From assembly GCF_900143065.1 (NCBI RefSeq), contig NZ_FRCX01000003.1, forward strand, positions 186,001-250,000: a stretch of DNA of 64,000 bases. The letters run 5' to 3'. The translations under genes and the position numbers were made by a program. The notes below the pieces were generated by a model. The model saw only the letters and a program-made list of their open reading frames with translations, was not told the origin of the DNA and did no database searches. This DNA comes from Duganella sacchari. Its GTDB lineage: Bacteria; Pseudomonadota; Gammaproteobacteria; Burkholderiales; Burkholderiaceae_D. Positions 1 through 64,000 of the stretch are shown here, piece by piece (position 1 is the stretch's first letter; each line of letters starts with the position of its first letter).

Positions 1-753
1 GTCGCCCGCGACCAGTTGCGCATCCTGTACCAGCCGATTATCGCGCTGGCCAGTGGCGCCATTGTGAAAGCGGAGGCACTGGTGCGCTGGCAACATCCGG
101 TGCGCGGACTGCTGAATCCGGCCGAATTCATTACCGTGGCGGAAAGCAGCGGCATGATAATCGGCATCGGCGACTGGGTTTTCCGCCAGGCGGCGCGGGA
201 AGCGCAGAAATTACAGGCGATCAGCACGCCGGCATTCCAGGTCAGCGTGAACAAATCGGCCTGGCAATTCCGCGATGACGGCAGCAACTATCAGGAATGG
301 CTGGATTTTCTGCAGGAACTCCAGCTCAACCCCAACAGCATCATCATCGAGGTCACTGAAAACCTGCTGTTGGAGACGGCCAGCAACAATTCCGACCGCA
401 CACTGGCCTTCCAGCATGCCCACATGCAGATTTCGCTCGATGATTTTGGTTCCGGTCATTGCTCGATCGCGTTTTTAAAGCGATTTGATGTGGACTATCT
501 CAAAATCGACCCGGTTTTTGTCTCCAATCTCATCGAAGGTGGCGATGGACTGCTGATTTGTGAGGCAATTATTGCGATGGCACACAAGTTAGGCATCAAA
601 GTGATCGCCGAAGGCATCGAAACACCGCAACAGCTGGCCATTCTGACGGCTGCCGGCTGCGATTTCGGCCAGGGATACCTGCTTTCAAAGCCCATTTCAG
701 GCGAAGAATTGGAAAAACAACTACAAAAACAGTGTGCCCCTGTGTATAAGTGA
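1..753 (+). CDS. EAL-domain c-di-GMP phosphodiesterase, 3' part (N-terminus outside window)
   Basis: The reading frame is open from the first base, so the gene begins upstream of the window. What is visible is an almost complete EAL domain of about 250 residues. The signature EALVRW lies near residue 27 of the visible part, followed by the N-x-S segment (SVNKSAW), the E-V-T-E metal-binding stretch, DDFGSGHCS and the K-I-D and A-E-G-I-E motifs. These are the residues that bind the two metals and cyclic di-GMP, so an active phosphodiesterase is likely. Most such domains follow GGDEF, PAS or response-regulator modules, but nothing here tells which. The last codons include an exact DnaA-box-like 9-mer (TGTGTATAA), probably by chance. 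Confidence 0.9.
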   Translation, partial: VARDQLRILYQPIIALASGAIVKAEALVRWQHPVRGLLNPAEFITVAESSGMIIGIGDWVFRQAAREAQKLQAISTPAFQVSVNKSAWQFRDDGSNYQEWLDFLQELQLNPNSIIIEVTENLLLETASNNSDRTLAFQHAHMQISLDDFGSGHCSIAFLKRFDVDYLKIDPVFVSNLIEGGDGLLICEAIIAMAHKLGIKVIAEGIETPQQLAILTAAGCDFGQGYLLSKPISGEELEKQLQKQCAPVYK

Positions 754-1138
754 CTGGATATCCACAGGATGAGATGTGACCAAGCATTACTTTGATCACA
801 GGCACTTATTTTATCCAGAAATTGTTCCTGAACTGATACAGCGTTTATGCAGCAGGTTGTTTACGCTGTAAACAAATGATTTGTAAACGTATACATGACT
901 TATCCACAGCTCTTTGCACGTTTACTATTACCACTATGTTTATATAGAACTCTTGTAAACAACTAAAAGCGCGAATTCTGTGGAATCCTGCGAAGCGCAG
1001 GTGGAATAGGACGTCTGTTCGTCATCTGAAAGCCATCCACACAACAAAAAACGCCTTAAAATTCACTTTTTTTCGCTACGCGTTGTGGAAAAGGCGTTGC
1101 TTAACCACAGGCTGCATCACCAAAATTGAAGGAAAAGT
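754..1138. other. Intergenic region with clustered GTAAAC sites and a DnaA-box-like 9-mer
   Basis: No gene is visible in these 385 bases, which are AT-richer than the neighbours. They hold five copies of GTAAAC/GTTTAC between 858 and 960. One pair forms the perfect inverted repeat TGTTTAC-GCT-GTAAACA (858-874). An exact TTATCCACA lies at 900-908. Further inverted repeats are CCTGCG-AAG-CGCAGG (987-1001) and AACGCCTT/AAGGCGTT (about 1052-1099). The region should contain the mtnN promoter. Its ribosome binding site GAAGGA lies just before the mtnN start. Confidence 0.5.
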
Positions 1139-1825
1139 ATGCGTTTAGGCATCATCAGCGCGTTGGCTGAAGAACAGCAGGGGCTGATAGAGGCCCTTCA
1201 GAGCCCCGCCAGGCACTTTCACGGCATGCGTGAGTACACGGCCGGGAAACTCTGGGAAATCGACGCTGTGTGCGTTTTATCGCGTATAGGTAAGGTTGCC
1301 GCTGCCATGACAGCGACCACCCTTGTGGAAAAATTCGGAGTTACCCACATCATTTTTACCGGCGTCGCCGGAAGTGGGGATAAAAACGTCCAGGTTGGGG
1401 ACATGGTGGTCGCGGAATCGCTGATACAGCACGACTTTGATGCCAGTCCGCTGTTTCCGCAGTTTGAAATCCCGCTGACCGGCCTTTCAAGCTTCGCGAC
1501 AGACGTGGCGCTGACCGACAGACTGGCTGCCGCAGCGGCGCCCATTGCGCGTGTACACCGTGGACTGATCGCCAGTGGTGATCAATTTATCGGCAAACTG
1601 ACGCAGATTCTGGCCCTGAAAACCGCTTTGCCCGATGTTTTGGCCGTGGAAATGGAAGGCGCAGCGGTGGCGCAAGTGTGTTTTGAGCTGGGAATACCGT
1701 TTGCGGTCATCAGAACCATTTCGGACAACGCCAACGACGATGCTGCCGTCGATTTCATGCATTTCATCAAAACCGTGGCCTCGCGCTACGCTTTTGCTGT
1801 GATCGAGAACTTCTGCAAAGCATAA
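1139..1825 (+). CDS. mtnN: 5'-methylthioadenosine/S-adenosylhomocysteine nucleosidase
   Basis: Hydrolyses the glycosidic bond of methylthioadenosine and S-adenosylhomocysteine, releasing adenine, in the cytoplasmic methionine-salvage and activated-methyl cycle. At 228 residues it matches the usual length of about 230. Seen: the N-terminal I-I-S-A-L-A-E-E segment with the catalytic-type Glu, the phosphorylase-family block TGVAGSGD near residue 78, the E-M-E-G-A-A-V substrate-binding block near 175, and T-I-S-D-N with the proton-donor Asp near 200. The ATG follows GAAGGA at good spacing. It converges on putA and the two share the short gap that holds a hairpin. Loss of the enzyme is known to affect autoinducer-2 and biotin-type SAM reactions, but no luxS is seen here. 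Confidence 0.95.
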   Translation: MRLGIISALAEEQQGLIEALQSPARHFHGMREYTAGKLWEIDAVCVLSRIGKVAAAMTATTLVEKFGVTHIIFTGVAGSGDKNVQVGDMVVAESLIQHDFDASPLFPQFEIPLTGLSSFATDVALTDRLAAAAAPIARVHRGLIASGDQFIGKLTQILALKTALPDVLAVEMEGAAVAQVCFELGIPFAVIRTISDNANDDAAVDFMHFIKTVASRYAFAVIENFCKA

Positions 1826-1850
1826 AAAAAGGCCGGGACTAGCCCGGCCT
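1823..1850 (-). terminator. Intrinsic terminator of putA
   Basis: An 8-bp perfect stem, AGGCCGGG/CCCGGCCT, with an ACTAG loop. On the minus strand it is followed by a run of seven T. It lies about 20 bases past the putA stop, and the T-run overlaps the mtnN stop codon. On the plus strand there is no T-tail, so it serves putA. Confidence 0.85.
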
Positions 1851-1870
1851 AAGGTGCAACAGGTATTTTT

Positions 1871-4800
1871 TTACGCTTGCAGCGTCATCAGGCTGGCATT
1901 GCCGCCGGCTGCGGTCGTATTCACGCACAGGGCGCGCTCAGCGAGCAAACGCCACAGTGGGATGGCCCCATCCTCATTGGTGCCGATCAGGCCCACCAGC
2001 GCGCCGCTACGGGCTGCCAGAGAGGCATGCAGGCTTCCCGCCAGCATCGATTCCACCAAGGCGATCTGGAATTCGCAGTTTTCCAGGCTGGAAACGGTCC
2101 GAATGCGGTCTTTTACCGCTGCCGGCAGGTCGTTTGGCAGCAATGTCGCCGTTGCGCCGGTCACGATGACGAGGTTGCCAGTCGCCAGCGTGGCGGCGAT
2201 CTGGTTCAGCAGGCCATCCAGCGTGCCGGCCGCACACACAATCGCCCCACGGGATACCAGCGCCAGCGTGTTGCGCTCGCCGGTCGGGCCTGGCAAGGTG
2301 GTCAGGCTGCCCAGCAGCGTCGAACGGCTGTATTGCTCGGCCAGGCCGGCGACACGCTCGTGGCCATGCATTTTCGACCAGACCACCAGTGCATCCAGTG
2401 CCGGCGTCGCCTGACGTTGGTGCGCTGGTGCAGTGACGGCGCCGCGTTGCAGACGTTTCAGGTACAGCGGACCACCGGCTTTCGGGCCAGTGCCGGATTT
2501 GCCTTCGCCGCCGAACGGCTGCACGCCAACCACCGCGCCAACGATGTTGCGGTTGACGTAGATGTTGCCGACATGCGCGCGTTCGGTGATGAAATCGATG
2601 GTTTCATCGATGCGCGAGTGCACGCCCAGGGTCAGGCCAAAGCCGCTGGCGTTGATTTGCTCCACCACTTTCGGCAGTTCGGCACGCTTGTAGCGGATCA
2701 CGTGCATGACCGGGCCAAACACTTCCTGCGTCAGCTCGGCCAGCGAGCGGATTTCCAGCACCGTCGGCGGCACGAAGGTGCCGGCGCTGGTCACGCTGGC
2801 CGGCAGATCCAGCGAGAAGTAGTCCACCGCCGTGGCTTTCAGCTTGTTGATGTGGCCCAGCAGGTTTTGCTGCGCTTCAGCATCGATCACCGGGCCGATA
2901 TCGGTGACCAGGCGGTCTGGCGAGCCCACGTTCAGCTCCAGCATTGCGCCTTTCAGCATTTTGATGGTCTTGTCGGCGATATCTTCCTGCAGGAACAGCA
3001 CGCGCAGCGCCGAACAGCGCTGGCCGGCGCTGTCGAAGGCCGACGAAATTGCATCCTGCACCACTTGTTCCGGCAGCGCCGACGAATCGACGATCATGGC
3101 GTTCTGACCGCCGGTTTCAGCGATCAGCGGAATGTCGGCGTTTTCCGCCACGGCGCGCTTGGCCAGCGTACGGTTGATGAGCTGCGCGACTTCGGTCGAA
3201 CCAGTGAAGATCACGCCTTTGACGCGGCTGTCCGAGGTCAGCGCAGCGCCCACCACTTCGCCGCGGCCCGGCAGGAATTGCAGCGCGGCGCGCGGAACGC
3301 CCGCTTCATGCAGCAGCTCGACCGCGCGGTGGGCGATCAGCGGGGTTTGCTCGGCCGGCTTGGCCAGCACCACGTTGCCGGCGGCCAGCGACGCCGCCAC
3401 CTGGCCGGTAAAGATCGCCAGCGGGAAGTTCCAAGGGCTGATGCAGGTCACGGGACCCAGCGCCAGCGTGTTGGTGGCGCCGCCCACTTCCGCGGCGTAG
3501 TAGCGCAGGAAGTCGACTGCTTCGCGCAGTTCGGCAATGGCGTTCGGCAGCGATTTGCCCGCTTCGCGGATCGCCAGCGTCATCAGTTCCATGGCGTTGC
3601 TTTCGAACAGATCGGCGGCCTTGGTCAGTGCGGCTGCGCGCACCGACGGTTCGGTGGTTTGCCAGTCCATGGCGAAGCTGCTGGCGCTGGTCAGCGCGGT
3701 TTCGACGTCGGTGGCGCTGGCTTCCACCAGTTTGCCGACAACGTCGCTGCGTTGCGCCGGATTGGTGACGTCCAACACTGGCTGACCGGCGCTCAGGCCG
3801 CCCGCCAGCAGTGGCGCTGCATGCCAGGTGCGCGGCGTGGCCAGCGCGGCCGCAATCTCGCGCAGCACGTTTTCATTAGCCAAATCGAAACCGGCCGAGT
3901 TCTTGCGCTCGGCGCCAAACATGTCCAGCGGCAGCGCGATGCCGCCATGTGGTTTGCCGCCGAGCTCGCGCGCGGTGGCAACCGGATCTTTCAGCAGCGA
4001 TTCGATCGGAATGGCTTCATCGACGATCTGGTTCACGAACGATGAGTTGGCGCCGTTTTCCAGCAGGCGGCGCACCAGGTAGGCCAGCAGCGTTTCGTGG
4101 GTACCGACCGGCGCATAAATACGGCAGGCCTTGCCCAGATTGTCCTTGCCGACGACCTGGTCGTACAGCGATTCGCCCATGCCGTGCAGGCACTGGAATT
4201 CGTAGTCGCTGACGCCGTCGCGCTTGGCCCAGGTGTAAATCGTCGACAGGGTTTGCGCGTTGTGGGTGGCAAATTGTGGATAGATCAGGCCTTGTGCACC
4301 GAGCAGTTTTTGCGCGCACACCAGGTAGGACACATCGGTGTAGACCTTGCGCGTGTAGACCGGGTAGCCGCTCATGCCGTCCACCTGGGCGCGCTTGATT
4401 TCCGCATCCCAGTAAGCGCCCTTGACCAGACGCACCATGAATTTGCGGCCGCTGCGCTTGGCCAGGTCGATCAGATAATCGATCACGAACGGGCAGCGTT
4501 TCTGGTAAGCCTGCACCACGAAGCCGATGCCCTCGAAACCGGCCAGCTCAGGATCGGCGGCCAGCGCCTCCATCAGATCCAGCGACAGTTCCAGCCGGTC
4601 GGCCTCTTCCGCATCGATATTCAGGCCGATATTGTATTGCTTGGCCAGCAGCACCAGCGAGCGCACGCGCGGCAGCAGCTCCTGCATCACGCGCGCGTGC
4701 TGGGCACGGCTGTAGCGTGGGTGCAGCGCCGACAGTTTCACCGAAATACCCGGGCCGTCCTTGATGCCGCGGCCATTCGAGGCCTTGCCGATCGCATGGA

Positions 4801-5521
4801 TCGCGGTTTCGTAGGAAGCGTAGTAGTTTTTGGCATCCGCTTCAGTCAGCGCTGCTTCGCCCAGCATGTCGTAGGAATAGCGGTAGCCGCGCGCCTCGTT
4901 GGCCTGGCCGTTTTTGATCGCTTCATCGATGGTCTGGCCGGTCACGAACTGGTTGCCCAGCATACGCATCGCCAGGTCCACGCCTTTGCGGATCAGCGGC
5001 TCGCCGCCTTTGGAAATCAGCTTGGTCAGCGCCGAGCCCAGGCCCGCCTCGCTGTTGGTCGATACCAGCTTGCCGGTGATCAGCAGGCCCCAGGTGGCGG
5101 CGTTCACAAACAGCGATGGCGATTCGCCCAGGTGCTTGCGCCAGTCGCCTTTGCTGATTTTGTCGGCAATCAGGCGATCGGCCGTGGCATTGTCGGGAAT
5201 ACGCAACAGTGCTTCCGCCAGACACATCAATGCCACACCCTCATCCGACGACAGCGAAAACTCGTGCATCAGGGCATCCACACCGGATGCGCGGGTACGC
5301 TGCGCGCGCACCTGGCTGACCAGTTTATAGGCCAGTTGCCCGGCCTGATCGATGCTGCTGTCGTCATGGTTTTTCAGCTGGTCGAGCAGCCACAGCACGG
5401 CGCTGACTTCGTTCTTGCGGTAGGCCGCCGTCACTGCTGCGCGCAGGGGAATCGGGTCACGCAGGACTTCCGCCTGGAGCGCGGCGAACGGGGTAAAACC
5501 GGTGATGGTTGCTGCTTGCAT
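1871..5521 (-). CDS. putA: Bifunctional proline dehydrogenase / L-glutamate-gamma-semialdehyde dehydrogenase
   Basis: Oxidises proline to glutamate in two channelled steps, with electrons passing from FAD to the quinone pool. The 1,216 residues divide into a helical arm and a PRODH barrel (up to about residue 500; motifs GYPVYTRK and VRLVKGAYWD), then an aldehyde dehydrogenase domain (about 560-1030; SPWNFPLAIF, the ETGGQNAM block, the catalytic Cys in GQRCSALR and E-V-F-G-P). The last 170 residues form the extra C-terminal domain of long (type B) PutA. The ribbon-helix-helix DNA-binding domain of E. coli PutA is missing: the protein starts directly in the arm. It therefore cannot repress itself, and the divergent Lrp-type gene next door is the obvious candidate regulator. 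Confidence 0.97.
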   Translation of the reverse strand: MQAATITGFTPFAALQAEVLRDPIPLRAAVTAAYRKNEVSAVLWLLDQLKNHDDSSIDQAGQLAYKLVSQVRAQRTRASGVDALMHEFSLSSDEGVALMCLAEALLRIPDNATADRLIADKISKGDWRKHLGESPSLFVNAATWGLLITGKLVSTNSEAGLGSALTKLISKGGEPLIRKGVDLAMRMLGNQFVTGQTIDEAIKNGQANEARGYRYSYDMLGEAALTEADAKNYYASYETAIHAIGKASNGRGIKDGPGISVKLSALHPRYSRAQHARVMQELLPRVRSLVLLAKQYNIGLNIDAEEADRLELSLDLMEALAADPELAGFEGIGFVVQAYQKRCPFVIDYLIDLAKRSGRKFMVRLVKGAYWDAEIKRAQVDGMSGYPVYTRKVYTDVSYLVCAQKLLGAQGLIYPQFATHNAQTLSTIYTWAKRDGVSDYEFQCLHGMGESLYDQVVGKDNLGKACRIYAPVGTHETLLAYLVRRLLENGANSSFVNQIVDEAIPIESLLKDPVATARELGGKPHGGIALPLDMFGAERKNSAGFDLANENVLREIAAALATPRTWHAAPLLAGGLSAGQPVLDVTNPAQRSDVVGKLVEASATDVETALTSASSFAMDWQTTEPSVRAAALTKAADLFESNAMELMTLAIREAGKSLPNAIAELREAVDFLRYYAAEVGGATNTLALGPVTCISPWNFPLAIFTGQVAASLAAGNVVLAKPAEQTPLIAHRAVELLHEAGVPRAALQFLPGRGEVVGAALTSDSRVKGVIFTGSTEVAQLINRTLAKRAVAENADIPLIAETGGQNAMIVDSSALPEQVVQDAISSAFDSAGQRCSALRVLFLQEDIADKTIKMLKGAMLELNVGSPDRLVTDIGPVIDAEAQQNLLGHINKLKATAVDYFSLDLPASVTSAGTFVPPTVLEIRSLAELTQEVFGPVMHVIRYKRAELPKVVEQINASGFGLTLGVHSRIDETIDFITERAHVGNIYVNRNIVGAVVGVQPFGGEGKSGTGPKAGGPLYLKRLQRGAVTAPAHQRQATPALDALVVWSKMHGHERVAGLAEQYSRSTLLGSLTTLPGPTGERNTLALVSRGAIVCAAGTLDGLLNQIAATLATGNLVIVTGATATLLPNDLPAAVKDRIRTVSSLENCEFQIALVESMLAGSLHASLAARSGALVGLIGTNEDGAIPLWRLLAERALCVNTTAAGGNASLMTLQA

Positions 5522-5703
5522 TGAGAACTTTCAGAGAGAAATTTTGGAGCCGGCCCACCTACAAAAACACGCCCGGTCAGCATGGCTGGCGAGGCGTGGA
5601 ATGAGGTGAACTGCTAATGATTCGATTGTAGTGGGATTTCTTCTGGATTAATTCTGGTAATGCGAGGGGCTAGCAATAGATAGTTTTTGATGAGACAATT
5701 TAA

Positions 5704-5722
5704 CCAAATAATATTTATTTGG
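5704..5722. promoter_or_regulatory. Lrp-type palindromic operator between putA and its regulator
   Basis: The sequence CCAAATAA-TAT-TTATTTGG is a perfect 8-3-8 palindrome, AT-rich in the style of Lrp/AsnC sites. It ends 12 bases before the start codon of the Lrp-family gene, over its likely ribosome binding site. Autoregulation and control of the divergent putA are inferred. Confidence 0.6.
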
Positions 5723-5734
5723 GAGTTCCAGGAA

Positions 5735-6190
5735 ATGTTAGACAAGATCAGCAAAAAAATCTTGATGGAATTGCAGAGCGATGGCCGTATCTCCAATGTG
5801 GAGCTGGCCGCGCGGGTGAATCTGTCGCCCGCCGCTTGCCTGGAACGTGTGCGCAAGTTGCACGAGTCCGGGTATATCATGGGTTACACGGCGCAACTGA
5901 ATCCGCAACTGCTGGACGTGTCCCTGCTCGTCTTTATCGAGGTTGTGCTGGATCGCACCACGCCCGAAGTCTTCGACGCCTTCAAACACAGCGTCCAGGT
6001 GATCCCGGAAGTGCTGGAGTGCCACATGGTTGCCGGCGGTTTTGACTATCTCGTCAAAGCCCGCGTCAAGGACATGGCTGCCTACCGCGAATTCCTGGGT
6101 AAAACCCTGTTGCAGAAAGGCGTGCGTGAGACGCACACCTACGCCGTGATGGAAGAAGTGAAGAATACCACCAAGTTGCCCATAAAATAG
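5735..6190 (+). CDS. Lrp/AsnC family transcriptional regulator, probable regulator of putA
   Basis: A 151-residue protein with the standard two-part layout: an N-terminal winged helix (DKISKKILMELQSDGRISNVELAARVNLSPAACLERV; shown here only as a description of the HTH at residues 2-45). Confidence 0.9.
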   Translation: MLDKISKKILMELQSDGRISNVELAARVNLSPAACLERVRKLHESGYIMGYTAQLNPQLLDVSLLVFIEVVLDRTTPEVFDAFKHSVQVIPEVLECHMVAGGFDYLVKARVKDMAAYREFLGKTLLQKGVRETHTYAVMEEVKNTTKLPIK

Positions 6191-6248
6191 CATCAAAGAA
6201 ATAAATTAGTGGAGCCGCCCTAGGCGCCTGTTGTCAGACGGGGGACAG

Positions 6249-7808
6249 ATGAAGCTTTTGCAGCACAAGATGGTGCAACGTGGATTGTGGATTTTGGCGG
6301 CGACAGCAGGCGGCACGGGCCTCGCCTATTTATGCGGGCTGATGGGCGCCGGGCCGGTCACGGCCGCGGTGCCGGCCGCGCTGGGCGGGGCGGCGCTGGC
6401 CTGGTGGGCGGCGCGGCAGGACCATGACGAAGGCGGCGTGCGCCACTTTGCCCACACCGTCGGCGAGGAAATTGACGCCATCATGATCGGCGCGGCGGAA
6501 ACCTCGTATTTCGTCGATTCCGTAAAGAAGAAAATCGAGCTCGACGTCAGCACCGCTGGCAATATTGTCCACAGCTCCAGCCAGAACGCCGATACCACCG
6601 AACGCATTGCCGCCAACGCCGAGCGCGCCGCCAGAATTGCGGCCCAGGTGCGGGGCGAAACCGAGGCCGGCCGCAGCGAGGCCGACAGTGGTCTGCAACG
6701 CATCCGCACCGCGCGCCAGGACGCGCAAACGGCCGCCGACGTGATGGCGGCGCTGCAAATCAACTCCCGCAAAATCTACGGCTTTACCGAGGCCATCAGC
6801 GAAATTTCCGCGCGCACCAACCTGCTGGCGCTGAATGCCGCGATTGAGGCGGCACGCGCTGGCGAACAAGGCCGCGGCTTTGCCGTGGTGGCCAGCGAGG
6901 TGCGCCAGCTGGCACTGCGCACCAAGGAAGCGACCGACGAAATCAGTACCATGGTGCGTGAAATCAACCAGCAGGCGGAGCAAGCCGCCAGCGGCATGAC
7001 CTCGCTCGCGGCCAAGGTCAGCGAGGCGGCCGGCAATGTGGAAACCGTGCACGGTCTGTTGGGCAATATCGAGCGCTCCTCGGGCGTGTCGGAAGAAGAG
7101 ATCGGCGAGATTGCGCGCGCCTCGCGCGAGCATGTGACGACCACCGAAGACATCGCTGACGCCATCGCCCGCATCCGCGACAGCCTGTTATCCACCGAGA
7201 AGGAGTTGCCGCGCGCCGCCAGCTCGGCCATGGCGCTGGCGGAACGGGCGGAAATCATCACCGGTGCGCTGGGCGAGTCGGCGATTGCCACCTCGCACGA
7301 CGAGATCCGCGAGGCGGCGCAGCGCGCGGCAGCGGAGGTGGGCCGGATCTTTGAGCAGGCCATCGCCAGCGGCAAGATTTCAGGCGAAGCGCTATGGGAC
7401 CGCACGTACACGCCGATTCCGAACACCGATCCGCCCAAGCACAAAACCCGGTTTGACGATTTCACCGACCGCGTGCTGCCGCCACTGCAGGAAGGCTTGC
7501 TGGCGACCATGCCGCAGCTGGCCTATGCTGGCGCGGTGGATAACAACGGCTATTTCCCCACCCACAACAAGAAATTTTCCCAGCCGTTGACGGGCAACTA
7601 CGATATCGACATCGTCAACAACCGCACCAAGCGGATTTTCAGCGACCGTACGGGCAAGCGCTGCGGCGCGAATACCAAACCGTTCCTGCTGCAGACGTAC
7701 AAGCGCGATACCGGCGAGGTCATGCATGACCTGTCGGCGCCGATTTATGTGCATGGCAAGCACTGGGGCGGTTTCCGTATCGGCTACCGCTCCAGCAGCA
7801 GGCATTGA
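6249..7808 (+). CDS. Methyl-accepting chemotaxis protein with C-terminal sensor domain
   Basis: About 519 residues. Two close hydrophobic segments near the N-terminus (residues 10-55) anchor it in the inner membrane with almost no periplasmic loop. The MCP signalling region follows, with the conserved hairpin tip ([16 protein letters not shown]) near residues 188-203. Unlike classical receptors, it continues for about 150 residues after the signalling domain. This tail ([27 protein letters not shown]) looks like a Cache-type fold, so sensing is probably cytoplasmic and C-terminal. An upstream TTG is possible, but the ATG preceded by GGGGGA is preferred. The ligand cannot be told. Its neighbours (Lrp regulator, LysR) do not suggest a chemotaxis operon. 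Confidence 0.88.
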
Positions 7809-8780
7809 TCAGCGGGTAGACGCCGGCGGCGTTGGCGGATTGCTGACGCGGTTCTGGGTGACCGTGTTCATCTTTTCCAGATGCACGCGCAGCCATTTGT
7901 GGGCCGGGCTGCGGGCATCGCGTTCGTGCCACAGCATGTCCAGGTGGACCGCCGGCAGCTGGAATGGCAATTCTTTATGGATCAGCGCGTCGGTCATGCC
8001 GGTGGCGGCAATCAGGTGGCGCGGCAGCACGGTAATCAGGTCCGAGTTGGCCACCACACGGCCGGCGGTAAAGAACTGGTTCACCGTCAGCAAGATGCGG
8101 CGTTCGCGTTGCAGCTGGGCCAGCGCCTCGTCAACCAGGCCGTGGGCGCGGCCGGAAAAGCTCACCAGCAGATGGTTGGCGGCGCAGTAATTCTCCAGGT
8201 TCAGCTCGACCTTGGACAGCGGATGGTCGCGGCGCATCACGCACACATACTTGCCCGAATACAGGCGTTCATGGCGGATCGGCGAACCGGTTTCGTACGA
8301 CAGCTGGGCCGCCACCCCCGGGAAGAAACCGACCGCCAGGTCGATATCGCCGCGCAGCAGCATCGGCCGCGGCTCACGCGTGGTCAGCGGCACCATGCGG
8401 ACATTCACGCCGGGCGCTTCACTTTCAATCGAGCGCATCAGCGACGGCAGCCACATGGCGGCGGTGGCGTCGGCCATCGCCATGCGGAAGGTGGCGTGGG
8501 CGGCGGAAACGTCAAAGGTTTCCGGCGCCACCGCCGCTTCCAGGCTGGCCAGCGCGCTGCGCACCGACGGCCACAGCGCTTCGGCGCGCGGCGTCGGCTT
8601 GACGCCGTAAGCGGTGCGAATCAGCAGTTCGTCACCGAGGCTCTCGCGCAGCCGCTTGATGGCGTTGGACACTGCCGGCTGGGTCATGGCCAGATGGCCG
8701 GCGGCCCGGGTCAGATTTTGCTCTGTCATCACAGCGTCAAACACGCGCAGCAAGTTCAGGTCCAGCGTCAGAAAGCTCAT
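7809..8780 (-). CDS. LysR family transcriptional regulator
   Basis: A 323-residue regulator with the N-terminal LysR winged helix (DLNLLRVFDAVMTEQNLTRA, residues 6-25, then TQPAVSNAIKRLRE in the recognition helix) and a C-terminal periplasmic-binding-like effector domain. The style, with LNLLRVFDAV and long effector domain, resembles the NodD/NahR-like branch, which often responds to aromatic compounds; that is a family-level inference. It is transcribed away from a small membrane-protein gene across 141 bases, the usual LysR arrangement, so that gene is the likeliest target. It converges on the chemoreceptor gene with no gap. Confidence 0.92.
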   Translation of the reverse strand: MSFLTLDLNLLRVFDAVMTEQNLTRAAGHLAMTQPAVSNAIKRLRESLGDELLIRTAYGVKPTPRAEALWPSVRSALASLEAAVAPETFDVSAAHATFRMAMADATAAMWLPSLMRSIESEAPGVNVRMVPLTTREPRPMLLRGDIDLAVGFFPGVAAQLSYETGSPIRHERLYSGKYVCVMRRDHPLSKVELNLENYCAANHLLVSFSGRAHGLVDEALAQLQRERRILLTVNQFFTAGRVVANSDLITVLPRHLIAATGMTDALIHKELPFQLPAVHLDMLWHERDARSPAHKWLRVHLEKMNTVTQNRVSNPPTPPASTR

Positions 8781-8921
8781 AGCGGCTCAAGGTTAGGTGT
8801 CAGAGAAATAACGATAGCACAGACCATTCACCAAACGAATAATTGTTATCGAGAAAGTAAATTGGTAACTTATGTTGCGCCGCACTATAGTTACGTCAGA
8901 TTCTAAAGCTACGGCTACACC

Positions 8922-9203
8922 ATGTCCATCATCATTTCCGCAGTACAAGATTTTTCATTGATCGCCGCGATCAAGCTGGCGCTGCTGATCGCTGTGAGCG
9001 GCGGCATGCTGGTGCTGTTCAAACCCCTGCTGGTGGGCTGCGTGCGCGCCGCCGTGCTGGTGGTGAAGCCGAAGATGAGCAAGGAGCAGCGTTTGCAGCG
9101 TCGCCAGATGCGCGACGCCATGCTGCTCAAGCGCATGATGAACCGCAGTGAATGCGATCCGAGCCATGCTGCAGAACTGCGCGCACTGGCTGCGCGCGCT
9201 TAA
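8922..9203 (+). CDS. Small single-span membrane protein of unknown function
   Basis: I do not recognise the family. The 93 residues hold one clear hydrophobic segment at about residues 15-45 (IKLALLIAVSGGMLVLFKPL), then a strongly basic stretch rich in Lys, Arg, Gln and Met (KPKMSKEQRLQRRQMRD), and an Ala-rich end. The layout is one membrane span with a positively charged cytoplasmic tail. It is divergent from the LysR gene, which may control it. The coding potential is supported by GC-rich third positions and an isolated start with no competing frame. Confidence 0.7.
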   Translation: MSIIISAVQDFSLIAAIKLALLIAVSGGMLVLFKPLLVGCVRAAVLVVKPKMSKEQRLQRRQMRDAMLLKRMMNRSECDPSHAAELRALAARA

Positions 9204-9238
9204 AAAATCAGGCGCGACAGGTCTGCCGCGCCGCAACA

Positions 9239-9823
9239 TCACTTCTCGCCCAGCAGCGCCGGTTTCAAGGAACTGTCGACCGGCTTATCACCCAGCCAGA
9301 TACGCAGCACCGCGTTGTAGAACGCCTGATCCGGCATCAGCTCGCCTAACTTCTTGCCATTCAAATAGCACTGGGTGCCCTCGTTCGGGGTCCAGTCCAG
9401 CGACAGCTGGTCGCCTTTCTTGAGCGCCGGCGTCTGCGCAAATACTTCACCGAACTTTTTGATTTGCGGCAGGATCTTGCTGAGTTCTTCCTTGCTGGTG
9501 TTGGCGTTGAGGCCGTCCATAAAGGCTTTGCCAAAGTCGTCCGAGCTGACTTCGCGCAGCATGGTGATGGCAACGCGGCGCGGGCCAGGCACGGCCAGCA
9601 CTTCCGGCACCGTGGTTTTCTTGTCGGTCAGGTACAGGCCGGCGGCATACACCTTGAAAATGACCTTGGTACGCAGGCCGGCGCCGTTCAGCTTGAGCTG
9701 CTGGCCCGCCAGCGTGATGGTGTCGTCGAATTTGGCGCCGGCCACCTCAACAGCGGCAAACGCAGGCAGGCAGGCCAGAAGGGCGCCGGCCATCAGGGTG
9801 TGCAGGATAGTTCTACGGTTCAT
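9239..9823 (-). CDS. Chalcone isomerase-like periplasmic protein
   Basis: A 194-residue protein. It begins with a clear signal peptide (MNRRTILHTLMAGALLACLPAFA, cleavage likely after residue 23). The mature part has the bacterial chalcone-isomerase-like fold signature: VAGAKFDDTITLAGQ, then G-A-G-L-R-T-K-V-I-F-K-V-Y-A-A-G-L-Y. A late LRIWLGDKPVDSSLK block is typical of the family's C-terminus. The fold is known from plant enzymes and fatty-acid-binding proteins, but the bacterial exported members have no established reaction. An upstream in-frame extension exists, but the chosen ATG follows GGAGACACCC and starts the signal peptide. It lies downstream of the ferredoxin gene on the same strand, with its own leader. 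Confidence 0.85.
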   Translation of the reverse strand: MNRRTILHTLMAGALLACLPAFAAVEVAGAKFDDTITLAGQQLKLNGAGLRTKVIFKVYAAGLYLTDKKTTVPEVLAVPGPRRVAITMLREVSSDDFGKAFMDGLNANTSKEELSKILPQIKKFGEVFAQTPALKKGDQLSLDWTPNEGTQCYLNGKKLGELMPDQAFYNAVLRIWLGDKPVDSSLKPALLGEK

Positions 9824-9912
9824 GGGTGTCTCCGGGGTGGTATGTGATCGGACTATACCATCGTGGAGACGCGGCGGCGTGTTTTGCCGCACGGTCATGC
9901 TTTTTTGGCCTC

Positions 9913-10707
<795 letters not shown>

Positions 10708-10769
10708 TTATGCCTGAAAAACGGGTTTTGGCTTAAAGTTGCCTTAAATTGGTGATGTTTTAACGGCAA

Positions 10770-11417
10770 TTAGGCTTTGCGTTTTAATAAATGGTAGAAC
10801 ACCATTCCGGCCTTGTCGGCCCGGATGATTTCCCAGTCCGCCAGCCATTCTGGCGCCTCGTCCTCGGCGAACTCCAGCGTCAGCCCGGACTCGGCGTACA
10901 CCAGGCCGCCCTCCTTGAGCAGTGTTGTGCACAGCGGCAGAGTGCGTTCCAAAAAGCTTTGCTGATAAGGCGGATCGAGGAAAATCAGGTCGTAGCGCTG
11001 GCCGCGCGTCACGGCGGACTGAAGCACCGCCAGCGCGTCGCCGCGCATGATGTTGACGTTGTCGGCCTTCAGCTTGGTCTTGATGTCGCCGAGCTGGCGC
11101 GTGACCTGGGTATTGCTGTCGATCATGGTGACCGATTGCGCACCGCGGCTGGCCGCTTCAAAGCCCAGCGCGCCGCTGCCGGCAAACAGGTCCAGTACCT
11201 GGGCATTGGCCCAGTCGCCGTCGCGCTGGTGATTGATCCAGTTGAACGCGGTCTCGCGCACGCGGTCCGGCGTTGGCCGCAGGCCCAGCGCGGTCAGCAC
11301 CGGCAGCGGCGTGCGCTTCCATTGGCCGCCAATGATACGCACCTGGTTGGCGTGCTGGGGACCGTGAACCGGAACTTTGGCGGGTTTGGCAGGCTTGCTG
11401 GCGGGCTTCTTTGGCAT
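10770..11417 (-). CDS. rsmD: 16S rRNA (guanine(966)-N2)-methyltransferase
   Basis: Methylates G966 of 16S rRNA with S-adenosylmethionine. A 215-residue protein. A basic Lys/Pro/Ala-rich start (residues 1-20) precedes RIIGGQWKRTPL, which is typical of RsmD. The SAM-binding block VLDLFAGSGALGFEAASRGA is near residue 65, and the catalytic D-P-P-Y motif (LIFLDPPY) is near residue 143. It is the first gene of the rsmD-coaD-ferredoxin run, and a 98-base gap separates it from coaD. The next upstream gene, the lipoprotein, is also on the minus strand and ends 52 bases away. Confidence 0.95.
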   Translation of the reverse strand: MPKKPASKPAKPAKVPVHGPQHANQVRIIGGQWKRTPLPVLTALGLRPTPDRVRETAFNWINHQRDGDWANAQVLDLFAGSGALGFEAASRGAQSVTMIDSNTQVTRQLGDIKTKLKADNVNIMRGDALAVLQSAVTRGQRYDLIFLDPPYQQSFLERTLPLCTTLLKEGGLVYAESGLTLEFAEDEAPEWLADWEIIRADKAGMVFYHLLKRKA

Positions 11418-11469
11418 GAGGGCGTGTTCTAAGTCATTGATTCAACAGGCCATCATACCATACGGCAGC

Positions 11470-12366
11470 TTATTTCTGGTCGGTCGCCAGGGTCCGGAAG
11501 TCGTCGATCCAGCCCTGCATGCGCTTTTGCGCGTGGGCTTTCTGGGCTGGCGTGGCTAGCTTGATGACGGTCAGCACCAGTTGCAGATTGGCTTGCTCGT
11601 AACTGTCAAAGAAGGCTTTGCGTTCGGAGTTTTCCAGGCGTTCGAAGCCGTCCTTGATGAGCTCCTGAATCGCTGCCACGGTCGCTTCCTTGCCCAGCTT
11701 TTCACTCTGCACCCGGCGTGCCAGCGCCAGGATATTTTTCTGGCGGCGCACGCGTTCATCGAGCCAGATCTCGTTATTCAGCGGCCGCGCATCGGAGGCC
11801 TGGCGGATCGCGGCTTCCTGCTCGGAGGTAAAGCTGCCGAACCACAGCTCAAACTGCTCCATGGATTTTTTATAGCGGAACTTTTGCTGCGCCTCGCGGT
11901 CGCCGCGCATATTCTTTTTACGGAAATCAGCATTGTTGGCGGCAAACTTGCGTTCCAGCGTGGCGATCTGGTCTGCTTGCAGCGAGCGCGTCAGGTCGGC
12001 CAGTTCCGGCGCTGCTTTCAACAGCAGCGACTCGGTGCGCTGTTTGATGTCGTCGACATCGGTTTGCAGGTCGGCCTGGGTCGGGCCGGCAGTCAGCTGG
12101 CGCTGCGCGGTTTGCAGGATCTGCACATAATCCTGCAGCTGGGTCTTGCGGTGCCAGTGGAACAGCTTGTCGATATCTTCCCGCACCCATTCTTTCTGGT
12201 CGGAATTCAGGTCCACATAGCCATCGATCCACCAGTACAGCAGCGTATCGCCATGGTTATAGGCCAGGCGCAGCGAGCTGCATGCTGCAAGCAGCACCAT
12301 CAGTGTGACCAGAAACAGCTGATACAGGGTCCGGGCACCGGACAGGGGCATGTTAGACTTGTGCAT
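11470..12366 (-). CDS. DUF6279-type lipoprotein
   Basis: A 298-residue envelope lipoprotein. A signal peptide leads to the lipobox LLAAC with Cys near residue 29. The mature start [24 protein letters not shown] is the hallmark of the DUF6279 family. The rest is a long helical, charged domain typical of that family. No function is established. An internal ATG five codons downstream is an equally good start. The remarkable point is its position: its start codon lies 27 (or 42) bases from the divergent glmU start, so each promoter must overlap the other gene's 5' end. Confidence 0.85.
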
Positions 12367-12393
12367 TTATACACTCTCTCTGATTTGGCACCT

Positions 12394-13758
12394 ATGAACG
12401 TCGTTATCCTTGCTGCTGGCATGGGCAAGCGCATGCAATCCGCGCTGCCGAAAGTGTTACACCCACTGGCCGGCAAGCCGCTGCTGCAGCATGTGCTCGA
12501 TACCGCGCGCAGCCTGTCCGCCGGCCGATTATGCGTGATTTACGGGCACGGAAGCGCAGCCGTGCAGGCGTTGCTTGCCAAACAGCCTGAGCAGGTCGCC
12601 ACCGCGCTGCAGGAAAAGCAGCTGGGCACCGGCCATGCCGTGATGCAAGGTTTGTCTGAGCTCGACGACCAGGTCCCGACCCTGATCCTGTACGGCGACG
12701 TGCCGCTCACCACCACCGCCTCGCTGCAGGCGCTGATCGCCGCGGCCGGTAACGACAAGCTGGGCATTCTGACGGTCGAACAGGATGATCCTACCGGTTT
12801 GGGCCGGATCGTGCGTGAGAATGGCCACATAGTGCGTATTGTCGAGCAAAAAGATGCCACCGAGGCCGAGCGCGCCATCAAGGAAATCAACAGCGGCATC
12901 ATGGTGGTGCCGACCCTGCGCCTGAAACAGTGGCTGGGCGCGATCAGGAACGACAACGCCCAGGGCGAGTACTACCTCACCGATATCGTCGCGCTGGCCG
13001 TGGCGGACGATGTGCCGGTGGTGTCGGCCCAGCCGTCGGCGCAGTGGGAAGTCGCCGGCGTCAACAGCAAGGTGCAGCTGGCCGAGCTGGAGCGCATTCA
13101 CCAGCGCAATATCGCCAACCAGCTGCTGGAACGCGGCGTTACGCTGCTGGACCCGGCCCGCATCGATGTGCGTGGCGAGCTGATCTGCGGTCGCGACGTC
13201 ACCATTGACGTCGGCTGCGTGTTTGAAGGCAAGGTCGAACTGGCGGATGGCGTGCATATCGGCGCCCACAGCGTGATCGTCAATGCCCGCATCCTGGCGG
13301 GCGCGCAGATCAAACCGTTCTGCCATATCGAAGAAGCGGTGGTGGGCGATGCGTCCATCATCGGCCCGTACGCCCGTCTGCGTCCCGGCACCGTGCTGGC
13401 GGAGGATGTGCATGTGGGTAACTTCGTTGAAATCAAAAACGGCCAGGTGGCCGCGCACAGCAAGGCCAACCACCTGGCCTACATCGGCGACGCCACCATC
13501 GGTTCGCGCGTCAATATCGGCGCTGGCACCATCACCTGCAATTACGACGGCGCCAACAAGTTCCGTACCGTGATCGAAGACGATGCCTTCATCGGCAGCG
13601 ACAGCCAGCTGGTGGCGCCGGTTACCGTGGGCAAGGGTGCGACGCTGGGCGCGGGCACCACGCTGACCAAGAATGCGCCGGCCGGCAAGCTGACGGTGTC
13701 GCGGCCACGCCAGGTGACCATCGAAAACTGGACCCGTCCGGTCAAGATCAAAAAATAA
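12394..13758 (+). CDS. glmU: Bifunctional N-acetylglucosamine-1-phosphate uridyltransferase / glucosamine-1-phosphate acetyltransferase
   Basis: Makes UDP-GlcNAc for peptidoglycan and lipopolysaccharide. The 454 residues cover the N-terminal pyrophosphorylase domain ([20 protein letters not shown] at residues 5-24; GDVPL near 108) and the C-terminal left-handed beta-helix with hexapeptide repeats ([11 protein letters not shown] to the end). The acetyltransferase catalytic His region is preserved ([15 protein letters not shown]). The reading frame is open far upstream, but the ATG at the family's conserved start [11 protein letters not shown] is certain. glmS, which makes its precursor GlcN-6-P, lies 3.9 kb downstream, separated by the sigma/receptor module. 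Only glmM is absent from this neighbourhood. Confidence 0.97.
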
Positions 13759-13782
13759 GCTCGGACTCTGCAGCAAACACCA

Positions 13783-13806
13783 CGGCGCCTGCGGGCGCCG
13801 TTTTTT
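13783..13806 (+). terminator. Intrinsic terminator of glmU
   Basis: The perfect stem CGGCGCC/GGCGCCG has a four-base loop and is followed by six T, 24 bases after the glmU stop. Confidence 0.9.
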
Positions 13807-14075
13807 ATGTGTGGATAAATCTGTGGGTAAGCCCTGAGCAAGCGCGGGAAAACAGGTGGGCAAGCAGGTCCTGTCAGGCAAGCAGCGGTTTACAGTGCTG
13901 GCGTTGTGCCGGCAAGCCCAAAACCGCCCATATTTTCAGCAAATGTGCATAACTCTGTGCGTAAGCGCGTGGGTAAGTGCTGAATAATGCCCTGATAACC
14001 CAGGAATAACTTTAAATGCCTGTGCATAAAGCTGTGGACAGGCCCGGGAAAGTGCGGGGATAAGCAATTGCCTCG
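13807..14075. repeat. Array of degenerate DnaA-box-like repeats (CTGTGnrTAAGC), upstream copy
   Basis: About 270 non-coding bases filled with variants of one direct repeat on the plus strand. Three copies are exact DnaA-box 9-mers: TGTGGATAA (13810), TGTGCATAA (13944) and TGTGCATAA (14021). Others are looser: CTGTGGGTAAGC, CTGTGCGTAAGC, GTGGGTAAGT, GTGGGCAAGC, CAGGAATAAC and GCGGGGATAAGC. I count roughly a dozen in all. The same repeat fills the gap on the far side of the sigma/receptor pair. Confidence 0.7.
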
Positions 14076-14099
14076 CCGAGGTCATTGCATATTTGATAC

Positions 14100-14118
14100 A
14101 ATGAGAATAATTCTCATT
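14100..14118. promoter_or_regulatory. Fur box upstream of the FecI-type sigma factor
   Basis: AATGAGAATAATTCTCATT is a perfect 9-1-9 palindrome and matches the classical Fur operator core (TGAGAATnATTCTCA). It ends 16 bases before the sigma-factor start codon, so iron-replete Fur would block transcription of the sigma gene. Confidence 0.9.
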
Positions 14119-14134
14119 CCGAATTTGCTGACCT

Positions 14135-14641
14135 GTGCATCAAACCGTGCCTATTTCCGACGTTGGACAGTTGTACGTCGCCCACCACCGCTGGCTACTC
14201 GGCTGGCTGCGCCGCAAAGCCAACGGCGCCGACCATGCCGCCGACGTTGCCCAGGAGACTTTTGTACGCATCCTGTGCCAGCCGGAGCGCTGCTGCCGCG
14301 AAATGCGCGAGCCGCGCGCCTACCTGGCGACGGTGGCGCATCGCCTGCTCATCAATTACGCCGAGCGGCAGTCGCTGGAGCGCGCCTATCTGGAAGTGCT
14401 GGCGCAACTGCCACCCTGCCATGTGCCGTCGCCGGAAGAGCGCCTCATCATTCTGGAATCCCTGCACGACATCGACCGCATGCTGGATGGCCTGCCGCCC
14501 AAGGCGCGTGAAGCCTTCCTGCTGTCGCAGCTGGAAGGCCTGGGCTACAGCGATATCGGGGTACGCCTGGGTGTCACCGTACGCACGGTCAAGCGCTATA
14601 TGGCTTCGGCATTTACCCAATGTCTGATGGCCTTGGCATAA
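14135..14641 (+). CDS. FecI-type ECF RNA polymerase sigma factor
   Basis: A 168-residue group IV sigma factor. Region 2 spans about residues 10-75 (DVAQETFVRIL, the core-binding block) and region 4 about 105-165 (LPPKAREAFLLSQLEGLGYSDIG, then GVTVRTVKRY in the recognition helix). It is the only gene between the Fur box and the siderophore receptor, whose promoter it probably reads. The start used is GTG; another GTG four codons on is possible. Most FecI-type factors are paired with a FecR anti-sigma gene. None is present here, and the receptor lacks the signalling domain that FecR would need. Control may therefore rest on Fur alone. Confidence 0.92.
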   Translation: MHQTVPISDVGQLYVAHHRWLLGWLRRKANGADHAADVAQETFVRILCQPERCCREMREPRAYLATVAHRLLINYAERQSLERAYLEVLAQLPPCHVPSPEERLIILESLHDIDRMLDGLPPKAREAFLLSQLEGLGYSDIGVRLGVTVRTVKRYMASAFTQCLMALA

Positions 14642-14708
14642 ACCGCTGTCCCCTTTTCCGCAGTCGCCGGTCTTACTTAGTACCAATCACAACACAGGGA
14701 AAAGTAAG

Positions 14709-16874
14709 ATGGTTCACAAGTTGCACATCACGGCACTGGCGCTGGCGCTGAGCGCCGCCTACCCGGCCTGCGCCGCCGACGAAGAACAGATCACCAAGGT
14801 GGAAGTCAAAGGCCAGAACCAGAGCGACGACAGCTATCTGGCCGGTTCGGCCCACACCTCGACTCGCATGGAAATGTCGATCCGCGACACCCCGCAATCG
14901 GTCAGCGTGGTCACGCGCGCGCTCATGGACGACCTCGGCCTGCACCGTCTGGACGAAGCGCTGGCGCTCAGCACCGGCATCATGATCGGCCAGCAGGATA
15001 GCGAACGCACCAGCTTTTATGCGCGCGGCTTCAGCATCAGCAATATCCAGGTGGATGGCATGCCGCAGGGCTCCAATTCGCCCTTATCGGACACCATCCT
15101 GTACGACCGCATCGAAATCGTGCGCGGCGCCAGCGGCCTGATGGGCGGTACCGGCGATCCGTCGGCTGCCGTCAACATGGTGCGCAAACGCCCGGGCCGG
15201 ACATTGCAGGGGAGTGCCAGCCTCATCTTCAGCCGCTGGAATGACCGCCGCCAGGAACTGGACCTGAGCGTGCCGCTGAGCGCTGACGGCAAGATCCGCG
15301 GCCGCGTCGCGCTGGCGCACCAGACACGCGATTCCTACATGGACATGTATCACGAGCGCAAAACCGTGGGCATGGCCATCGTTGAAGCCGATCTGACGCC
15401 CGCCACGCTGCTGACCGCCGGCATCGACTTCCAGCGCAACAAACCGACCGGCTCGACCTGGGGCGCGGTGCCGTACTGGAGTGCCGACGGCTCGCTGGCC
15501 AATCTGCCGCGCAACTTCTCGCTGAGCGCGCCATGGAGCACCTGGGCCAACAAGCAGCAAACCGTGTTCACGTCGATCGACCAGCGCCTGGGCAGCGGCT
15601 GGAAACTGCATCTGGGCTACGCCCGCACGGACAGCCGCAACAACACCACCGTGGTCAACGGCGGCGCCGGCTATCCGGATCCCGCCACCGGCAAAGGCAT
15701 GAGCTTGTGGACCGGCGCCTGGGGCGAAGGCAAGGGCATCAACGACAACTACGATCTGTACGCAACCGGCCCGTTCACCCTGTTTGGCCGCCAGCACACG
15801 CTGATCGCAGGCTGGAATGGCGGCAAGCTGGTCAGCAGCAGCCAGGGCGGCGAAGCGCATCACGACTATCCTGATGCGATTCCAGACTACCGCAACTGGA
15901 CCGGCAATATTCCGCGCCCGGTATTCGTGCCGGACGGCTCGCACACCGAAACCGAAACCAAGCTGGGCGGCGCCTACCTGGCCGGCCGGTTCAACCTGGC
16001 GGAACCGCTGACGCTGGTGCTGGGCGCACGCGTGAGCAACCACCGCACGGAGGATTCGGCGTTTGACACCAGCGGCAAATTCACTGGCAGCAGCAACCTG
16101 CAGGAGACCAAAAACGAAGTCACGCCGTATGCGGGCGTGGTCTACGACCTTAACCATCAGCTGTCGGCATATGCCAGTTACACCACGCTGTTCAATCCGC
16201 AAACTTCCAAGGACAAGGACAACCACCTGCTGTCGCCGGAAACCGGCACCAATGCCGAGCTGGGCATCAAGGGCGAGTTCCTGGACAAGCGCCTCAATGC
16301 CTCGGCCGCTGTGTTCCGCACGCTGAAAAAGAATCTGGCCGTGCTGGACCGCTCCGTCCCGGCTGGCTTCAAACTGCCGGACGGCAGCCTGGCCTACGTG
16401 GCGGATGGCAACGGATTGACCGCGCGCGGCATCGAGTTTGACGTTTCCGGCCAGATCACGCGCGACTGGAACGTCAGCGGCGGCTACACCATCCTTGACA
16501 TCGCCACTGCCGATGGCAAGCGCGGCGAGCCGACCCAGCCGCGCCAGCTGCTGCGCCTGTCCAGCTCCTACCGCCTGAACCATGTGCTGCCAGGCCTGAA
16601 AGTAGGCGGCAGCCTGACCGCGCAAAGCGCCACCTATGGCGAATCCTGGTACGGCCGGCCCAAGGCCCCGGCCGGCGAGGAATCACGCCTGACGCAAGGC
16701 AGCTATGCTTTGCTGGGTGTGATGGCGGGGTACGAGATCAACCGCAACCTGAGTGCCCAATTAAACGTCAGCAACCTGCTGGACAAGCGGTACTACCGCA
16801 ACGTTGGCTTCTACGACAGCGTCTTTTGGGGCGAGCCACGCAATATCAGCCTCACTATGACGGCCAGGTTTTAA
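14709..16874 (+). CDS. TonB-dependent siderophore receptor
   Basis: A 721-residue outer-membrane receptor. A signal peptide ends at about residue 22 (YPACAADEE). A plug domain follows (about 45-160; DTPQSVSVVTRALMDD and RIEIVRGASGLMGGTGDP), then a 22-strand-type barrel ending in an aromatic residue (LTMTARF). The plug and the Y-A-R-G-F-x-I-S-N-I-Q-V-D-G-M motif place it in the FpvA/FhuE-like ferric-siderophore group. The N-terminal secretin-like signalling extension is absent. It lies 67 bases downstream of the FecI-type sigma gene, with a good ribosome binding site (AGGGAAAAG). The siderophore itself is not identifiable from sequence. Confidence 0.93.
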   Translation: MVHKLHITALALALSAAYPACAADEEQITKVEVKGQNQSDDSYLAGSAHTSTRMEMSIRDTPQSVSVVTRALMDDLGLHRLDEALALSTGIMIGQQDSERTSFYARGFSISNIQVDGMPQGSNSPLSDTILYDRIEIVRGASGLMGGTGDPSAAVNMVRKRPGRTLQGSASLIFSRWNDRRQELDLSVPLSADGKIRGRVALAHQTRDSYMDMYHERKTVGMAIVEADLTPATLLTAGIDFQRNKPTGSTWGAVPYWSADGSLANLPRNFSLSAPWSTWANKQQTVFTSIDQRLGSGWKLHLGYARTDSRNNTTVVNGGAGYPDPATGKGMSLWTGAWGEGKGINDNYDLYATGPFTLFGRQHTLIAGWNGGKLVSSSQGGEAHHDYPDAIPDYRNWTGNIPRPVFVPDGSHTETETKLGGAYLAGRFNLAEPLTLVLGARVSNHRTEDSAFDTSGKFTGSSNLQETKNEVTPYAGVVYDLNHQLSAYASYTTLFNPQTSKDKDNHLLSPETGTNAELGIKGEFLDKRLNASAAVFRTLKKNLAVLDRSVPAGFKLPDGSLAYVADGNGLTARGIEFDVSGQITRDWNVSGGYTILDIATADGKRGEPTQPRQLLRLSSSYRLNHVLPGLKVGGSLTAQSATYGESWYGRPKAPAGEESRLTQGSYALLGVMAGYEINRNLSAQLNVSNLLDKRYYRNVGFYDSVFWGEPRNISLTMTARF

Positions 16875-16877
16875 CGC

Positions 16878-17010
16878 CGGCTGTGGATATCCCTGTGGTT
16901 AAGCAGGTGAAAACCGCAGGGATAAGCACCGGGATAAGCTGAGGAAAAGCCCTGTATAAGCCAGTGCATAGCCTGTGCTTATGCAGGGGTTAAGTCTGTA
17001 TAACGTTGCT
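16878..17010. repeat. Array of degenerate DnaA-box-like repeats, downstream copy
   Basis: About ten direct variants packed at 12-14 base intervals in 130 bases: CTGTGGATATC, CTGTGGTTAAGC, CAGGGATAAGC, CCGGGATAAGC, CTGAGGAAAAGC, CCTGTATAAGC, CAGTGCATAGC, CTGTGCTTATGC, GGGGTTAAGT, CTGTATAACG. It starts immediately after the receptor stop and is clearly the same family as the array before the sigma gene. No T-rich terminator is seen. Confidence 0.7.
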
Positions 17011-17032
17011 CAAGAGTTGCCAACAGCTTTAT

Positions 17033-17485
17033 TCACAGGCTGATGCGGGTCTCGAATTTGCTGCGGAACGTAGAGAAGTAAGCCTTCACATTCCGCACGT
17101 TGGCGTGGCTGGTGAACAGGCGGTGTGCCAGCGCGTTATAGGCCGGCATGTCGGCAACCTGCACCACCAGCACAAAGTCCGGCCCGGGCGCCACGCGGTA
17201 GCATTGCAGCACCGCCGCCTCGTTGGCGACCAGCGCTTCAAACGCCGTCATGCGTTCGGCAGCCTGGATATCGAGCGAGATTTCCACCAGCGCCGTCAGG
17301 CTGGGGCCGACTTTTTCGGGCGCCACGATGGCCACCTCACGCTGAATCACGCCGCTTTCGCGCAACTGCTTGACCCGCCGCAGGCAGGTTGGCGGCGAAA
17401 TGTGCACCGCAGCAGCCAATTCCGCATTGGTTTGAGATGCATCAACTTGTAGCGCATTGAGAATGCGACGATCTATTTCATCCAT
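17033..17485 (-). CDS. Lrp/AsnC family transcriptional regulator
   Basis: A 150-residue regulator with an N-terminal HTH (DRRILNALQVDASQ, then ISPPTCLRRVKQLRE as recognition helix, residues 5-45) and a C-terminal RAM/ligand domain (VLVVQVADMPAYNALAHRLF). It is divergent from glmS across 136 bases that hold several TGAAAT/ATTTCA half-sites. Typical Lrp proteins form octamers that wrap such repeated sites. Amino-acid effector unknown. It differs clearly in sequence from the Lrp-type gene beside putA, so it is not a recent duplicate. Confidence 0.9.
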   Translation of the reverse strand: MDEIDRRILNALQVDASQTNAELAAAVHISPPTCLRRVKQLRESGVIQREVAIVAPEKVGPSLTALVEISLDIQAAERMTAFEALVANEAAVLQCYRVAPGPDFVLVVQVADMPAYNALAHRLFTSHANVRNVKAYFSTFRSKFETRISL

Positions 17486-17495
17486 GGGTCTATAT

Positions 17496-17575
17496 TGAAA
17501 TAATATTTCATGTGGTCAGTGTGATGAAATTTTATGTCATTTTCAATAGGAATTAGAAAGCATATTTCATCATCA
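17496..17575. promoter_or_regulatory. Lrp-type operator cluster between the regulator and glmS
   Basis: TGAAATA-A-TATTTCA (17496-17510) is a perfect 7-1-7 palindrome ten bases before the regulator's start codon. Two weaker repeats follow: TGAAATTTTATGTCA and CATATTTCATCA. They recur at roughly 30-base intervals toward glmS. Their spacing and AT-rich symmetry fit an Lrp-family multimer. Autoregulation is likely; an effect on glmS is an inference. Confidence 0.55.
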
Positions 17576-17621
17576 CTACTCTACGATTGCGGCTAACTTA
17601 ATCCACTCACCGAGGTATTCT

Positions 17622-19451
17622 ATGTGCGGCATCGTCGGCGCAGTAGCGCAACGCAATATCACTCCCATTTTGCTGGAAGGTCTGAAACGCCTGGAATACC
17701 GCGGTTACGACTCCTGCGGCGTGGCCCTGCACGTGGACGGCCAGCTGCAGCGCTCACGCAGCACCTCGCGTGTGGCTGATCTGGAACAGCAAATCAAGGA
17801 AGCCCGGCTGGAAGGCTACACCGGCATCGCCCACACCCGCTGGGCCACGCACGGCGCGCCGGCTTCGCATAACGCCCACCCGCACTTCTCGCCCTCGACC
17901 GAGCAGGCGCGGATAGCGCTGGTCCACAACGGCATCATTGAAAACCACGACGAACTGCGCGCCGAACTGACCGCGCTCGGCTATGTGTTCCAGAGCCAGA
18001 CCGACACCGAGGTGATCGCCCACCTGGTCGAGCATATGTACAACGGCGACCTGTTCGACACCGTGCAGCAAGCCGTCAAACGCCTCGATGGTGCGTACGC
18101 GATTGCCGTGTTCTGCCGCGAAGAACCGCACCGCGTGGTTGCCGCCCGCCAGGGCTCGCCGCTGATCGTCGGCCTGGGCCAGGGCGAAAACTTCGTGGCC
18201 TCGGACGCCATGGCGCTGGCCGGCACCACCGACCAGATCATCTACCTCGAAGAAGGCGACGTGGTCGACCTGCAACTGGGCCGCGTGTGGATCGTCGACA
18301 GCCACGGCAAGCAAGTCGAGCGCGACGTAAAAACCGTGCAGGCCCACACCGGCGCCGCCGAACTGGGGCCGTACCGCCACTACATGCAAAAAGAAATCTT
18401 CGAACAGCCCCGCGTGATCGGCGATACGCTGGAAGGCGTCACCGGCATCATGCCCGAGCTGTTTGGCGATGGCGCCTACAACGTCTTCAAGCAGATCGAC
18501 CGCGTGCTGATCCTCGCCTGCGGCACCAGCTACTACTCCGGCCTGACCGCCAAGTACTGGATCGAATCGGTGGCCAAGATTCCCGTCAACGTCGAAATCG
18601 CCTCCGAATACCGCTACCGCGACAGCGTGCCGCATCCGAACACGCTGGTGGTCACCATCTCGCAAAGCGGCGAAACCGCCGACACCCTGGCCGCGCTGAA
18701 ACACGCACGCAGCCTGGGCATGGAACACACGCTGACCATCTGCAACGTCGGCCACAGCGCCATGGTGCGCGAATGCCAACTGGCCTACATCACCCGCGCC
18801 GGCGTGGAAGTGGGCGTGGCATCGACCAAAGCCTTCACCACCCAGCTGGCGGCGCTGTTCCTGCTGACGCTGGCGCTGGCGCAAGTCAACGGCCGCCTGA
18901 CGGAAGCAGAGGAAGTCGAGCACCTGAAAGCCATGCGCCACCTGCCCGTCGCGATTTCGGCCGTGCTGGCGCTGGAGCCCCAGATCATTGCCTGGGCCGA
19001 AGATTTCGCGCGCAAGGAAAACGCCCTGTTCCTGGGCCGCGGCATGCACTACCCGATCGCGCTCGAAGGCGCGCTGAAACTCAAGGAAATCTCGTACATC
19101 CACGCGGAAGCCTATCCGGCGGGCGAGCTGAAGCACGGCCCGCTGGCGCTGGTGACCGAAGAAATGCCGGTGGTCACAGTCGCGCCTAACGACGCGCTGA
19201 TCGAGAAGCTCAAGTCGAACATGCAGGAAGTGCGCGCGCGCGGCGGCCAGCTGTACGTGTTTGCCGACGTCGACTCGCGCATTACCTCGGGCGAAGGCGT
19301 GCACGTGATCCGTCTGCCGGAACACTACGGTCTGCTGTCGCCGATCCTGCACGTGGTTTCCCTGCAGCTGCTGGCCTACCACGCCGCCGTCGCCCGCGGC
19401 ACCGATGTGGACAAGCCGCGCAACCTGGCCAAGTCGGTCACGGTGGAATAA
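17622..19451 (+). CDS. glmS: Glutamine-fructose-6-phosphate aminotransferase (isomerizing)
   Basis: Makes glucosamine-6-phosphate from fructose-6-phosphate and glutamine, the first committed step of the amino-sugar pathway. The 609 residues match E. coli GlmS. The N-terminal nucleophile Cys2 is in MCGIVG. The glutaminase domain runs to about 240, followed by two SIS domains (CGTSYYSGL near 301; SQSGETADT near 348) and the invariant C-terminus LAKSVTVE. The 3' end of this gene is the recognition sequence of Tn7-type TnsD, and the sequence directly after it is foreign. No glmS ribozyme is expected or seen. Confidence 0.98.
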
Positions 19452-19981
19452 CCATCCTGGATGTCCAGCCAGATGTCCTAAAGTAACAATTAATGCGGAT
19501 AATTCTATCTAGTGCGGGTTCGAGAAATGACAAATAATTGTATATGTGGATAATTGTTTCAATTAGGTTAAAAATGACTAATTTGACCCATGAAATTATC
19601 TGCTTGAAAACAATTATGGAGAGTTTTCTGGGTTAAGGAAAGAATTGACGCATAGTCAAGCTAGCGGATCTCAAGCTTTATCAAAAGGCTTTTCTGGTTA
19701 TGCTTGGGTGGCGGAAAGAGGGTGTCGGACGTGTAGGCGTTACTCAAGCTGCGGAGCGGCTATTTCGACAGCGTGGCCGCCAAGGTCGTGCTGGTGCAGC
19801 GAAACGGGTTGTAAGATAGCACGCCTGGCGCGCATTTGATGCCGCCGGCGGTAGATATCGCAGGCGGCATTTTTTGCATCAGTTCGGGAACGGAAGGATT
19901 TCTCGCTGCCGGGGTATTGCGTATACTTCTAGCTAAGCAGACCGCGAGAAACGGCATGCCCCTTCCCGAATCATTAACAAC
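19452..19981. other. attTn7 region: candidate decayed Tn7-like end, then gene remnant and terminator
   Basis: No intact gene. TGTCC begins 22 bases after the glmS stop, at or near the position where Tn7-like elements insert, preceded by a possible 5-base duplication (CCAGA). Within the next 130 bases come repeats that could be transposase sites: ATGCGGATAATTCTATC (19493), ATGTGGATAATTGTTTC (19544) and an inverted, weaker copy (19592-19605). From about 19750 to the TAA at 19814-19816 a short open stretch ends in VVLVQRNGL. It is followed by a perfect terminator hairpin and looks like the tail of a lost gene. No transposase gene remains. The Tn7 assignment is an inference from position and repeats. 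Confidence 0.45.
19839..19875 (+). terminator. Intrinsic terminator upstream of the island's first gene
   Basis: The stem ATGCCGCC/GGCGGCAT is perfect over 8 bp, with a 16-base loop and a following T-run of six. No complete gene precedes it in the preceding 380 bases, so it may be the displaced glmS terminator or that of a lost gene. Confidence 0.75.
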
Positions 19982-22453
19982 ATGGCAAGCATGTCCCACA
20001 TTACCGCCGACGTAAGGCTGAGGCCCATCCGTTTCGCGTTCCTGGTCCGTCCGGACGACCGGAGGCGCACGCTTGAAATCTTCAGGGTCAACACCTGTCT
20101 TTGGGGAGGGAAATTCAATCCCATCGTCCCGTGCTTCAGGCAGGTACCAGGCTGGTGGGACAGGCGCGGCCACAAGTTCGAGACAGCGATCCAGATCACT
20201 AACGGTTATCTCGACATGTTTGAGCCGGACTTTCTCGTTGAGGCGGAACCAGGCTTGGCGGATGGCCTCGAGTTCGATCCCGAGCGCGTCCTTCAACTCG
20301 GGGACGTGCTCGTCCGCGATGGGCAGGACCGTTCGGGCGGTTGCGGCCTGAGCGTCCTCGATCTATACAGGCACCTATATGAGGCCGAGTTCCAGTTCGT
20401 CCGCCGCCACAAGCACGACATAGTCGATGTGGTCCCGCGCCAGTCCGCCTTCAGGAACTTCGCCGCCGCCGTATTCGGCGCGTTCCCTTCCGACGAGGAC
20501 CTGCTGTACTTCGGCCGCGCATACGGGGACGCGTTCGCACCGGAACGGATATCCTTGGATGGCCCAGCGCTCGCCAGCCTTTACGGCAAGAGCCTCACTT
20601 CCGCGCTGCGGATCGGGCATTCCAAGATCGAAGTCGATTACCACAACCGGGACGATCCGACGCTTTTCGTGCTGGACGCGACGCAGCCGCGAGACCTCGT
20701 GGACTTCTGGAACCTACGCGCGGTAAGGCCGCACGTCCTTCCGATCCCGATCCAGTGGGCCGAGGAGCTATCCGGCTTCTGCAAGGAGTTCGTGGCGAGA
20801 AGCTTCAGGCCGCTCCCCGGCAACCCGAACGGGGTCATGATGCACGCGAACGTGATGTTCGCTAGGTCGATTCCGACGGCGGAAATAGAGCCGCTTTACG
20901 CGCGACATTTCCGGACAGGCGTGCCGGGAGCCGACGTGCGGCAGGACTGGTATCCCTCGATCTGGCGTCCGGCGCCGGGATTCACCGTTAGGGAGACCCG
21001 GCCGACCCTGACGGCCGGAAGCAGGACCGTGGACTCCGAGTTCTCGCAAGAGAGTCCGTATGTCCGAATCGACTGCGTGGATCCCGATTTCGCCGAAAAA
21101 TACGGCAATTCTAACCGCTGGGCGAACGTGGTCAGGCTGCGGGACTGGACGTTCAAGGACCAGCTAGCCACCGTCTTCCCGTGCGACTACAGAGCTCCGA
21201 AGTTTCCCAAGTTCGAGCCGCTGGCGGCCACGCTGCCTACGACGGAAGGCCTCGTTTCGTTTGCGAAATACAAGGAGTCCCGCCACTCCTGGAGGATGGT
21301 GACGGGGACGGCAGCCATAAACGAGTGGCTGAAAACGCACGGGATAACCGCCACCCTATCCGACGCTGGGCGCGCCACCGGCCAGATAATCCAGGCGCTC
21401 GGGGGATTCGGGGGCGTCAGGAGCCTCGCCCATCCGGCAATCGTGAAGCTGCTCAACAGCGTTACCCGGCGGCCGATATCGCCGTCGATACAGCACCAGG
21501 AGTTTAGAAACAAGCTGGAGGCGCCGCTCAAGGGCGACCACTGGCGTGCGCGGAACTTTGAGACTCTGGTCGAGCGTGGCGCCGTCGAGCTCGGTATGAA
21601 GCTGAAGTGCTCCAAATGCTCCAGCTGGAGCTGGTACGCCATCGACCGGATGGGTTACAGGGTGAGCTGCGCCCTGTGCCTGCAGGAGTTCGGCTTCCCG
21701 ATAGTCGAGCCGGCCAAGGGAGCGGAATGGGCCTATCGCCTTGTCGGGCCGTTCGCGCTGCCGAACTACGCCACCGGCGGCTACGCCGCCTCCTTGTCGA
21801 TCCGCTTTTTCGCAGACGTGGTCGACCAGGGGCACGACAGCAACGTCGCATGGTCGGCGGGCCAGGAACTCGCGTTCAGCCCGAGCGACCGGATCGAGGC
21901 AGATTTCATCCTGTGGTACCAGCGGAAGGTCACTTTTGGGAATGACTACCCGACGCAGCTGGTCTTCGGCGAGGCCAAGAGTTTCCGGGGCGAGAATGCG
22001 GAGGAGCGGCGCGAGATAGAAGACGCGTTCGACCAGCGGGACGTCGACAGGATGAAAAGGCTCGCGACCGAGTTCCCAGGATCGATCCTAGTGTTCTCGA
22101 CAATGAAAAAGCCGGAAGAGTTGTCCGACGACGAAATCGCGCGCATTTCCAAGCTTGCTCAATGGGGCCGCGAGTACGTGCGGGAGCGGCGTAAGTCGCG
22201 CGCGCCTGTAATCGTGCTAACCGCGAACGAGCTGTTCGCGCCGTATTCGCTTCGCGACGCGTGGGGCAAGCTGGGCGGAAGGCACGAGGAGTTCGCCAAC
22301 GCGGGGATGATCCGGACGGAAAACCTTCGTGTGCTTGCGGACCTTACTCAGCAACTCTACCTGAATCTTCCCTCTTACGGCGAGTGGCTCCGGGGGAAGT
22401 GGGAAAAGCGCGCCGAGCGCCGTAGGGCGCGTTCCGGAGCGCTGGCCAAGTAG
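19982..22453 (+). CDS. Large solitary protein with zinc ribbon and PD-(D/E)XK-type nuclease motif
   Basis: Not recognised as a named family. The 823 residues contain three visible parts. The N-terminal half is a large alpha/beta region with the striking block FRVNTCLWGGKFNPIVPC (residues 37-54). A zinc ribbon follows, with CSKC near 541 and CALC near 563. The C-terminal part carries a PD-(D/E)XK-like active site: Asp641 in EADFILWY and Glu664-x-Lys666 in VFGEAKSF, the usual D...ExK order. It is the first gene of the island and stands alone. Arginine is often encoded by AGG, unlike the housekeeping genes nearby, which fits horizontal origin. A DNA-cleaving defence role is plausible but unproven. 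An ATG nine bases downstream is an alternative start. Confidence 0.65.
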   Translation: MASMSHITADVRLRPIRFAFLVRPDDRRRTLEIFRVNTCLWGGKFNPIVPCFRQVPGWWDRRGHKFETAIQITNGYLDMFEPDFLVEAEPGLADGLEFDPERVLQLGDVLVRDGQDRSGGCGLSVLDLYRHLYEAEFQFVRRHKHDIVDVVPRQSAFRNFAAAVFGAFPSDEDLLYFGRAYGDAFAPERISLDGPALASLYGKSLTSALRIGHSKIEVDYHNRDDPTLFVLDATQPRDLVDFWNLRAVRPHVLPIPIQWAEELSGFCKEFVARSFRPLPGNPNGVMMHANVMFARSIPTAEIEPLYARHFRTGVPGADVRQDWYPSIWRPAPGFTVRETRPTLTAGSRTVDSEFSQESPYVRIDCVDPDFAEKYGNSNRWANVVRLRDWTFKDQLATVFPCDYRAPKFPKFEPLAATLPTTEGLVSFAKYKESRHSWRMVTGTAAINEWLKTHGITATLSDAGRATGQIIQALGGFGGVRSLAHPAIVKLLNSVTRRPISPSIQHQEFRNKLEAPLKGDHWRARNFETLVERGAVELGMKLKCSKCSSWSWYAIDRMGYRVSCALCLQEFGFPIVEPAKGAEWAYRLVGPFALPNYATGGYAASLSIRFFADVVDQGHDSNVAWSAGQELAFSPSDRIEADFILWYQRKVTFGNDYPTQLVFGEAKSFRGENAEERREIEDAFDQRDVDRMKRLATEFPGSILVFSTMKKPEELSDDEIARISKLAQWGREYVRERRKSRAPVIVLTANELFAPYSLRDAWGKLGGRHEEFANAGMIRTENLRVLADLTQQLYLNLPSYGEWLRGKWEKRAERRRARSGALAK

Positions 22454-22499
22454 CGGCACCTAAAGTGGACCCGCTAGTCAAGACACTCAACCGGCTAAA

Positions 22500-22661
22500 T
22501 TAAGCTGTGCCCATTACCCCTTCCGCAGCCGCTCGGCGCTGCCCCATTTCATTCACATTCTCCTGCTTCTGGTCTGCGTCGCCGAATTTGTCGACGATCA
22601 GCGCGCCGCCGCCGCTGCCTTTACAGTAGACGCGGTTTGGCGCCTCGTAGACTCTGCGCAC
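22500..22661 (-). pseudogene. Short coding-like remnant (53 codons)
   Basis: On the minus strand a GTG-started frame reads VRRVYEAPNRVYC, then GSGGGALIVDKFGDADQK, and ends in EGVMGTA. It is GC-rich with protein-like composition, unlike the AT-rich sequence just upstream. No ribosome binding site precedes the GTG. It is best read as a fragment of a lost gene. A real 53-residue protein cannot be excluded. Confidence 0.3.
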
Positions 22662-22706
22662 CCTATTAAGAAAGTGGCTTAAAAAGATTCATATTAGTGC
22701 GCCTAA

Positions 22707-22784
22707 CAATCCTTACAGCAATCAAAAAAATTCCTTACGTAATCCTTAGGATTGCCTTAGAATATTCTTACAAAATCCCTAAAC
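22707..22784. promoter_or_regulatory. 11-bp-phased CCTTA repeat array
   Basis: Copies of a CCTTA-like core start at 22711, 22733, 22744, 22755, 22766 and 22777, so the last five are exactly 11 bases apart and the first is two steps away. The best matches read AATCCTTA; the last two degenerate to TTCTTA and CCCTAA. Two of them form the inverted repeat AATCC-TTA-GGATT (22741-22753). The array ends about 25 bases before the 77-residue gene, covering its promoter. Phasing with the helix suggests cooperative binding of one protein along one face. Confidence 0.6.
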
Positions 22785-22808
22785 CCCAAAACATGGAAGG
22801 CAAAGAAG

Positions 22809-23042
22809 ATGGCGAAATCGGTAGATAGTGTGGTATCCGATCTGCGTGAGCTGCTTAACAAGTCTGGCAAGGATGCTGCAACTTTGACTTGGAAAAAATT
22901 CTACGTCGTCGCTGGACGGGAACGAATAAAGGATGCATTCATGGAGGACCTGGCCAAGCAGGCCAAGGCTGCAAGCCTGTTCGTCTCCTATGGGAACGCC
23001 GTGGTCTTGGTCGCCAAGGATTACGACTTTTCTCCGGTCTGA
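22809..23042 (+). CDS. Small acidic-basic protein of unknown function (77 aa), first gene of a two-gene unit
   Basis: No family recognised. Seventy-seven residues, soluble, mixed charge, with a probable helical start (SVDSVVSDLRELLNKSGKD), a central TWKKFYVVAGRERIKDAF segment, and a strand-like end (SLFVSYGNAVVLVAKDYDF). A clear GGAAGG ribosome binding site precedes the ATG. The 376-residue gene follows 66 bases downstream on the same strand. Its upstream phased repeat array suggests tight control, and a small basic protein directly behind such sites could itself be the regulator. That is only a suggestion. Confidence 0.6.
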   Translation: MAKSVDSVVSDLRELLNKSGKDAATLTWKKFYVVAGRERIKDAFMEDLAKQAKAASLFVSYGNAVVLVAKDYDFSPV

Positions 23043-23108
23043 AGCCAGACTGTCGTACCGTAAGCCCCTTGATCCTCATGATCCAACCGAACAGACAGGA
23101 AGAATAAA

Positions 23109-24239
23109 ATGGAAGTCGAACGCATCGCCGATGCAAGTGGCCGAGTCGCCATGTGGGCGTACGAATGGGATATCACCCAGTCACCCGCAGCCAAGGTCAA
23201 CCGCCAGTTCCTGGGATATGAGCAGCCGATCCGGCCAGACCAGACCGCCGCGCACGAGGTTCGCGAGGCGATCTGCTGGTCTTACGGTCGCACGCTGGGT
23301 AATATCGCGGTCTTCAGCGAAGAGTTGCTTGGCTCGTTCCCTGCGCAAAAGGGGGATGACGCCATTTTGGCTTGCGACATCGTTGAGGCGGGCAAAATGC
23401 GAAATGGCGCGAAGCGTTGGTGGTGCCGTACGCATCAGAAGCACTGGGGCACGAAGGGGGACATCGCAGCCGCAAGGCGGAGCGGCGTGGCCCGATGCTC
23501 CAACCATTTGCAGCCGATGTCATACGTAATCAATCCTCCCCATATCCGTATGGAGGAGCATGCCGAAGTGGGCATCTGGTGTTCGCTGCCGCCTGCATTG
23601 ACGAGCATGGGCTTGCCTGCGAGACGCAGGCCAAAGATCCATGTCCATGTACGCCAGCAAGCCGGCGGTGACAAGGTGATAGATCAGGATTTCGAAGCCC
23701 TATCCCTGCACTACAACCCGGCTGGTGACCTTTTCGCCAACAACGAAATCAACAAGGTGCACGTGACTCCGCCGGCGGCCCTTGAGTTCGTGCTTGCCTT
23801 GGAATCCGGCTTGGAGATGGGTTGCATCAATTGCAGAGACTGCGGATACCCGCATCTGGATCTCGGAGATTTCGCGCGTACGGCTCATAGCAAGCACCTG
23901 TGCGGCAATTGCGGTAGGGACAATACGTGGAGTAAGGTTGCGATGGCATCTACACCACTGAAGCCGCTGCACGACCAGTTCAGCAAGGCGTCGCAGTATG
24001 ATGACGTGGACAAGGTGCTCAATATTGATGAATATCCAGGCGCCAGCTTCGCACTGTGGGCCTCTACTCCGGCGGTACTGTGGACAGCAAACCGTGCTCA
24101 AGAACGCGGTATTCACGTTCATTTGAGAGCAGATAGTCATCCCCCTATCGACGACACCTTCGGCACCGTAATTTACCAAGGTAATGAGCTGGATCGTTCT
24201 CAACTACTGGAGTCGATGATAGCAAACACCATCATCTGA
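23109..24239 (+). CDS. Zinc-ribbon protein of unknown function (376 aa)
   Basis: I cannot name the family. Two metal-binding-looking parts are visible. The middle has CRTHQKHW near residue 106 and an RCSNH segment near 130. Around residues 238-274 there is a clear zinc ribbon: CINCRDCGYPHLDLG, then HSKHLCGNCG, giving CxxCxxC...HxxxHxCxxC. The C-terminal 100 residues are a conserved-looking globular domain (PLKPLHDQF, then FALWASTPAVLWTANRAQERGIHVH). No membrane segment or signal peptide. The gene has a good AGGAAG ribosome binding site and follows the 77-residue gene, so the two probably act together. The island position makes a defence or stress role likely by association only. Confidence 0.7.
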   Translation: MEVERIADASGRVAMWAYEWDITQSPAAKVNRQFLGYEQPIRPDQTAAHEVREAICWSYGRTLGNIAVFSEELLGSFPAQKGDDAILACDIVEAGKMRNGAKRWWCRTHQKHWGTKGDIAAARRSGVARCSNHLQPMSYVINPPHIRMEEHAEVGIWCSLPPALTSMGLPARRRPKIHVHVRQQAGGDKVIDQDFEALSLHYNPAGDLFANNEINKVHVTPPAALEFVLALESGLEMGCINCRDCGYPHLDLGDFARTAHSKHLCGNCGRDNTWSKVAMASTPLKPLHDQFSKASQYDDVDKVLNIDEYPGASFALWASTPAVLWTANRAQERGIHVHLRADSHPPIDDTFGTVIYQGNELDRSQLLESMIANTII

Positions 24240-24394
24240 CTCTCCGTACCGTGACGTGCTACAAATAGCACATCACGGGGCACACAACGGCGTTGGCCTG
24301 ATAGTCGTTGCGATTAGATACTGCTCTGGGCATAGTGAAGGAAACCTATCATCTAGCCCGAGTTACTTGACCGTTACAATTTGACAGGAAAACC

Positions 24395-25201
24395 ATGTTC
24401 GCCTGGTTAAAAACTTTGGTGTCCGGGTTCGGTGCGACAACGGCGCCATCGCCAGTTAATCCTGAGCCCGCAGCGGCGTCGATGCAGGTCGCAGTACCGC
24501 CTTTGTATTTTCTGGACGTGGACGACGCAGACAGGCTGTTTTTGCGTTTTGTGCATGCCACGTCGTCGGAAAACGCGCCAAGTATCCGTGCGTTGGGGTT
24601 GCGGCCGTTGCACGATGTTCGCGCTCGCCTGCTGGCGTACCTCGCGCTAGTATTCCCTGAACAGGATGCCGAGGGTCTGCTTAGCATGATTACCAAGGAC
24701 ACCAATCAGCAAAGAAATTCTCTGGTCATTCGGCGCCTGCAAGCAGAGGCCGAAGGACGGGCGACATTGTCGCTACTGCCCCTGGGTAGTCACGGCTATC
24801 TGGGCTCGGCAGCGTCGAACGCGGTATTCGATGGCGGCGAGGTGTTCCGAGCGGCGCGGGAAGCCGTCAACAGTCTGTGTTCGATCACCGTGCCGCCACC
24901 TTACCCCGACGCAGTGCCAACGGTCTTCGTCGTGCGCCATTACCTGACGGGAGATCCACCCGATTTACAGCTGGAGGGCACGGGCGATCATGGCGTGTCG
25001 TTGCGCGAAGCCGTCGCCAGCGACTTCACTAGCGACTACTGGTGCACTTATGGCACCGAGATGGAACTGGCTGTGAGTACAGCGTATCAGCCGGCACACA
25101 TCGAAGGTGAATTCCGGTTGGTGGATTTCAAGCGTCGGCGCATGGCGAAAGCCAGTCCATCCGCCATCACAGTGGCAACAGCCATGCTTGCCGCCGCGTA
25201 G
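24395..25201 (+). CDS. Hypothetical protein, possible ADP-ribosyltransferase-like fold
   Basis: A 268-residue protein, no firm family match. After a low-complexity Pro/Ala-rich stretch (residues 18-38) it has FVHATSSENAPSIRALGLRPL (near 50-70). This resembles the first motif of many ADP-ribosyltransferase-fold proteins (H-x-T-s...n...SI...GL). Later come GYLGSAASNAVF (near 130) and YGTEMELAVST near 225, which could supply the Tyr and Glu of an H-Y-E type active site. That assignment is tentative. It has its own ribosome binding site (AGGA) and 155 bases of upstream space, so it may be a single-gene unit. No obvious antitoxin partner adjoins it. Confidence 0.5.
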   Translation: MFAWLKTLVSGFGATTAPSPVNPEPAAASMQVAVPPLYFLDVDDADRLFLRFVHATSSENAPSIRALGLRPLHDVRARLLAYLALVFPEQDAEGLLSMITKDTNQQRNSLVIRRLQAEAEGRATLSLLPLGSHGYLGSAASNAVFDGGEVFRAAREAVNSLCSITVPPPYPDAVPTVFVVRHYLTGDPPDLQLEGTGDHGVSLREAVASDFTSDYWCTYGTEMELAVSTAYQPAHIEGEFRLVDFKRRRMAKASPSAITVATAMLAAA

Positions 25202-25530
25202 ACGCAACTTACGATATTGGCTTAGCTTCAAACTAAACCATACCTACCGGGCAAGTCTAGTTGGGCATTTACCCAAATATCGTGTGCTAATGCAAGCTAG
25301 ACTTCACAACCCCCAAGCATGCCTCCGGATGCATTGATCCGTTTGACGCAGATATATTAGGAACCACACAGAATATTTATAGTTTATATTGCAATAATTA
25401 TGGTTGTGATATGAGTTGGCTTGGGCTTTCAAAATCATAGCTTCGCTAAGAAGCTAAATTGCAAGGGGTAAGAGATCAGTAGTACTCTACTCGTGTACAA
25501 TTAAAGGTTTTTTTGTCATTATGATATACC

Positions 25531-25550
25531 GATTGCAACATGGTGCAATC
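25531..25550. promoter_or_regulatory. Near-perfect 20-bp palindrome upstream of the regulator
   Basis: GATTGCA-ACATGG-TGCAATC, with perfect 7-bp arms; 18 of 20 positions are symmetric. It lies about 120 bases before the regulator start, in a stretch that would suit a promoter or operator. Confidence 0.5.
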
Positions 25551-25580
25551 GTGACCGTGATGTCGGCAAAAAAAATTAAA

Positions 25581-25650
25581 GTGAAACGAAATACGTTTGT
25601 TTTTGATGCTTTTTGTTGCGTTATTGGGGGTGAAGTGATACGATCGTTTC
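25581..25650. promoter_or_regulatory. Two GTGAAACGA-type operator copies
   Basis: AAACG-AAATA-CGTTT (arms at 25584-25598) and GATACGATCGTTTC (25637-25650, with perfect core ACGATCGT). Both begin with GTGA and share the half-site GAAACG/CGTTTC. A third copy, GAAAC...GTTTC (25863-25882), lies inside the regulator gene. This is the pattern expected of an autorepressor. The regulator just downstream is the natural candidate. Confidence 0.5.
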
Positions 25651-25670
25651 ATATTTATTTGGTCCTGATT

Positions 25671-26033
25671 ATGCCTAAAGTTCAAAAAGACGACGCTCTT
25701 CACACAGAGATACAGGCCATCGTTGCTTTGTGTGGTGGCCTTGGTAAAGCCGAGAAAGCCCTTCAAATCAACCGTGCCACACTGTGGCGGTTCTGCAAGT
25801 CTGGCTGTGCAATTGATCGAACTCGACAGCAATTGGAAGTAGCGGCAAAACGATATAGAAGTGAAACGAATAATTTTGTTTCCCGGCAAGAGAAAAAAAT
25901 GCCTGCTTCTGACGAATTGCGCATTGATCAGCTGCGTAAGATCCGGGCCTTCTGCCAATCCATGATCACTTTCGTTGATGCATTTGAGAGCACGCTCGGC
26001 CTCGCGGTGGATACGCACGCCGCCGCACAGTAA
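25671..26033 (+). CDS. Small HTH transcriptional regulator, first gene of the ietAS-type operon
   Basis: A 120-residue protein. The segment LGKAEKALQINRATLWRFCKSG (described by its HTH pattern at residues 26-47) looks like a helix-turn-helix. Confidence 0.6.
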   Translation: MPKVQKDDALHTEIQAIVALCGGLGKAEKALQINRATLWRFCKSGCAIDRTRQQLEVAAKRYRSETNNFVSRQEKKMPASDELRIDQLRKIRAFCQSMITFVDAFESTLGLAVDTHAAAQ

Positions 26034-26061
26034 GGCGCAGTTGAACTAAGAGGTATTTGAT

Positions 26062-27147
26062 ATGTCGACAAGTGTAAAAGGCGATCGCCAGGCGTTAAAA
26101 CGGACGATGGAGGCTATTCTTGCTGCGTCCCAAAAGAAGGCAGCGAAGCAGCCGGAGCTTCCTGGCTTGGATGTGCTCCCTCAGAGCGCAGGAAATAGCA
26201 CGACTAAAGTGTTGCCTGAACGTATTGCCGAGATGGTTTATAACGTACCTGCTAAGCGCAGGCTGGCAGATTTGTTCCTGCAGAGCGATATCGTTGAAGA
26301 GGTTAATGAATTTATTTATGAGTATTCGCATTCTGCCCTTTTAAGAGCGAATTCTCTTGAGCCCCGACATACTCTCTTATTAGTTGGTCCTCCTGGTAAT
26401 GGTAAGACCAGTCTGGCTGAAGCATTGGCTACTGAGTTGTCACTTCCACTGCTTTCCATTCGCTATGATGCAATCGTTGACAGTTTCCTTGGCGAGACGT
26501 CGAATCGGTTGCGAAAGCTGATCGATTACGCCACGTTAAATCCTTGCGTCTTATTCTTTGATGAGTTTGACGCGGTGGGGAAAGAGCGTAGTGATGCTCA
26601 GGAAACCGGGGAAATAAAGCGTGTGGTTAGCTCGTTGCTTGTGCAAATGGATCATTTACCTAGCCATACACTCATCGTGTGTGCAACCAATCATCCTGAA
26701 CTACTGGACCGTGCCGTTTGGCGCCGCTTTGAAGTAAAGCTTGAAATTACTCGCCCTGATCGTTCGCAATTAAAACAATGGTTCACTCGATTCGGCAAAT
26801 CGTTAAATGATGTCGAGCTCGGTGTAACACCCGATGAGTTTGCTGAGTGCATGGACGGCGAGAATATGTCTGAGGTTGAAGCCTTTACCTTAGACGTTAA
26901 ACGGAAGATAATATTATCCAAAGGGCGTATCACACCAGCCGAGGCTGTTGGCCATGTCTTAACTCGGTTAAAAAAACGCCCATCGAATAATGTTACTCTT
27001 CTCAGGGATCATGGCGACCAATTATCCGATCATACGGCTAAACCGAGTGCAAAAAGACGCGCCTCGAATAACGGGGCGAAAACCTCCGCCACCCCCAAGC
27101 AAAATCCCGTACGTAAAGCAGCTGCAGCGCTTGGGAAAAAAGTTTGA
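26062..27147 (+). CDS. ietA: AAA family ATPase of an ietAS-type module
   Basis: A 361-residue single AAA ATPase. Walker A GPPGNGKTS has Lys115, Walker B LFFDEFDA has Asp167-Glu168, and the RAVWRRFEV segment (near 215) supplies sensor/arginine-finger residues. The N-terminal 70 residues are basic and helical, and the C-terminal 50 are a Lys-rich tail. Together with the next gene, a subtilisin-like protease, this is the ietAS pair: first described as a Ti-plasmid toxin-antitoxin/incompatibility module, later counted among anti-phage systems. The ATPase is the partner that restrains or drives the protease. It follows the regulator by 28 bases and its 3' end overlaps the protease gene by 137 bases. 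Confidence 0.85.
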   Translation: MSTSVKGDRQALKRTMEAILAASQKKAAKQPELPGLDVLPQSAGNSTTKVLPERIAEMVYNVPAKRRLADLFLQSDIVEEVNEFIYEYSHSALLRANSLEPRHTLLLVGPPGNGKTSLAEALATELSLPLLSIRYDAIVDSFLGETSNRLRKLIDYATLNPCVLFFDEFDAVGKERSDAQETGEIKRVVSSLLVQMDHLPSHTLIVCATNHPELLDRAVWRRFEVKLEITRPDRSQLKQWFTRFGKSLNDVELGVTPDEFAECMDGENMSEVEAFTLDVKRKIILSKGRITPAEAVGHVLTRLKKRPSNNVTLLRDHGDQLSDHTAKPSAKRRASNNGAKTSATPKQNPVRKAAAALGKKV

Positions 27148-29602
27148 TTCAGTTTTTCAAAACCTGGCGAAATTTGATAGTGGCGTTGAAGTTGCCTACG
27201 ATCCCAGGAATGTCGTTCCTGAGCGTGCCGCAGTATTTGAATTAATCGGTAAAGTTGCTGATTTTGAGGTGGCGGCTCAAGCGCTTGGCTTCGAATGGAT
27301 GGGAAGCCGCAGCCTCGACTCTGACGCTGAAGATGAGGAACGAGACGATGATGAGGACGGCGCCGGCGGCCAGGGCAACAATGTTCTATACCTTACCATT
27401 CCAAGCCCGAAAGGCCTGAAAAATCTCCTGGCGCAGTGGAACCGATATAGCCGCGGTGAGGAGCCTCCTACGCGTGCCGATAAACCGCTATGGCTCCTCT
27501 TTGGCTACTTATCTGACTTAAGGGGCTGGTCTGAGAAAGATCGCATCGACCCCGCCCTGACGAAATACATCGATCTTCTGGTTGCCGCCTACCCCGATCG
27601 TCACGTACAGGTGGAGTTGGACTTCTGGTACCGAAGTGAGAAAGAGCGTAGGGACAACTCGATTGAGGTCTTAAAGCGCTTGCTTGTCGAGGTCGGCGGA
27701 CAGCTGCTCGATCTGGTTGATATCAACGAGATTCGCTATCAGGGCGCCCTGGTAAGCTTGCCGGCAGCCGTTGCTAAGAAGCTTGCTGCCGGAAACACGA
27801 TAACGCAGTTCGACGACATCATGACGATCCGGCCGCAGTCGATTTACTCGACTGAGTTGTCGCCGGAGGTGCCAGTGACCGGCGCCAGCTTCTCGCAATC
27901 CTTACCTACCCGCCGATGCATTACCGCACTTCTGGATGGTTACCCGGTGAGCGGACATGCGGCTCTTTCTCAACGCCTTACAATTCACGAAGTCGATGTC
28001 AAAGGCGAGGATGTTCCCGCCGCAGCACGCAATCATGGTACTGCGATGGCCTCCTTGATTGTGCACGGTGACCTGCAGGCAACCGATGGCGCTATCACGC
28101 GCCCTATCGCCCTTTTCCCTGTCCTGAGCTGCACCAGTAATCCAGGAAGTCAAGAAACAACGCCGAAAGGAAAGCTGCCAATTGGCGTGATTTACCGGGC
28201 GCTTAAAGAGTTGGTGTCTAACCGGACAAAGCCAGAATTTGCCGGGATCACCGTCGTGAATCATTCCATCTGCGACACCTATGCCCCATATGTACGTAGA
28301 CCATCTCCATGGGCCACCCTCCTCGATTACTTTAGCCATCACCACCATCTGTTGTTTGTGATAAGCGCGGGCAATATCACGGAGTCCTTCCCCGTTGACC
28401 TTTTTGCGAACTTGAATGCATTTAACGGCGCAAACCCGGCGCTGCGGGAGGCTGCGTTGCTCAATGCCATCAACGCCGCAAAAGGCACGCGAGGAATTCT
28501 CAGCCCAGCAGAATCGATTAATGGTGTGACCGTTGGGGCGCTGCACATTGATGGCGCGGGAAAACCAACGAACGTGATTGATCCTTACCCTGAAGCCGAA
28601 GTTCCTAATTTGGCCTCGGCTTTTGGCTTTGGTGTGAACCGGAGTTTGAAGCCTGATCTTGTCGAACAGGGTGGCAGATTTACCGCAGGGTGCTCAAACG
28701 TACCAGGGGGTGGTGTGAAGGTGCATGCACTGGCCGCTGCTGGAATGGGCCACCAGGTCGCCAGCCCATCAGTGACGGGTGACCTGACATACGTGACGCG
28801 CACAGCCGGCACCAGCAATGCCGCTGCATTGCTCTCCAGGGCCTGCAACAAAATTGCCGATGCGGTAGAGGACTCATTGGCAGAAGAAGGAACAGATTGG
28901 CTAAGTCTTCGCACGCGGGCAGTTATTCTGAAAACCTTGCTTGCACATGGTAGTGCGTGGGGAGAGTCCGCTGAGCATTTATATGGGGCGTTTCCGCCGA
29001 TCGATGGGCGCAAGCATGTGATGCGAAAGGACAACCTCTCCAAGTTTTTCGGCTATGGTCGACCTGATCTACGCAGGATCGTCAGTGGTTCTGAGGATCG
29101 AATCACGCTGTTGGCCGAAGACTTCATCGCTACGGGCAAGTTGCACGAATACCGTCTTCCCATTCCAACGGCAATGATTAACAATAAAGAGGTTCGCTCG
29201 ATCACCGTGACCTTGAGTTGGACAACGCCAGTTGTGACGCACTCGGTTGACTATCGGGGAGTTGGGCTCAAGCTTGTTAACGCACAGGGCAAGACCGCAT
29301 TATGGGAAGGCGTTGAACGTCAGTTGCAGCCTAATCGCACCACTTGCGACCGAGGAACGCTTCTGCACATTAAGTTTGAGGGAGCCAAGCTCGTCAAGGC
29401 CGCAGATCCCGCAGGCATCTTCATTGGGATTCAGGCTCTACAGCGACACCCCTCCCTGATAGGTGCTTCCGTTCCATACGCGTTGGCCGTGACGCTTGAA
29501 ATGGCGCAAAGCCAACAGACGGGCATTTTTGAAGAGATCCAGGAAATTATGAAACAGCGCGCTGCGGTGCGTTCACAAACTCGAATTGGAACCAGAACAT
29601 GA
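27011..29602 (+). CDS. ietS: Subtilisin-like (S8) serine protease of an ietAS-type module
   Basis: An 863-residue cytoplasmic-looking protease with no signal peptide. The catalytic triad is visible: Asp309 in ITALLDGYP, His342 in NHGTAMASLI, Ser602 in GTSNAAALL. The spacing of Asp and His is normal, but the His-Ser distance is long. The N-terminal 290 residues, with an acidic stretch near 100-115 (DAEDEERDDDED), and the C-terminal 200 beta-rich residues are extra domains found in this protease type. The frame opens upstream, but ATG 27011 gives the natural start MATNYPIIRLNRV. Overlapping genes suggest coupled, stoichiometric expression. Its substrates are unknown; toxicity without the ATPase is known for the Ti homologue. 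Confidence 0.85.
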   Translation: MATNYPIIRLNRVQKDAPRITGRKPPPPPSKIPYVKQLQRLGKKFDSVFQNLAKFDSGVEVAYDPRNVVPERAAVFELIGKVADFEVAAQALGFEWMGSRSLDSDAEDEERDDDEDGAGGQGNNVLYLTIPSPKGLKNLLAQWNRYSRGEEPPTRADKPLWLLFGYLSDLRGWSEKDRIDPALTKYIDLLVAAYPDRHVQVELDFWYRSEKERRDNSIEVLKRLLVEVGGQLLDLVDINEIRYQGALVSLPAAVAKKLAAGNTITQFDDIMTIRPQSIYSTELSPEVPVTGASFSQSLPTRRCITALLDGYPVSGHAALSQRLTIHEVDVKGEDVPAAARNHGTAMASLIVHGDLQATDGAITRPIALFPVLSCTSNPGSQETTPKGKLPIGVIYRALKELVSNRTKPEFAGITVVNHSICDTYAPYVRRPSPWATLLDYFSHHHHLLFVISAGNITESFPVDLFANLNAFNGANPALREAALLNAINAAKGTRGILSPAESINGVTVGALHIDGAGKPTNVIDPYPEAEVPNLASAFGFGVNRSLKPDLVEQGGRFTAGCSNVPGGGVKVHALAAAGMGHQVASPSVTGDLTYVTRTAGTSNAAALLSRACNKIADAVEDSLAEEGTDWLSLRTRAVILKTLLAHGSAWGESAEHLYGAFPPIDGRKHVMRKDNLSKFFGYGRPDLRRIVSGSEDRITLLAEDFIATGKLHEYRLPIPTAMINNKEVRSITVTLSWTTPVVTHSVDYRGVGLKLVNAQGKTALWEGVERQLQPNRTTCDRGTLLHIKFEGAKLVKAADPAGIFIGIQALQRHPSLIGASVPYALAVTLEMAQSQQTGIFEEIQEIMKQRAAVRSQTRIGTRT

Positions 29603-30498
29603 GTGTATTTAGTAGCGGCGATTCCTTGGGGGCTCGTAGCCAGTCTGAGATTGGTGAGTATCTTGCGGCCATCGGCGACAATCAGGCAGCCGCCGAATTT
29701 CTCGGCGGCCAGGTCGCAGGCCAGGGGCTGTTCGGATCGAAGAAGGCGTATAAGCATATCGACTCCATTCTCGGTTTTGTGCCAGTGACGACAGGCGATC
29801 AGGTCAAGGTCCCTGTGCAGGGCGCCAGCAAGCTTACTGCCGATGCCGCCATTATCGGCAAACGGGTGAAGATTTCACTCGATAAGTTTTATGTCGCGGA
29901 ATATCCAGGCCGCGGCCAGCACCTCATCTTGTGTGAATTCACCGGGAAGAACCAGATGGCCGGCGAGACGGAGGAACTTCGCTTCGCACTGCGATTTAAT
30001 GCCAATGACGGCTCTGGCGCCGGCATGGCCGGCGTGCCGATCTTTATGGGCGTGACGGTTGGCAAGAACGGCATTTCATTCGAAGGACGTTCGATCAACG
30101 TCAACAGTTCCGGAGATGAAACCGTGCTCGACACACTGGGCACCCCCGCCTTTCAAAATGGCTTAGGTCTTCTGCTGTCTGCACAGCCAGCCTTAAAACC
30201 CTTCACCAGCCTGGCCACGGCCGTGGTGAAAACTATTGCAAGCAAATCGAAGAACACCCAGGTGCATAACTTTGCGCTGGGCCTTGATTTCGCTGCAAGC
30301 GGCACTTCTGCCAAGCTTCAATATGGCTCATATGTAGTTGTCCAGTGTGATGAAACAACTGACTGGGAATGGGATCAATACGAGTGGAATCGAGACACGA
30401 ACATGATCGAGCTCAAGGATAAATCACGGGTCTTCCCATACAACTTCATGGTGTTTAGGGTTGTGCCCTTTGACGAAGAGGACAGCGCGGCCGGTTGA
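29599..30498 (+). CDS. Unknown 299-aa protein coupled to the protease
   Basis: No family recognised with confidence. The start codon overlaps the protease stop (ATGA), so the two are translationally coupled. The N-terminal 60 residues look helical. The middle (residues 80-180; RVKISLDKFYVAEYPGRGQHLILCEFTG, then GVPIFMGVTVGKNGISFEG) reads as an eight-strand beta sandwich, C2-like in style. The C-terminal part ends acidic (PFDEEDSAAG). No signal peptide or membrane segment. It may be a substrate, targeting factor or second effector of the protease. It is not part of the minimal ietAS definition, so this is a possible extension of the system. Confidence 0.65.
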   Translation: MSVFSSGDSLGARSQSEIGEYLAAIGDNQAAAEFLGGQVAGQGLFGSKKAYKHIDSILGFVPVTTGDQVKVPVQGASKLTADAAIIGKRVKISLDKFYVAEYPGRGQHLILCEFTGKNQMAGETEELRFALRFNANDGSGAGMAGVPIFMGVTVGKNGISFEGRSINVNSSGDETVLDTLGTPAFQNGLGLLLSAQPALKPFTSLATAVVKTIASKSKNTQVHNFALGLDFAASGTSAKLQYGSYVVVQCDETTDWEWDQYEWNRDTNMIELKDKSRVFPYNFMVFRVVPFDEEDSAAG

Positions 30499-30511
30499 AT
30501 CCGCACTTCAT

Positions 30512-30784
30512 ATGTATATTCTCAAAGAAGGCCGAGCGGCGTACTTGGAGTTCTTACGCAATCTTACGCCCCAAATTTTGATGCTGTCACTTGCATTTTT
30601 TGTGGGGCGCAAAATCGATTTTACTCAGTTGGACTGGGCATACGCGACACCTACTTTTATCTTTTATTCGTTCATGCTGATTGCCATTTTTGCTGCCTAC
30701 GCAAATGCAACACTGTTCATGGAAAAGTATTCACCGAGTCTGCAGGTTGTTCGTTTGCTCGCAGAATTGACCCATTCCAATTGA
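30512..30784 (+). pseudogene. Two-span membrane protein, 3' end replaced by an IS21 remnant
   Basis: The first 79 codons (MYILKEGRAAYLEFLRNL and on) encode a short basic-start protein with two hydrophobic segments, at about residues 20-33 and 47-68 (FIFYSFMLIAIFAAYANATLF). The remaining codons (VVRLLAELTHSN) come from the reverse strand of a truncated IstA gene, so the natural C-terminus is missing. The start lies 13 bases after the 299-residue gene. It is therefore the fifth gene of the operon, and its membrane location may be where the system acts. It may still be made as a truncated product. Confidence 0.55.
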
Positions 30785-31221
30785 CCCGCCTTCCACTGCC
30801 TGGCAAACGCTGCCACGCGGTCGTATGACCCTTCATAGCCGAGTTCTTTCAGTTCCAGGTGGAGCTGCTTCAAACTGCGCCGCTGCTTACGAGGCTTTGT
30901 AGTCTCGGCCTTTAGCCAGCCTGATAGCTGCACCGAGTATTTATCCAGTCCACTAGATGATCGCCGCTCCGCATAGGAGGGCTCTGTAGTTTCCGATCGC
31001 AGGTAGCGTCGGACGGTGTTGCGCGAGATGCCGAGTCGTCGGGCAATCTCTCGTATGGGGATCTGGTCACGAAGGTGCCAGCGTCGAATTATTCCTAGCA
31101 ATGCCACGTCGATCACTCCGATCTCCTGCCGAAAGGACAGGGGGAATTGTGCTACTAACGTGGGTCAGATTCCGTTGCAAATTCGTGGGGAAGGTGGGTC
31201 AGATTTCAGTGCAACTTAACA
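30748..31221 (-). mobile_element. IS21-family element remnant with truncated istA
   Basis: The istA reading frame starts at 31116. Its first 120 codons carry the typical IstA HTH (IREIARRLGISRNTVRRYLR, residues 21-40) and the TKPRKQRRSLKQLHLEL stretch. The coding match stops near residue 123, so most of istA and all of istB are missing. Beyond the start, one end of the IS is intact. Two imperfect 21-base direct repeats, both beginning GTGGGTCAGAT and ending GTGCAA or GTTGCAA (31160-31180 and 31194-31214), lie 34 bases apart, as is usual for IS21 ends. The element ends at about TTAACA. Confidence 0.8.
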
Positions 31222-31296
31222 ATCTGCGCTCTCTTGGTGAAGCTGTTGGGGGCGCTGGAGAAACCGGCGGCTTCAACTTATTTTCTCCCGCCATAT
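31222..31296. other. Island-to-chromosome junction upstream of blaI
   Basis: No gene, no terminator and no second transposon end are visible between the IS remnant and the blaI operator. The chromosomal backbone probably resumes here. Confidence 0.4.
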
Positions 31297-31350
31297 TGAC
31301 TCCATGTGACTAATGTCGCATCATTGCTAGTATAGTCACATACCGAGTCA
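31297..31350. promoter_or_regulatory. Large dyad operator in front of blaI
   Basis: The left arm TGACTC-C-ATGTGACTA (31297-31312) and the right arm TAGTCACAT-ACC-GAGTCA (31333-31350) are inverted copies, with 6+9 matching bases interrupted by one versus three bases. The 20-base spacer reads ATGTCGCATCATTGCTAGTA. The right arm ends three bases before the blaI start codon. This is a strong candidate BlaI operator covering the whole promoter. Confidence 0.65.
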
Positions 31351-31353
31351 TCC

Positions 31354-31740
31354 ATGTCCGTCCCTTCCATTACCGAACTGAGCCTGTTGAAGGCTTTATG
31401 GCGCCAGCAGCCGCTGAGCGCGCGCGAAATCCACCAGCAAGTCGAGGCTGAACTCGGCTGGTCGTACTCATCGACGCGCAAGACGCTGGAACGCATGCTG
31501 GAAAAAGGCATGGTGAACCAGCACCTGGTGCATGGCGTCCAGGTCTACCAGGCCGTGCTGGAAAAGGTCGACACGCTGGCCGCGTTTGCGCGCGACTTTG
31601 GCAAGCGCGTGATGGAGATGGACACGCCGCTGCCAGTCACCATGTTCACCGGCAGCAAGCTGGTGGACGAGCAGGAACTGACCCAGCTCGAGCAATTGCT
31701 GCAGAACTGGCCCGACGACGCGGACGAATCTCAGCAATGA
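31354..31740 (+). CDS. blaI: BlaI/MecI family transcriptional repressor
   Basis: A 128-residue winged-helix repressor (ITELSLLKALWRQQPLSARE, then TRKTLERMLEKGMV). In this family the dimer binds a dyad operator until the sensor protease cleaves it. A potential cleavage position in the C-terminal helix region cannot be assigned by eye. The stop codon overlaps the start of the BlaR1-type gene (ATGA), the classic blaI-blaR1 arrangement. The dyad just upstream is its expected binding site. Confidence 0.9.
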   Translation: MSVPSITELSLLKALWRQQPLSAREIHQQVEAELGWSYSSTRKTLERMLEKGMVNQHLVHGVQVYQAVLEKVDTLAAFARDFGKRVMEMDTPLPVTMFTGSKLVDEQELTQLEQLLQNWPDDADESQQ

Positions 31741-33530
31741 CCGGCTTCGATATCGCCCTGGTCCGCCTGCTGCTCGCTGCCGCAGGTTCGCTGGCGGCCG
31801 GCGGCGCGGTCTGGGGTGTGGCCCTGCTGTGCCGCAGATATCTGCCGGCGCTGGCCCAGCATCGTTCGCTGTGGCTGCTGGGCCAGATCGCGGTGGCGGT
31901 GGTGTTTGCCGCCATGCTGCTGCCGACCACGCAACGGTTGCGGGTAGTGCCCGTGATCGAGATGAACGAGGAGGCGCCGTCGCCCATGCCGGCGGCGTCC
32001 GCATCGCCGCAGGCCAGTGCTACCGTTACGCCGGCAGCGGACTTGACGCCCGCCGCGCCGGCCCTCTCCTGGCATACCTGGCTGCGCGATGCCGCCCGTG
32101 CCTGGCTGCTGCTTTACCTGCTCGGCCTTGGTCATGCCGTGTGGCGCTGGCGCCGTGCCCAGCGCTGGCTGGAGGCGCTGGCTGCCAGCGGAAGTCCGTT
32201 GGATGCCGCGGCACACGTGCCGCTGCCTGATGTGATTGAAGTCGCCGCGCCGATTTCTCCCATGCTGCAAGGCTTGCGCAAACCGCGCCTGCTGCTGCCG
32301 CGCCATCTGCGCACGTTTGATCCCCTGCAACAGCAGTTAATCGTCGAACACGAGCTGACCCACTGGCGCCGTCACGACCTGTGCTGGAGCGTGGCCGCAT
32401 TCGCCTTGCAAAGCCTGTTCTGGTTCAATCCCTTCATGCGCCTGCTGCGCGCGCGCCTGGGCTGGGCGCAGGAATTTGGTTGTGACCGCGATGTACTGCG
32501 CGGCCGTCCGCCCGCCGAGCGCAAGGCCTATGCGGCGGCCCTGGTGGCGCAATTCAAACTGCAACTGCGCCCCGCCGATATGGCGCTGGCCTTTGGCGCC
32601 AGCGATGCAGGCGCCCACGCGCCGACGCTGGCGGCACGCATCAGCCTGATTCGCACGCCAACCACGGAGCGTCGTCGCTGGCCGCGCTGGCTGGCGTTGG
32701 CCAGCCTGACGGCGGTGGCCGTGGTCAGCGTGGCGTTGCAACCGGCGCTGGGCTGGCGCAGCGCCGAGGTGCAGGACGCGTCTGCCGGCGCGGCGCTGGC
32801 GCTGGATTGCACGGTGATGGTGGACGCCGCCAACGGCGCCTCGCTGGTGCGCGAGGGAACGTGCGGCGAGCGCGTCACGCCGGCCTCGACCTTCAAAATT
32901 GCCATCAGCCTCATGGGCTTCGACAGCGGTGTGCTGCGCGATGAACATGCGCCCTACCTGCCCTACCAGGAAAGCTATGCGTCCAGCAATCCATCCTGGC
33001 GCCATGGCACCGATCCGGCCGGCTGGTTGCGCGAATCCATCGTCTGGTACTCGCAGCAGGTGACGTCGCAGCTGGGCGCCGGCAGCGTGCGCAACTATGT
33101 GCAGTCGTTTGAATACGGCAACCGCGACATCGCCAGCGTGGCGGGCGTGGACGACGCGGTGGCGTTCTCCGAACTCAGCCCGACGCTGCGGATTTCCGCG
33201 CTGGAACAGGCAGCCTTCCTGCGCAAGGTGGTGAACCGCAGTCTGCCCCTGTCGGCGCACGCATACGACATGACGGCGCGCCTGCTCAAGCTCGATCAGC
33301 CGGTGAATGGCTGGGAGGTCTACGGTAAAACCGGCACGGCCGCCGTGCGCCTGCCGGATGGCAGTGAGGATCAGGCACAGGATATCGGCTGGTTCGTCGG
33401 CTGGGCCGTCAAAGATGGCCGCACGGTGGTGTTTGCCCGGCTGTTGCAGCATCCGGTCGAGGCTGACCTCTATGCCGGCCGGCAGACGCGTGACGCCTTC
33501 CTGCGCGAACTGGCGCAACGCGTATTGTGA
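31737..33530 (+). CDS. blaR1: BlaR1-type sensor: M56 metalloprotease fused to a class D beta-lactamase-like domain
   Basis: A 597-residue inner-membrane sensor. Hydrophobic segments lie at about residues 5-25, 35-60, 112-130, 220-235 and 315-335. The zinc-protease motif is H205-E-L-T-H209. The C-terminal periplasmic domain (about 355-597) carries all class D motifs: S384-T-F-K387, S434-I-V436, Y460-G-N462 and K531-T-G533. In the staphylococcal BlaR1 sensor the Val of the second motif is Asn, which prevents deacylation; here it is Val, as in true OXA enzymes. The conserved Trp before LRISA, which in OXA enzymes protects the carboxylated Lys, is missing. So it may be a sensor, a slow hydrolase, or both. 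No separate beta-lactamase gene follows. Confidence 0.88.
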   Translation: MTGFDIALVRLLLAAAGSLAAGGAVWGVALLCRRYLPALAQHRSLWLLGQIAVAVVFAAMLLPTTQRLRVVPVIEMNEEAPSPMPAASASPQASATVTPAADLTPAAPALSWHTWLRDAARAWLLLYLLGLGHAVWRWRRAQRWLEALAASGSPLDAAAHVPLPDVIEVAAPISPMLQGLRKPRLLLPRHLRTFDPLQQQLIVEHELTHWRRHDLCWSVAAFALQSLFWFNPFMRLLRARLGWAQEFGCDRDVLRGRPPAERKAYAAALVAQFKLQLRPADMALAFGASDAGAHAPTLAARISLIRTPTTERRRWPRWLALASLTAVAVVSVALQPALGWRSAEVQDASAGAALALDCTVMVDAANGASLVREGTCGERVTPASTFKIAISLMGFDSGVLRDEHAPYLPYQESYASSNPSWRHGTDPAGWLRESIVWYSQQVTSQLGAGSVRNYVQSFEYGNRDIASVAGVDDAVAFSELSPTLRISALEQAAFLRKVVNRSLPLSAHAYDMTARLLKLDQPVNGWEVYGKTGTAAVRLPDGSEDQAQDIGWFVGWAVKDGRTVVFARLLQHPVEADLYAGRQTRDAFLRELAQRVL

Positions 33531-35599
33531 TGCGCGCGCGGCTGGCGTTGTGCGGCCTGGCCGCGCTGCCAGCGGCGGTGCATGCCGGAGACGATCCGGT
33601 AACGACCAGCGTGACGGTCGTGGCAAAAAAACCGCTGGTCGTCAAACTGCCGGATAAAACGGTGTATGACGTCTCCAATATGCCACGCGCGGAAAACGGC
33701 AACGCCCAGGACGTTCTGCAATCCACGCCGGACGTATCGGTGACTGCCGATGGCAGCATTGCCGTCAAAGGCAATTCCCAGGTCACGGTGCTGGTGAACG
33801 GGAAGCCAACCGCCGTCACGTCCGGCACGGGCGACGAGCGGGCGCTGGCGCTACAGACCATGAGCGGCGCCGACATCGCCAGCATTGAAGTCATCACCAA
33901 TCCTTCCGCCGCCTACAACGCCAATGGCGGTGCGATTTTGAATATCGTCATGAAGCGCAACCGCAAGCCTGGCGCGCATGCCCGGTGGCGGGCAAGCACA
34001 AGCAGCCAGGGACTGTGGAATGTGGGCGCGGACGGCGATCTGACCCGGGACCGGCTGAGCGTGCATGGCAGCGCCGCCCTGCACCACGACGGCACGCTGA
34101 AAATCCGCCAGTCCGAGGTGGACTGGCATAACCCTGTCAGCGGTCAATCCGGACAAACGCGGCAGGCATCGGAAGTGTTTGTCCATCGTGTCGTCGCCAG
34201 CGCCGCATTGGGCGCCGACTATGTGTTGAGTGAGACTGACGGCCTCAGCCTGTCGGCACGGCGCAATACACGCCGCTCACGTCCGGTTTTCGACGTGCTC
34301 AACAACAATCGCACGGAAGCGGCTGAAACCGTTTATCACCGCATCTCCAATGGCCCCAACGAGCAAAGCGATCACAGCGCCAGCGTCAGCTACAACCACC
34401 AGGACAGTGGCGCCGCGCTCAAGGCCATGCTTCAGCACAGCGGTACCACGGGCCTCATCGACAAGTCCTACCGTGACGCCTTTATCGCACCGCTGCGCGC
34501 CACCGACTACAGCCGTGGCACGACCAGGTCGGCGCGCCGTCTCAATCAGGCCACGCTTGACTGGAGCCGCGCCGGCGCGCATGGCCAGTCGGGCCTGGGG
34601 CTGGATATCCAGGACAAGGTTGATGATCTGTCCAACTATCAGGCTGCAGTCGATCCGCTCACCGGCGCCGAAACACCCGATCCCAATACCACCAACGGCT
34701 ACACGGTGAACACGCGCCTCGGCGCGGCGTATCTGACGCAACAGATCCGTCAGGGAAAATGGGAAGTGCTGCTCGGCGGGCGTGCCGAGTTGATGCGGCT
34801 GCAAGTCCGTCCGGCGCAGCGCCAGATGCTGACGCAGCACTGGCAGGCATTCAATCCCAGCTTGCATGTGCAATATGCGTACAGCGAAAAAACCGACGTA
34901 ACGCTGAGCTACCGCCGCAGCCTGCAAATGCCGGATGCGCTGGATCTCAGTCCCGACACGACCTATGTCGATGCGCAAAATCTGAGCCGTGGCAATCCTC
35001 TGCTGAGGCCGCAGCGCCTGTCGTCACTGGAGATAAGTGCGGATACCGCAGGGCCGCAAGTCAGCAGCAACCTCGGCGCCTTCTACCGCGCCAGCAGCGA
35101 TACCGTGACGGACGCCTGCAGCTTTGCCGACAACGTGCTGATGACCACCCGGCAGAATGGCGGCCGGGCGCGCTCTGCGGGTGTCACCGGTTCGCTTGAC
35201 TGGAAGCCCGGCGGGGCGCTGAGTGCGGGTGTGGACGGCGGCGTCTACCGCGTGATGTTGTCCACACCCGACCTGGCCGGCATGGTGCGGCAGAGCGGCC
35301 TTGCCGCGTACGGCAATGTCCGGGCCGGCTATCAGCTTGGTTCGGATAAGCTGGCGCTCGATGCCCATGTGCAGTCGGCCGGCATCACGCCGCTGGGCCG
35401 GTATGGCGCCAGCAGCAGCGTGAACCTGAGCTGGCAACGCCAGCTGAGCAAGACGCTGAGTCTGACCGTCAACGCCAACGATCTTTTCGACGGCAGCAAA
35501 CGCAGCTATCGCACCAATGCCAGCACCTTCCGCCAGGCTGGCTACGACCATTTCGTCGCACGGCGCCTCTACGTGGGTGTCACCCAAAAGCTGGAGTGA
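33530..35599 (+). CDS. TonB-dependent outer-membrane beta-barrel protein coupled to blaR1
   Basis: A 689-residue outer-membrane protein: signal peptide to about residue 19 (LPAAVHAG), a plug-like domain (residues 40-145; NAQDVLQSTPDVSV, IEVITNPSAAYNANGGAILNI), and a barrel ending in LYVGVTQKLE. It belongs to the outer-membrane beta-barrel family close to TonB-dependent receptors. The start codon overlaps the blaR1 stop by one base (TGATG), so it is made from the same message. A receptor in a beta-lactam-sensing operon is unusual. It could carry cell-wall fragments or a metal-chelating antibiotic, but nothing in the sequence identifies the ligand. The final residue is not the usual Phe. Confidence 0.88.
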   Translation: MRARLALCGLAALPAAVHAGDDPVTTSVTVVAKKPLVVKLPDKTVYDVSNMPRAENGNAQDVLQSTPDVSVTADGSIAVKGNSQVTVLVNGKPTAVTSGTGDERALALQTMSGADIASIEVITNPSAAYNANGGAILNIVMKRNRKPGAHARWRASTSSQGLWNVGADGDLTRDRLSVHGSAALHHDGTLKIRQSEVDWHNPVSGQSGQTRQASEVFVHRVVASAALGADYVLSETDGLSLSARRNTRRSRPVFDVLNNNRTEAAETVYHRISNGPNEQSDHSASVSYNHQDSGAALKAMLQHSGTTGLIDKSYRDAFIAPLRATDYSRGTTRSARRLNQATLDWSRAGAHGQSGLGLDIQDKVDDLSNYQAAVDPLTGAETPDPNTTNGYTVNTRLGAAYLTQQIRQGKWEVLLGGRAELMRLQVRPAQRQMLTQHWQAFNPSLHVQYAYSEKTDVTLSYRRSLQMPDALDLSPDTTYVDAQNLSRGNPLLRPQRLSSLEISADTAGPQVSSNLGAFYRASSDTVTDACSFADNVLMTTRQNGGRARSAGVTGSLDWKPGGALSAGVDGGVYRVMLSTPDLAGMVRQSGLAAYGNVRAGYQLGSDKLALDAHVQSAGITPLGRYGASSSVNLSWQRQLSKTLSLTVNANDLFDGSKRSYRTNASTFRQAGYDHFVARRLYVGVTQKLE

Positions 35600-35610
35600 C
35601 GCGCGCTGGA

Positions 35611-36594
35611 TTACTGAGGCACAGCGAAGAAAGAGATGTTGGTCGTTGGCGTGCCCATGACCGCTACCGCTTGCACCAGATTGCTGCTGTTATTCAGCTG
35701 ACTGGCGTTATCCAGTACAAACGCAGTTGCGCCAGAGCCGGTATACAAGCGGTCATTGGCGGTGTCGATCGTGAGGACAGGGATGCCCCTCGCCGTCGGC
35801 AGGGCCAGCGATGTGACAGCTGGGCTGCCGACGGCAGTGCTTGCGCTGTTCAGGATATGGACTTTGCCATCGCCAACCAGATAAAGACGATCGCGGCTGC
35901 TATCCAGCGCAAGGTTGTTGACATAGGTTGGGACCGCGAAACTACGCGTGATCGGAGTTTCCCCCCTGGCGGTATCAATGTGCTCCATCACGCCGATCTC
36001 GGTGGGGCTGCTGCAGCATAAAGGCAGGGCATACAGCACATTGCGTTTAAAATCCAGCGTAATGCTGTTGCCAAAGATGGGGCCGGAAATGATGCGCGAC
36101 GGCGTGACGGTGCCGTTGATTTTGCTGGCTTGCTCAAACACGGCAACGGCGCCATTGAGTCTGGCCTTCATGCCGATGTAGAGACGGTCGTTGGCCTTGT
36201 CCAGGAATACACGCTGCACAAAAATCAGGCCGCTGACATCGGGATTGATGGTGCGTGCAGGTTTGATGGTTCCATCCAGTTTGCTTGCATTGGCGTACAC
36301 GTCGATTTTGTTCAGCGCGGCCACATATAACTCATCACGGGCGCCGTCAAACGCGCCGTCCAGCCACTGGGTGGTATCACTGGTGAAAATTTTGGCGCTC
36401 AACGCGCCTGGCTTGGGCGTCAGCGTATCGATGGCGGCCAGTTTGTAATTGCCGGTATCGCCGATGAACAGCATATTGCCGGAGACAGGCCCCGGCCCCA
36501 CACCGGCATTGTTGCCGCCAGTGCTACCACCACCACCGCCGCAGGCGGACAAAGCGAGAAGACCAAGAGAAAGCAGAGCAGATTTCAGACGCAT
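35611..36594 (-). CDS. Beta-propeller-like lipoprotein
   Basis: A 327-residue lipoprotein. The signal peptide ends in the lipobox LSAC (Cys near 18), followed by a Gly/Ser-rich spacer (GGGGGSTGGNN). The mature domain repeats the pattern of short blades with D-x-A-x-D-R-L-Y-I or D-x-S-R-D-R-L-Y-L, at about residues 90, 138, 212 and 262. This is the NHL/YncE-style propeller signature. Such proteins often bind surface polymers or partners. No enzymatic residues stand out. It converges on the TonB-receptor gene with an 11-base gap, so it is not part of the bla operon. It reads away from the DUF2141 gene across a 220-base AT-rich gap. Confidence 0.8.
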   Translation of the reverse strand: MRLKSALLSLGLLALSACGGGGGSTGGNNAGVGPGPVSGNMLFIGDTGNYKLAAIDTLTPKPGALSAKIFTSDTTQWLDGAFDGARDELYVAALNKIDVYANASKLDGTIKPARTINPDVSGLIFVQRVFLDKANDRLYIGMKARLNGAVAVFEQASKINGTVTPSRIISGPIFGNSITLDFKRNVLYALPLCCSSPTEIGVMEHIDTARGETPITRSFAVPTYVNNLALDSSRDRLYLVGDGKVHILNSASTAVGSPAVTSLALPTARGIPVLTIDTANDRLYTGSGATAFVLDNASQLNNSSNLVQAVAVMGTPTTNISFFAVPQ

Positions 36595-36817
36595 AAAAAT
36601 TAAAGTATCAGGAATAATAATTATTATATATTAAGTTTCCTTGTGGAATTAATTTTGAGCTCAGCACCCTAAGCGGCCACCGTCTCAGCGCCGTTCGCGT
36701 ACGCAAACTGTCATTCGCGCGCTGTGAACGTCGATTCGTCTCATACCCAAGCGGACGTAAAGTGCACGAGGCAAGATGCGCTCATCGCAATTTGCCATGC
36801 CATCCAAAGGAGTCGCT

Positions 36818-37234
36818 GTGAAGCCGTTTATCCAATGTATCGTTGTCGCTGTGCTGGTCACTGCCGGTCTGGTCCAGGCTGCGGATTTGACTGTGCAGGT
36901 TGCTGGTCTGAAAAATGCCAACGGCAAAGTCATGCTTGCGGTGTACGGCCGTGCCGAGGAGTTTCTCAAACAACCCATGCGCGTGACCGCAGTCGATGCG
37001 CAACCGGGCAAGGTGCAGCTGATCCTGCGTGATTTGCCGGTCGGCGATTATGCCGTCAGCATTTTCCACGATGAGAATGGCAATGGCGAGCTGGATACCA
37101 ATGCGGCCGGCATGCCAATCGAACCTTACGGCTTCAGTAACGATGCGGCCGGCAACTATGGACCGCCGAGCTTCAAACAGTCAGTACTGCACCTGCCGGC
37201 GGCGGGCAGTACGGTCACCATCAATTTGCGCTGA
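36818..37234 (+). CDS. DUF2141 exported protein
   Basis: About 138 residues, starting at a GTG preceded by a strong AAAGGAG at five bases. A longer ATG-started frame exists but lacks a ribosome binding site. The signal peptide is KPFIQCIVVAVLVTAGLVQA. The mature protein is the DUF2141 beta-sandwich (NANGKVMLAVYGRAEEF, then YAVSIFHDENGNGELD, with an Asp/Asn-rich calcium-like loop near residue 95). The function of the family is not established; it often adjoins carotenoid or lipid genes. The carotenoid oxygenase begins six bases downstream, so the two form an operon. Confidence 0.85.
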   Translation: MKPFIQCIVVAVLVTAGLVQAADLTVQVAGLKNANGKVMLAVYGRAEEFLKQPMRVTAVDAQPGKVQLILRDLPVGDYAVSIFHDENGNGELDTNAAGMPIEPYGFSNDAAGNYGPPSFKQSVLHLPAAGSTVTINLR

Positions 37235-37240
37235 CCGCTC

Positions 37241-38707
37241 ATGCTGCGACGCGATTTCCTGCACGGCCTGGCCGCCAGTGGCGCCTTGCTGGCGCTGCCG
37301 GCCCGGGCTGCAGTGGACGAGACCAGGGCGCGCTATCTGGCGAACCTGTCGGTCCAGCCGCGCCTGGCTGCGCTGCGCGGCTGTACGGCTGAACGCCTGA
37401 GCGGCGTGGCCACGATCACCGGCCGCTGGCCGGCGGAACTCAGCGGCACCTTCTACCGCAACGGCCCGGCGCGTTTTGAACTCGGTGGCGAACGCTACCA
37501 TCACTGGTTTGATGGCGACGGCATGGTGCACGCCTGGCGCATCGAGGCCGGCCGCATCGGCCATGCAGCGCGTTTTGTGGGCACGCCCAAATATGTGGAG
37601 GAATCCGCTGCCGGACAGTTTCTGTATCCCGCTTTCGGCACGGATATCGCGCGCCGCCCGGTGCGCAACAACGATACGCTCAACACCGCCAACACCAATG
37701 TGGTGCCGCACGCGGGCCGGCTGTACGCGCTGTGGGAAGGCGGCTCGGCGACCGAACTGGACGCGGCCAGCCTGGCATCACGCGGCCCCTGTGCATGGCG
37801 TACCGATCTTGCCGCCATGCCGTTTTCTGCCCACCCCAGGATCACACCGGACGGTGTGCTGTGGAATTTTGGCGTGGTCCCCGGCGCCAATAAATTGCTG
37901 TTGTGGCGCATTGATGCTGATGGCACCCTGGGCAGGTTCGGCATGGTCAAGGTAGCGCACCTGCCCATGGTGCATGATTTTGTCGTCACGGCGCGCTACC
38001 TGGTGTTCCTGGTGCCGCCCTTCGACATGGAAAGCGACGCGCGCACCTATCTGGACGCGCATGTGTGGAACAGCAAGCGGCCGCTGCGCGCCCTGGTGAT
38101 CAACCGTGCGGACTTCAGCCTACAGCGCGTCATCGAGATGCCGGCCGGCGTGGCTTTCCATTTGGGGAATGGTTGGGATGACGGCGATACGGTGCGCTTT
38201 GATGCGTGCCTCACAGCCGACGATAGTGGTCTGCGTGCGCTGGCCGGTGTCATGCGTGGTGAAAATTGGCACGAAGCAGTCACCGATAGCATGCTCATCA
38301 CGCTGAACCTGCGCAACGGTACCGCGCGCAGCGAAACCCTGTTGCGTGGCACCGAGTTCCCGCGCGTAGCGGCAGCGGAAGTGGGCGCGCGCTACCGCCA
38401 GCTCTTCATGACGACCACGGTCAACACGGACCAATTCGGCATGACGGGCGTGGCCAGCGTCGATCTCGACAGCGGCCGCGTGGACCGTTTTGAATATGGG
38501 CCGGACTGGATCGTTGAAGAACATATACCGCTGCCCAAGGCTGGCGGAGCCGGGCAGTGGCTGCTGGGTGTGGCTTGCGATATGCGGCAGCAGCAATCCG
38601 TGTTGACAGTGCTGGACGGGGCGCAGCTGTCGCAGGGGCCGGTGGCGCAGGCGCATCTGCCATACGCGGCGCCGTTATGCTTCCACGGTAATTTTCTGGC
38701 AGTGTGA
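37241..38707 (+). CDS. Tat-exported carotenoid oxygenase
   Basis: A 488-residue retinal-pigment-type dioxygenase. The N-terminus LRRDFLHGLAASGALLALPARA is a Tat-type signal (RRDFL motif), so it is probably exported folded with its iron. The family block GTFYRNGPARFELGGERYHHWFDGDGM lies near residues 68-95; the four His ligands of the Fe(II) centre are expected in the later FSAHPRITPDG, PMVHDFV, FHLGNGW and C-terminal FHGNF segments, all present. The enzyme cleaves carotenoid or stilbene double bonds with O2. Periplasmic location is unusual for the family, where most are cytoplasmic. It follows the DUF2141 gene by six bases. Confidence 0.9.
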   Translation: MLRRDFLHGLAASGALLALPARAAVDETRARYLANLSVQPRLAALRGCTAERLSGVATITGRWPAELSGTFYRNGPARFELGGERYHHWFDGDGMVHAWRIEAGRIGHAARFVGTPKYVEESAAGQFLYPAFGTDIARRPVRNNDTLNTANTNVVPHAGRLYALWEGGSATELDAASLASRGPCAWRTDLAAMPFSAHPRITPDGVLWNFGVVPGANKLLLWRIDADGTLGRFGMVKVAHLPMVHDFVVTARYLVFLVPPFDMESDARTYLDAHVWNSKRPLRALVINRADFSLQRVIEMPAGVAFHLGNGWDDGDTVRFDACLTADDSGLRALAGVMRGENWHEAVTDSMLITLNLRNGTARSETLLRGTEFPRVAAAEVGARYRQLFMTTTVNTDQFGMTGVASVDLDSGRVDRFEYGPDWIVEEHIPLPKAGGAGQWLLGVACDMRQQQSVLTVLDGAQLSQGPVAQAHLPYAAPLCFHGNFLAV

Positions 38708-38737
38708 GCCGTCCTGCCGCATAATCGGATTTTCATT

Positions 38738-39889
38738 GTGACCCGACACCGCAACGTGGCCAGCGACCACCCTCTTGAACTGCTCCCATATTTCCGCCGC
38801 TGGCAGCCCGGGCTGACGCGCGACCTGGTCTACACTGGAGTGCTGGGGACTGGTTTTGGCCTGCTGTTTTTTGGCTTGTATGCCTACGACTTGCCGCGCC
38901 AGCGCTTGCTGCCGCAGTTGGTCAACGACTTCGTCATTGCGATCGCGATTGCCTACGCCATCCACGCTTTGTTTGCGGCCGGCCAGGTCCTGCTGGGGCC
39001 GTGGCTGCGCAAATGCCCGGGCTGGCTGCGCACGGCGTATTACCTGGCGGTGCCGACGGCCGGTGTGTTTGCCGGTTACTTCATCGGCCTCATACTGCTG
39101 AACCCGGCTGCTGCACGCCATACCATCTTCACGCCGGGAATCGTGGTGAGCTTTGCCATGGTATCGGTGCTGGTGTCCTGCGTACTGTTACTTCTGTCGC
39201 TGATGCGCGCGCGTGAAATGCGAGGGCAGGAGCTGTTGGCGGCGGAACAGCATCGCGTGCTGGAGGCCGACCACCGGGCCTTGCAAGCGCAGCTGCGGAT
39301 GCTGCAAGCCCAGATCGAGCCGCACTTTCTCTATAACACCCTGGCTAACGCCGTTGGCCTGATTGACCCTGCCCCAGCGCGTGCGCGCCTGCTGCTGGAG
39401 CGTTTGATCGACTACCTGCGCATGACGCTGGCCGCCAGCCGCGATACCGATGCGCCACTGCAGAGGCAAGTCGATGCCATCACAGCTTATCTGGAACTGA
39501 TGAAGCTGCGCATGGGCGAACGCCTGCGCTACCGCATCGCGGTAACGGACGAGGCTGCCGGTATATCACTGCCGCCCATGCTGCTCCAGCCGGTGATTGA
39601 AAATGCGATCAGCCACGGGCTGGAACCCAATATTGCCGGTGGCGAGATCATGCTGACGGCAGCCATCGAACAGCACCAGCTGTGCATCGTCATCAGCGAC
39701 ACCGGCGTCGGCTTGCGCGCCAATGGAGCGGGCAAGGTGGGTGGCGGCGTCGGCCTGTCCAACCTGCGTGAACGGATTGTGGCGCTGTATGGCAAGGACG
39801 GTAGCCTGAACATCACCACCAATGCGTCCGGCGGCGTCAGCGTCAGCTTGCGCATTCCCCACATCGAGAGCACATGTACACCGCACTGA
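38738..39889 (+). CDS. LytS/AlgZ-type membrane sensor histidine kinase
   Basis: A 383-residue histidine kinase. Four hydrophobic segments (about residues 27-48, 60-90, 100-125, 135-155) are followed by a short coiled coil, then the His-kinase block QIEPHFLYNTLANAV (phosphoacceptor His near 192) and a GHKL ATP-binding domain with DTGVGLRANG and GGVGLSNLRERI. The start is a GTG without a good ribosome binding site, so the exact N-terminus is uncertain. Its 3' end overlaps the LytTR regulator gene by 16 bases. The input signal cannot be read from the sequence; the four-span sensor has no extracellular domain. Confidence 0.9.
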   Translation: MTRHRNVASDHPLELLPYFRRWQPGLTRDLVYTGVLGTGFGLLFFGLYAYDLPRQRLLPQLVNDFVIAIAIAYAIHALFAAGQVLLGPWLRKCPGWLRTAYYLAVPTAGVFAGYFIGLILLNPAAARHTIFTPGIVVSFAMVSVLVSCVLLLLSLMRAREMRGQELLAAEQHRVLEADHRALQAQLRMLQAQIEPHFLYNTLANAVGLIDPAPARARLLLERLIDYLRMTLAASRDTDAPLQRQVDAITAYLELMKLRMGERLRYRIAVTDEAAGISLPPMLLQPVIENAISHGLEPNIAGGEIMLTAAIEQHQLCIVISDTGVGLRANGAGKVGGGVGLSNLRERIVALYGKDGSLNITTNASGGVSVSLRIPHIESTCTPH

Positions 39890-40647
39890 TCGCTGACGAC
39901 GAACCGGTACTCGTCGATTTTTTGCAGGCAGAACTGGCCGCGCTATGGCCGGAGCTCACGGTGGTTGCTGCCGCCAGCAATGGCGTCGATGCATTGCGGC
40001 TGATCGGCGAGCTGGCGCCGTCCGTGGTGTTTCTCGATATCCGCATGCCGGGACTGACGGGTCTGGAAGTGGCCCAGCGGCTGCAGGCTTTCAACGCGGT
40101 GCCGCACGTGGTCTTCGTCACCGCGCACGATCAGTACGCGGTGGACGCTTTCGAGCGCGAGGCGGTGGATTATCTGCTCAAGCCACCGACGCGCGAGCGC
40201 CTGCGCCGTGCTGTGGACAGGCTCAAGCGGCAACTGGCGGCGACGGACCGTGCGCGTCCCACCGCCGCGCTACTGGCCAGGCTGGAAGCCGCGCTCGCAC
40301 CGCCAGTGGCCACTCGTTCGCTGGCGTGGATCCTGGCTGCGCACGGCAACGAAACGCGCTTGATCGCGCTGGACGAGGTGATCTACTTCGAGGCCAATGA
40401 CAAGTACGTGTCAGTGTTTACCGAAGAAGGCGAATCATTGATACGCACGCCGCTGGCGGAGTTAATCGCCGGCCTGGATGCCAGCCTGTTCTGGCAGGTA
40501 CATCGCAGCACGGTGGTGGCGGTCAGGCACGTGGCAGGCACACGGCGCGACTTCCGCGGCCGCATGCTGGTCAAGCTGAAAAAGCGCCCCGAGGAACTGC
40601 CTGTCAGCCGTGCCTATCTGCACCTGTTCAGGCAGATTGAGTTCTGA
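39874..40647 (+). CDS. LytTR-family response regulator
   Basis: A 257-residue response regulator. The receiver domain (residues 1-120) has ADDEP, the phosphoacceptor Asp near 55 in VVFLDIRMPG, and the Lys in YLLKPPTRE. The C-terminal LytTR DNA-binding domain (about 155-257) has LDEVIYFEANDKYVSVFTEEG and WQVHRSTVVAVRHV. It overlaps the kinase gene, so the two are a matched pair. It converges on the CheB/CheR gene with a 44-base gap. Targets are unknown; LytTR proteins commonly control wall, exopolysaccharide or bacteriocin genes. Confidence 0.92.
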   Translation: MYTALIADDEPVLVDFLQAELAALWPELTVVAAASNGVDALRLIGELAPSVVFLDIRMPGLTGLEVAQRLQAFNAVPHVVFVTAHDQYAVDAFEREAVDYLLKPPTRERLRRAVDRLKRQLAATDRARPTAALLARLEAALAPPVATRSLAWILAAHGNETRLIALDEVIYFEANDKYVSVFTEEGESLIRTPLAELIAGLDASLFWQVHRSTVVAVRHVAGTRRDFRGRMLVKLKKRPEELPVSRAYLHLFRQIEF

Positions 40648-40691
40648 AACCATGCTGTCCGAGGTGCCGGACCAGGACCTGCCGCTGCCGA

Positions 40692-43600
40692 TCAGGTCAG
40701 TTGCTGGTCCTTGTGTCCGCGCACCGCGTCCCACAGGGCGTTTTCGGCGCGGGCGCGCTGGGCCGCCTCCCAGGTGCGTTCGACGGTCTCGCGCTGGAGC
40801 GCGGTTTCGCGTGCGCTCCAGATGCGCGGCGTTGCCGACGCCACCACCAGCGACCAGTACGATTCGTCATCTTTCTGCAGCGGGATCGCGATGACCGAGG
40901 CAATGTCCATCGCCGCAAAGGCGGCCTTGCTGCGCGCGCACAGCAGCTCCGACAGCGGCACGTCGGCTACGCTATAGGTCAGGCCCGCTTCCAGCACCAG
41001 GATGGCCTCGTTGAAATCGGCGTAGCTGTACGTACCGGCATTGCTGTGGCCGCCACTGCGGATGTATTCGGAACGGATGATGCCAATGCCTTCCTGGCGG
41101 CGCAGCTCGTCAAAATACACCCTGTCCGCGCCCAGCTGTTCACCCAGGATGCGGGCGGCGGCGACCTGGATTTCCACCGCATCGCTGAGTGGCCGCAGGC
41201 CGTCCGCCAGCTTGAGCAGAAAGGTTTGCCGTTCCGCACTTTCCAGCAAGTCATCCACCGCGCGGCGCTGTACGGTGATGTCGCTGGCGGCGCCGAACCA
41301 TTTGACGATTTCGCCCTGGTCGTCGCACAGCGGAATGGCGCGCGTGAATACCCAGCCGCTGGTGCCGTCAAGACGGACGATGCGGTGCTTCAGTTCAAAC
41401 GGCGCACGCGTGGCAATCGCTGCATGGATCGCGTTCCACAACTGCGCCTGTTCGTCCTGGGGAATATAGGCTTCCATCCAGTCGCTGCGCGGGGTGTCCG
41501 TGCTGACGATAAAATCCTTGCCTTTGAGCGAACGCATGACCAGCCAGTCGGCGCTCATTTCATACACCATCTCGGAAGTGGCGCTGATGAAGGTGCGCAG
41601 TTTTTCTTCCGACGCCAGCAGCGCCGCTTCCGAACGCTTGCGTTCCGTGATGTCAAAGAAGGTCAGCACCACGCCTACCAGCTGCTGCTGCTGGGTGTGA
41701 TACGGCAGGACACGTGCCACCAGCCACAGGCCTGATTGGGTGCGGATTTCCCGTTCGATCGCGTCACCGCCGTTCAACAGCCGTTGGACGTCTTCCTGCA
41801 GCGCGGGATACACCAGATCATTGCGCAGATCGCTCAGCGCGCGTCCGACGTCGGCTGGAATCAGCCGGAACAGGTCCAGCGCGCGCGGCGTGTAGCGCAT
41901 GATTCTCAGCTCGCGGTTCAGAACCACCATCGGAATCGCGGCCGCATTCATCAGGTTGCTGAGGTCGGTATTGCTCTGCTCCAGCTCGTCGATTTTCCCG
42001 CTCAGCTCCAGATTGACGGCCGACAGTTCCGCGTTCATCGAGCGCAGCTCCTGGCGGTTGATTTCCAGCTCTTCCAGCGTGGCATGCAGTTCCTGGGTGA
42101 TGCGCTGCAATGGCTGCTGCGGCTCCGTACCGTGCAGGCGCTGCTGCAGCAGTGCCAGCTGTGCCTGCAGCTGATGCAGCCGGGCTTCCTCTTTCACGCG
42201 CAAGGTCTGGCCGTGCACGTTCTGCTCCATGAGCAGCGAACGCTGGATATGGTTGGTTCTTGACGGCTGTGGTTGCTGTGGCGCGTTGCGGCGGTAGATG
42301 CGGTATTTGCGGTCCAGCGGCTGGAAGGTGCTGCTGACGCCTAGCAGACCTTCGGCCAGTCCGAGGAACAGCAGGCCGTGCTGTTCCAGCGAAAAATCAA
42401 ACACCTCGATCATGTGCCGTTGCACATCGCGGTTGAGATAGATGAACAGATTGCGGCAGCAGATCAGGTCAATGTGGCTGAACGGTGGATCGCGCACCAC
42501 GTCATGTTCGGCAAACAGCACGATCTGGCGCAGCTCACGCTGCACGCGGTAGCCGTTGACTTCCTGGTGAAAGAAGTGGTGCAGGCGCTGCAAGCCCACG
42601 GTCTCGGCGACGCTGGCCCGGTAGCATCCGCTGCGCGCTGTTTCAATCGCGGCAGTGTCCAGATCGCTGCCAAACACCTGAATACCGGGCGGGTGCGGCA
42701 AGGTCTGCGCGTATTCCAGCAGCAGGATGGCGATGGAATACGCTTCTTCGCCGGTGGCGCAGGCGGGCACCCAGACGCGCAGAAAATCCATTTCGCCCTT
42801 GCCCTCGAACAGCTGCGGCAGATGGCTGGCCAGTGCCGCAAAGGCGTCGGCGTCGCGGAAAAATCCGGTCACCGACACCAGCAGTTCGCGCACCAGCGCC
42901 GCCGGTTCGGCCGCGTCCGCCGCCATCAGGGCCAGGTAGCTGGCCTCGTTTTTCATGTCGGTCAGCGCGATCCGCCGGCGCAGGTGCCGCAGCACGATGT
43001 TCTGTCGGAAACAGGAAAAATCATGGCCGGTACGCTGGTGCAGGCACTGGACCACGTCGCGCACCAGTTCTGCCTCCCTGGTGGTCAGCCTGGCGGTGTG
43101 GTTACCTTCCAGCGCGGGCGGCGGCGATGGCTGGCGCAGTACCGCGCTGAGCTGGAAGTGGGCGAACAGCCGTGCCGGCATCTCTGCCACGCGCAACACG
43201 GCGTGCACACAACCGGTGGCGATGGCCGCGCACGGCATGGTGCTTTGCGTGGCTTCTTCCGGGTCTTGCACCAGCACCAGGCCGCCGGCATCGCTGATCT
43301 GCTGCAGGCCGGCAGCGCCGTCGGCATCCGCACCGGACAGCAAAATACCGGCGATGGGGCCTTGCGCCGACGCTGCGATTGAAGCAAACAGCATGTCAAT
43401 CACGGCCACGCGGTCATGCTGCGAGGTGACCTGCAGCCGGCTGCCGCGCTGGGTCAGCTTGCGTCCAGGTGTAATCACATACACATGGTTGGGTTCGATA
43501 AGCTGGCGGTTCTTTGCGCGCATCACGGGCAAGCCGCAGCGCCGTTGCAGCAACTCCGGCAGCAGGCTTTCCTCCTTGGCAGCCAGATGCACCACCACAA

Positions 43601-43697
43601 TGAACGCCAGGCCGCTATCGTGCGGCAGCAGTTCGAAGAATTGCATGAGCGCGTCCAGACTTCCGGCGGAGCCGCCGAGCGCAACCAGTGGAGGCAT
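40692..43697 (-). CDS. CheB-CheR-PAS-GAF fusion signalling protein, no kinase domain
   Basis: A 1,001-residue cytoplasmic fusion. Parts in order: a CheB methylesterase domain (1-185; GGSAGSLDAL, then LLSGADADGA), a CheR methyltransferase domain (about 205-470; VWVPACATGEEAYSIAILLLE, CRNLFIYLN), a coiled coil (about 500-570), a PAS domain (about 570-690), a second PAS with PAC (about 695-815; TVQRRAVDDL), and a GAF domain (about 830-985). It ends in RGHKDQQLT without any histidine kinase or GGDEF, although such a module often follows. The methylation enzymes appear intact, so it could both add and remove groups on a receptor. It is flanked by two LytS/LytTR pairs. Confidence 0.88.
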   Translation of the reverse strand: MPPLVALGGSAGSLDALMQFFELLPHDSGLAFIVVVHLAAKEESLLPELLQRRCGLPVMRAKNRQLIEPNHVYVITPGRKLTQRGSRLQVTSQHDRVAVIDMLFASIAASAQGPIAGILLSGADADGAAGLQQISDAGGLVLVQDPEEATQSTMPCAAIATGCVHAVLRVAEMPARLFAHFQLSAVLRQPSPPPALEGNHTARLTTREAELVRDVVQCLHQRTGHDFSCFRQNIVLRHLRRRIALTDMKNEASYLALMAADAAEPAALVRELLVSVTGFFRDADAFAALASHLPQLFEGKGEMDFLRVWVPACATGEEAYSIAILLLEYAQTLPHPPGIQVFGSDLDTAAIETARSGCYRASVAETVGLQRLHHFFHQEVNGYRVQRELRQIVLFAEHDVVRDPPFSHIDLICCRNLFIYLNRDVQRHMIEVFDFSLEQHGLLFLGLAEGLLGVSSTFQPLDRKYRIYRRNAPQQPQPSRTNHIQRSLLMEQNVHGQTLRVKEEARLHQLQAQLALLQQRLHGTEPQQPLQRITQELHATLEELEINRQELRSMNAELSAVNLELSGKIDELEQSNTDLSNLMNAAAIPMVVLNRELRIMRYTPRALDLFRLIPADVGRALSDLRNDLVYPALQEDVQRLLNGGDAIEREIRTQSGLWLVARVLPYHTQQQQLVGVVLTFFDITERKRSEAALLASEEKLRTFISATSEMVYEMSADWLVMRSLKGKDFIVSTDTPRSDWMEAYIPQDEQAQLWNAIHAAIATRAPFELKHRIVRLDGTSGWVFTRAIPLCDDQGEIVKWFGAASDITVQRRAVDDLLESAERQTFLLKLADGLRPLSDAVEIQVAAARILGEQLGADRVYFDELRRQEGIGIIRSEYIRSGGHSNAGTYSYADFNEAILVLEAGLTYSVADVPLSELLCARSKAAFAAMDIASVIAIPLQKDDESYWSLVVASATPRIWSARETALQRETVERTWEAAQRARAENALWDAVRGHKDQQLT

Positions 43698-43787
43698 AGC
43701 GGGCTTCCGTGAAGGGGTAAGCTATCCATCATGCGCGCTAAATGGGCAACTGGCAAATTTGATTTGCCGCCTCCCACCGGGATGAGC

Positions 43788-44534
43788 TTACATCTGGCGG
43801 AAATGGTGCAGGTAGTTGCGGCTGACGGGCAAGGTTTCCGGCCGCCCACGCAGATGCAGCTCGGCGGTTTCGTTGAGGCCGCGTACCACCTCGCGCACGC
43901 AGGCCAGGTTGACGATGACCGCGCGGTGGGTTTGCACAAAGCGCGCCGGGTCGAGTTCCTCGCTGAGTTCGCGGATGGTTTTGCGTATCAGCGCTTCACC
44001 CTCCTCCCAGGCGACCAGCGTGTATTTTTCCTCGGCGCGCAGGAAGTGCACCTGATCGACGGGAATCAGGCGCACGCTGTTGCCGACCGAGGCCTTGATC
44101 CATTGCAGCCAGGCGCGGGGCGGCACGTGCTGCGCCAGCTGCTGCAGCACCGCATCTAATGCGCCGCTGGCCTGGTTGCGGGTGCGCAGGCGCTGCACCG
44201 TGTCGGCCAGGCGCGCGCTGTCGATGGGCTTGATGAGGTAGTCGATCGCGCCCTGCTCGAACGCCTGCACGGCGTACTGTTCGTAGGCTGTGACGAACAC
44301 GATGTGCGCACGCCGCCCCATGGCGCGCGCGGCATCGATGCCGTTCATGCCCGGCATGTGGATGTCGAGGAAGACGATGTCGGGCTGGTGCTGGTCGAAC
44401 AGTTCCAGGGTTTCCGGGCCGTTGCGCGCATCGGCGACCAGCTGTAGTTCCGGCCACAATTGTGCAAGGTGGCTGCGCAGGCGTTCGCGCAGCAGCGGCT
44501 CGTCGTCGGCGATCAGTGCGGTGACAGGTTTCAT
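43788..44534 (-). CDS. LytTR-family response regulator
   Basis: A 248-residue response regulator of the same build as the one at 40 kb: receiver with ADDEP and phosphoacceptor Asp in IVFLDIHMPG near residue 54, Lys in YLIKPIDS, then a LytTR DNA-binding domain (PVDQVHFLRAEEKYTLVAWEEG, FVQTHRAVIVNL). Its start overlaps the upstream kinase stop (ATGA). It lies 90 bases upstream of the CheB/CheR gene on the same strand, so the fusion protein may be its operon partner. Confidence 0.92.
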   Translation of the reverse strand: MKPVTALIADDEPLLRERLRSHLAQLWPELQLVADARNGPETLELFDQHQPDIVFLDIHMPGMNGIDAARAMGRRAHIVFVTAYEQYAVQAFEQGAIDYLIKPIDSARLADTVQRLRTRNQASGALDAVLQQLAQHVPPRAWLQWIKASVGNSVRLIPVDQVHFLRAEEKYTLVAWEEGEALIRKTIRELSEELDPARFVQTHRAVIVNLACVREVVRGLNETAELHLRGRPETLPVSRNYLHHFRQM

Positions 44535-45583
44535 GCAGTTTTTTCCGGAGTAAAGTGCAGTTCGACGCGCACCCCATGGGGCGTTTGTTCATGCAGATCG
44601 AGGTGAGCGTCGGCGCCGTAAAACGCCTGCAGCCGCAGGCGCAGATTGGACAGTCCGGTGCCGGGCTGCGCGGTTTCCGCCATGCCGGCGCCGGTGTCGC
44701 TGACCCACAGCACGACCTTGCCGTCGATGCCGCGCCTGCCGTTGACCTCGATGCTGCCGCCCGTCATGCTGGGATCAATGCCATGCTTGACGGCGTTTTC
44801 CACCAACGTCAGCAGCGCCATCGCGGGGAAGCGCATGGTGGCCAGCTCAGGCAGGCTGGCGACGTCGAAGTGCAGCCGGTCCGGCATCCGCAAGTGCATC
44901 AGTTCCAGGTAAGTGCGTACCAGTTGCAGCTCGGTTTGCAATGTGGCGTCGCTGTCGTTGAGGCGTGGCATGGCCGCGCGCAGGTAGGCGATCAGATGCC
45001 GCAGCACCGGCCCGGCGTTGCTGGAACCGGAGGCCACCAGCGCCTCGACGTTGGCCAGCGTGTTGAACAGAAAATGCGGTTCGATCTGCGATTGCAGCAG
45101 GCGCAGGCGGGCATCCAGCAGCTCGCGTTCCAGCCGGTTTTTTTCCAGTTCCGCTTGCAGGCGGTCGGCACGCTCGGTTTGCCTGCGTTCGCTGCGCATG
45201 GCGACCAGCGACATCACCAGGCCAAACACCAGCCCGACGATGGCCATGAAGATATGGCCGGTCAGTGTCTGGGTTTCGCTCAGGTAGTTGAGTACGTTGG
45301 CGCCCTGTGCCAGGAAGGCCGTGGTCAGCGATGCCAGCGGCGCCATCAGCGCGATGGCCAGCAGGCGGGCCGCGCTGCGGGATAGCCACGCCGGACGCAA
45401 GGGCGCGGCGGCGGAATACGCCAGCAGCAGGCAAATGCCGACAAACCCGACGCGGCTGATGACGATGGAAAACGGCGTGCGCGTCAGCAGATGCAGCAGC
45501 CATGACAGCAGCAGCACGACCGTCGCGACGATCAGCGCCTGTCGTTTGGTGGGCAGCAAGGTGGTGAGGGATGGGGAACTCAT
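44531..45583 (-). CDS. LytS/AlgZ-type membrane sensor histidine kinase
   Basis: A 350-residue kinase: four hydrophobic segments within the first 130 residues, a charged coiled coil (EKNRLERELLDARLRLLQSQ), the phosphoacceptor block QIEPHFLFNTLANVE (His near 173), and a GHKL domain with DTGAGMAETAQPGTGLSNLRLRL. This pair and the one at 38.7-40.6 kb face each other across the CheB/CheR gene. Their sequences are related but clearly diverged, so an old duplication or independent recruitment is likely. Confidence 0.92.
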   Translation of the reverse strand: MSSPSLTTLLPTKRQALIVATVVLLLSWLLHLLTRTPFSIVISRVGFVGICLLLAYSAAAPLRPAWLSRSAARLLAIALMAPLASLTTAFLAQGANVLNYLSETQTLTGHIFMAIVGLVFGLVMSLVAMRSERRQTERADRLQAELEKNRLERELLDARLRLLQSQIEPHFLFNTLANVEALVASGSSNAGPVLRHLIAYLRAAMPRLNDSDATLQTELQLVRTYLELMHLRMPDRLHFDVASLPELATMRFPAMALLTLVENAVKHGIDPSMTGGSIEVNGRRGIDGKVVLWVSDTGAGMAETAQPGTGLSNLRLRLQAFYGADAHLDLHEQTPHGVRVELHFTPEKTA

Positions 45584-45733
45584 GCGGCCACGATAACCGC
45601 AATGCGACCGTCGTTCAAGCCCCGAAAACCGTGCTTCGTCGCACCGCTGGCGGCGCTGTCTTGCAGACAGCGGCCACGGCTCGCTATCGTGGGGTCAGCA
45701 CAACTCCAGCACAACCACACCAAGGAAAACAAC

Positions 45734-46477
45734 ATGACTTACGCGGTACGACTCTGGTTCCTCGCCACCATCGCGGGGCAGCTGATGTTTGGCATGTACG
45801 TGGCAGCCCTGTACGGCGGCGCGGCCATTCATGGCGACCTCAAAGGCTGGAATGCGGTAATGACGCATGGCTATGTCGATGGCCAGCGCCTCGGCAATGC
45901 GGCCACGGGCGCTCATCTGCTGATGTCGGCCATCATCATGCTGGGCGGCGCCCTGCAGCTGATACCGCAGCTGCGGACTGTGGCGCCCGTGTTCCACCGC
46001 TGGAATGGCCGGCTGTATGTGGCCTGCGCAGTCGCGGCCGGCCTCAGCGGCCTGTACATGCTGTGGTTCCGCGGCGCGGTAGGCGACACGGTGCAGCATC
46101 TGGGCACCAGCCTGAATAGTGTGCTGATCCTGGTGTGCGCGTTTCTGGCAGTGCGCCATGCGCTGGCCCGGGATTTTGCCGCACACCGCCGCTGGGCCTT
46201 GCGGCTGTTTCTGTGCGTGAGCGGGGTCTGGTATTTCCGCATCGGCCTGATGTTCTGGCTGGCGGTGAACGGCGGCCCGGCCGGCTTCGATATCAAGACG
46301 TTTACGGGACCGTTCCTGAGCTTCCTGTCCTATGCCCAGTACCTGCTGCCGCTGGCCGTGCTGGAGCTGTATCTGCGGCGCGTGCGCGGCGCGGCGGTGC
46401 TGGTGGCATTGTCGGCCGTGGTGACGGGCGTGGGCGGCGTGGTTGCCACCATGGGCATGTGGCTGCCGCGCATGTAG
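45734..46477 (+). CDS. DUF2306 membrane protein
   Basis: About 247 residues, starting at the ATG that follows AAGGAAAA. The longer upstream frame is not used. Seven or eight hydrophobic segments; motifs GHAHLLMSAIIMLGGALQLIPQL-like (GAHLLMSAIIMLGGALQL near residue 55), a charged H-R-W-N-G-R-L-Y turn, and H-R-R-W-A-L-R-L-F near 155 are the DUF2306 signature. The conserved His residues suggest a haem- or redox-linked role, unproven. It converges on the methionine aminopeptidase gene with no gap. Confidence 0.85.
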   Translation: MTYAVRLWFLATIAGQLMFGMYVAALYGGAAIHGDLKGWNAVMTHGYVDGQRLGNAATGAHLLMSAIIMLGGALQLIPQLRTVAPVFHRWNGRLYVACAVAAGLSGLYMLWFRGAVGDTVQHLGTSLNSVLILVCAFLAVRHALARDFAAHRRWALRLFLCVSGVWYFRIGLMFWLAVNGGPAGFDIKTFTGPFLSFLSYAQYLLPLAVLELYLRRVRGAAVLVALSAVVTGVGGVVATMGMWLPRM

Positions 46478-46478
46478 C

Positions 46479-47246
46479 TCAGTGCAGCGGAGCTTCTTCG
46501 GGCCGCAGCGTCAGCACGCGCACGCCGTTGCGGGTGACGGCGACGGTGTGCTCGAACTGCGCCGACAGCTTGCCGTCGCTGGTCACTACGGTCCAGCCGT
46601 CGTCTTCCGTGTGGACGGCGTGGCGGCCCTGGTTCAGCATGGGCTCGATGGTGAATACCATGCCTTCGCGCAGGATCAGCCCGGTTTTCGGGCGGCCCCA
46701 GTGCAGCACCTGCGGCGGCTCGTGCATTTCGCGGCCGATGCCATGGCCGCAAAAATCCCGCACCACCGAGTAGCCGTTGCGCTGTGCATGGCGCTGGATC
46801 GCGTAGCCAACGTCGCCCAGCTGGGCGCCGGGGCGCACGGCGTTGATGCCCTTCCACATGGCGTCGTACGTGGTCTGCACCAGGTGGCGGGCCGTGGCCG
46901 AAACGTCGCCGACCAGATAGGTCTTGCTGGAATCGGCAATGAAGCCATGCTTTTCCAGCGTGATGTCGAAATTGACGATGTCGCCGTCCTGCAGGATATC
47001 GGTGGCGCACGGTACGCCGTGGCATACCACATTGTTGCGCGAGGAATTCAGCGCATAGGCGTAGCCATACTGCCCCTTGCTGGCCGGACGCGCGCTGAGC
47101 TGGTGGACGATGAAGCTGTCCACCATGTCGTTCACCTGCAGGGTGGACATGCCGGCCAGGCTGAACTGGTCCAGATAGCTGAACACGCTGGCGAGCAGCT
47201 TGCCCGCTTCGGCCATCAGCGCGATTTCTTCCGGCCGCTTGGTCAT
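46479..47246 (-). CDS. map: Type I methionine aminopeptidase
   Basis: Removes the initiator methionine from new proteins. The 255 residues carry the five metal ligands of the family: Asp in DIVNFDITLE, Asp about 11 further, His in GHGIGREMHEPP, Glu in VFTIEPML and a late Glu in FEHTVAV. The frame is open far upstream, but the ATG beginning MTKRPEEIALM is right. It overlaps the stop of the ParD-like gene (ATGA). A second, housekeeping map is likely elsewhere, usually next to rpsB; this linked copy looks accessory. Confidence 0.93.
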   Translation of the reverse strand: MTKRPEEIALMAEAGKLLASVFSYLDQFSLAGMSTLQVNDMVDSFIVHQLSARPASKGQYGYAYALNSSRNNVVCHGVPCATDILQDGDIVNFDITLEKHGFIADSSKTYLVGDVSATARHLVQTTYDAMWKGINAVRPGAQLGDVGYAIQRHAQRNGYSVVRDFCGHGIGREMHEPPQVLHWGRPKTGLILREGMVFTIEPMLNQGRHAVHTEDDGWTVVTSDGKLSAQFEHTVAVTRNGVRVLTLRPEEAPLH

Positions 47247-47455
47247 GCCGCCAGCCCCCGCAGCGCCTGCGCCTCCACGCCGGCCGCCTGCAATTCGCGC
47301 GCGATGATTTCGTTGAAACTCAGCGTGGGGCTGATTTCCGCCAGCATGCCAATCTTGATCCAGAACGCCGCCTGCGCATTGATGGAGCGGCAAGCCACGG
47401 CGCTGGCCTTGCGGATCTGGTCGTGCAGTTCGTCGTCGATATTTACGATGCCCAT
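47243..47455 (-). CDS. ParD-like antitoxin family protein, coupled to map
   Basis: A 70-residue protein: GIVNIDDELHDQIRKASAVACRSINAQAAFWIKIGMLAE and a short C-terminal tail (described, not fully quoted). Confidence 0.75.
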   Translation of the reverse strand: MGIVNIDDELHDQIRKASAVACRSINAQAAFWIKIGMLAEISPTLSFNEIIARELQAAGVEAQALRGLAA

Positions 47456-47599
47456 GTTTATCCTGTATATGAAACGTATACGTATCATATATGCATTGAC
47501 TGCGCACAGCAAGCTGAGGCGAAACAGCAAGACCTCGCGTTTCGCGGCGCTGGCCTGAGCGCGAGCGGTGTGCTATCCCGCTGCGCTTACAATATGCGC

Positions 47600-48334
47600 A
47601 TGGTAGACAGACGACAAATTCTTACGCTCGCGGCGGCCTACAGCCTGGCGCCTAACGCTCAGGCGGCAGCGCCCCGGCAGCTGCACATGGTGACTGCGCA
47701 TCTGCCGCCGCTGGTCATGGAAAACAGCAGCCGGCCGGGAGCGTTGATGGAAATGGTGCGCGAGCTGTGCCGGCGCTTGAAACTGGCGCCGAAGGCGCAA
47801 TTCATGCCGTGGCGGCGCGCGCTGTTTTTGACCACGACAATGCAGGCCACGGCGATTTTTCCGCTCACGCGCCTGCCGGAACGCGAAGCGCAGTTCCGCT
47901 GGCTGGCGCCGCTGTACGAAGAACATTTCGGCTTCCTCGCGCTGCGCCAGGGCAGTTTCGATCTGGCCCATGTGCAGGACATGAAGGCCAAGCGCATTGC
48001 CCTGCTGCGCGGCGCCGGGCAGGCCGCCATCCTGTCCGAGCTCGGGTACCACAACCTGGTGGAAGCGGCCTCGGTGGACGAGGTGCACCGCTTCCTGCTG
48101 GGCGGCATGGCGGACGCCGCTTTTGGCGAGCGCAACATCATCCGCGCCTCGCTGAAAAGCCATGGCGGTGGCGAACAATTCGACGTCAGCGCGCCGGTGC
48201 GCAACACCACTGCCTGGCTGGCCGGTTCTCTGAATTTCACCGAAGATGAAGCCCGCGCGTTCCAGCGCGTCATGGACGCGATGGCGGCCGACGGCAGCAA
48301 GCGCCGCATCCTCAGCCGCTATGGCCTGGCTTAG
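47600..48334 (+). CDS. Periplasmic solute-binding protein, family 3 type
   Basis: About 244 residues. The N-terminus VDRRQILTLAAAYSLAPNAQA is a signal peptide with an RR pair. The mature protein has the two-lobed SBP_bac_3 pattern: LHMVTAHLPPLVMENSSRPG near the start, then GALMEMVRELCRRL, and a second-lobe hinge (KRIALLRGAGQAAILSELGY). No permease genes adjoin it, so it may be a stand-alone sensor or scavenging binder of the short form common in these bacteria. A second ATG two codons upstream is possible. Amino-acid specificity cannot be told. Confidence 0.8.
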   Translation: MVDRRQILTLAAAYSLAPNAQAAAPRQLHMVTAHLPPLVMENSSRPGALMEMVRELCRRLKLAPKAQFMPWRRALFLTTTMQATAIFPLTRLPEREAQFRWLAPLYEEHFGFLALRQGSFDLAHVQDMKAKRIALLRGAGQAAILSELGYHNLVEAASVDEVHRFLLGGMADAAFGERNIIRASLKSHGGGEQFDVSAPVRNTTAWLAGSLNFTEDEARAFQRVMDAMAADGSKRRILSRYGLA

Positions 48335-48372
48335 CAAATTGTCTTGCAAAAAATAACAAATTAAATTCCTGA

Positions 48373-48403
48373 TAAGATAGCATTAATGCAATCATGCAAT
48401 GTT
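48373..48403. promoter_or_regulatory. Inverted repeat upstream of the small lipoprotein
   Basis: GATAGCATT and AATGTTATC are inverted copies with one mismatch, separated by 13 bases that contain two ATGCAAT elements. They lie about 20 bases before the lipoprotein start and probably cover its promoter. Confidence 0.35.
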
Positions 48404-48424
48404 ATCTTTTTGAAAGGAAGTGCG

Positions 48425-48607
48425 ATGTTAAAGCCAGTATTGTTTACCTTGTTTGTTGCCTGTGGTTTGGCCGGTTGTGCGGACATGGGGACGATCGAAA
48501 CCACCCAGACGGCGCCGATGCAATCGGCTTCTGCCGAGCAGGGGCAACGCTGCTCCGTGGATGAACCGTCGACCGGGCAACGGGTCGGTAAGAGAACCTG
48601 CCGCTAA
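48425..48607 (+). CDS. Small lipoprotein of unknown function
   Basis: Sixty residues: a signal peptide (LKPVLFTLFVACGLAGC) with lipobox LAGC and Cys near 18, then a short mature part with two further Cys (QRCSVDEPSTGQRVGKRTCR). The strong GAAAGGAAG before the ATG supports the start over a longer frame. The pattern C-x-V-D-E-P-x-T-G-x-R-V-G-K-R-x-C occurs in small lipoproteins of these bacteria, with no function known to me. It is convergent with piuC. Confidence 0.7.
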   Translation: MLKPVLFTLFVACGLAGCADMGTIETTQTAPMQSASAEQGQRCSVDEPSTGQRVGKRTCR

Positions 48608-48614
48608 GGTTGCG

Positions 48615-49295
48615 TCAGACCTCGCTCCACTGCCGCAGCAGGTTGTGGTAGTGGCCCGTGAGGCCGACCATTTCGGGGCAATCGCCCAGCCTGGCGCGCA
48701 GGCTCTGGATGTTCTGGTCCAGCTCCAGCAGCATGCTGCGGCGCATGTCGTCGCGCACCATGCTCTGGGTCCAGAAGAACGAACAGATGCGGGCGCCGCG
48801 CGTGACCGGCTCGACGCGGTGGATGCTGGTCGAGGGATACAGGATCAGATCGCCGGCCGGCAGCTTGACCTCATGCTCGCCATACTGGTCGGTGACGATC
48901 AGTTCGCCGCCGTCATATTCATCCGGGTCGCATAAAAACAGCGTGGACGAGACATCGGTGCGTACCCACTGCCCCGTGGCCGGAATGCGGCGCATCGAGC
49001 CATCGATGTGGGCGCCGTAGTGCTCGCCGCCGGCATAGCAGTTGAACAGCGGCGGGATGGTGCGCAGCGGCAGCGCGGCCGAAAAGAACAGCGGATTGCC
49101 AGCCAGCGCAGTGAGGATGATCTGGCCCAGCTCCAGGCCCAGCGGCGAGGTTTCCGGCAGCTGGCGGTTCTGCTTGACCTTGGCGCCCTGCGTGCCCACG
49201 GTCGCGCGGCCATCCACCCACTGCGATTCGTCCAGGCGGCGGCGCATGTCGGCGACCTGTTCGCGGCTCAGTACGCCAGGGATATGCAACATCAT
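48615..49295 (-). CDS. piuC: Fe(II)/2-oxoglutarate-dependent hydroxylase, PiuC/YbiX type
   Basis: A 226-residue PKHD-type dioxygenase. The iron ligands are H-x-D in [10 protein letters not shown] (near residue 97) and the distal His in [10 protein letters not shown] (near 159); the 2-oxoglutarate Arg follows in GARICSFFW. In many bacteria this gene accompanies a Fiu/PiuA-type siderophore receptor and is repressed by Fur, and here the receptor lies just upstream on the same strand. The substrate is unknown. An intrinsic hairpin lies between the receptor stop and this gene. Confidence 0.92.
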
Positions 49296-49314
49296 GGTGA
49301 AACTCCTTAAAGCA

Positions 49315-49342
49315 AAAAAGCCCCGCCGGTGAGGGCGGGGCC
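49315..49342 (-). terminator. Terminator between the siderophore receptor and piuC
   Basis: The stem GCCCCGCC/GGCGGGGC has a loop of six bases and is followed on the minus strand by six T. It lies just past the receptor stop and immediately before the piuC ribosome binding site. It would reduce read-through into piuC. Confidence 0.8.
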
Positions 49343-49367
49343 AGCAGCCGGAATCGGGGACCGGTGC

Positions 49368-51743
49368 TTAGAACTTGAAGTTCGCGGTCAGGCTGCCCGA
49401 ACGCGGGGCGCCTGGGGTGTAGCGGTAACCGGACTTGTTGATCGCTTGCACGTAGTTCTTGTCGCCCAGATTGTACACGTTGAGACGCAGGTCAATGTGC
49501 TTGTTGATCGGGTACGACGCCATGGCGTCAAACACCCAGTACGAATCGGCGTAGGCCGGGGTGCCGACGGCGCCGTCGGTGCCACGCGCCAGCTTGTCGC
49601 TGAAGCGCGCGCCGCCGCCGATCTGCAGGCCGAACGGCAGGGTGTACGAGCTCCACGCGGTGAACGACTGCTTAGGCGTGTAGGTCAGCTGGTTGTCGCC
49701 GCCGGCGGTGACGATCTTGCCCGACTCGACGCTGGTCGACTGGTGCACATAGCCGGCGCTGATCAGCCACTTCGGCAGGATCTCGCCGGTGATGCTCAGC
49801 TCGATACCTTGCACGCGCTTCTTGCCGGTCTGGTAGTACTTGGCGTCTACCGGGTCCTGTTCCACCTCGTTTTTCACTTCAGTGCGGAACAGCGCGCCGG
49901 CCAGCGACAACTTCTGGCCCAGCAGGTCCCACTTGCTGCCCACTTCGTAGTTGGTGGTTACTTGCGGATCGAAGTTCGGGTTGGCGGCGCTGCTGGCCGC
50001 GGTGCTCAGCGCAAAGTTGGCGCTGCCTGGCGGCGCTTTCGACGAGGCCACCAGCGCGTACACGCTGCTGTCCTTGGTTGGCTTGTACAGCGCCGACAGT
50101 TTGCCGTTGATCAGGTTATCCGAAGTCTCAAGGTTGCTGCCCACCAGGGTGCCGACCGGGATGGTTTGCGGCGTGGTGACGGCCTGCACGGTGATCGCGT
50201 TGTAGCTGGTGTTGTAATGGTCTACCCGCACGCCGCCATTGAAGATCCACTGCTCGCCGAACTTGACGGTGTCAAACGCATACACGCTCTGGGTGTTGGT
50301 GGTGCCTTCGCTGCGGCCGCCGTTGCGCTGCAGGTTGACCTGGGCCGCGCTGATCGGCGTGTTCGGGTTCGGGTGGTAGATGCTGGTCGCTGGCAGGCCG
50401 ATGGTGGCCGCTGGCGCGAAGTTGGCGTAGGTGTAGTTGACCTGCTTCTCGTTGGTCAGTTCCAGGCCGCTGACCACGGTGTGCTTGAACGCGCCGGTGG
50501 TGAAGTCGGCGGTCAGCGTGGTCTGGTTGGTCAGGATTTCGTTGAGCTGATCCTTGGTGGTCAGGTTGGTGCGCGCCATGGTCCAGTTGTCCGGATTGGT
50601 GCTGGCAACGTTGGCGTTGAGGTTGGTGTTGGTGGCCATGAACGAGGTCAGCAGGTAGTCCTGCTTGGTCTTGCCATAGCGCGTGGTGTTGACCAGCTTG
50701 GCGCCACTGGCGAAGTCGTGCTCCACCTTGACGGTAGCCATGTCAGCCTTGACGTTATCGTGGTCCAGCACCGAGCCGTAGAAGTTCTTTGGATCGACCG
50801 GCTTGGCGCCCGCCATGAACGCAAAGCTCTTGGCCGGAACGCCTGGACGGGTCGGCGTGGCCGCTACCGCTGCGATGTCCGGCGGTGGGGTCCAGCCTGG
50901 CAGGCCGATGGTCAGCACGCCGCCGTCAGGAATATTGTCCTGCTTGACGTGGAACAGGTTCAGGTAGACGCGGGTGGTCGAGTTCAGGCCGAATGCCAGC
51001 GACGGTGCGATGCCCCAGCGCTTGGCCTTGACGAAGTCGCGGCCCGGGTTTTCGCTGTCCTGGTCCAGCAGGTTCAGGCGGAAGGCGGTGCCGGAATCGG
51101 CGTCGATCACGGTGTTGATGTCGGCGGTGGCGCGGCGCTGTTTGCCGCTGCCCAAGGTGGCTGAACCCGAGTAGGCGTTTTCCAGCAGTGGCTGTTTGCT
51201 GACCAGATTGATCGAGCCGGTCGGCGAGGAGCGTCCGTTGTCGGTGCCGGCCGGGCCTTTGAGCACGTCGATCTGTTCGATGTTGAAGGTGTCGCGCGAG
51301 ATCGAGCCGATGTCGCGCACGCCGTCAACGTAAATGCTGCTCGAGGCGTCGAAGCCGCGCATGTAGATGGCGTCGCCGGTGTTGGTGGAGCCGTTCTCGC
51401 CCAGGAAGAAGGCGCCCACGCCCGGGGTGTTGCGCAGCGCTTCGGTCAGGGTGGTGGCGCCCTGCTGCTCGATCAGTTCTTTCTTGAGCACGGTCAGGGT
51501 CTGGGCGGTGTCCACCAGCTTTTCGGTGTACTTGGCGGAAGCAGCATGGTCGGCCTTGAAGTCGTTCTCGCGGCTGCCGCTCACTTTCACTTCCTGCAGC
51601 GTCTGTGGCTTGGCCTGGTCGGCCGCTTCCGGTGCGGCTTCTGCCGCATGGGCCGCCACCGGCAGCAACATGGCAGCCAGTGCTGCGCTCATATGTTGGT
51701 TAAAGCGCGTTTGCGCATGTTTGCGACTCTTGATCATTGCCAT
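49368..51743 (-). CDS. TonB-dependent siderophore receptor, Fiu/PiuA type
   Basis: About 791 residues from the ATG beginning MAMIKSRKHAQ; the upstream frame is not used. The signal peptide ends near residue 35 (LLPVAAHAAEAA). The plug (about 60-175) has EKLVDTAQTLTVLKKELIEQQGA-type TonB-receptor wording and IDVLKGPAGTDNGRSSPTGSINL; the barrel ends in Phe (SGSLTANFKF). The plug with IYMRGFDASSSIYVDGVRD places it near Fiu/PiuA, receptors for catecholate siderophores. The neighbouring piuC and Fur-like box support this. Confidence 0.93.
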   Translation of the reverse strand: MAMIKSRKHAQTRFNQHMSAALAAMLLPVAAHAAEAAPEAADQAKPQTLQEVKVSGSRENDFKADHAASAKYTEKLVDTAQTLTVLKKELIEQQGATTLTEALRNTPGVGAFFLGENGSTNTGDAIYMRGFDASSSIYVDGVRDIGSISRDTFNIEQIDVLKGPAGTDNGRSSPTGSINLVSKQPLLENAYSGSATLGSGKQRRATADINTVIDADSGTAFRLNLLDQDSENPGRDFVKAKRWGIAPSLAFGLNSTTRVYLNLFHVKQDNIPDGGVLTIGLPGWTPPPDIAAVAATPTRPGVPAKSFAFMAGAKPVDPKNFYGSVLDHDNVKADMATVKVEHDFASGAKLVNTTRYGKTKQDYLLTSFMATNTNLNANVASTNPDNWTMARTNLTTKDQLNEILTNQTTLTADFTTGAFKHTVVSGLELTNEKQVNYTYANFAPAATIGLPATSIYHPNPNTPISAAQVNLQRNGGRSEGTTNTQSVYAFDTVKFGEQWIFNGGVRVDHYNTSYNAITVQAVTTPQTIPVGTLVGSNLETSDNLINGKLSALYKPTKDSSVYALVASSKAPPGSANFALSTAASSAANPNFDPQVTTNYEVGSKWDLLGQKLSLAGALFRTEVKNEVEQDPVDAKYYQTGKKRVQGIELSITGEILPKWLISAGYVHQSTSVESGKIVTAGGDNQLTYTPKQSFTAWSSYTLPFGLQIGGGARFSDKLARGTDGAVGTPAYADSYWVFDAMASYPINKHIDLRLNVYNLGDKNYVQAINKSGYRYTPGAPRSGSLTANFKF

Positions 51744-51873
51744 GTGCTTCTTTCCGTTGGACGAGAGTATCGGGCTGGCTGCGCTGAAACTGCGTGCAGT
51801 TGCGCGTCTGGCTGGCCAAAGTGTGGGTGTGAAAATGGGTGAGATTGTAACAATAAAACGCAAATACGTAAAT

Positions 51874-51892
51874 GCGAATTATTATCAATATG
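51874..51892 (-). promoter_or_regulatory. Fur-like box upstream of the Fiu-type receptor
   Basis: On the minus strand CATATTGATAATAATTCGC matches the 19-base Fur consensus at 14 positions by my alignment, including the TGATAAT core. It lies about 130 bases before the receptor start. Confidence 0.6.
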
Positions 51893-51949
51893 ATTCAGAT
51901 AAGCGCTTCCAGAGGGGAAAGTGTTGCGTAAATGCCTAGGCTGGGAGCC

Positions 51950-54900
51950 TCAGGATTGCTCGCGTTCCAGCCAGGCGCGGGCCTGGGCCAGGGTTTGTTC
52001 GAGCTCGCTGCGGACGGTTTGATAGCGCTCGGTCAGTTCGTCGTCGCGCTGGTCGTGGATGGCTTCTTCGGCGGCCAGGGTGGCCTGGATCAATCGCTTG
52101 GCGCCCAGCACGCCGACGGCGCCGCGCAGGCTGTGGAATAGTTTGGCAGCGTCGCGCAGCCGCCCTTCCTGCAGGGCCAGGTGGGCCTGATTCAGCGGTT
52201 CCATGCCGCTGTCGATGGCGCCGCGCACCATCTTGAACACGGTGGCGCGACCCTTGGCGTCCTTGCCCATCACGCGCATCAGGCCATCCATATTGAACAC
52301 CGCCGCCTCGCCGCTGGGCATGGGCGAGGACACCAGCTTGGGCAGCACTTCCGGCGTCGCAAAAACCGGGGCCGGCGGTACCGCTGGTGTGGCGGCCGCA
52401 GCCATGGCGGCCAGCAGGTCGTCCTGGTCGGCCAGTGGTGCCGGTGCCAGGGCCGGTGCCGATGCCGGAACGGGCGCCGGTGCCGGCGTCGGCGCCATTG
52501 GCGCGGCAGGCTGAGGCAGGTGACGGCGCAACACGGCCAGCATTTCGTCGACTTCGATCGGCTTGGGAATGAAGTCGGTAATGCCGGCCTCGCGGCTGCG
52601 TTCGCGTTCGGATTCCAGCACGCCGGCAGTCATTGCAATGATCGGCAGGCCCAGCTTGAGTTCCTGGCGCAGGATGCGGGTGGCGGTAAAGCCGTCCATC
52701 ACGGGCATTTGCATGTCCATCAGCACCATGTCGTACTCGGCGGCGCGGTCACGCATCAGGTCGACCGCCTGGCGGCCGTCGCCGGCGATGTCCAGCGTGG
52801 CGCCTGCATGTTCCAGGATGCCGCGCGCCACGGCCTGGTTCAGCAGATTGTCTTCCACCAGCAGGAAGTGGTTGTCGGCCAGCGTGCCGACGATGCTGTG
52901 ATCGCCGCTGGCCGGCTGGTCGATTTCACTTTGCGTGGCCAGCGCCTGGTGCAGGGCGTCAAACAGGCTGGAACTGGTGATCGGCTTGACCAGCACCACG
53001 TCCGCTTCCGGCGCGCTGGAGATTTCTTCGATGCGGTCGCGCGCAAACGCGTTCAGCATCACCACGATGGGCTGCGGCTTGCCGTTGGCGGCAGCGCGGA
53101 TGCTCTTGGCCGTGGCCAGGCCATCCATGCCTGGCATGTGCCAGTCGGCCAGCACCACGTCGTAAGGCTGCTGGCGGTCCAGGCTCTGGCGGTAGCGGCG
53201 CAGCGCGGCTTCGCCGGAATCGACTTCGTCCGCCTGCCAGCCCCAGGCGCGGATCAGGCGCGCAATCAGTTCGCGGCTGGTGCGGTTGTCGTCCGCCACC
53301 AGCAGGCGCAACTGGCCCAGCGCCGGCTTGCGCCGCTCGTCGCTCTGGTCGGCCTGGATCTCAAACGGCAGGCTGAACCAGAAGGTCGAGCCCTGCCCCG
53401 GCCGGCTGCTGACGGCGATCTGTCCACCCATCAGTTCGATCAGGCGCTTGGTGATGGCCAGCCCCAGGCCGGTGCCGCCAAAGCGCCGCGTAATGCTCTG
53501 GTCGCCCTGGGAAAAGGCGTTGAACAGCTGGCCGATCTGCGCATCGGTCATGCCCATGCCGGTGTCGCGCACCTCAAAGCGCAGCAAGGCGCTGTGGTTG
53601 TCGCGCGCGGTCAGCTGCACGCTGACCACCACCTCGCCCTGCTCGGTGAACTTGATCGCATTGCCGGCCAGGTTGATCAGCACCTGCTGCAGGCGCATGG
53701 AGTCGCCGTGCAGGCGGTTGGGGATGTTGCCGTCCACGCTGATCGCCAGTTCCAGTTCCTTGTCGCCCGCATTCATGGTCATCATGGTGGCCAGCGAATC
53801 CATGGTGTCGTTGAGTGCGAAGTCGACCGGCGACAGTTCCAGCTTGCGCGCCTCGATCTTGGAATAGTCCAGCACGTCGTTGAGGATGCCCAGCAGCGAC
53901 TGGCCAGACACGCGCACCATGTTGAGGTATTTGCGCTGCTGCGGCGTCAGCTGGGTATTGCCGAGCAGGTAGACCATGCCCAGCACGGCATTCATCGGCG
54001 TGCGGATTTCATGGCTCATGTTGGCGACGAAATCGCTCTTGGCGCGGTTGGCCGCCTGCGCGCGGTCGCGTTCGCGCTCAAGCTCGAGCGCGCGCGTTTC
54101 CACTTCCTGTTGCAGCCGGTGGCGCTCGGTGATGTCGGAAATCACCGCCAGCACCTTGGTGCCCTGGTCGGTGCGTACCGCGCTCAGGTTGACTTCGACC
54201 GGGAATTCGCTGCCGTCGCGGCGGCGGCCATATGTCGTACTGCCGGCGCCCATGCGGATTGGCTCGGCGCTGAGGCGGTCGGCAAAGAAGCGGTGGCGGT
54301 GCGCCGCGTGCTGCGGGCGCAGCCGTTCCGGCACCAGGATCTCCAGCGACTGCCCCAGCACCTCGTCGCGGTCATAGCCGAAGCAGCGTTCGCCTTCGCG
54401 GTTGAAGGTCTCGATGCGGCCGTCCACGCCGACCACGACAATGGCATTCGGCGCGAATTCCACCAGGCTTTGCAGCCGGGCGTCAGCCGCCAGCCGTTCA
54501 TGCATCAAATCGTTGAAGGCCGAGGTCAGCTGGCCGACCTCGTCGCGCGCGTGCACCGGCAGCGGGGTAAAGCGGCCCGGATTGGCGCGCAAGGCAACAA
54601 TGGCGTTGCGCAGCTTGATGAGCGGCGCCATGAGCCGCAAGATCAGCACGCTGATCAGCATGGCTGTGAGGGCGGCGGCAATACCGCTCCAGACCAGGAC
54701 GCGTTTGAGCACGCCTTCAAACGGCTCGAACGCTTCTTCGGCAGGCAGCGAGGTGGCCAGCAGCCAGTCGACCGACTTCAGCATTTTGTAGCTGTTGAGC
54801 GTGGCATGGCCCTCGCCCATGCCCATGATGGTGCCCTCGAAGCCTTCTTCCAGCGCACGCGTGGTGGCCGGGTTGGCGTTGGCCGCGCGCGGCTTGAGCA

Positions 54901-55555
54901 GACGGGTAATGTCGGGATGCAGCACGTAGACCGATGGCTCGCTGCGCGTCAGCGCGAAGTAGTAGCCGCTGCGGCCGACCTTGGCGGTGCGCAGGTGGCC
55001 CAGCAGGCTGTCCTTGTACAGGCGCAGCACGCCGATCAGCACGCACACCACCTCGCCTTTGTTGTTGAGTACCGGCGCCACCAGCTGCACCACCGGCTGC
55101 TTGTTGGCGCGGCCGATGAGCGGTTCGGTAATCATCGGCTTGTGGGTCCGCATCACCGTCTTGAAATAGGCGCGGTCGGAGGCGTCGATGCCGACCCGGC
55201 CCGGCACCAGCGGCAGGTCGGAAATCACCTTGCCCTGCGGACTGAGGACAAGCAGGTCGTCAAACAGCGCCAGGACGGCGCGGTTCTGGTAATACTCGCG
55301 CAGCTTTTCTTCGGAATGGCCCAGTTCGGGCGGCTGGTTGCGCGCGGATAGCGAGATGATATCAAGCAGCATGGCCAGCTTGTCGTCGAGCTCCTGTGCC
55401 GTGCGGTTAATCAGGGCCGTCTGTTGCGTGAACATCACCCGCGTGTAGTCTTCCTTCATGCGCTGGGTTTGCACCAGCGTCACCAGGCCTATCATCAGGA
55501 CCGAGGTAATGCTGGTGGCGAGTGCGACTTTAGCCTTGATGCCCAATGGCTTCAT
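51950..55555 (-). CDS. Hybrid sensor histidine kinase with Cache, PAS, two receivers and HPt
   Basis: A 1,201-residue membrane kinase. Order: TM1 (about 10-30), a periplasmic double-Cache domain (40-280; DRAYFKTVMRTHKPMIT, PVVQLVAPVLNNKG), TM2, HAMP (about 300-355), PAS (365-490), HisKA (SHEIRTPMNAVLGM), HATPase (RFEVRDTGMGM, GTGLGLAITKRLIEL), REC1 (ADDNRTSRE; phosphoacceptor in LADWHMPG), REC2 (VEDNLLNQA; MDMQMPVMDG), a Pro/Ala-rich linker, and HPt (LFHSLRGAVGVLGA). The ATG follows AAGGA; a longer frame exists. The REC1 acceptor reads A-D-W rather than the usual M-D. The output partner is not local. It reads from the same direction as the Fiu receptor. Confidence 0.93.
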   Translation of the reverse strand: MKPLGIKAKVALATSITSVLMIGLVTLVQTQRMKEDYTRVMFTQQTALINRTAQELDDKLAMLLDIISLSARNQPPELGHSEEKLREYYQNRAVLALFDDLLVLSPQGKVISDLPLVPGRVGIDASDRAYFKTVMRTHKPMITEPLIGRANKQPVVQLVAPVLNNKGEVVCVLIGVLRLYKDSLLGHLRTAKVGRSGYYFALTRSEPSVYVLHPDITRLLKPRAANANPATTRALEEGFEGTIMGMGEGHATLNSYKMLKSVDWLLATSLPAEEAFEPFEGVLKRVLVWSGIAAALTAMLISVLILRLMAPLIKLRNAIVALRANPGRFTPLPVHARDEVGQLTSAFNDLMHERLAADARLQSLVEFAPNAIVVVGVDGRIETFNREGERCFGYDRDEVLGQSLEILVPERLRPQHAAHRHRFFADRLSAEPIRMGAGSTTYGRRRDGSEFPVEVNLSAVRTDQGTKVLAVISDITERHRLQQEVETRALELERERDRAQAANRAKSDFVANMSHEIRTPMNAVLGMVYLLGNTQLTPQQRKYLNMVRVSGQSLLGILNDVLDYSKIEARKLELSPVDFALNDTMDSLATMMTMNAGDKELELAISVDGNIPNRLHGDSMRLQQVLINLAGNAIKFTEQGEVVVSVQLTARDNHSALLRFEVRDTGMGMTDAQIGQLFNAFSQGDQSITRRFGGTGLGLAITKRLIELMGGQIAVSSRPGQGSTFWFSLPFEIQADQSDERRKPALGQLRLLVADDNRTSRELIARLIRAWGWQADEVDSGEAALRRYRQSLDRQQPYDVVLADWHMPGMDGLATAKSIRAAANGKPQPIVVMLNAFARDRIEEISSAPEADVVLVKPITSSSLFDALHQALATQSEIDQPASGDHSIVGTLADNHFLLVEDNLLNQAVARGILEHAGATLDIAGDGRQAVDLMRDRAAEYDMVLMDMQMPVMDGFTATRILRQELKLGLPIIAMTAGVLESERERSREAGITDFIPKPIEVDEMLAVLRRHLPQPAAPMAPTPAPAPVPASAPALAPAPLADQDDLLAAMAAAATPAVPPAPVFATPEVLPKLVSSPMPSGEAAVFNMDGLMRVMGKDAKGRATVFKMVRGAIDSGMEPLNQAHLALQEGRLRDAAKLFHSLRGAVGVLGAKRLIQATLAAEEAIHDQRDDELTERYQTVRSELEQTLAQARAWLEREQS

Positions 55556-55619
55556 ATCATCCTTGATGTACGCGATGGCTGAACCGATTTTCCTATCAAA
55601 GCTTAAAGTTGGCAAGAAA

Positions 55620-55650
55620 CAAAAAAACGGTGCGCAACGGTGCGCACCGT
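55620..55650 (-). terminator. Intrinsic terminator of the alpha/beta hydrolase
   Basis: The perfect 10-bp stem ACGGTGCGCA/TGCGCACCGT with an ACGG loop, followed on the minus strand by seven T. It lies 24 bases past the hydrolase stop. Confidence 0.9.
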
Positions 55651-55673
55651 TCTGACACGGCCGTGAAGCGGGA

Positions 55674-56420
55674 TTAACGCTGGGCGGCGGCCAGGATCAC
55701 TTCCGCCACCTTGGCCGGCTGCGACACCATCGGTACGTGGCTGGTCGGCAGCGTGGTGGTCACCGCGTTGATTTTTTGGGCAAACGCCTGTTCCAGTTCC
55801 GGCGCGATCATGCGGTCTTTCGAGGCCACGATGTAGTAGTTGGCCTTGTTTTTCCAGGCCGCCACGGTGGTGGTGTCGCCAAAGGCCTTGGCGGCAATCG
55901 GCCCCTGGGTGGCGGCGATCAGCGCAGCGGTGGCAGGCGGGACGTCTTGCGCAAAGTTCTTGGCCACCGAGTCAGTGGGCAGCCACAGGTAGCCGCCGGC
56001 GTCTGCTTTCAGCGTGGCGATGCCTGGTGGCGCAGCGTAGTCCTTGCCCAGGTTGGCGGTGGCTTCACCTTCCGATGGCGCAAACGCGGCCACGTAGACC
56101 AGCGCCTTGATCTTGTCGCTGGTGCCGGCCTGGGTAATCACGGTGCCGCCCCAGGAGTGGCCGACCAGCACCACCTTGCCGGTTTGCGCATCCACCACGC
56201 GCTGGGTGGCGGCGACGTCGTCCGCGAGCGAGCTCAGTGGGTTCTGCACGGCCACCACCTTGTAACCCTTGGCTTGCAGCAGCGGAATGACTTTGTCCCA
56301 GCTCGAACCATCGGCAAAGGCGCCGTGCACCAGCACGATGGTGGTGTCATTGGCTGGGGTGGCGGCGTGGGCGAAAGCGGTGGCGGCCAGCAGGGCGGAA
56401 GCGATCAGCGTGCGTTTCAT
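55674..56420 (-). CDS. Exported alpha/beta hydrolase
   Basis: A 248-residue protein with a clear signal peptide (KRTLIASALLAATAFAHAATP, cleavage near residue 21). The nucleophile elbow is GHSWGG (near 88), and the oxyanion-side block VLVHGAFADGSSWDKV is at residues 31-46. The acid and His are expected near VASKDRMIAPE and TSHVPMVSQP. The family contains esterases and C-C bond hydrolases of unknown specificity in this subgroup. It has its own terminator and lies upstream of the hybrid kinase. Confidence 0.9.
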   Translation of the reverse strand: MKRTLIASALLAATAFAHAATPANDTTIVLVHGAFADGSSWDKVIPLLQAKGYKVVAVQNPLSSLADDVAATQRVVDAQTGKVVLVGHSWGGTVITQAGTSDKIKALVYVAAFAPSEGEATANLGKDYAAPPGIATLKADAGGYLWLPTDSVAKNFAQDVPPATAALIAATQGPIAAKAFGDTTTVAAWKNKANYYIVASKDRMIAPELEQAFAQKINAVTTTLPTSHVPMVSQPAKVAEVILAAAQR

Positions 56421-56606
56421 GGTTGATTCTCCTTTGATAGTTAGCGATTAAATCGTGTTCGATGTGTTTATGAATGAACTGTAGCGCACAATTCAATCGT
56501 ATGCAATAGGAATTTTTTCACTATTTTTTGAAACCTGCGCATCCAGATCCGTGTTAGCCGCCTCTTAGCTGGCGGGGGACTTCCTCGGCAACCGTTAGAG
56601 AGCAAA

Positions 56607-56825
56607 ATGTTTTACGTTAAAAATGTACCGGGCTGGGAGCGCGTGCTGCGCGTAGTGCTGGGTCTGATCGTTGCCGCCGGCGCGCTGGCGCTGCTGGGCG
56701 GCGTCTGGGGCACGCTGCTGGCGCTGTCGGCCGCCGGTATCGTCGCGTCCGGCCTGGTGGGCTTTTGCCCGATGTGCGCCATGGTGGGCCGCCGTCTCGA
56801 TAAAGCAGCAAAACAGGGAAAATAA
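56607..56825 (+). CDS. DUF2892 small membrane protein
   Basis: Seventy-two residues: FYVKNVPGWERVLRVVLGLI, then two hydrophobic stretches (about 15-35 and 38-52), CPMC near 58 and a basic tail (RRLDKAAKQGK). This is the YgaP-like DUF2892 hairpin, often fused to rhodanese domains or found in operons for sulfur or redox stress. The stop overlaps the start of the sigma-like gene by one base (TAATG). Confidence 0.9.
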   Translation: MFYVKNVPGWERVLRVVLGLIVAAGALALLGGVWGTLLALSAAGIVASGLVGFCPMCAMVGRRLDKAAKQGK

Positions 56826-57175
56826 TGAGTCTTGCGCAACTACATCTGCCAGTGCTGGACGCTGCCCATCGCGGCGATCCGGCGGCGCTGGCGCAGCTGC
56901 TGCGGCTGTGCCAGCCGGACATCCGCCGCTATGCGCAGCGCAATTGCCTGATCGGCGATGTCGATGACGCCGTGCAGGAAGCCTTGCTGGTGCTGTCGCG
57001 CAAGCTGTCGTCGGTACGCCTGCTGGCGGCGTTTTCGGGCTGGCTGTTTCAGATCGTCAAGCGCGAATGCCACCGGCTGGCGCGCACGGCGCTGGGCCAC
57101 GATCCGTGGGACGACGAGCGTGCCGAGCAATGGCTGGCCAGCCAGGATACGACGGGCTTGCACGTGAATACCTGA
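56825..57175 (+). CDS. Sigma-70 region-2-only protein
   Basis: A 116-residue protein. Residues 15-85 match ECF sigma region 2 (LLRLCQPDIRRYAQRNCL, then DDAVQEALLVLSRKLSSVR, the core-binding and -10-binding helices, and FSGWLFQIVKRECHRLAR). The protein ends without region 4, so it cannot recognise a -35 element in the normal way. No frameshift product continues downstream. It may work as a partial or modulating sigma, or be a truncated remnant. The gene is coupled to the DUF2892 gene and lies 55 bases before fnr. Confidence 0.8.
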   Translation: MSLAQLHLPVLDAAHRGDPAALAQLLRLCQPDIRRYAQRNCLIGDVDDAVQEALLVLSRKLSSVRLLAAFSGWLFQIVKRECHRLARTALGHDPWDDERAEQWLASQDTTGLHVNT

Positions 57176-57230
57176 TTGGATGACTGCGGAATAGCCGCCA
57201 AAATCACACCCGATGGGCTACACTAGCCGC

Positions 57231-57989
57231 ATGATACGAGAACTTCCTTCGCTGGTGATCCCCGGCGCAACGATAGAGGTCCTGAAGGCCAGCTGCGCAT
57301 CGTGCAGCATGCACCAACTGTGCCTGCCTATGGGACTGGACAACAACGATATGGAACGGCTGGACCAGATCATCGGCCGCCGCCGCAAGGTTGCGCGCGG
57401 CAGCACGCTGTTCCGCATTGGCGATCCGTTCCAGAATCTGTACGCCATCCGCCTTGGCCACTTCAAGACCTATCAGGTCAACCGTGAGGGCGCGGAACAG
57501 ATCACCGGCTTCCAGATGGCCGGCGAGCTGCTGGGCATGGACGCGATCAGCGCCGACCAGCACCATTGCACCGCCGTTGCGCTGGAAGACAGCGAGGTCT
57601 GCGAAATTCCATTCGCCACCCTGCAGCAGCTGCTGGCGGAAATGCCGACCCTGCTGCGCCACTTCCACCGCATGATGAGCCAGGAAATCACGCGCGAACA
57701 AAGCGTAATGCTGTTGCTGGGGAATATGCAGGCGACCCAGCGTTTTGCCGCCTTCCTGGTCAACCTGTCGTCGCGCTACGAGGCGCGCGGCTATGCGGCC
57801 AATATCTTCCAGCTGCGCATGTCGCGCGAAGAGATCGGCAACTACCTGGGGCTGACGATTGAAAGCATCAGCCGCCTGCTGTCGAAGTTCAAGAAGGAAG
57901 GCCTGGTGCGCGTCAGCAACCGCGAAATCGAGTTGCTGGACCCGCGCATGCTCAAGGCGATTACCGCCGGCACGGCAACCTGCGGTTAA
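57231..57989 (+). CDS. fnr: FNR-type oxygen-sensing transcriptional regulator
   Basis: A 252-residue CRP/FNR protein from the ATG beginning MIRELPSL. The [4Fe-4S] ligands are present: Cys22, Cys25, Cys31 in CASCSMHQLC and Cys124 in SEVCEIPF, matching E. coli FNR. The cyclic-nucleotide-like barrel runs to about 145, the dimer helix to 170, and the HTH (LRMSREEIGNYLGLTIESISRLLSKF; here only named) lies near 195-220. The recognition helix ESISR gives specificity for TTGAT-N4-ATCAA boxes. One such box lies upstream of ccoN, so FNR should switch on the adjacent cbb3 oxidase at low oxygen. It converges on ccoH with no gap. Confidence 0.95.
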   Translation: MIRELPSLVIPGATIEVLKASCASCSMHQLCLPMGLDNNDMERLDQIIGRRRKVARGSTLFRIGDPFQNLYAIRLGHFKTYQVNREGAEQITGFQMAGELLGMDAISADQHHCTAVALEDSEVCEIPFATLQQLLAEMPTLLRHFHRMMSQEITREQSVMLLLGNMQATQRFAAFLVNLSSRYEARGYAANIFQLRMSREEIGNYLGLTIESISRLLSKFKKEGLVRVSNREIELLDPRMLKAITAGTATCG

Positions 57990-58487
57990 TCAGTCCGGCA
58001 GCAGCGCGACGCCCTGCTGCACCGGATATTTCCAGGCGCCTGCGAGGCGCCAGTCGCGCTTCGGTCCTTCCACCAGCACAATCCAGCGGCTGCGCTCCAG
58101 CATGGGCAGCGCGACGCTGAAGGCGCCGTTCTCATCCGGCACCAGCACCATGCGGATATCCTTTTCCGGCAGCGTCGCGTGCGACAGATGCAGCATCAGC
58201 GGGCCGGTGTCCTTGCGGTTGATGCGGCCCGTCAGCAGGCCGTTGGCGGCATCGTAGCCGAGCGCCACCGACAGGCCCATCTGCGCGGCCACGCGGTCGC
58301 GGCGCAAGTCCTGATTGATGGCCTTGCCTTCCTTGTAGTAATCGCCCACCACCAGCGGATCGGCCGACGAGGTGGCCAGCCAGGCCGTGTAGGTGCCGGC
58401 CACCACCACGATGGCCGGGCCAGCCATGAGCAGCCAGGGCCAGCGTTGTTTCCACCATGGGGTGACGGGCATGACAAGTGTATTCAT
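57990..58487 (-). CDS. ccoH: FixH/CcoH family protein
   Basis: A 165-residue single-span membrane protein with one N-terminal hydrophobic segment (about residues 18-40; PWLLMAGPAIVVVAGTYTAW) and a periplasmic beta-rich domain (DPLVVGDYYKEGKAINQDL). FixH/CcoH stabilises the cbb3 complex during assembly. It is the last gene of the ccoNOQP-ccoG-ccoH run and lies 11 bases past the ccoG gene. Confidence 0.92.
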   Translation of the reverse strand: MNTLVMPVTPWWKQRWPWLLMAGPAIVVVAGTYTAWLATSSADPLVVGDYYKEGKAINQDLRRDRVAAQMGLSVALGYDAANGLLTGRINRKDTGPLMLHLSHATLPEKDIRMVLVPDENGAFSVALPMLERSRWIVLVEGPKRDWRLAGAWKYPVQQGVALLPD

Positions 58488-58498
58488 GACGAAGCTCC

Positions 58499-59884
58499 TT
58501 AGCGCGGCACGATGAAGACCGCGGATTCTTTCACATGCAGCGATGGGTCATCGACTGCGGTCAGGGTGACCTGGATCTTGTTCGAGCCGGTCTGGCCGGT
58601 GCCATGCGCCACGCGCAGGCGTACCGGATAGGCTTTGGTCTCGGTGGCCTCGACCATCACGTGGTCGGCGGTGGCTTGCGCCAGCGTTGGCAGGCCGCCC
58701 ACGGCTATCTTGTACAGGTGGGCTTTTTCCGAGGTGTTCATGATCTGCAGGCGGTAGACGTTTTCTATCATGCCGTCTTCCACTTCGCGTCCCATCGAGC
58801 CGCGGTCGCGGATCACGTCCAGCTTGAGCGGCGTGCGCAGGAACAGCGCGCTACAGGTGGCCAGCACAATCAGGCCCAGCACGGCGGTGTAGATCTTCAC
58901 GCGCGGCCGCATGGCGCGGCGGCGGATCTCGGTTGGCGTCATGTGGTCTTCCATGGCGCGTTCCGTGCTGTAGCGGATCAGGCCGCGTGCCTGGCCGGTC
59001 TTGTCCATCACGTTGTTGCAGGCGTCGACGCAGGCGGCGCAGCCGATGCACTCGTACTGCAGGCCGTGGCGGATGTCGATGCCGGTCGGGCAGACCTGGA
59101 CGCACAGCGAGCAGTCGATGCAGGAGCCGCCGTTGCCGTGGGTGTTTTTCGACAGCGGACCGCGTGGCTCGCCGCGCTGGCTGTCGTAGGTGATGATCAG
59201 GGTGTCGCGGTCAAACATCGAGCTCTGGAAGCGGGCGTAGGGGCACATGTATTTGCATACCTGCTCGCGCATCCAGCCGGCGTTGCCGTAGGTGGCAAAG
59301 CCGTAGAACAGTACCCAGAACCATTCCCATGGGCCAAAGTTCAGCGTCACCACTTCGCCCATGAGTTCGGTGATCGGCGTGAAGTAGCCGACAAAGGTAA
59401 AGCCGGTCCACAGTGCGACCGCGCCCCAGGCCAGGTGCTTGGCGCTTTTCTTGGCGTACTTGCGCAGCGATGGCGGCTGGCGGTCCAGCGCAATGCGGGC
59501 GCTGCGCTGGCCTTCGATCTTACGCTCTATCCACAGGAAGATTTCGGTGTAGACCGTCTGTGGACAGGCGAAACCACACCATACCCGGCCGGCGATGGCG
59601 GTGGCCAGGAACAGCAGGTAGGCACTGATGATGAGCAGTGCCGCCAGATAAATAAAGTCTTGCGGCCACAGGACAAGTCCGAAGATGTAGAACTTGCGGG
59701 TGGTCAGATCGAACAGCAGCGCCTGTCGGCCATTCCACTGCAGCCAGGGCGTGCAGTAGAAGGCTAGTTGCGTCAGCCATACAAACAGCCAGCGCAGACG
59801 GGCATAACGGCCGTCGATCTCGCGCGGATAGATCTCCTCGCGCTTTGCATACATCTTGATGACTTGTTCCTGTGGGGCGTTCAT
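58499..59884 (-). CDS. ccoG: cbb3 oxidase assembly protein CcoG (polyferredoxin)
   Basis: A 461-residue membrane iron-sulfur protein. Several hydrophobic segments (about 30-50, 80-105, 160-180, 190-210, 335-355) surround two cluster-binding motifs: CGFACPQTVYTE and QVCKYMCPYARFQ in the membrane part, and CIDCSLCVQVCP with CIGCAACVDACN near 265-295. CcoG is a cupric reductase that supplies Cu(I) to the oxidase. Its start overlaps the ccoP stop (ATGA). Confidence 0.95.
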   Translation of the reverse strand: MNAPQEQVIKMYAKREEIYPREIDGRYARLRWLFVWLTQLAFYCTPWLQWNGRQALLFDLTTRKFYIFGLVLWPQDFIYLAALLIISAYLLFLATAIAGRVWCGFACPQTVYTEIFLWIERKIEGQRSARIALDRQPPSLRKYAKKSAKHLAWGAVALWTGFTFVGYFTPITELMGEVVTLNFGPWEWFWVLFYGFATYGNAGWMREQVCKYMCPYARFQSSMFDRDTLIITYDSQRGEPRGPLSKNTHGNGGSCIDCSLCVQVCPTGIDIRHGLQYECIGCAACVDACNNVMDKTGQARGLIRYSTERAMEDHMTPTEIRRRAMRPRVKIYTAVLGLIVLATCSALFLRTPLKLDVIRDRGSMGREVEDGMIENVYRLQIMNTSEKAHLYKIAVGGLPTLAQATADHVMVEATETKAYPVRLRVAHGTGQTGSNKIQVTLTAVDDPSLHVKESAVFIVPR

Positions 59885-60843
59885 TTTGTATCTGCTACGG
59901 GTGGGTCGGCCGGTATGGCTGGCGCGGGTTGTTTGGGATCGTTCGACAGGCTCCAGACGTAGGCTGCCAGCACGTGGACCTTGGCCTCGCCCAGGAAGTC
60001 GGCAAACGCCGGCATGGTGGTGGTGCGGCCTTTGTTGATGGTTTCCTTGATGGTTTCCGCGCTACCGCCGAACAGCCAGATCTTGTCGGTCAGGTTGGGC
60101 GCGCCGAGCATCTGGTTGCCCTTGCCGTCCGCACCGTGGCAAGCCATGCAGGCGCCGAACTTGTCTTTGCCGAACACCGCCTTGATCGGGTCGTGGGTCG
60201 AATTCGACAGACTCAGCACGTAGTGCGCCACGGCCTCGACGTCCTTGTCGCCCCCCACCGCAGCGCCCATCGGCGGCATGGCGCCAACGCGGCCGTGCAT
60301 GATGGTTTCCTTGATGGTTTGCGGTGCGCCGCCAAACAGCCAGTCCCTGTCGGTCAGGTTAGGGAAGCCTTTGTTGCCGCGTGCATCCGAACCGTGGCAC
60401 TGGGCGCAGTAGGTCAGGAACAGGCGCTCGCCGATCGCGTGGGCCTGTGGATCGGCGGCCACGGCCTGCAGGTCCTGCTTCTGGTACTTGGCAAACAGCG
60501 GACCGAAGTCGGCGTCGGCCTGTTGCAGCTCGCCCTCGTACTGGCCGGTCGATTTCCAGCCCAGCGTGCCGGCGTAGGTGCCGAGGCCGGGATAGAGCAC
60601 GAAGTAGGCCAGGCCGAAGATGATGGTGATGTAGAACATCCACATCCACCAGCGCGGCATCGGCGTGTTCAGCTCGGTCAGGTCTTCGTCCCAGACGTGG
60701 CCGGTGGTGTCGATCTTGCCTTCGGCGGTCTTGGCGACCTTGACCTTGGACTGCGAATACAGCAGCACGCCGCAGCCGATCACGCCCAGCAGCGTCAATG
60801 TCACGATGTACCAGTCCCAGAAGCCATTGGTGAAATCAGCCAT
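59881..60843 (-). CDS. ccoP: cbb3 oxidase subunit III, diheme CcoP
   Basis: A 320-residue membrane-anchored c-type cytochrome from the ATG beginning MADFTNGFW. One N-terminal transmembrane segment plus a second near residues 70-90 are visible. Two haem motifs, CAQCH and CMACH, lie in the periplasmic domain. It feeds electrons from CcoO to the catalytic subunit. It overlaps the upstream ccoQ by eight bases and the downstream ccoG by four. Confidence 0.97.
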   Translation of the reverse strand: MADFTNGFWDWYIVTLTLLGVIGCGVLLYSQSKVKVAKTAEGKIDTTGHVWDEDLTELNTPMPRWWMWMFYITIIFGLAYFVLYPGLGTYAGTLGWKSTGQYEGELQQADADFGPLFAKYQKQDLQAVAADPQAHAIGERLFLTYCAQCHGSDARGNKGFPNLTDRDWLFGGAPQTIKETIMHGRVGAMPPMGAAVGGDKDVEAVAHYVLSLSNSTHDPIKAVFGKDKFGACMACHGADGKGNQMLGAPNLTDKIWLFGGSAETIKETINKGRTTTMPAFADFLGEAKVHVLAAYVWSLSNDPKQPAPAIPADPPVADTK

Positions 60844-61003
60844 GATGCAGGTCCTCCTCGTCGGCAAACGGCAGGCGGGCGGCGCTGGCGAAATCGCTTT
60901 CCTTGTGGCTCACATAGGCCCACCACAGGATGCCGGCAAAGGTGATGAACGAGATGACCGTCATCACGCTGCTGGCGTGGTCGAACAGGTTTTGGAGTGC
61001 CAT
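60836..61003 (-). CDS. ccoQ: cbb3 oxidase subunit IV, CcoQ
   Basis: A 55-residue single-span protein: MALQNLFDHASSV, then a hydrophobic segment (VISFITFAGILWWAYV, about 16-31) and an acidic tail ending EEDLHHG. CcoQ stabilises the interaction of CcoP with the core. It begins two bases after the ccoO stop and overlaps ccoP. The position and size fit the standard ccoNOQP order. Confidence 0.92.
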   Translation of the reverse strand: MALQNLFDHASSVMTVISFITFAGILWWAYVSHKESDFASAARLPFADEEDLHHG

Positions 61004-61004
61004 G

Positions 61005-61619
61005 TTAGTTCCTCGTCTTGATCAGGGTGCCCAGGCCTTGCAGGTAGGCGACCAGGGCGTCTTCTTCGGTCTTGTCCTTGAGTTCTTCCGGTGCGGCGGC
61101 GATCTCGGCGTCGCTGTACGGCACGCCCGTGATGCGCAGCGCCTTCATCTTCGGCACGATCTCGTCCGGGACCAGCGCGGTCTTGGCCAGCCATGGGTAG
61201 TTCGGCATATTCGATTCCGGCACCACGTCGCGCGGATTGTTCAGGTGGGTGCGGTGCCATTCGTCGGAATAGCGGCCGCCCACGCGCGCCAGGTCGGGAC
61301 CGGTACGCTTGGAGCCCCACTGAAACGGATGGTCGTAGACGAACTCGCCGGCCACCGAGTAGTGGCCATAGCGCTCGGTCTCGGCGCGGAACGGCCGTAC
61401 CATCTGCGAGTGGCAGTTGTAGCAGCCTTCGCGGATGTAGATGTCGCGGCCGGCCAGGCGCAGTGGCGAGTACGGCTTCAGGCCCGCCACCGGCTCGGTA
61501 GTCGATTTCTGGAAGAACAGCGGGGCAATCTCAACCGCACCGCCGATGCTGACCACCAGCGTCACCAGGGCGATCATGAGCCAGGGATTTTTCTCAATCC
61601 ATTCATGTGAAAATTTCAT
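61005..61619 (-). CDS. ccoO: cbb3 oxidase subunit II, monohaem CcoO
   Basis: A 204-residue membrane-anchored cytochrome c. One N-terminal anchor (about 14-35; [18 protein letters not shown]) and a single haem motif CYNCH at residues near 77 in [14 protein letters not shown], which is nearly invariant in CcoO. It sits between ccoN (13 bases upstream) and ccoQ. Confidence 0.97.
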
Positions 61620-61632
61620 ACGAACTCCGTTA

Positions 61633-63054
61633 TCAGGCGTGGGCAGGGTTGACGGACGGGATCACGGCAACGGCGGTATCGCGGTTGCGCAAGGTCATCC
61701 AGGTGTTGTAAGCCATCACGCACATGCCGCTCAGGTACAGCAAGCCGCCGGTGAAGCGCACCACGTAGTACGGATAGGTGGCTTTGACGCTTTCTGCAAA
61801 GGTGTAGGTCAGCGTGCCGTCGGCATTCACTGCGCGCCACATCAGGCCTTGCATCACGCCGGCAATCCACATCGCGGCGATGTACAGCACGATGCCGATG
61901 GTGGCGACCCAGAAGTGCAGGTCGATCAGCCGGGTCGAGTACATCTTCTGTTCGCCGGCCAGGCGTGGCAGCAGGTAGTAAATCGAACCCATGGTGATGA
62001 AGCCGACCCAGCCCAGGGCGCCGCCGTGAACGTGAGCGATGGTCCAGTCGGTGTAGTGCGACAGCGCGTTGATGGTCTTGATCGACATCATCGGGCCTTC
62101 GAACGTGGCGATACCGTAGAACGACAGCGAGACGATCATGAACTTCAGGATCGGATCGGTGCGCAGCTTGTGCCAGGCGCCCGACAGGGTCATCATGCCG
62201 TTGATCATGCCGCCCCAGCTAGGCGCCAGCAGTACCAGCGAGAACACCATGCCGATCGACTGGGTCCAGTCCGGCAGCGCGGTGTAGTGCAGGTGGTGCG
62301 GACCGGCCCACATATAGGTGAAGATCAGCGCCCAGAAGTGCACGATCGACAGGCGGTACGAGTACACCGGACGTTCGGCCTGCTTCGGAATGAAGTAGTA
62401 GACCATGCCCAGGTAGCCTGCGGTCAGGATGAAGCCCACCGCATTGTGGCCATACCACCACTGGATCATCGCGTCCTGTACACCGGCATACACCGAGTAC
62501 GATTTGAACAGCGAAGCCGGCATGCTGGCGCCGTTCACCACGTGCAGTATGGTCACGGCGATGATGTAGGCGGCAAAGAACCAGTTGGCGACGTAGATGT
62601 GTTTGACGCGGCGCTTGATGATGGTGCCGAAGAACACGATCGCGTACGAGATCCATACAATCGCGATCAGAATGGAGATGGGCCATTCCAGTTCAGCGTA
62701 TTCCTTGCCGCGGGTCAGGCCCATGGGCAGGGTAACGACAGCGCTCAGTATCACCGCCTGCCAACCCCAGAAGGTAAAGGCGGCAAGCTTGTCCGAGAAT
62801 AAACGCACCTGGCAGGTGCGCTGTACCACGTAGTACGAGGTAGCAAACAGACCGCAGATGCCGAACGCAAAAATAACCGCGTTAGTATGCAGCGGACGTA
62901 AACGGCCATAGGTCAGCCATGGTATGTCCAGATTCAGCGCCGGCCAGGCCAGCTGGGCGGCAATGATAACGCCGACCAGCATGCCTACGACGCCCCAGAC
63001 TACGGTCGCAACAGCGAACTGTTTGACGACCTTGTAGTTGTAGTGTTGTTCCAA
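61633..63054 (-). CDS. ccoN: cbb3 oxidase catalytic subunit I, CcoN
   Basis: A 473-residue haem-copper oxidase core with twelve hydrophobic segments. The invariant His residues that bind the haems and CuB are visible in segments such as [42 protein letters not shown] and [13 protein letters not shown]. Reduces O2 to water with high affinity and pumps protons. It is the first gene of ccoNOQP. Its promoter region carries a perfect FNR box. Confidence 0.97.
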
Positions 63055-63120
63055 TTTTGTTCTCCCCAGAACACTTTGATGATGTAGGTCAAAGGTTACT
63101 TAGGGGAACCTTAAAAATCC

Positions 63121-63134
63121 TTGATATGGATCAA
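63121..63134 (-). promoter_or_regulatory. Perfect FNR box upstream of ccoN
   Basis: TTGAT-ATGG-ATCAA matches the FNR consensus TTGAT-N4-ATCAA at every position. It lies 67 bases before the ccoN start codon and 12 bases past the ccoS stop, so it drives ccoNOQP when oxygen is low. Confidence 0.92.
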
Positions 63135-63145
63135 AAACCGCCGGA

Positions 63146-63307
63146 TCACTTGTGATCTGGAGGTGGCAAGTCGTCGTCTTGCAGGATGCGCAGCGCCGGG
63201 CCGACCAGGTCGTCGAACTGGCCGTCGTCGGACGCGCGGAAGAACACCCACAGCGCGGCAAACACCAGCACCACGCTGAGGGGGATGAGCAGGTAGAGGG
63301 CTTCCAT
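63146..63307 (-). CDS. ccoS: cbb3 oxidase maturation protein CcoS
   Basis: A 53-residue single-span protein: MEALYLLIPLSVVLVFAALWVF (span about 3-22) followed by an acidic tail (SDDGQFDDLVGPAL). Required for insertion of haem b and copper into CcoN. Its start overlaps the ccoI stop by one base (TGATG), so the two are translationally coupled. Confidence 0.93.
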   Translation of the reverse strand: MEALYLLIPLSVVLVFAALWVFFRASDDGQFDDLVGPALRILQDDDLPPPDHK

Positions 63308-64000
63308 CAGCGCAGCTTTCGCAGGCGCAGCGCGTTCAGCACCACCACGGCGGAACTGATGGCCATGCCGACCCCGGACAGCCAGGGATTGAGCAGGCCG
63401 ACGGCGGCGGCAGGAATCGCGGTGACGTTGTAGACGGTGGCCCAGCCCAGGTTCTGGCGGATCACCTGCATGGTGCGTGCAGCCGTGCGCGCGCTGTCCG
63501 CGACTGCGCCCAGGCGGCCGTGGAGCAGCACCGCATCGGCATGCGCCTGTGCCAGCGCGGCGCCGCTGCCCATGGCAAACGACACATCGGCCGCACCCAT
63601 GACGGCAGCGTCGTTGATGCCATCGCCGATCATCGCCACCACGCAGCCGCGTCGCTGCAGCTGCTGGACAAAGCTGAGCTTATCGGCCGGCAGGTAGCCG
63701 CCGACCGTGGTTTCGATGCCCAGCTGGTCGCCGACGCGGCGTGCCAGCGCGTCGTCGTCGCCGCTGACCAGCACCACTGTCTTGCCGTGCCTGCGGAAGT
63801 AATCGACCGTGTCCTGGGCGTCGGGACGCAGGCCGTCGTGCAGGTGGAAGCAGGCCAGCCACTGGCCTTCCGCGCCCAGGTAGACTGGCGTGACGCCGTC
63901 GGGCACAGCGCGTGAAGGCGGCAGGCCGCTGATGCCGCTGACGAACTGCATGCTGCCCAGGCGATAGCGGCGGTTGTGCACCATGCCTTCCAGGCCGCAG
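63307..64000 (-). CDS. ccoI: Copper-transporting P-type ATPase CcoI, C-terminal part (gene continues outside window)
   Basis: The frame runs off the right edge. The visible 231 residues are the C-terminal part of the phosphorylation/nucleotide domain. Motifs: the region before it reads VVLVSGDDDALAR, then MIGDGINDAAVMGAADVSFAMGSGAA (hinge motif GDGxND near 90 residues from the visible C-terminus; here only named), and two closing transmembrane segments (NLGWATVYNVTAIPAAAVGLL). CcoI supplies copper to the cbb3 oxidase. A DKTGT phosphorylation motif must lie upstream of the visible part. Confidence 0.92.
   Translation of the reverse strand, partial: CGLEGMVHNRRYRLGSMQFVSGISGLPPSRAVPDGVTPVYLGAEGQWLACFHLHDGLRPDAQDTVDYFRRHGKTVVLVSGDDDALARRVGDQLGIETTVGGYLPADKLSFVQQLQRRGCVVAMIGDGINDAAVMGAADVSFAMGSGAALAQAHADAVLLHGRLGAVADSARTAARTMQVIRQNLGWATVYNVTAIPAAAVGLLNPWLSGVGMAISSAVVVLNALRLRKLR

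What the first reader, a model, noticed from the sequence alone, without database searches (positions are those of the whole stretch)
25671..30784. Five-gene extended ietAS operon
ietA (AAA ATPase) and ietS (subtilisin protease) are known as a plasmid toxin-antitoxin module and as an anti-phage pair. Here the pair is embedded in a tight operon: an HTH regulator upstream (28 bases), a translationally coupled 299-aa beta-rich protein, and a two-span membrane protein. The extra three genes may define a distinct subtype, with the regulator restraining expression and the membrane protein giving the site of action.
Basis: partly seen in the sequence, partly recalled or inferred. Interest (0 to 1): 0.7.

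Follow-up and report, generated by a model that had tools for sequence, protein, structure and literature searches.

The report
Third gene rides with ietAS protease

Summary
They do not form one five-gene subtype. The conserved unit is ietA-ietS-D299. Outside the window, D299 lies beside an ietS match in 26 of 28 distinct loci found with it (the misses are a cut contig and a fragment). In 398 phylum genomes drawn without regard to D299, it occurs in 3, exactly those with the closest IetS, one being the window's own. On an IetS tree D299 marks one clade: 23 of 23 rows inside, 0 of 19 outside. The HTH gene is lineage-limited (10 of 25 loci). The membrane gene is in none of the other 24 and is truncated beside an IS21 remnant. 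D299 matches no database family; its model (pLDDT 87) most resembles C2 domains, borderline. Full-length cyanobacterial homologues exist; a shortened copy sits directly upstream of a caspase-type peptidase, so D299 probably partners the protease. Likely role, untested: C2-like adaptor that aims or licenses the protease. A new three-gene variant of a known system.

The parts
25615..25644 (+). promoter/operator-like element: GTTGCGTT (25615) overlapping a -35-like TTGCGT (25616), 17-base spacer, -10-like TACGAT ending at 25644
   Evidence: 8-mer shared by the 6 Burkholderiales among 9 HTH upstream regions examined; in 0 of 2000 simulated sets was any 8-mer in all six; the consensus promoter scan did not list this site; function inferred
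25671..26033 (+). small protein (120 aa) read as HTH-type, predicted regulator of the operon
   Evidence: own profile finds it upstream of ietA in 10 of 25 distinct loci, five of them profile seeds; no match above a curated cut-off, best E 0.0028
26062..27147 (+). ietA, AAA+ ATPase (361 aa)
   Evidence: PADLOC PDLC04232 2.3e-120, Pfam AAA 6.1e-33; Walker A/B present
27011..29602 (+). ietS, S8 subtilisin-type protease (863 aa), overlapping ietA by 137 bases out of frame
   Evidence: PADLOC PDLC04233 5.8e-245, Pfam Peptidase_S8 1.9e-13; D/H/S triad kept in 25 of 25 distinct loci that have ietA and these IetS positions
29599..30498 (+). D299: constant third gene of this ietAS clade; predicted C2-like beta-sandwich with N-terminal helices and an inserted helical segment
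30512..30784 (+). truncated membrane gene (90 aa; nearest homologues 140-148 aa); probably not part of the system
30785..31116 (-). remnant of an IS21 istA transposase gene (its ORF, 30697-31116, runs into the membrane gene's end)
   Evidence: NCBIfam transpos_IS21 residues 11-131, model 1-118 of 294

Best explanation
This is a three-component variant of the IetAS system in which the third gene, D299, marks a single clade of IetS proteases and encodes a protein that likely acts as a dedicated partner aiming or licensing the protease. Shown: the ietA-ietS-D299 order, tight spacing, clade-specific association, intact catalytic residues, and full-length cyanobacterial homologues, with one shortened copy that precedes a caspase gene. 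Known for a two-gene relative: on Salmonella Genomic Island 1 the IetS homologue is the toxin and the IetA homologue the antitoxin, as for the pTiC58 pair that the paper cites; IetAS is also listed as anti-phage. Inferred: IetA holds IetS inactive; infection or loss of the operon frees IetS; D299, through a C2-like surface, places the protease at a membrane or on its target, so that cleavage stops growth or phage. Inferred too: the HTH protein represses its own promoter in lineages that have it.
For: D299 beside an ietS match in 26 of 28 distinct loci. IetS-first sample: of 398 phylum genomes, 15 hold a long IetS match (over 150 bits); D299 is in the 3 with at least 37% identity (one is the window's genome), in 0 of the 12 others (29-33%) and in 0 of the remaining 383. 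Plasmids: D299 over most of its length only beside the two closest IetS among 105 IetS-matching records. IetS tree: one clade, 23 of 23 against 0 of 19, SH-aLRT 100. D299 starts within -4 to +20 bases of the ietS stop in 22 of 26 distinct loci. Cyanobacterial homologues align over 295 columns, hhalign probability 100; in Tolypothrix a shortened copy lies directly upstream of a Peptidase_C14 caspase gene, with no ietA or ietS match in the 18-kb locus; a Symploca protein runs the D299 end straight into a caspase part. Model pLDDT 87.4; the best chains carry C2 domains of PI3K, PLC and Vps34. Toxin and antitoxin roles of relatives: passages of PMC5006074.
Confidence: 0.45

Rival explanations
1. 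D299 is the protease's substrate and the real effector: IetS (or a caspase in cyanobacteria) would cleave it, and the released C2-like protein would attack the membrane, in the manner of gasdermins paired with proteases.
For: A constant partner beside proteases of two unrelated classes, subtilisin and caspase, is the pattern reported for fungal gasdermins, whose controlling proteins carry an S8 protease or a caspase-like CHAT domain (passages of PMC12881547). Many C2 domains bind membranes (established knowledge).
Against: The IetS homologue itself is the toxin in a two-gene relative (PMC5006074). No match of D299 to any Pfam or PADLOC family at E up to 1, and I saw no gasdermin chain among the rows shown (50 of each list). 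No cleavage site was tested.
Confidence: 0.22
2. D299 is a second antitoxin or chaperone that keeps IetS folded or inactive alongside IetA.
For: Tight spacing to ietS (ATGA here; 22 of 26 loci within -4 to +20 bases) suits production together with the protease; the association follows IetS phylogeny.
Against: The antitoxin role is already filled by IetA in a studied relative; D299 relatives also exist where no ietA was found (Tolypothrix locus; L084).
Confidence: 0.18
3. One reading: HTH, IetA, IetS, D299 and the membrane protein act together, the membrane protein giving the site of action.
For: All five lie on one strand with short gaps. A near relative (P0001, 97% identical D299) and an intact membrane homologue (P0122) have the same longest contig length, 14,122 bases, so they probably lie on one contig.
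Against: No membrane homologue in the other 24 of 25 loci with a full-length ietA; truncated here; intact paralogue away from ietAS; on a Variovorax plasmid the annotated neighbours of its homologue include no ietAS; in 195 family genomes the family was found only in the window's own.
Confidence: 0.05
4. D299 is a passenger captured once and carried along by chance.
For: Single origin on the IetS tree.
Against: Retained in Burkholderiales and several alphaproteobacterial families at 41-53% identity to the window copy, and on plasmids and virus-like contigs, with the tight spacing kept.
Confidence: 0.05

Closest known systems
IetAS of Ti plasmid pTiC58 and S026-S025 of Salmonella Genomic Island 1
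   Same: AAA+ ATPase and S8 protease; toxin-antitoxin activity shown for S025/S026 (passages of PMC5006074)
   Different: two genes; no third gene is named in the passages read; the window's IetS scores far below the NCBIfam cut-off of the IteS model (50.8 of 900 bits)
PADLOC ietAS models PDLC04232/PDLC04233
   Same: the window pair matches both models over nearly their full length
   Different: D299 and the HTH protein match no PADLOC model at E up to 1
Protease-paired gasdermins
   Same: constant partner gene beside S8 or caspase-like proteases (passages of PMC12881547)
   Different: D299 shows no gasdermin sequence match; predicted fold closest to C2
Trypco1/Trypco2, trypsin-co-occurring domains of MoxR-vWA conflict systems
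   Same: protein families defined by sitting next to a defence protease (passages of PMC7159879)
   Different: other protease class; no sequence comparison made
C2 domains (PI3K, PLC, Vps34 by VIA-align; DOCK180, MCTP2 by Foldseek)
   Same: similar predicted beta-sandwich

Membership tests
IetAS | AAA+ ATPase gene of the IetA family | tested here: met
   PDLC04232 E 2.3e-120; Walker motifs
IetAS | adjacent S8 protease gene of the IetS family with intact triad | tested here: met
   PDLC04233 E 5.8e-245; D309, H342, S602
IetAS | above NCBI's equivalog cut-offs for IteA/IteS | tested here: not met
   229.5 of 510 bits and 50.8 of 900 bits: related, but outside that equivalog, so filed as a divergent branch
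IetAS | anti-phage or toxin-antitoxin activity | not testable with these tools
   needs experiment
C2 domain | C2 sequence profile | tested here: not met
   no Pfam family at E up to 1 for D299
C2 domain | C2 fold | tested here: inconclusive
bacterial gasdermin | gasdermin sequence profile | tested here: not met
   no Pfam or PADLOC family for D299 at E up to 1
bacterial gasdermin | gasdermin fold and protease cleavage | tested here: inconclusive
   not seen among the rows shown; cleavage not testable here

The most novel reading that the evidence does not exclude
D299 founds a new family of C2-like protease partners shared by two unrelated immune proteases, IetS subtilisins in Proteobacteria and caspase-type peptidases in cyanobacteria: a module that directs, or is fired by, whichever protease sits beside it.
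Probability: 0.35. Interest if true: 0.78.

Novelty: new variant of a known kind. Interest (0 to 1): 0.55.

Why it matters
IetAS is widely annotated, yet its mechanism is described as unknown (PMC11878078, passages). A clade with a constant extra gene gives a handle: D299 can be removed, added to two-gene pairs, and used as bait for the trigger or target. The link to caspase-type proteases, if it holds, would join two defence proteases through one partner family.

Tried and rejected
Membrane protein as a system part: rejected. D299 as a known family: no Pfam, PADLOC or NCBIfam match at E up to 1; best PHROG E 0.26. SAM-like N-terminus: only E 0.53 against Atherin, not used. D299 relatives downstream of distant ietS (including the small genes in L031 and L032): the D299 profile finds nothing there. 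D299 in named phages: no match in 50,697 records. Viral-contig scan with the single IetS sequence: none confirmed. Own-order scan: D299 in 1 of 300, the window's genome. Rfam: nothing above gathering scores at 24000-33000. Promoter and terminator consensus scan: no more sites than in shuffles, and not the site proposed here. Empty site between glmS and the blaI-like gene: not shown; no glmS match in the stretches L106-L118.

Literature: searches (ietAS, IetA/IetS, IteA/IteS, subtilase with defence words); in the listings no title or abstract start mentions a third ietAS gene. Of papers I saw passages only (PMC5006074, PMC11878078, PMC8195603, PMC7159879, PMC12881547); most subscription papers and all preprints are not held.

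Limits of the counts: the D299 rows of the tree were found by searching with D299, so the tree alone is biased; searches are the IetS-first tests, and one of the three positives is the window's genome. In the tree I left out five copies of the window and rows whose best IetS stretch was under 450 residues or lay on the minus strand of its locus. For some rows without D299 little downstream DNA is held (L042 113 bases, L064 3, L062 565, L054 633); L054, L062 and L064 come from genomes searched whole, L042 does not. G531, G357 and G994 appear to be the genomes of L018, L016 and L017 (same scores or contig length), so they add no loci. The 28 loci: 22, 2, 2 that cover most of the query, and G983 and G1054; the window, L084 and the three Tolypothrix-type plasmids are not among them. 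Some are near copies (L016/L017, L022/L023, L003/L021). In L002 D299 is matched in two frames, so that copy may be frameshifted. The 25 loci with full-length ietA include the window. The motif test used a first-order Markov model and the six Burkholderiales regions; of the other three of nine, L018 holds TTGCGTT but not the 8-mer, L016 and L017 neither.

Full report
What is there. The window lies in contig C30 of a 6.68-Mb genome. On the plus strand run an HTH-type gene (25671-26033), ietA (26062-27147), ietS (27011-29602), a 299-aa gene here called D299 (29599-30498) and a 90-aa membrane ORF (30512-30784). PADLOC models name ietA and ietS with 400 and 813 bits; NCBI's models for the pair match well below their cut-offs, so this is a divergent branch. 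The protease triad and the ATPase motifs are intact. The ietA and ietS frames overlap by 137 bases; overlaps of 29-182 bases occur in 25 of 25 distinct loci (start codons chosen by the script).

Which genes belong: D299. Loci were found with the D299 profile in a one-genome-per-species collection (22), in virus-like contigs (2) and in the order of another genome (2 new), and with the D299 sequence on plasmids (2 covering most of it). An ietS match lies directly upstream in 26 of these 28. In two of the 26 (L005, L013) only the C-terminal part of IetS was matched, and in one (L022) the match is in two pieces. The two misses are L025, where the contig starts inside D299, and L026, a fragment matched in two frames without ietAS. 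Read the other way, IetS first: 25 of 398 phylum genomes match IetS at E up to 0.001, 15 of them with over 150 bits; D299 is in 3 of 398, exactly those whose IetS is 37%, 44% and 100% identical to the query (the last being the window itself), and in none of the 12 with 29-33%. Among 105 plasmid records with an IetS match, the two with the closest IetS carry D299 over most of its length; eight more distant plasmid pairs that I fetched have none within 5 kb downstream. On an IetS tree of 42 rows D299 falls in one clade, 23 of 23 against 0 of 19, support 100.

Which genes belong: the HTH and the membrane gene. A homologue of the HTH protein is upstream in 10 of 25 distinct loci with a full-length ietA, among them 6 of 7 Burkholderiales (five of the ten are seeds of the profile). 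Of nine HTH upstream regions, the six from Burkholderiales share the 8-mer GTTGCGTT; in none of 2000 simulated sets was any 8-mer in all six. In four of them (window, L006, L011, L019) it overlaps a -35-like hexamer with a -10-like hexamer 17-18 bases on; in L012 and L008 the promoter-like pair uses TTGCGC and TTGCAC. The consensus scan did not list the window's site. Promoter and operator roles are inferred. The membrane ORF is not part of the unit: no homologue in the other 24 loci, nearest homologues of 140-148 aa, an end that abuts an IS21 fragment, and an intact paralogue elsewhere in the genome. Against this, one near relative of D299 and an intact membrane homologue probably share a 14-kb contig.

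A second context. Cyanobacterial proteins of about 305 aa are full-length relatives (hhalign probability 100 over 295 columns; 34.8% identity between a cyanobacterial member and the Undibacterium copy). In Tolypothrix an internally shortened copy lies directly upstream of a caspase-domain gene and a gene with EAD10 and FGE-sulfatase domains; a Symploca protein joins the D299 C-terminus to a caspase part. I could not survey other cyanobacterial neighbourhoods. A virus-like contig, L084, carries a D299-type gene alone among phage-like genes, with a signal-peptide-like start (judged by eye).

Mechanism. In a studied two-gene relative the protease is the toxin and the ATPase the antitoxin (PMC5006074, passages). 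D299 follows the protease: it tracks the IetS tree, is tightly spaced to ietS, and a relative sits beside another protease class. I therefore read D299 as a protease partner that aims or licenses IetS, perhaps at membranes (confidence 0.45). The chief rival is that D299 is a substrate-effector, as gasdermins are in fungi beside S8 or caspase-like proteases (PMC12881547, passages). All functional steps are untested.

Novelty. I score it as a new variant of a known kind.

Noticed in passing
window 17622-31170: Low-GC stretch (0.51-0.57 in the 2-kb bins of 22-32 kb; other bins 0.59-0.67 except the first, 0.53) between a glmS-like gene (17622-19451, SIS and GATase domains) and an IS21 remnant; looks like an island downstream of glmS.
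   Followed up: partly
window 19982-22453: 823-aa protein without Pfam or PADLOC match; a 40.7% identical homologue lies on a Photobacterium damselae plasmid.
   Followed up: partly
window 23109-24239 and 24395-25201: 376-aa and 268-aa ORFs without any family match beside the operon.
   Followed up: no
L084 4632-5594: D299-type protein with a signal-peptide-like start encoded alone among phage-like genes: possibly an exported moron product.
   Followed up: partly
25 ietAS loci, e.g. window 27011-27147: Out-of-frame overlap of 29-182 bases between ietA and ietS in 25 of 25 loci; the IetA tail and IetS start share DNA.
   Followed up: partly
L031 7512-8108 and L032 7530-8069: Other small genes follow ietS directly in two distant ietAS pairs; no Pfam match and no D299 profile match. 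The slot after ietS may be a variable accessory position.
   Followed up: partly
G000:C22:133662-134078 (L104 6657-7079): Intact 140-aa paralogue of the window's truncated membrane protein.
   Followed up: partly
window 31354-33530: BlaI-like repressor and a BlaR1-type M56 protein fused to a transpeptidase domain; the latter has a match in 18 of 21 genus genomes searched, the own one included.
   Followed up: no
model m58d9a778ce3f: Best BFVD match of the first D299 model is a Hokovirus protein of unknown function, E 2.5e-6.
   Followed up: no
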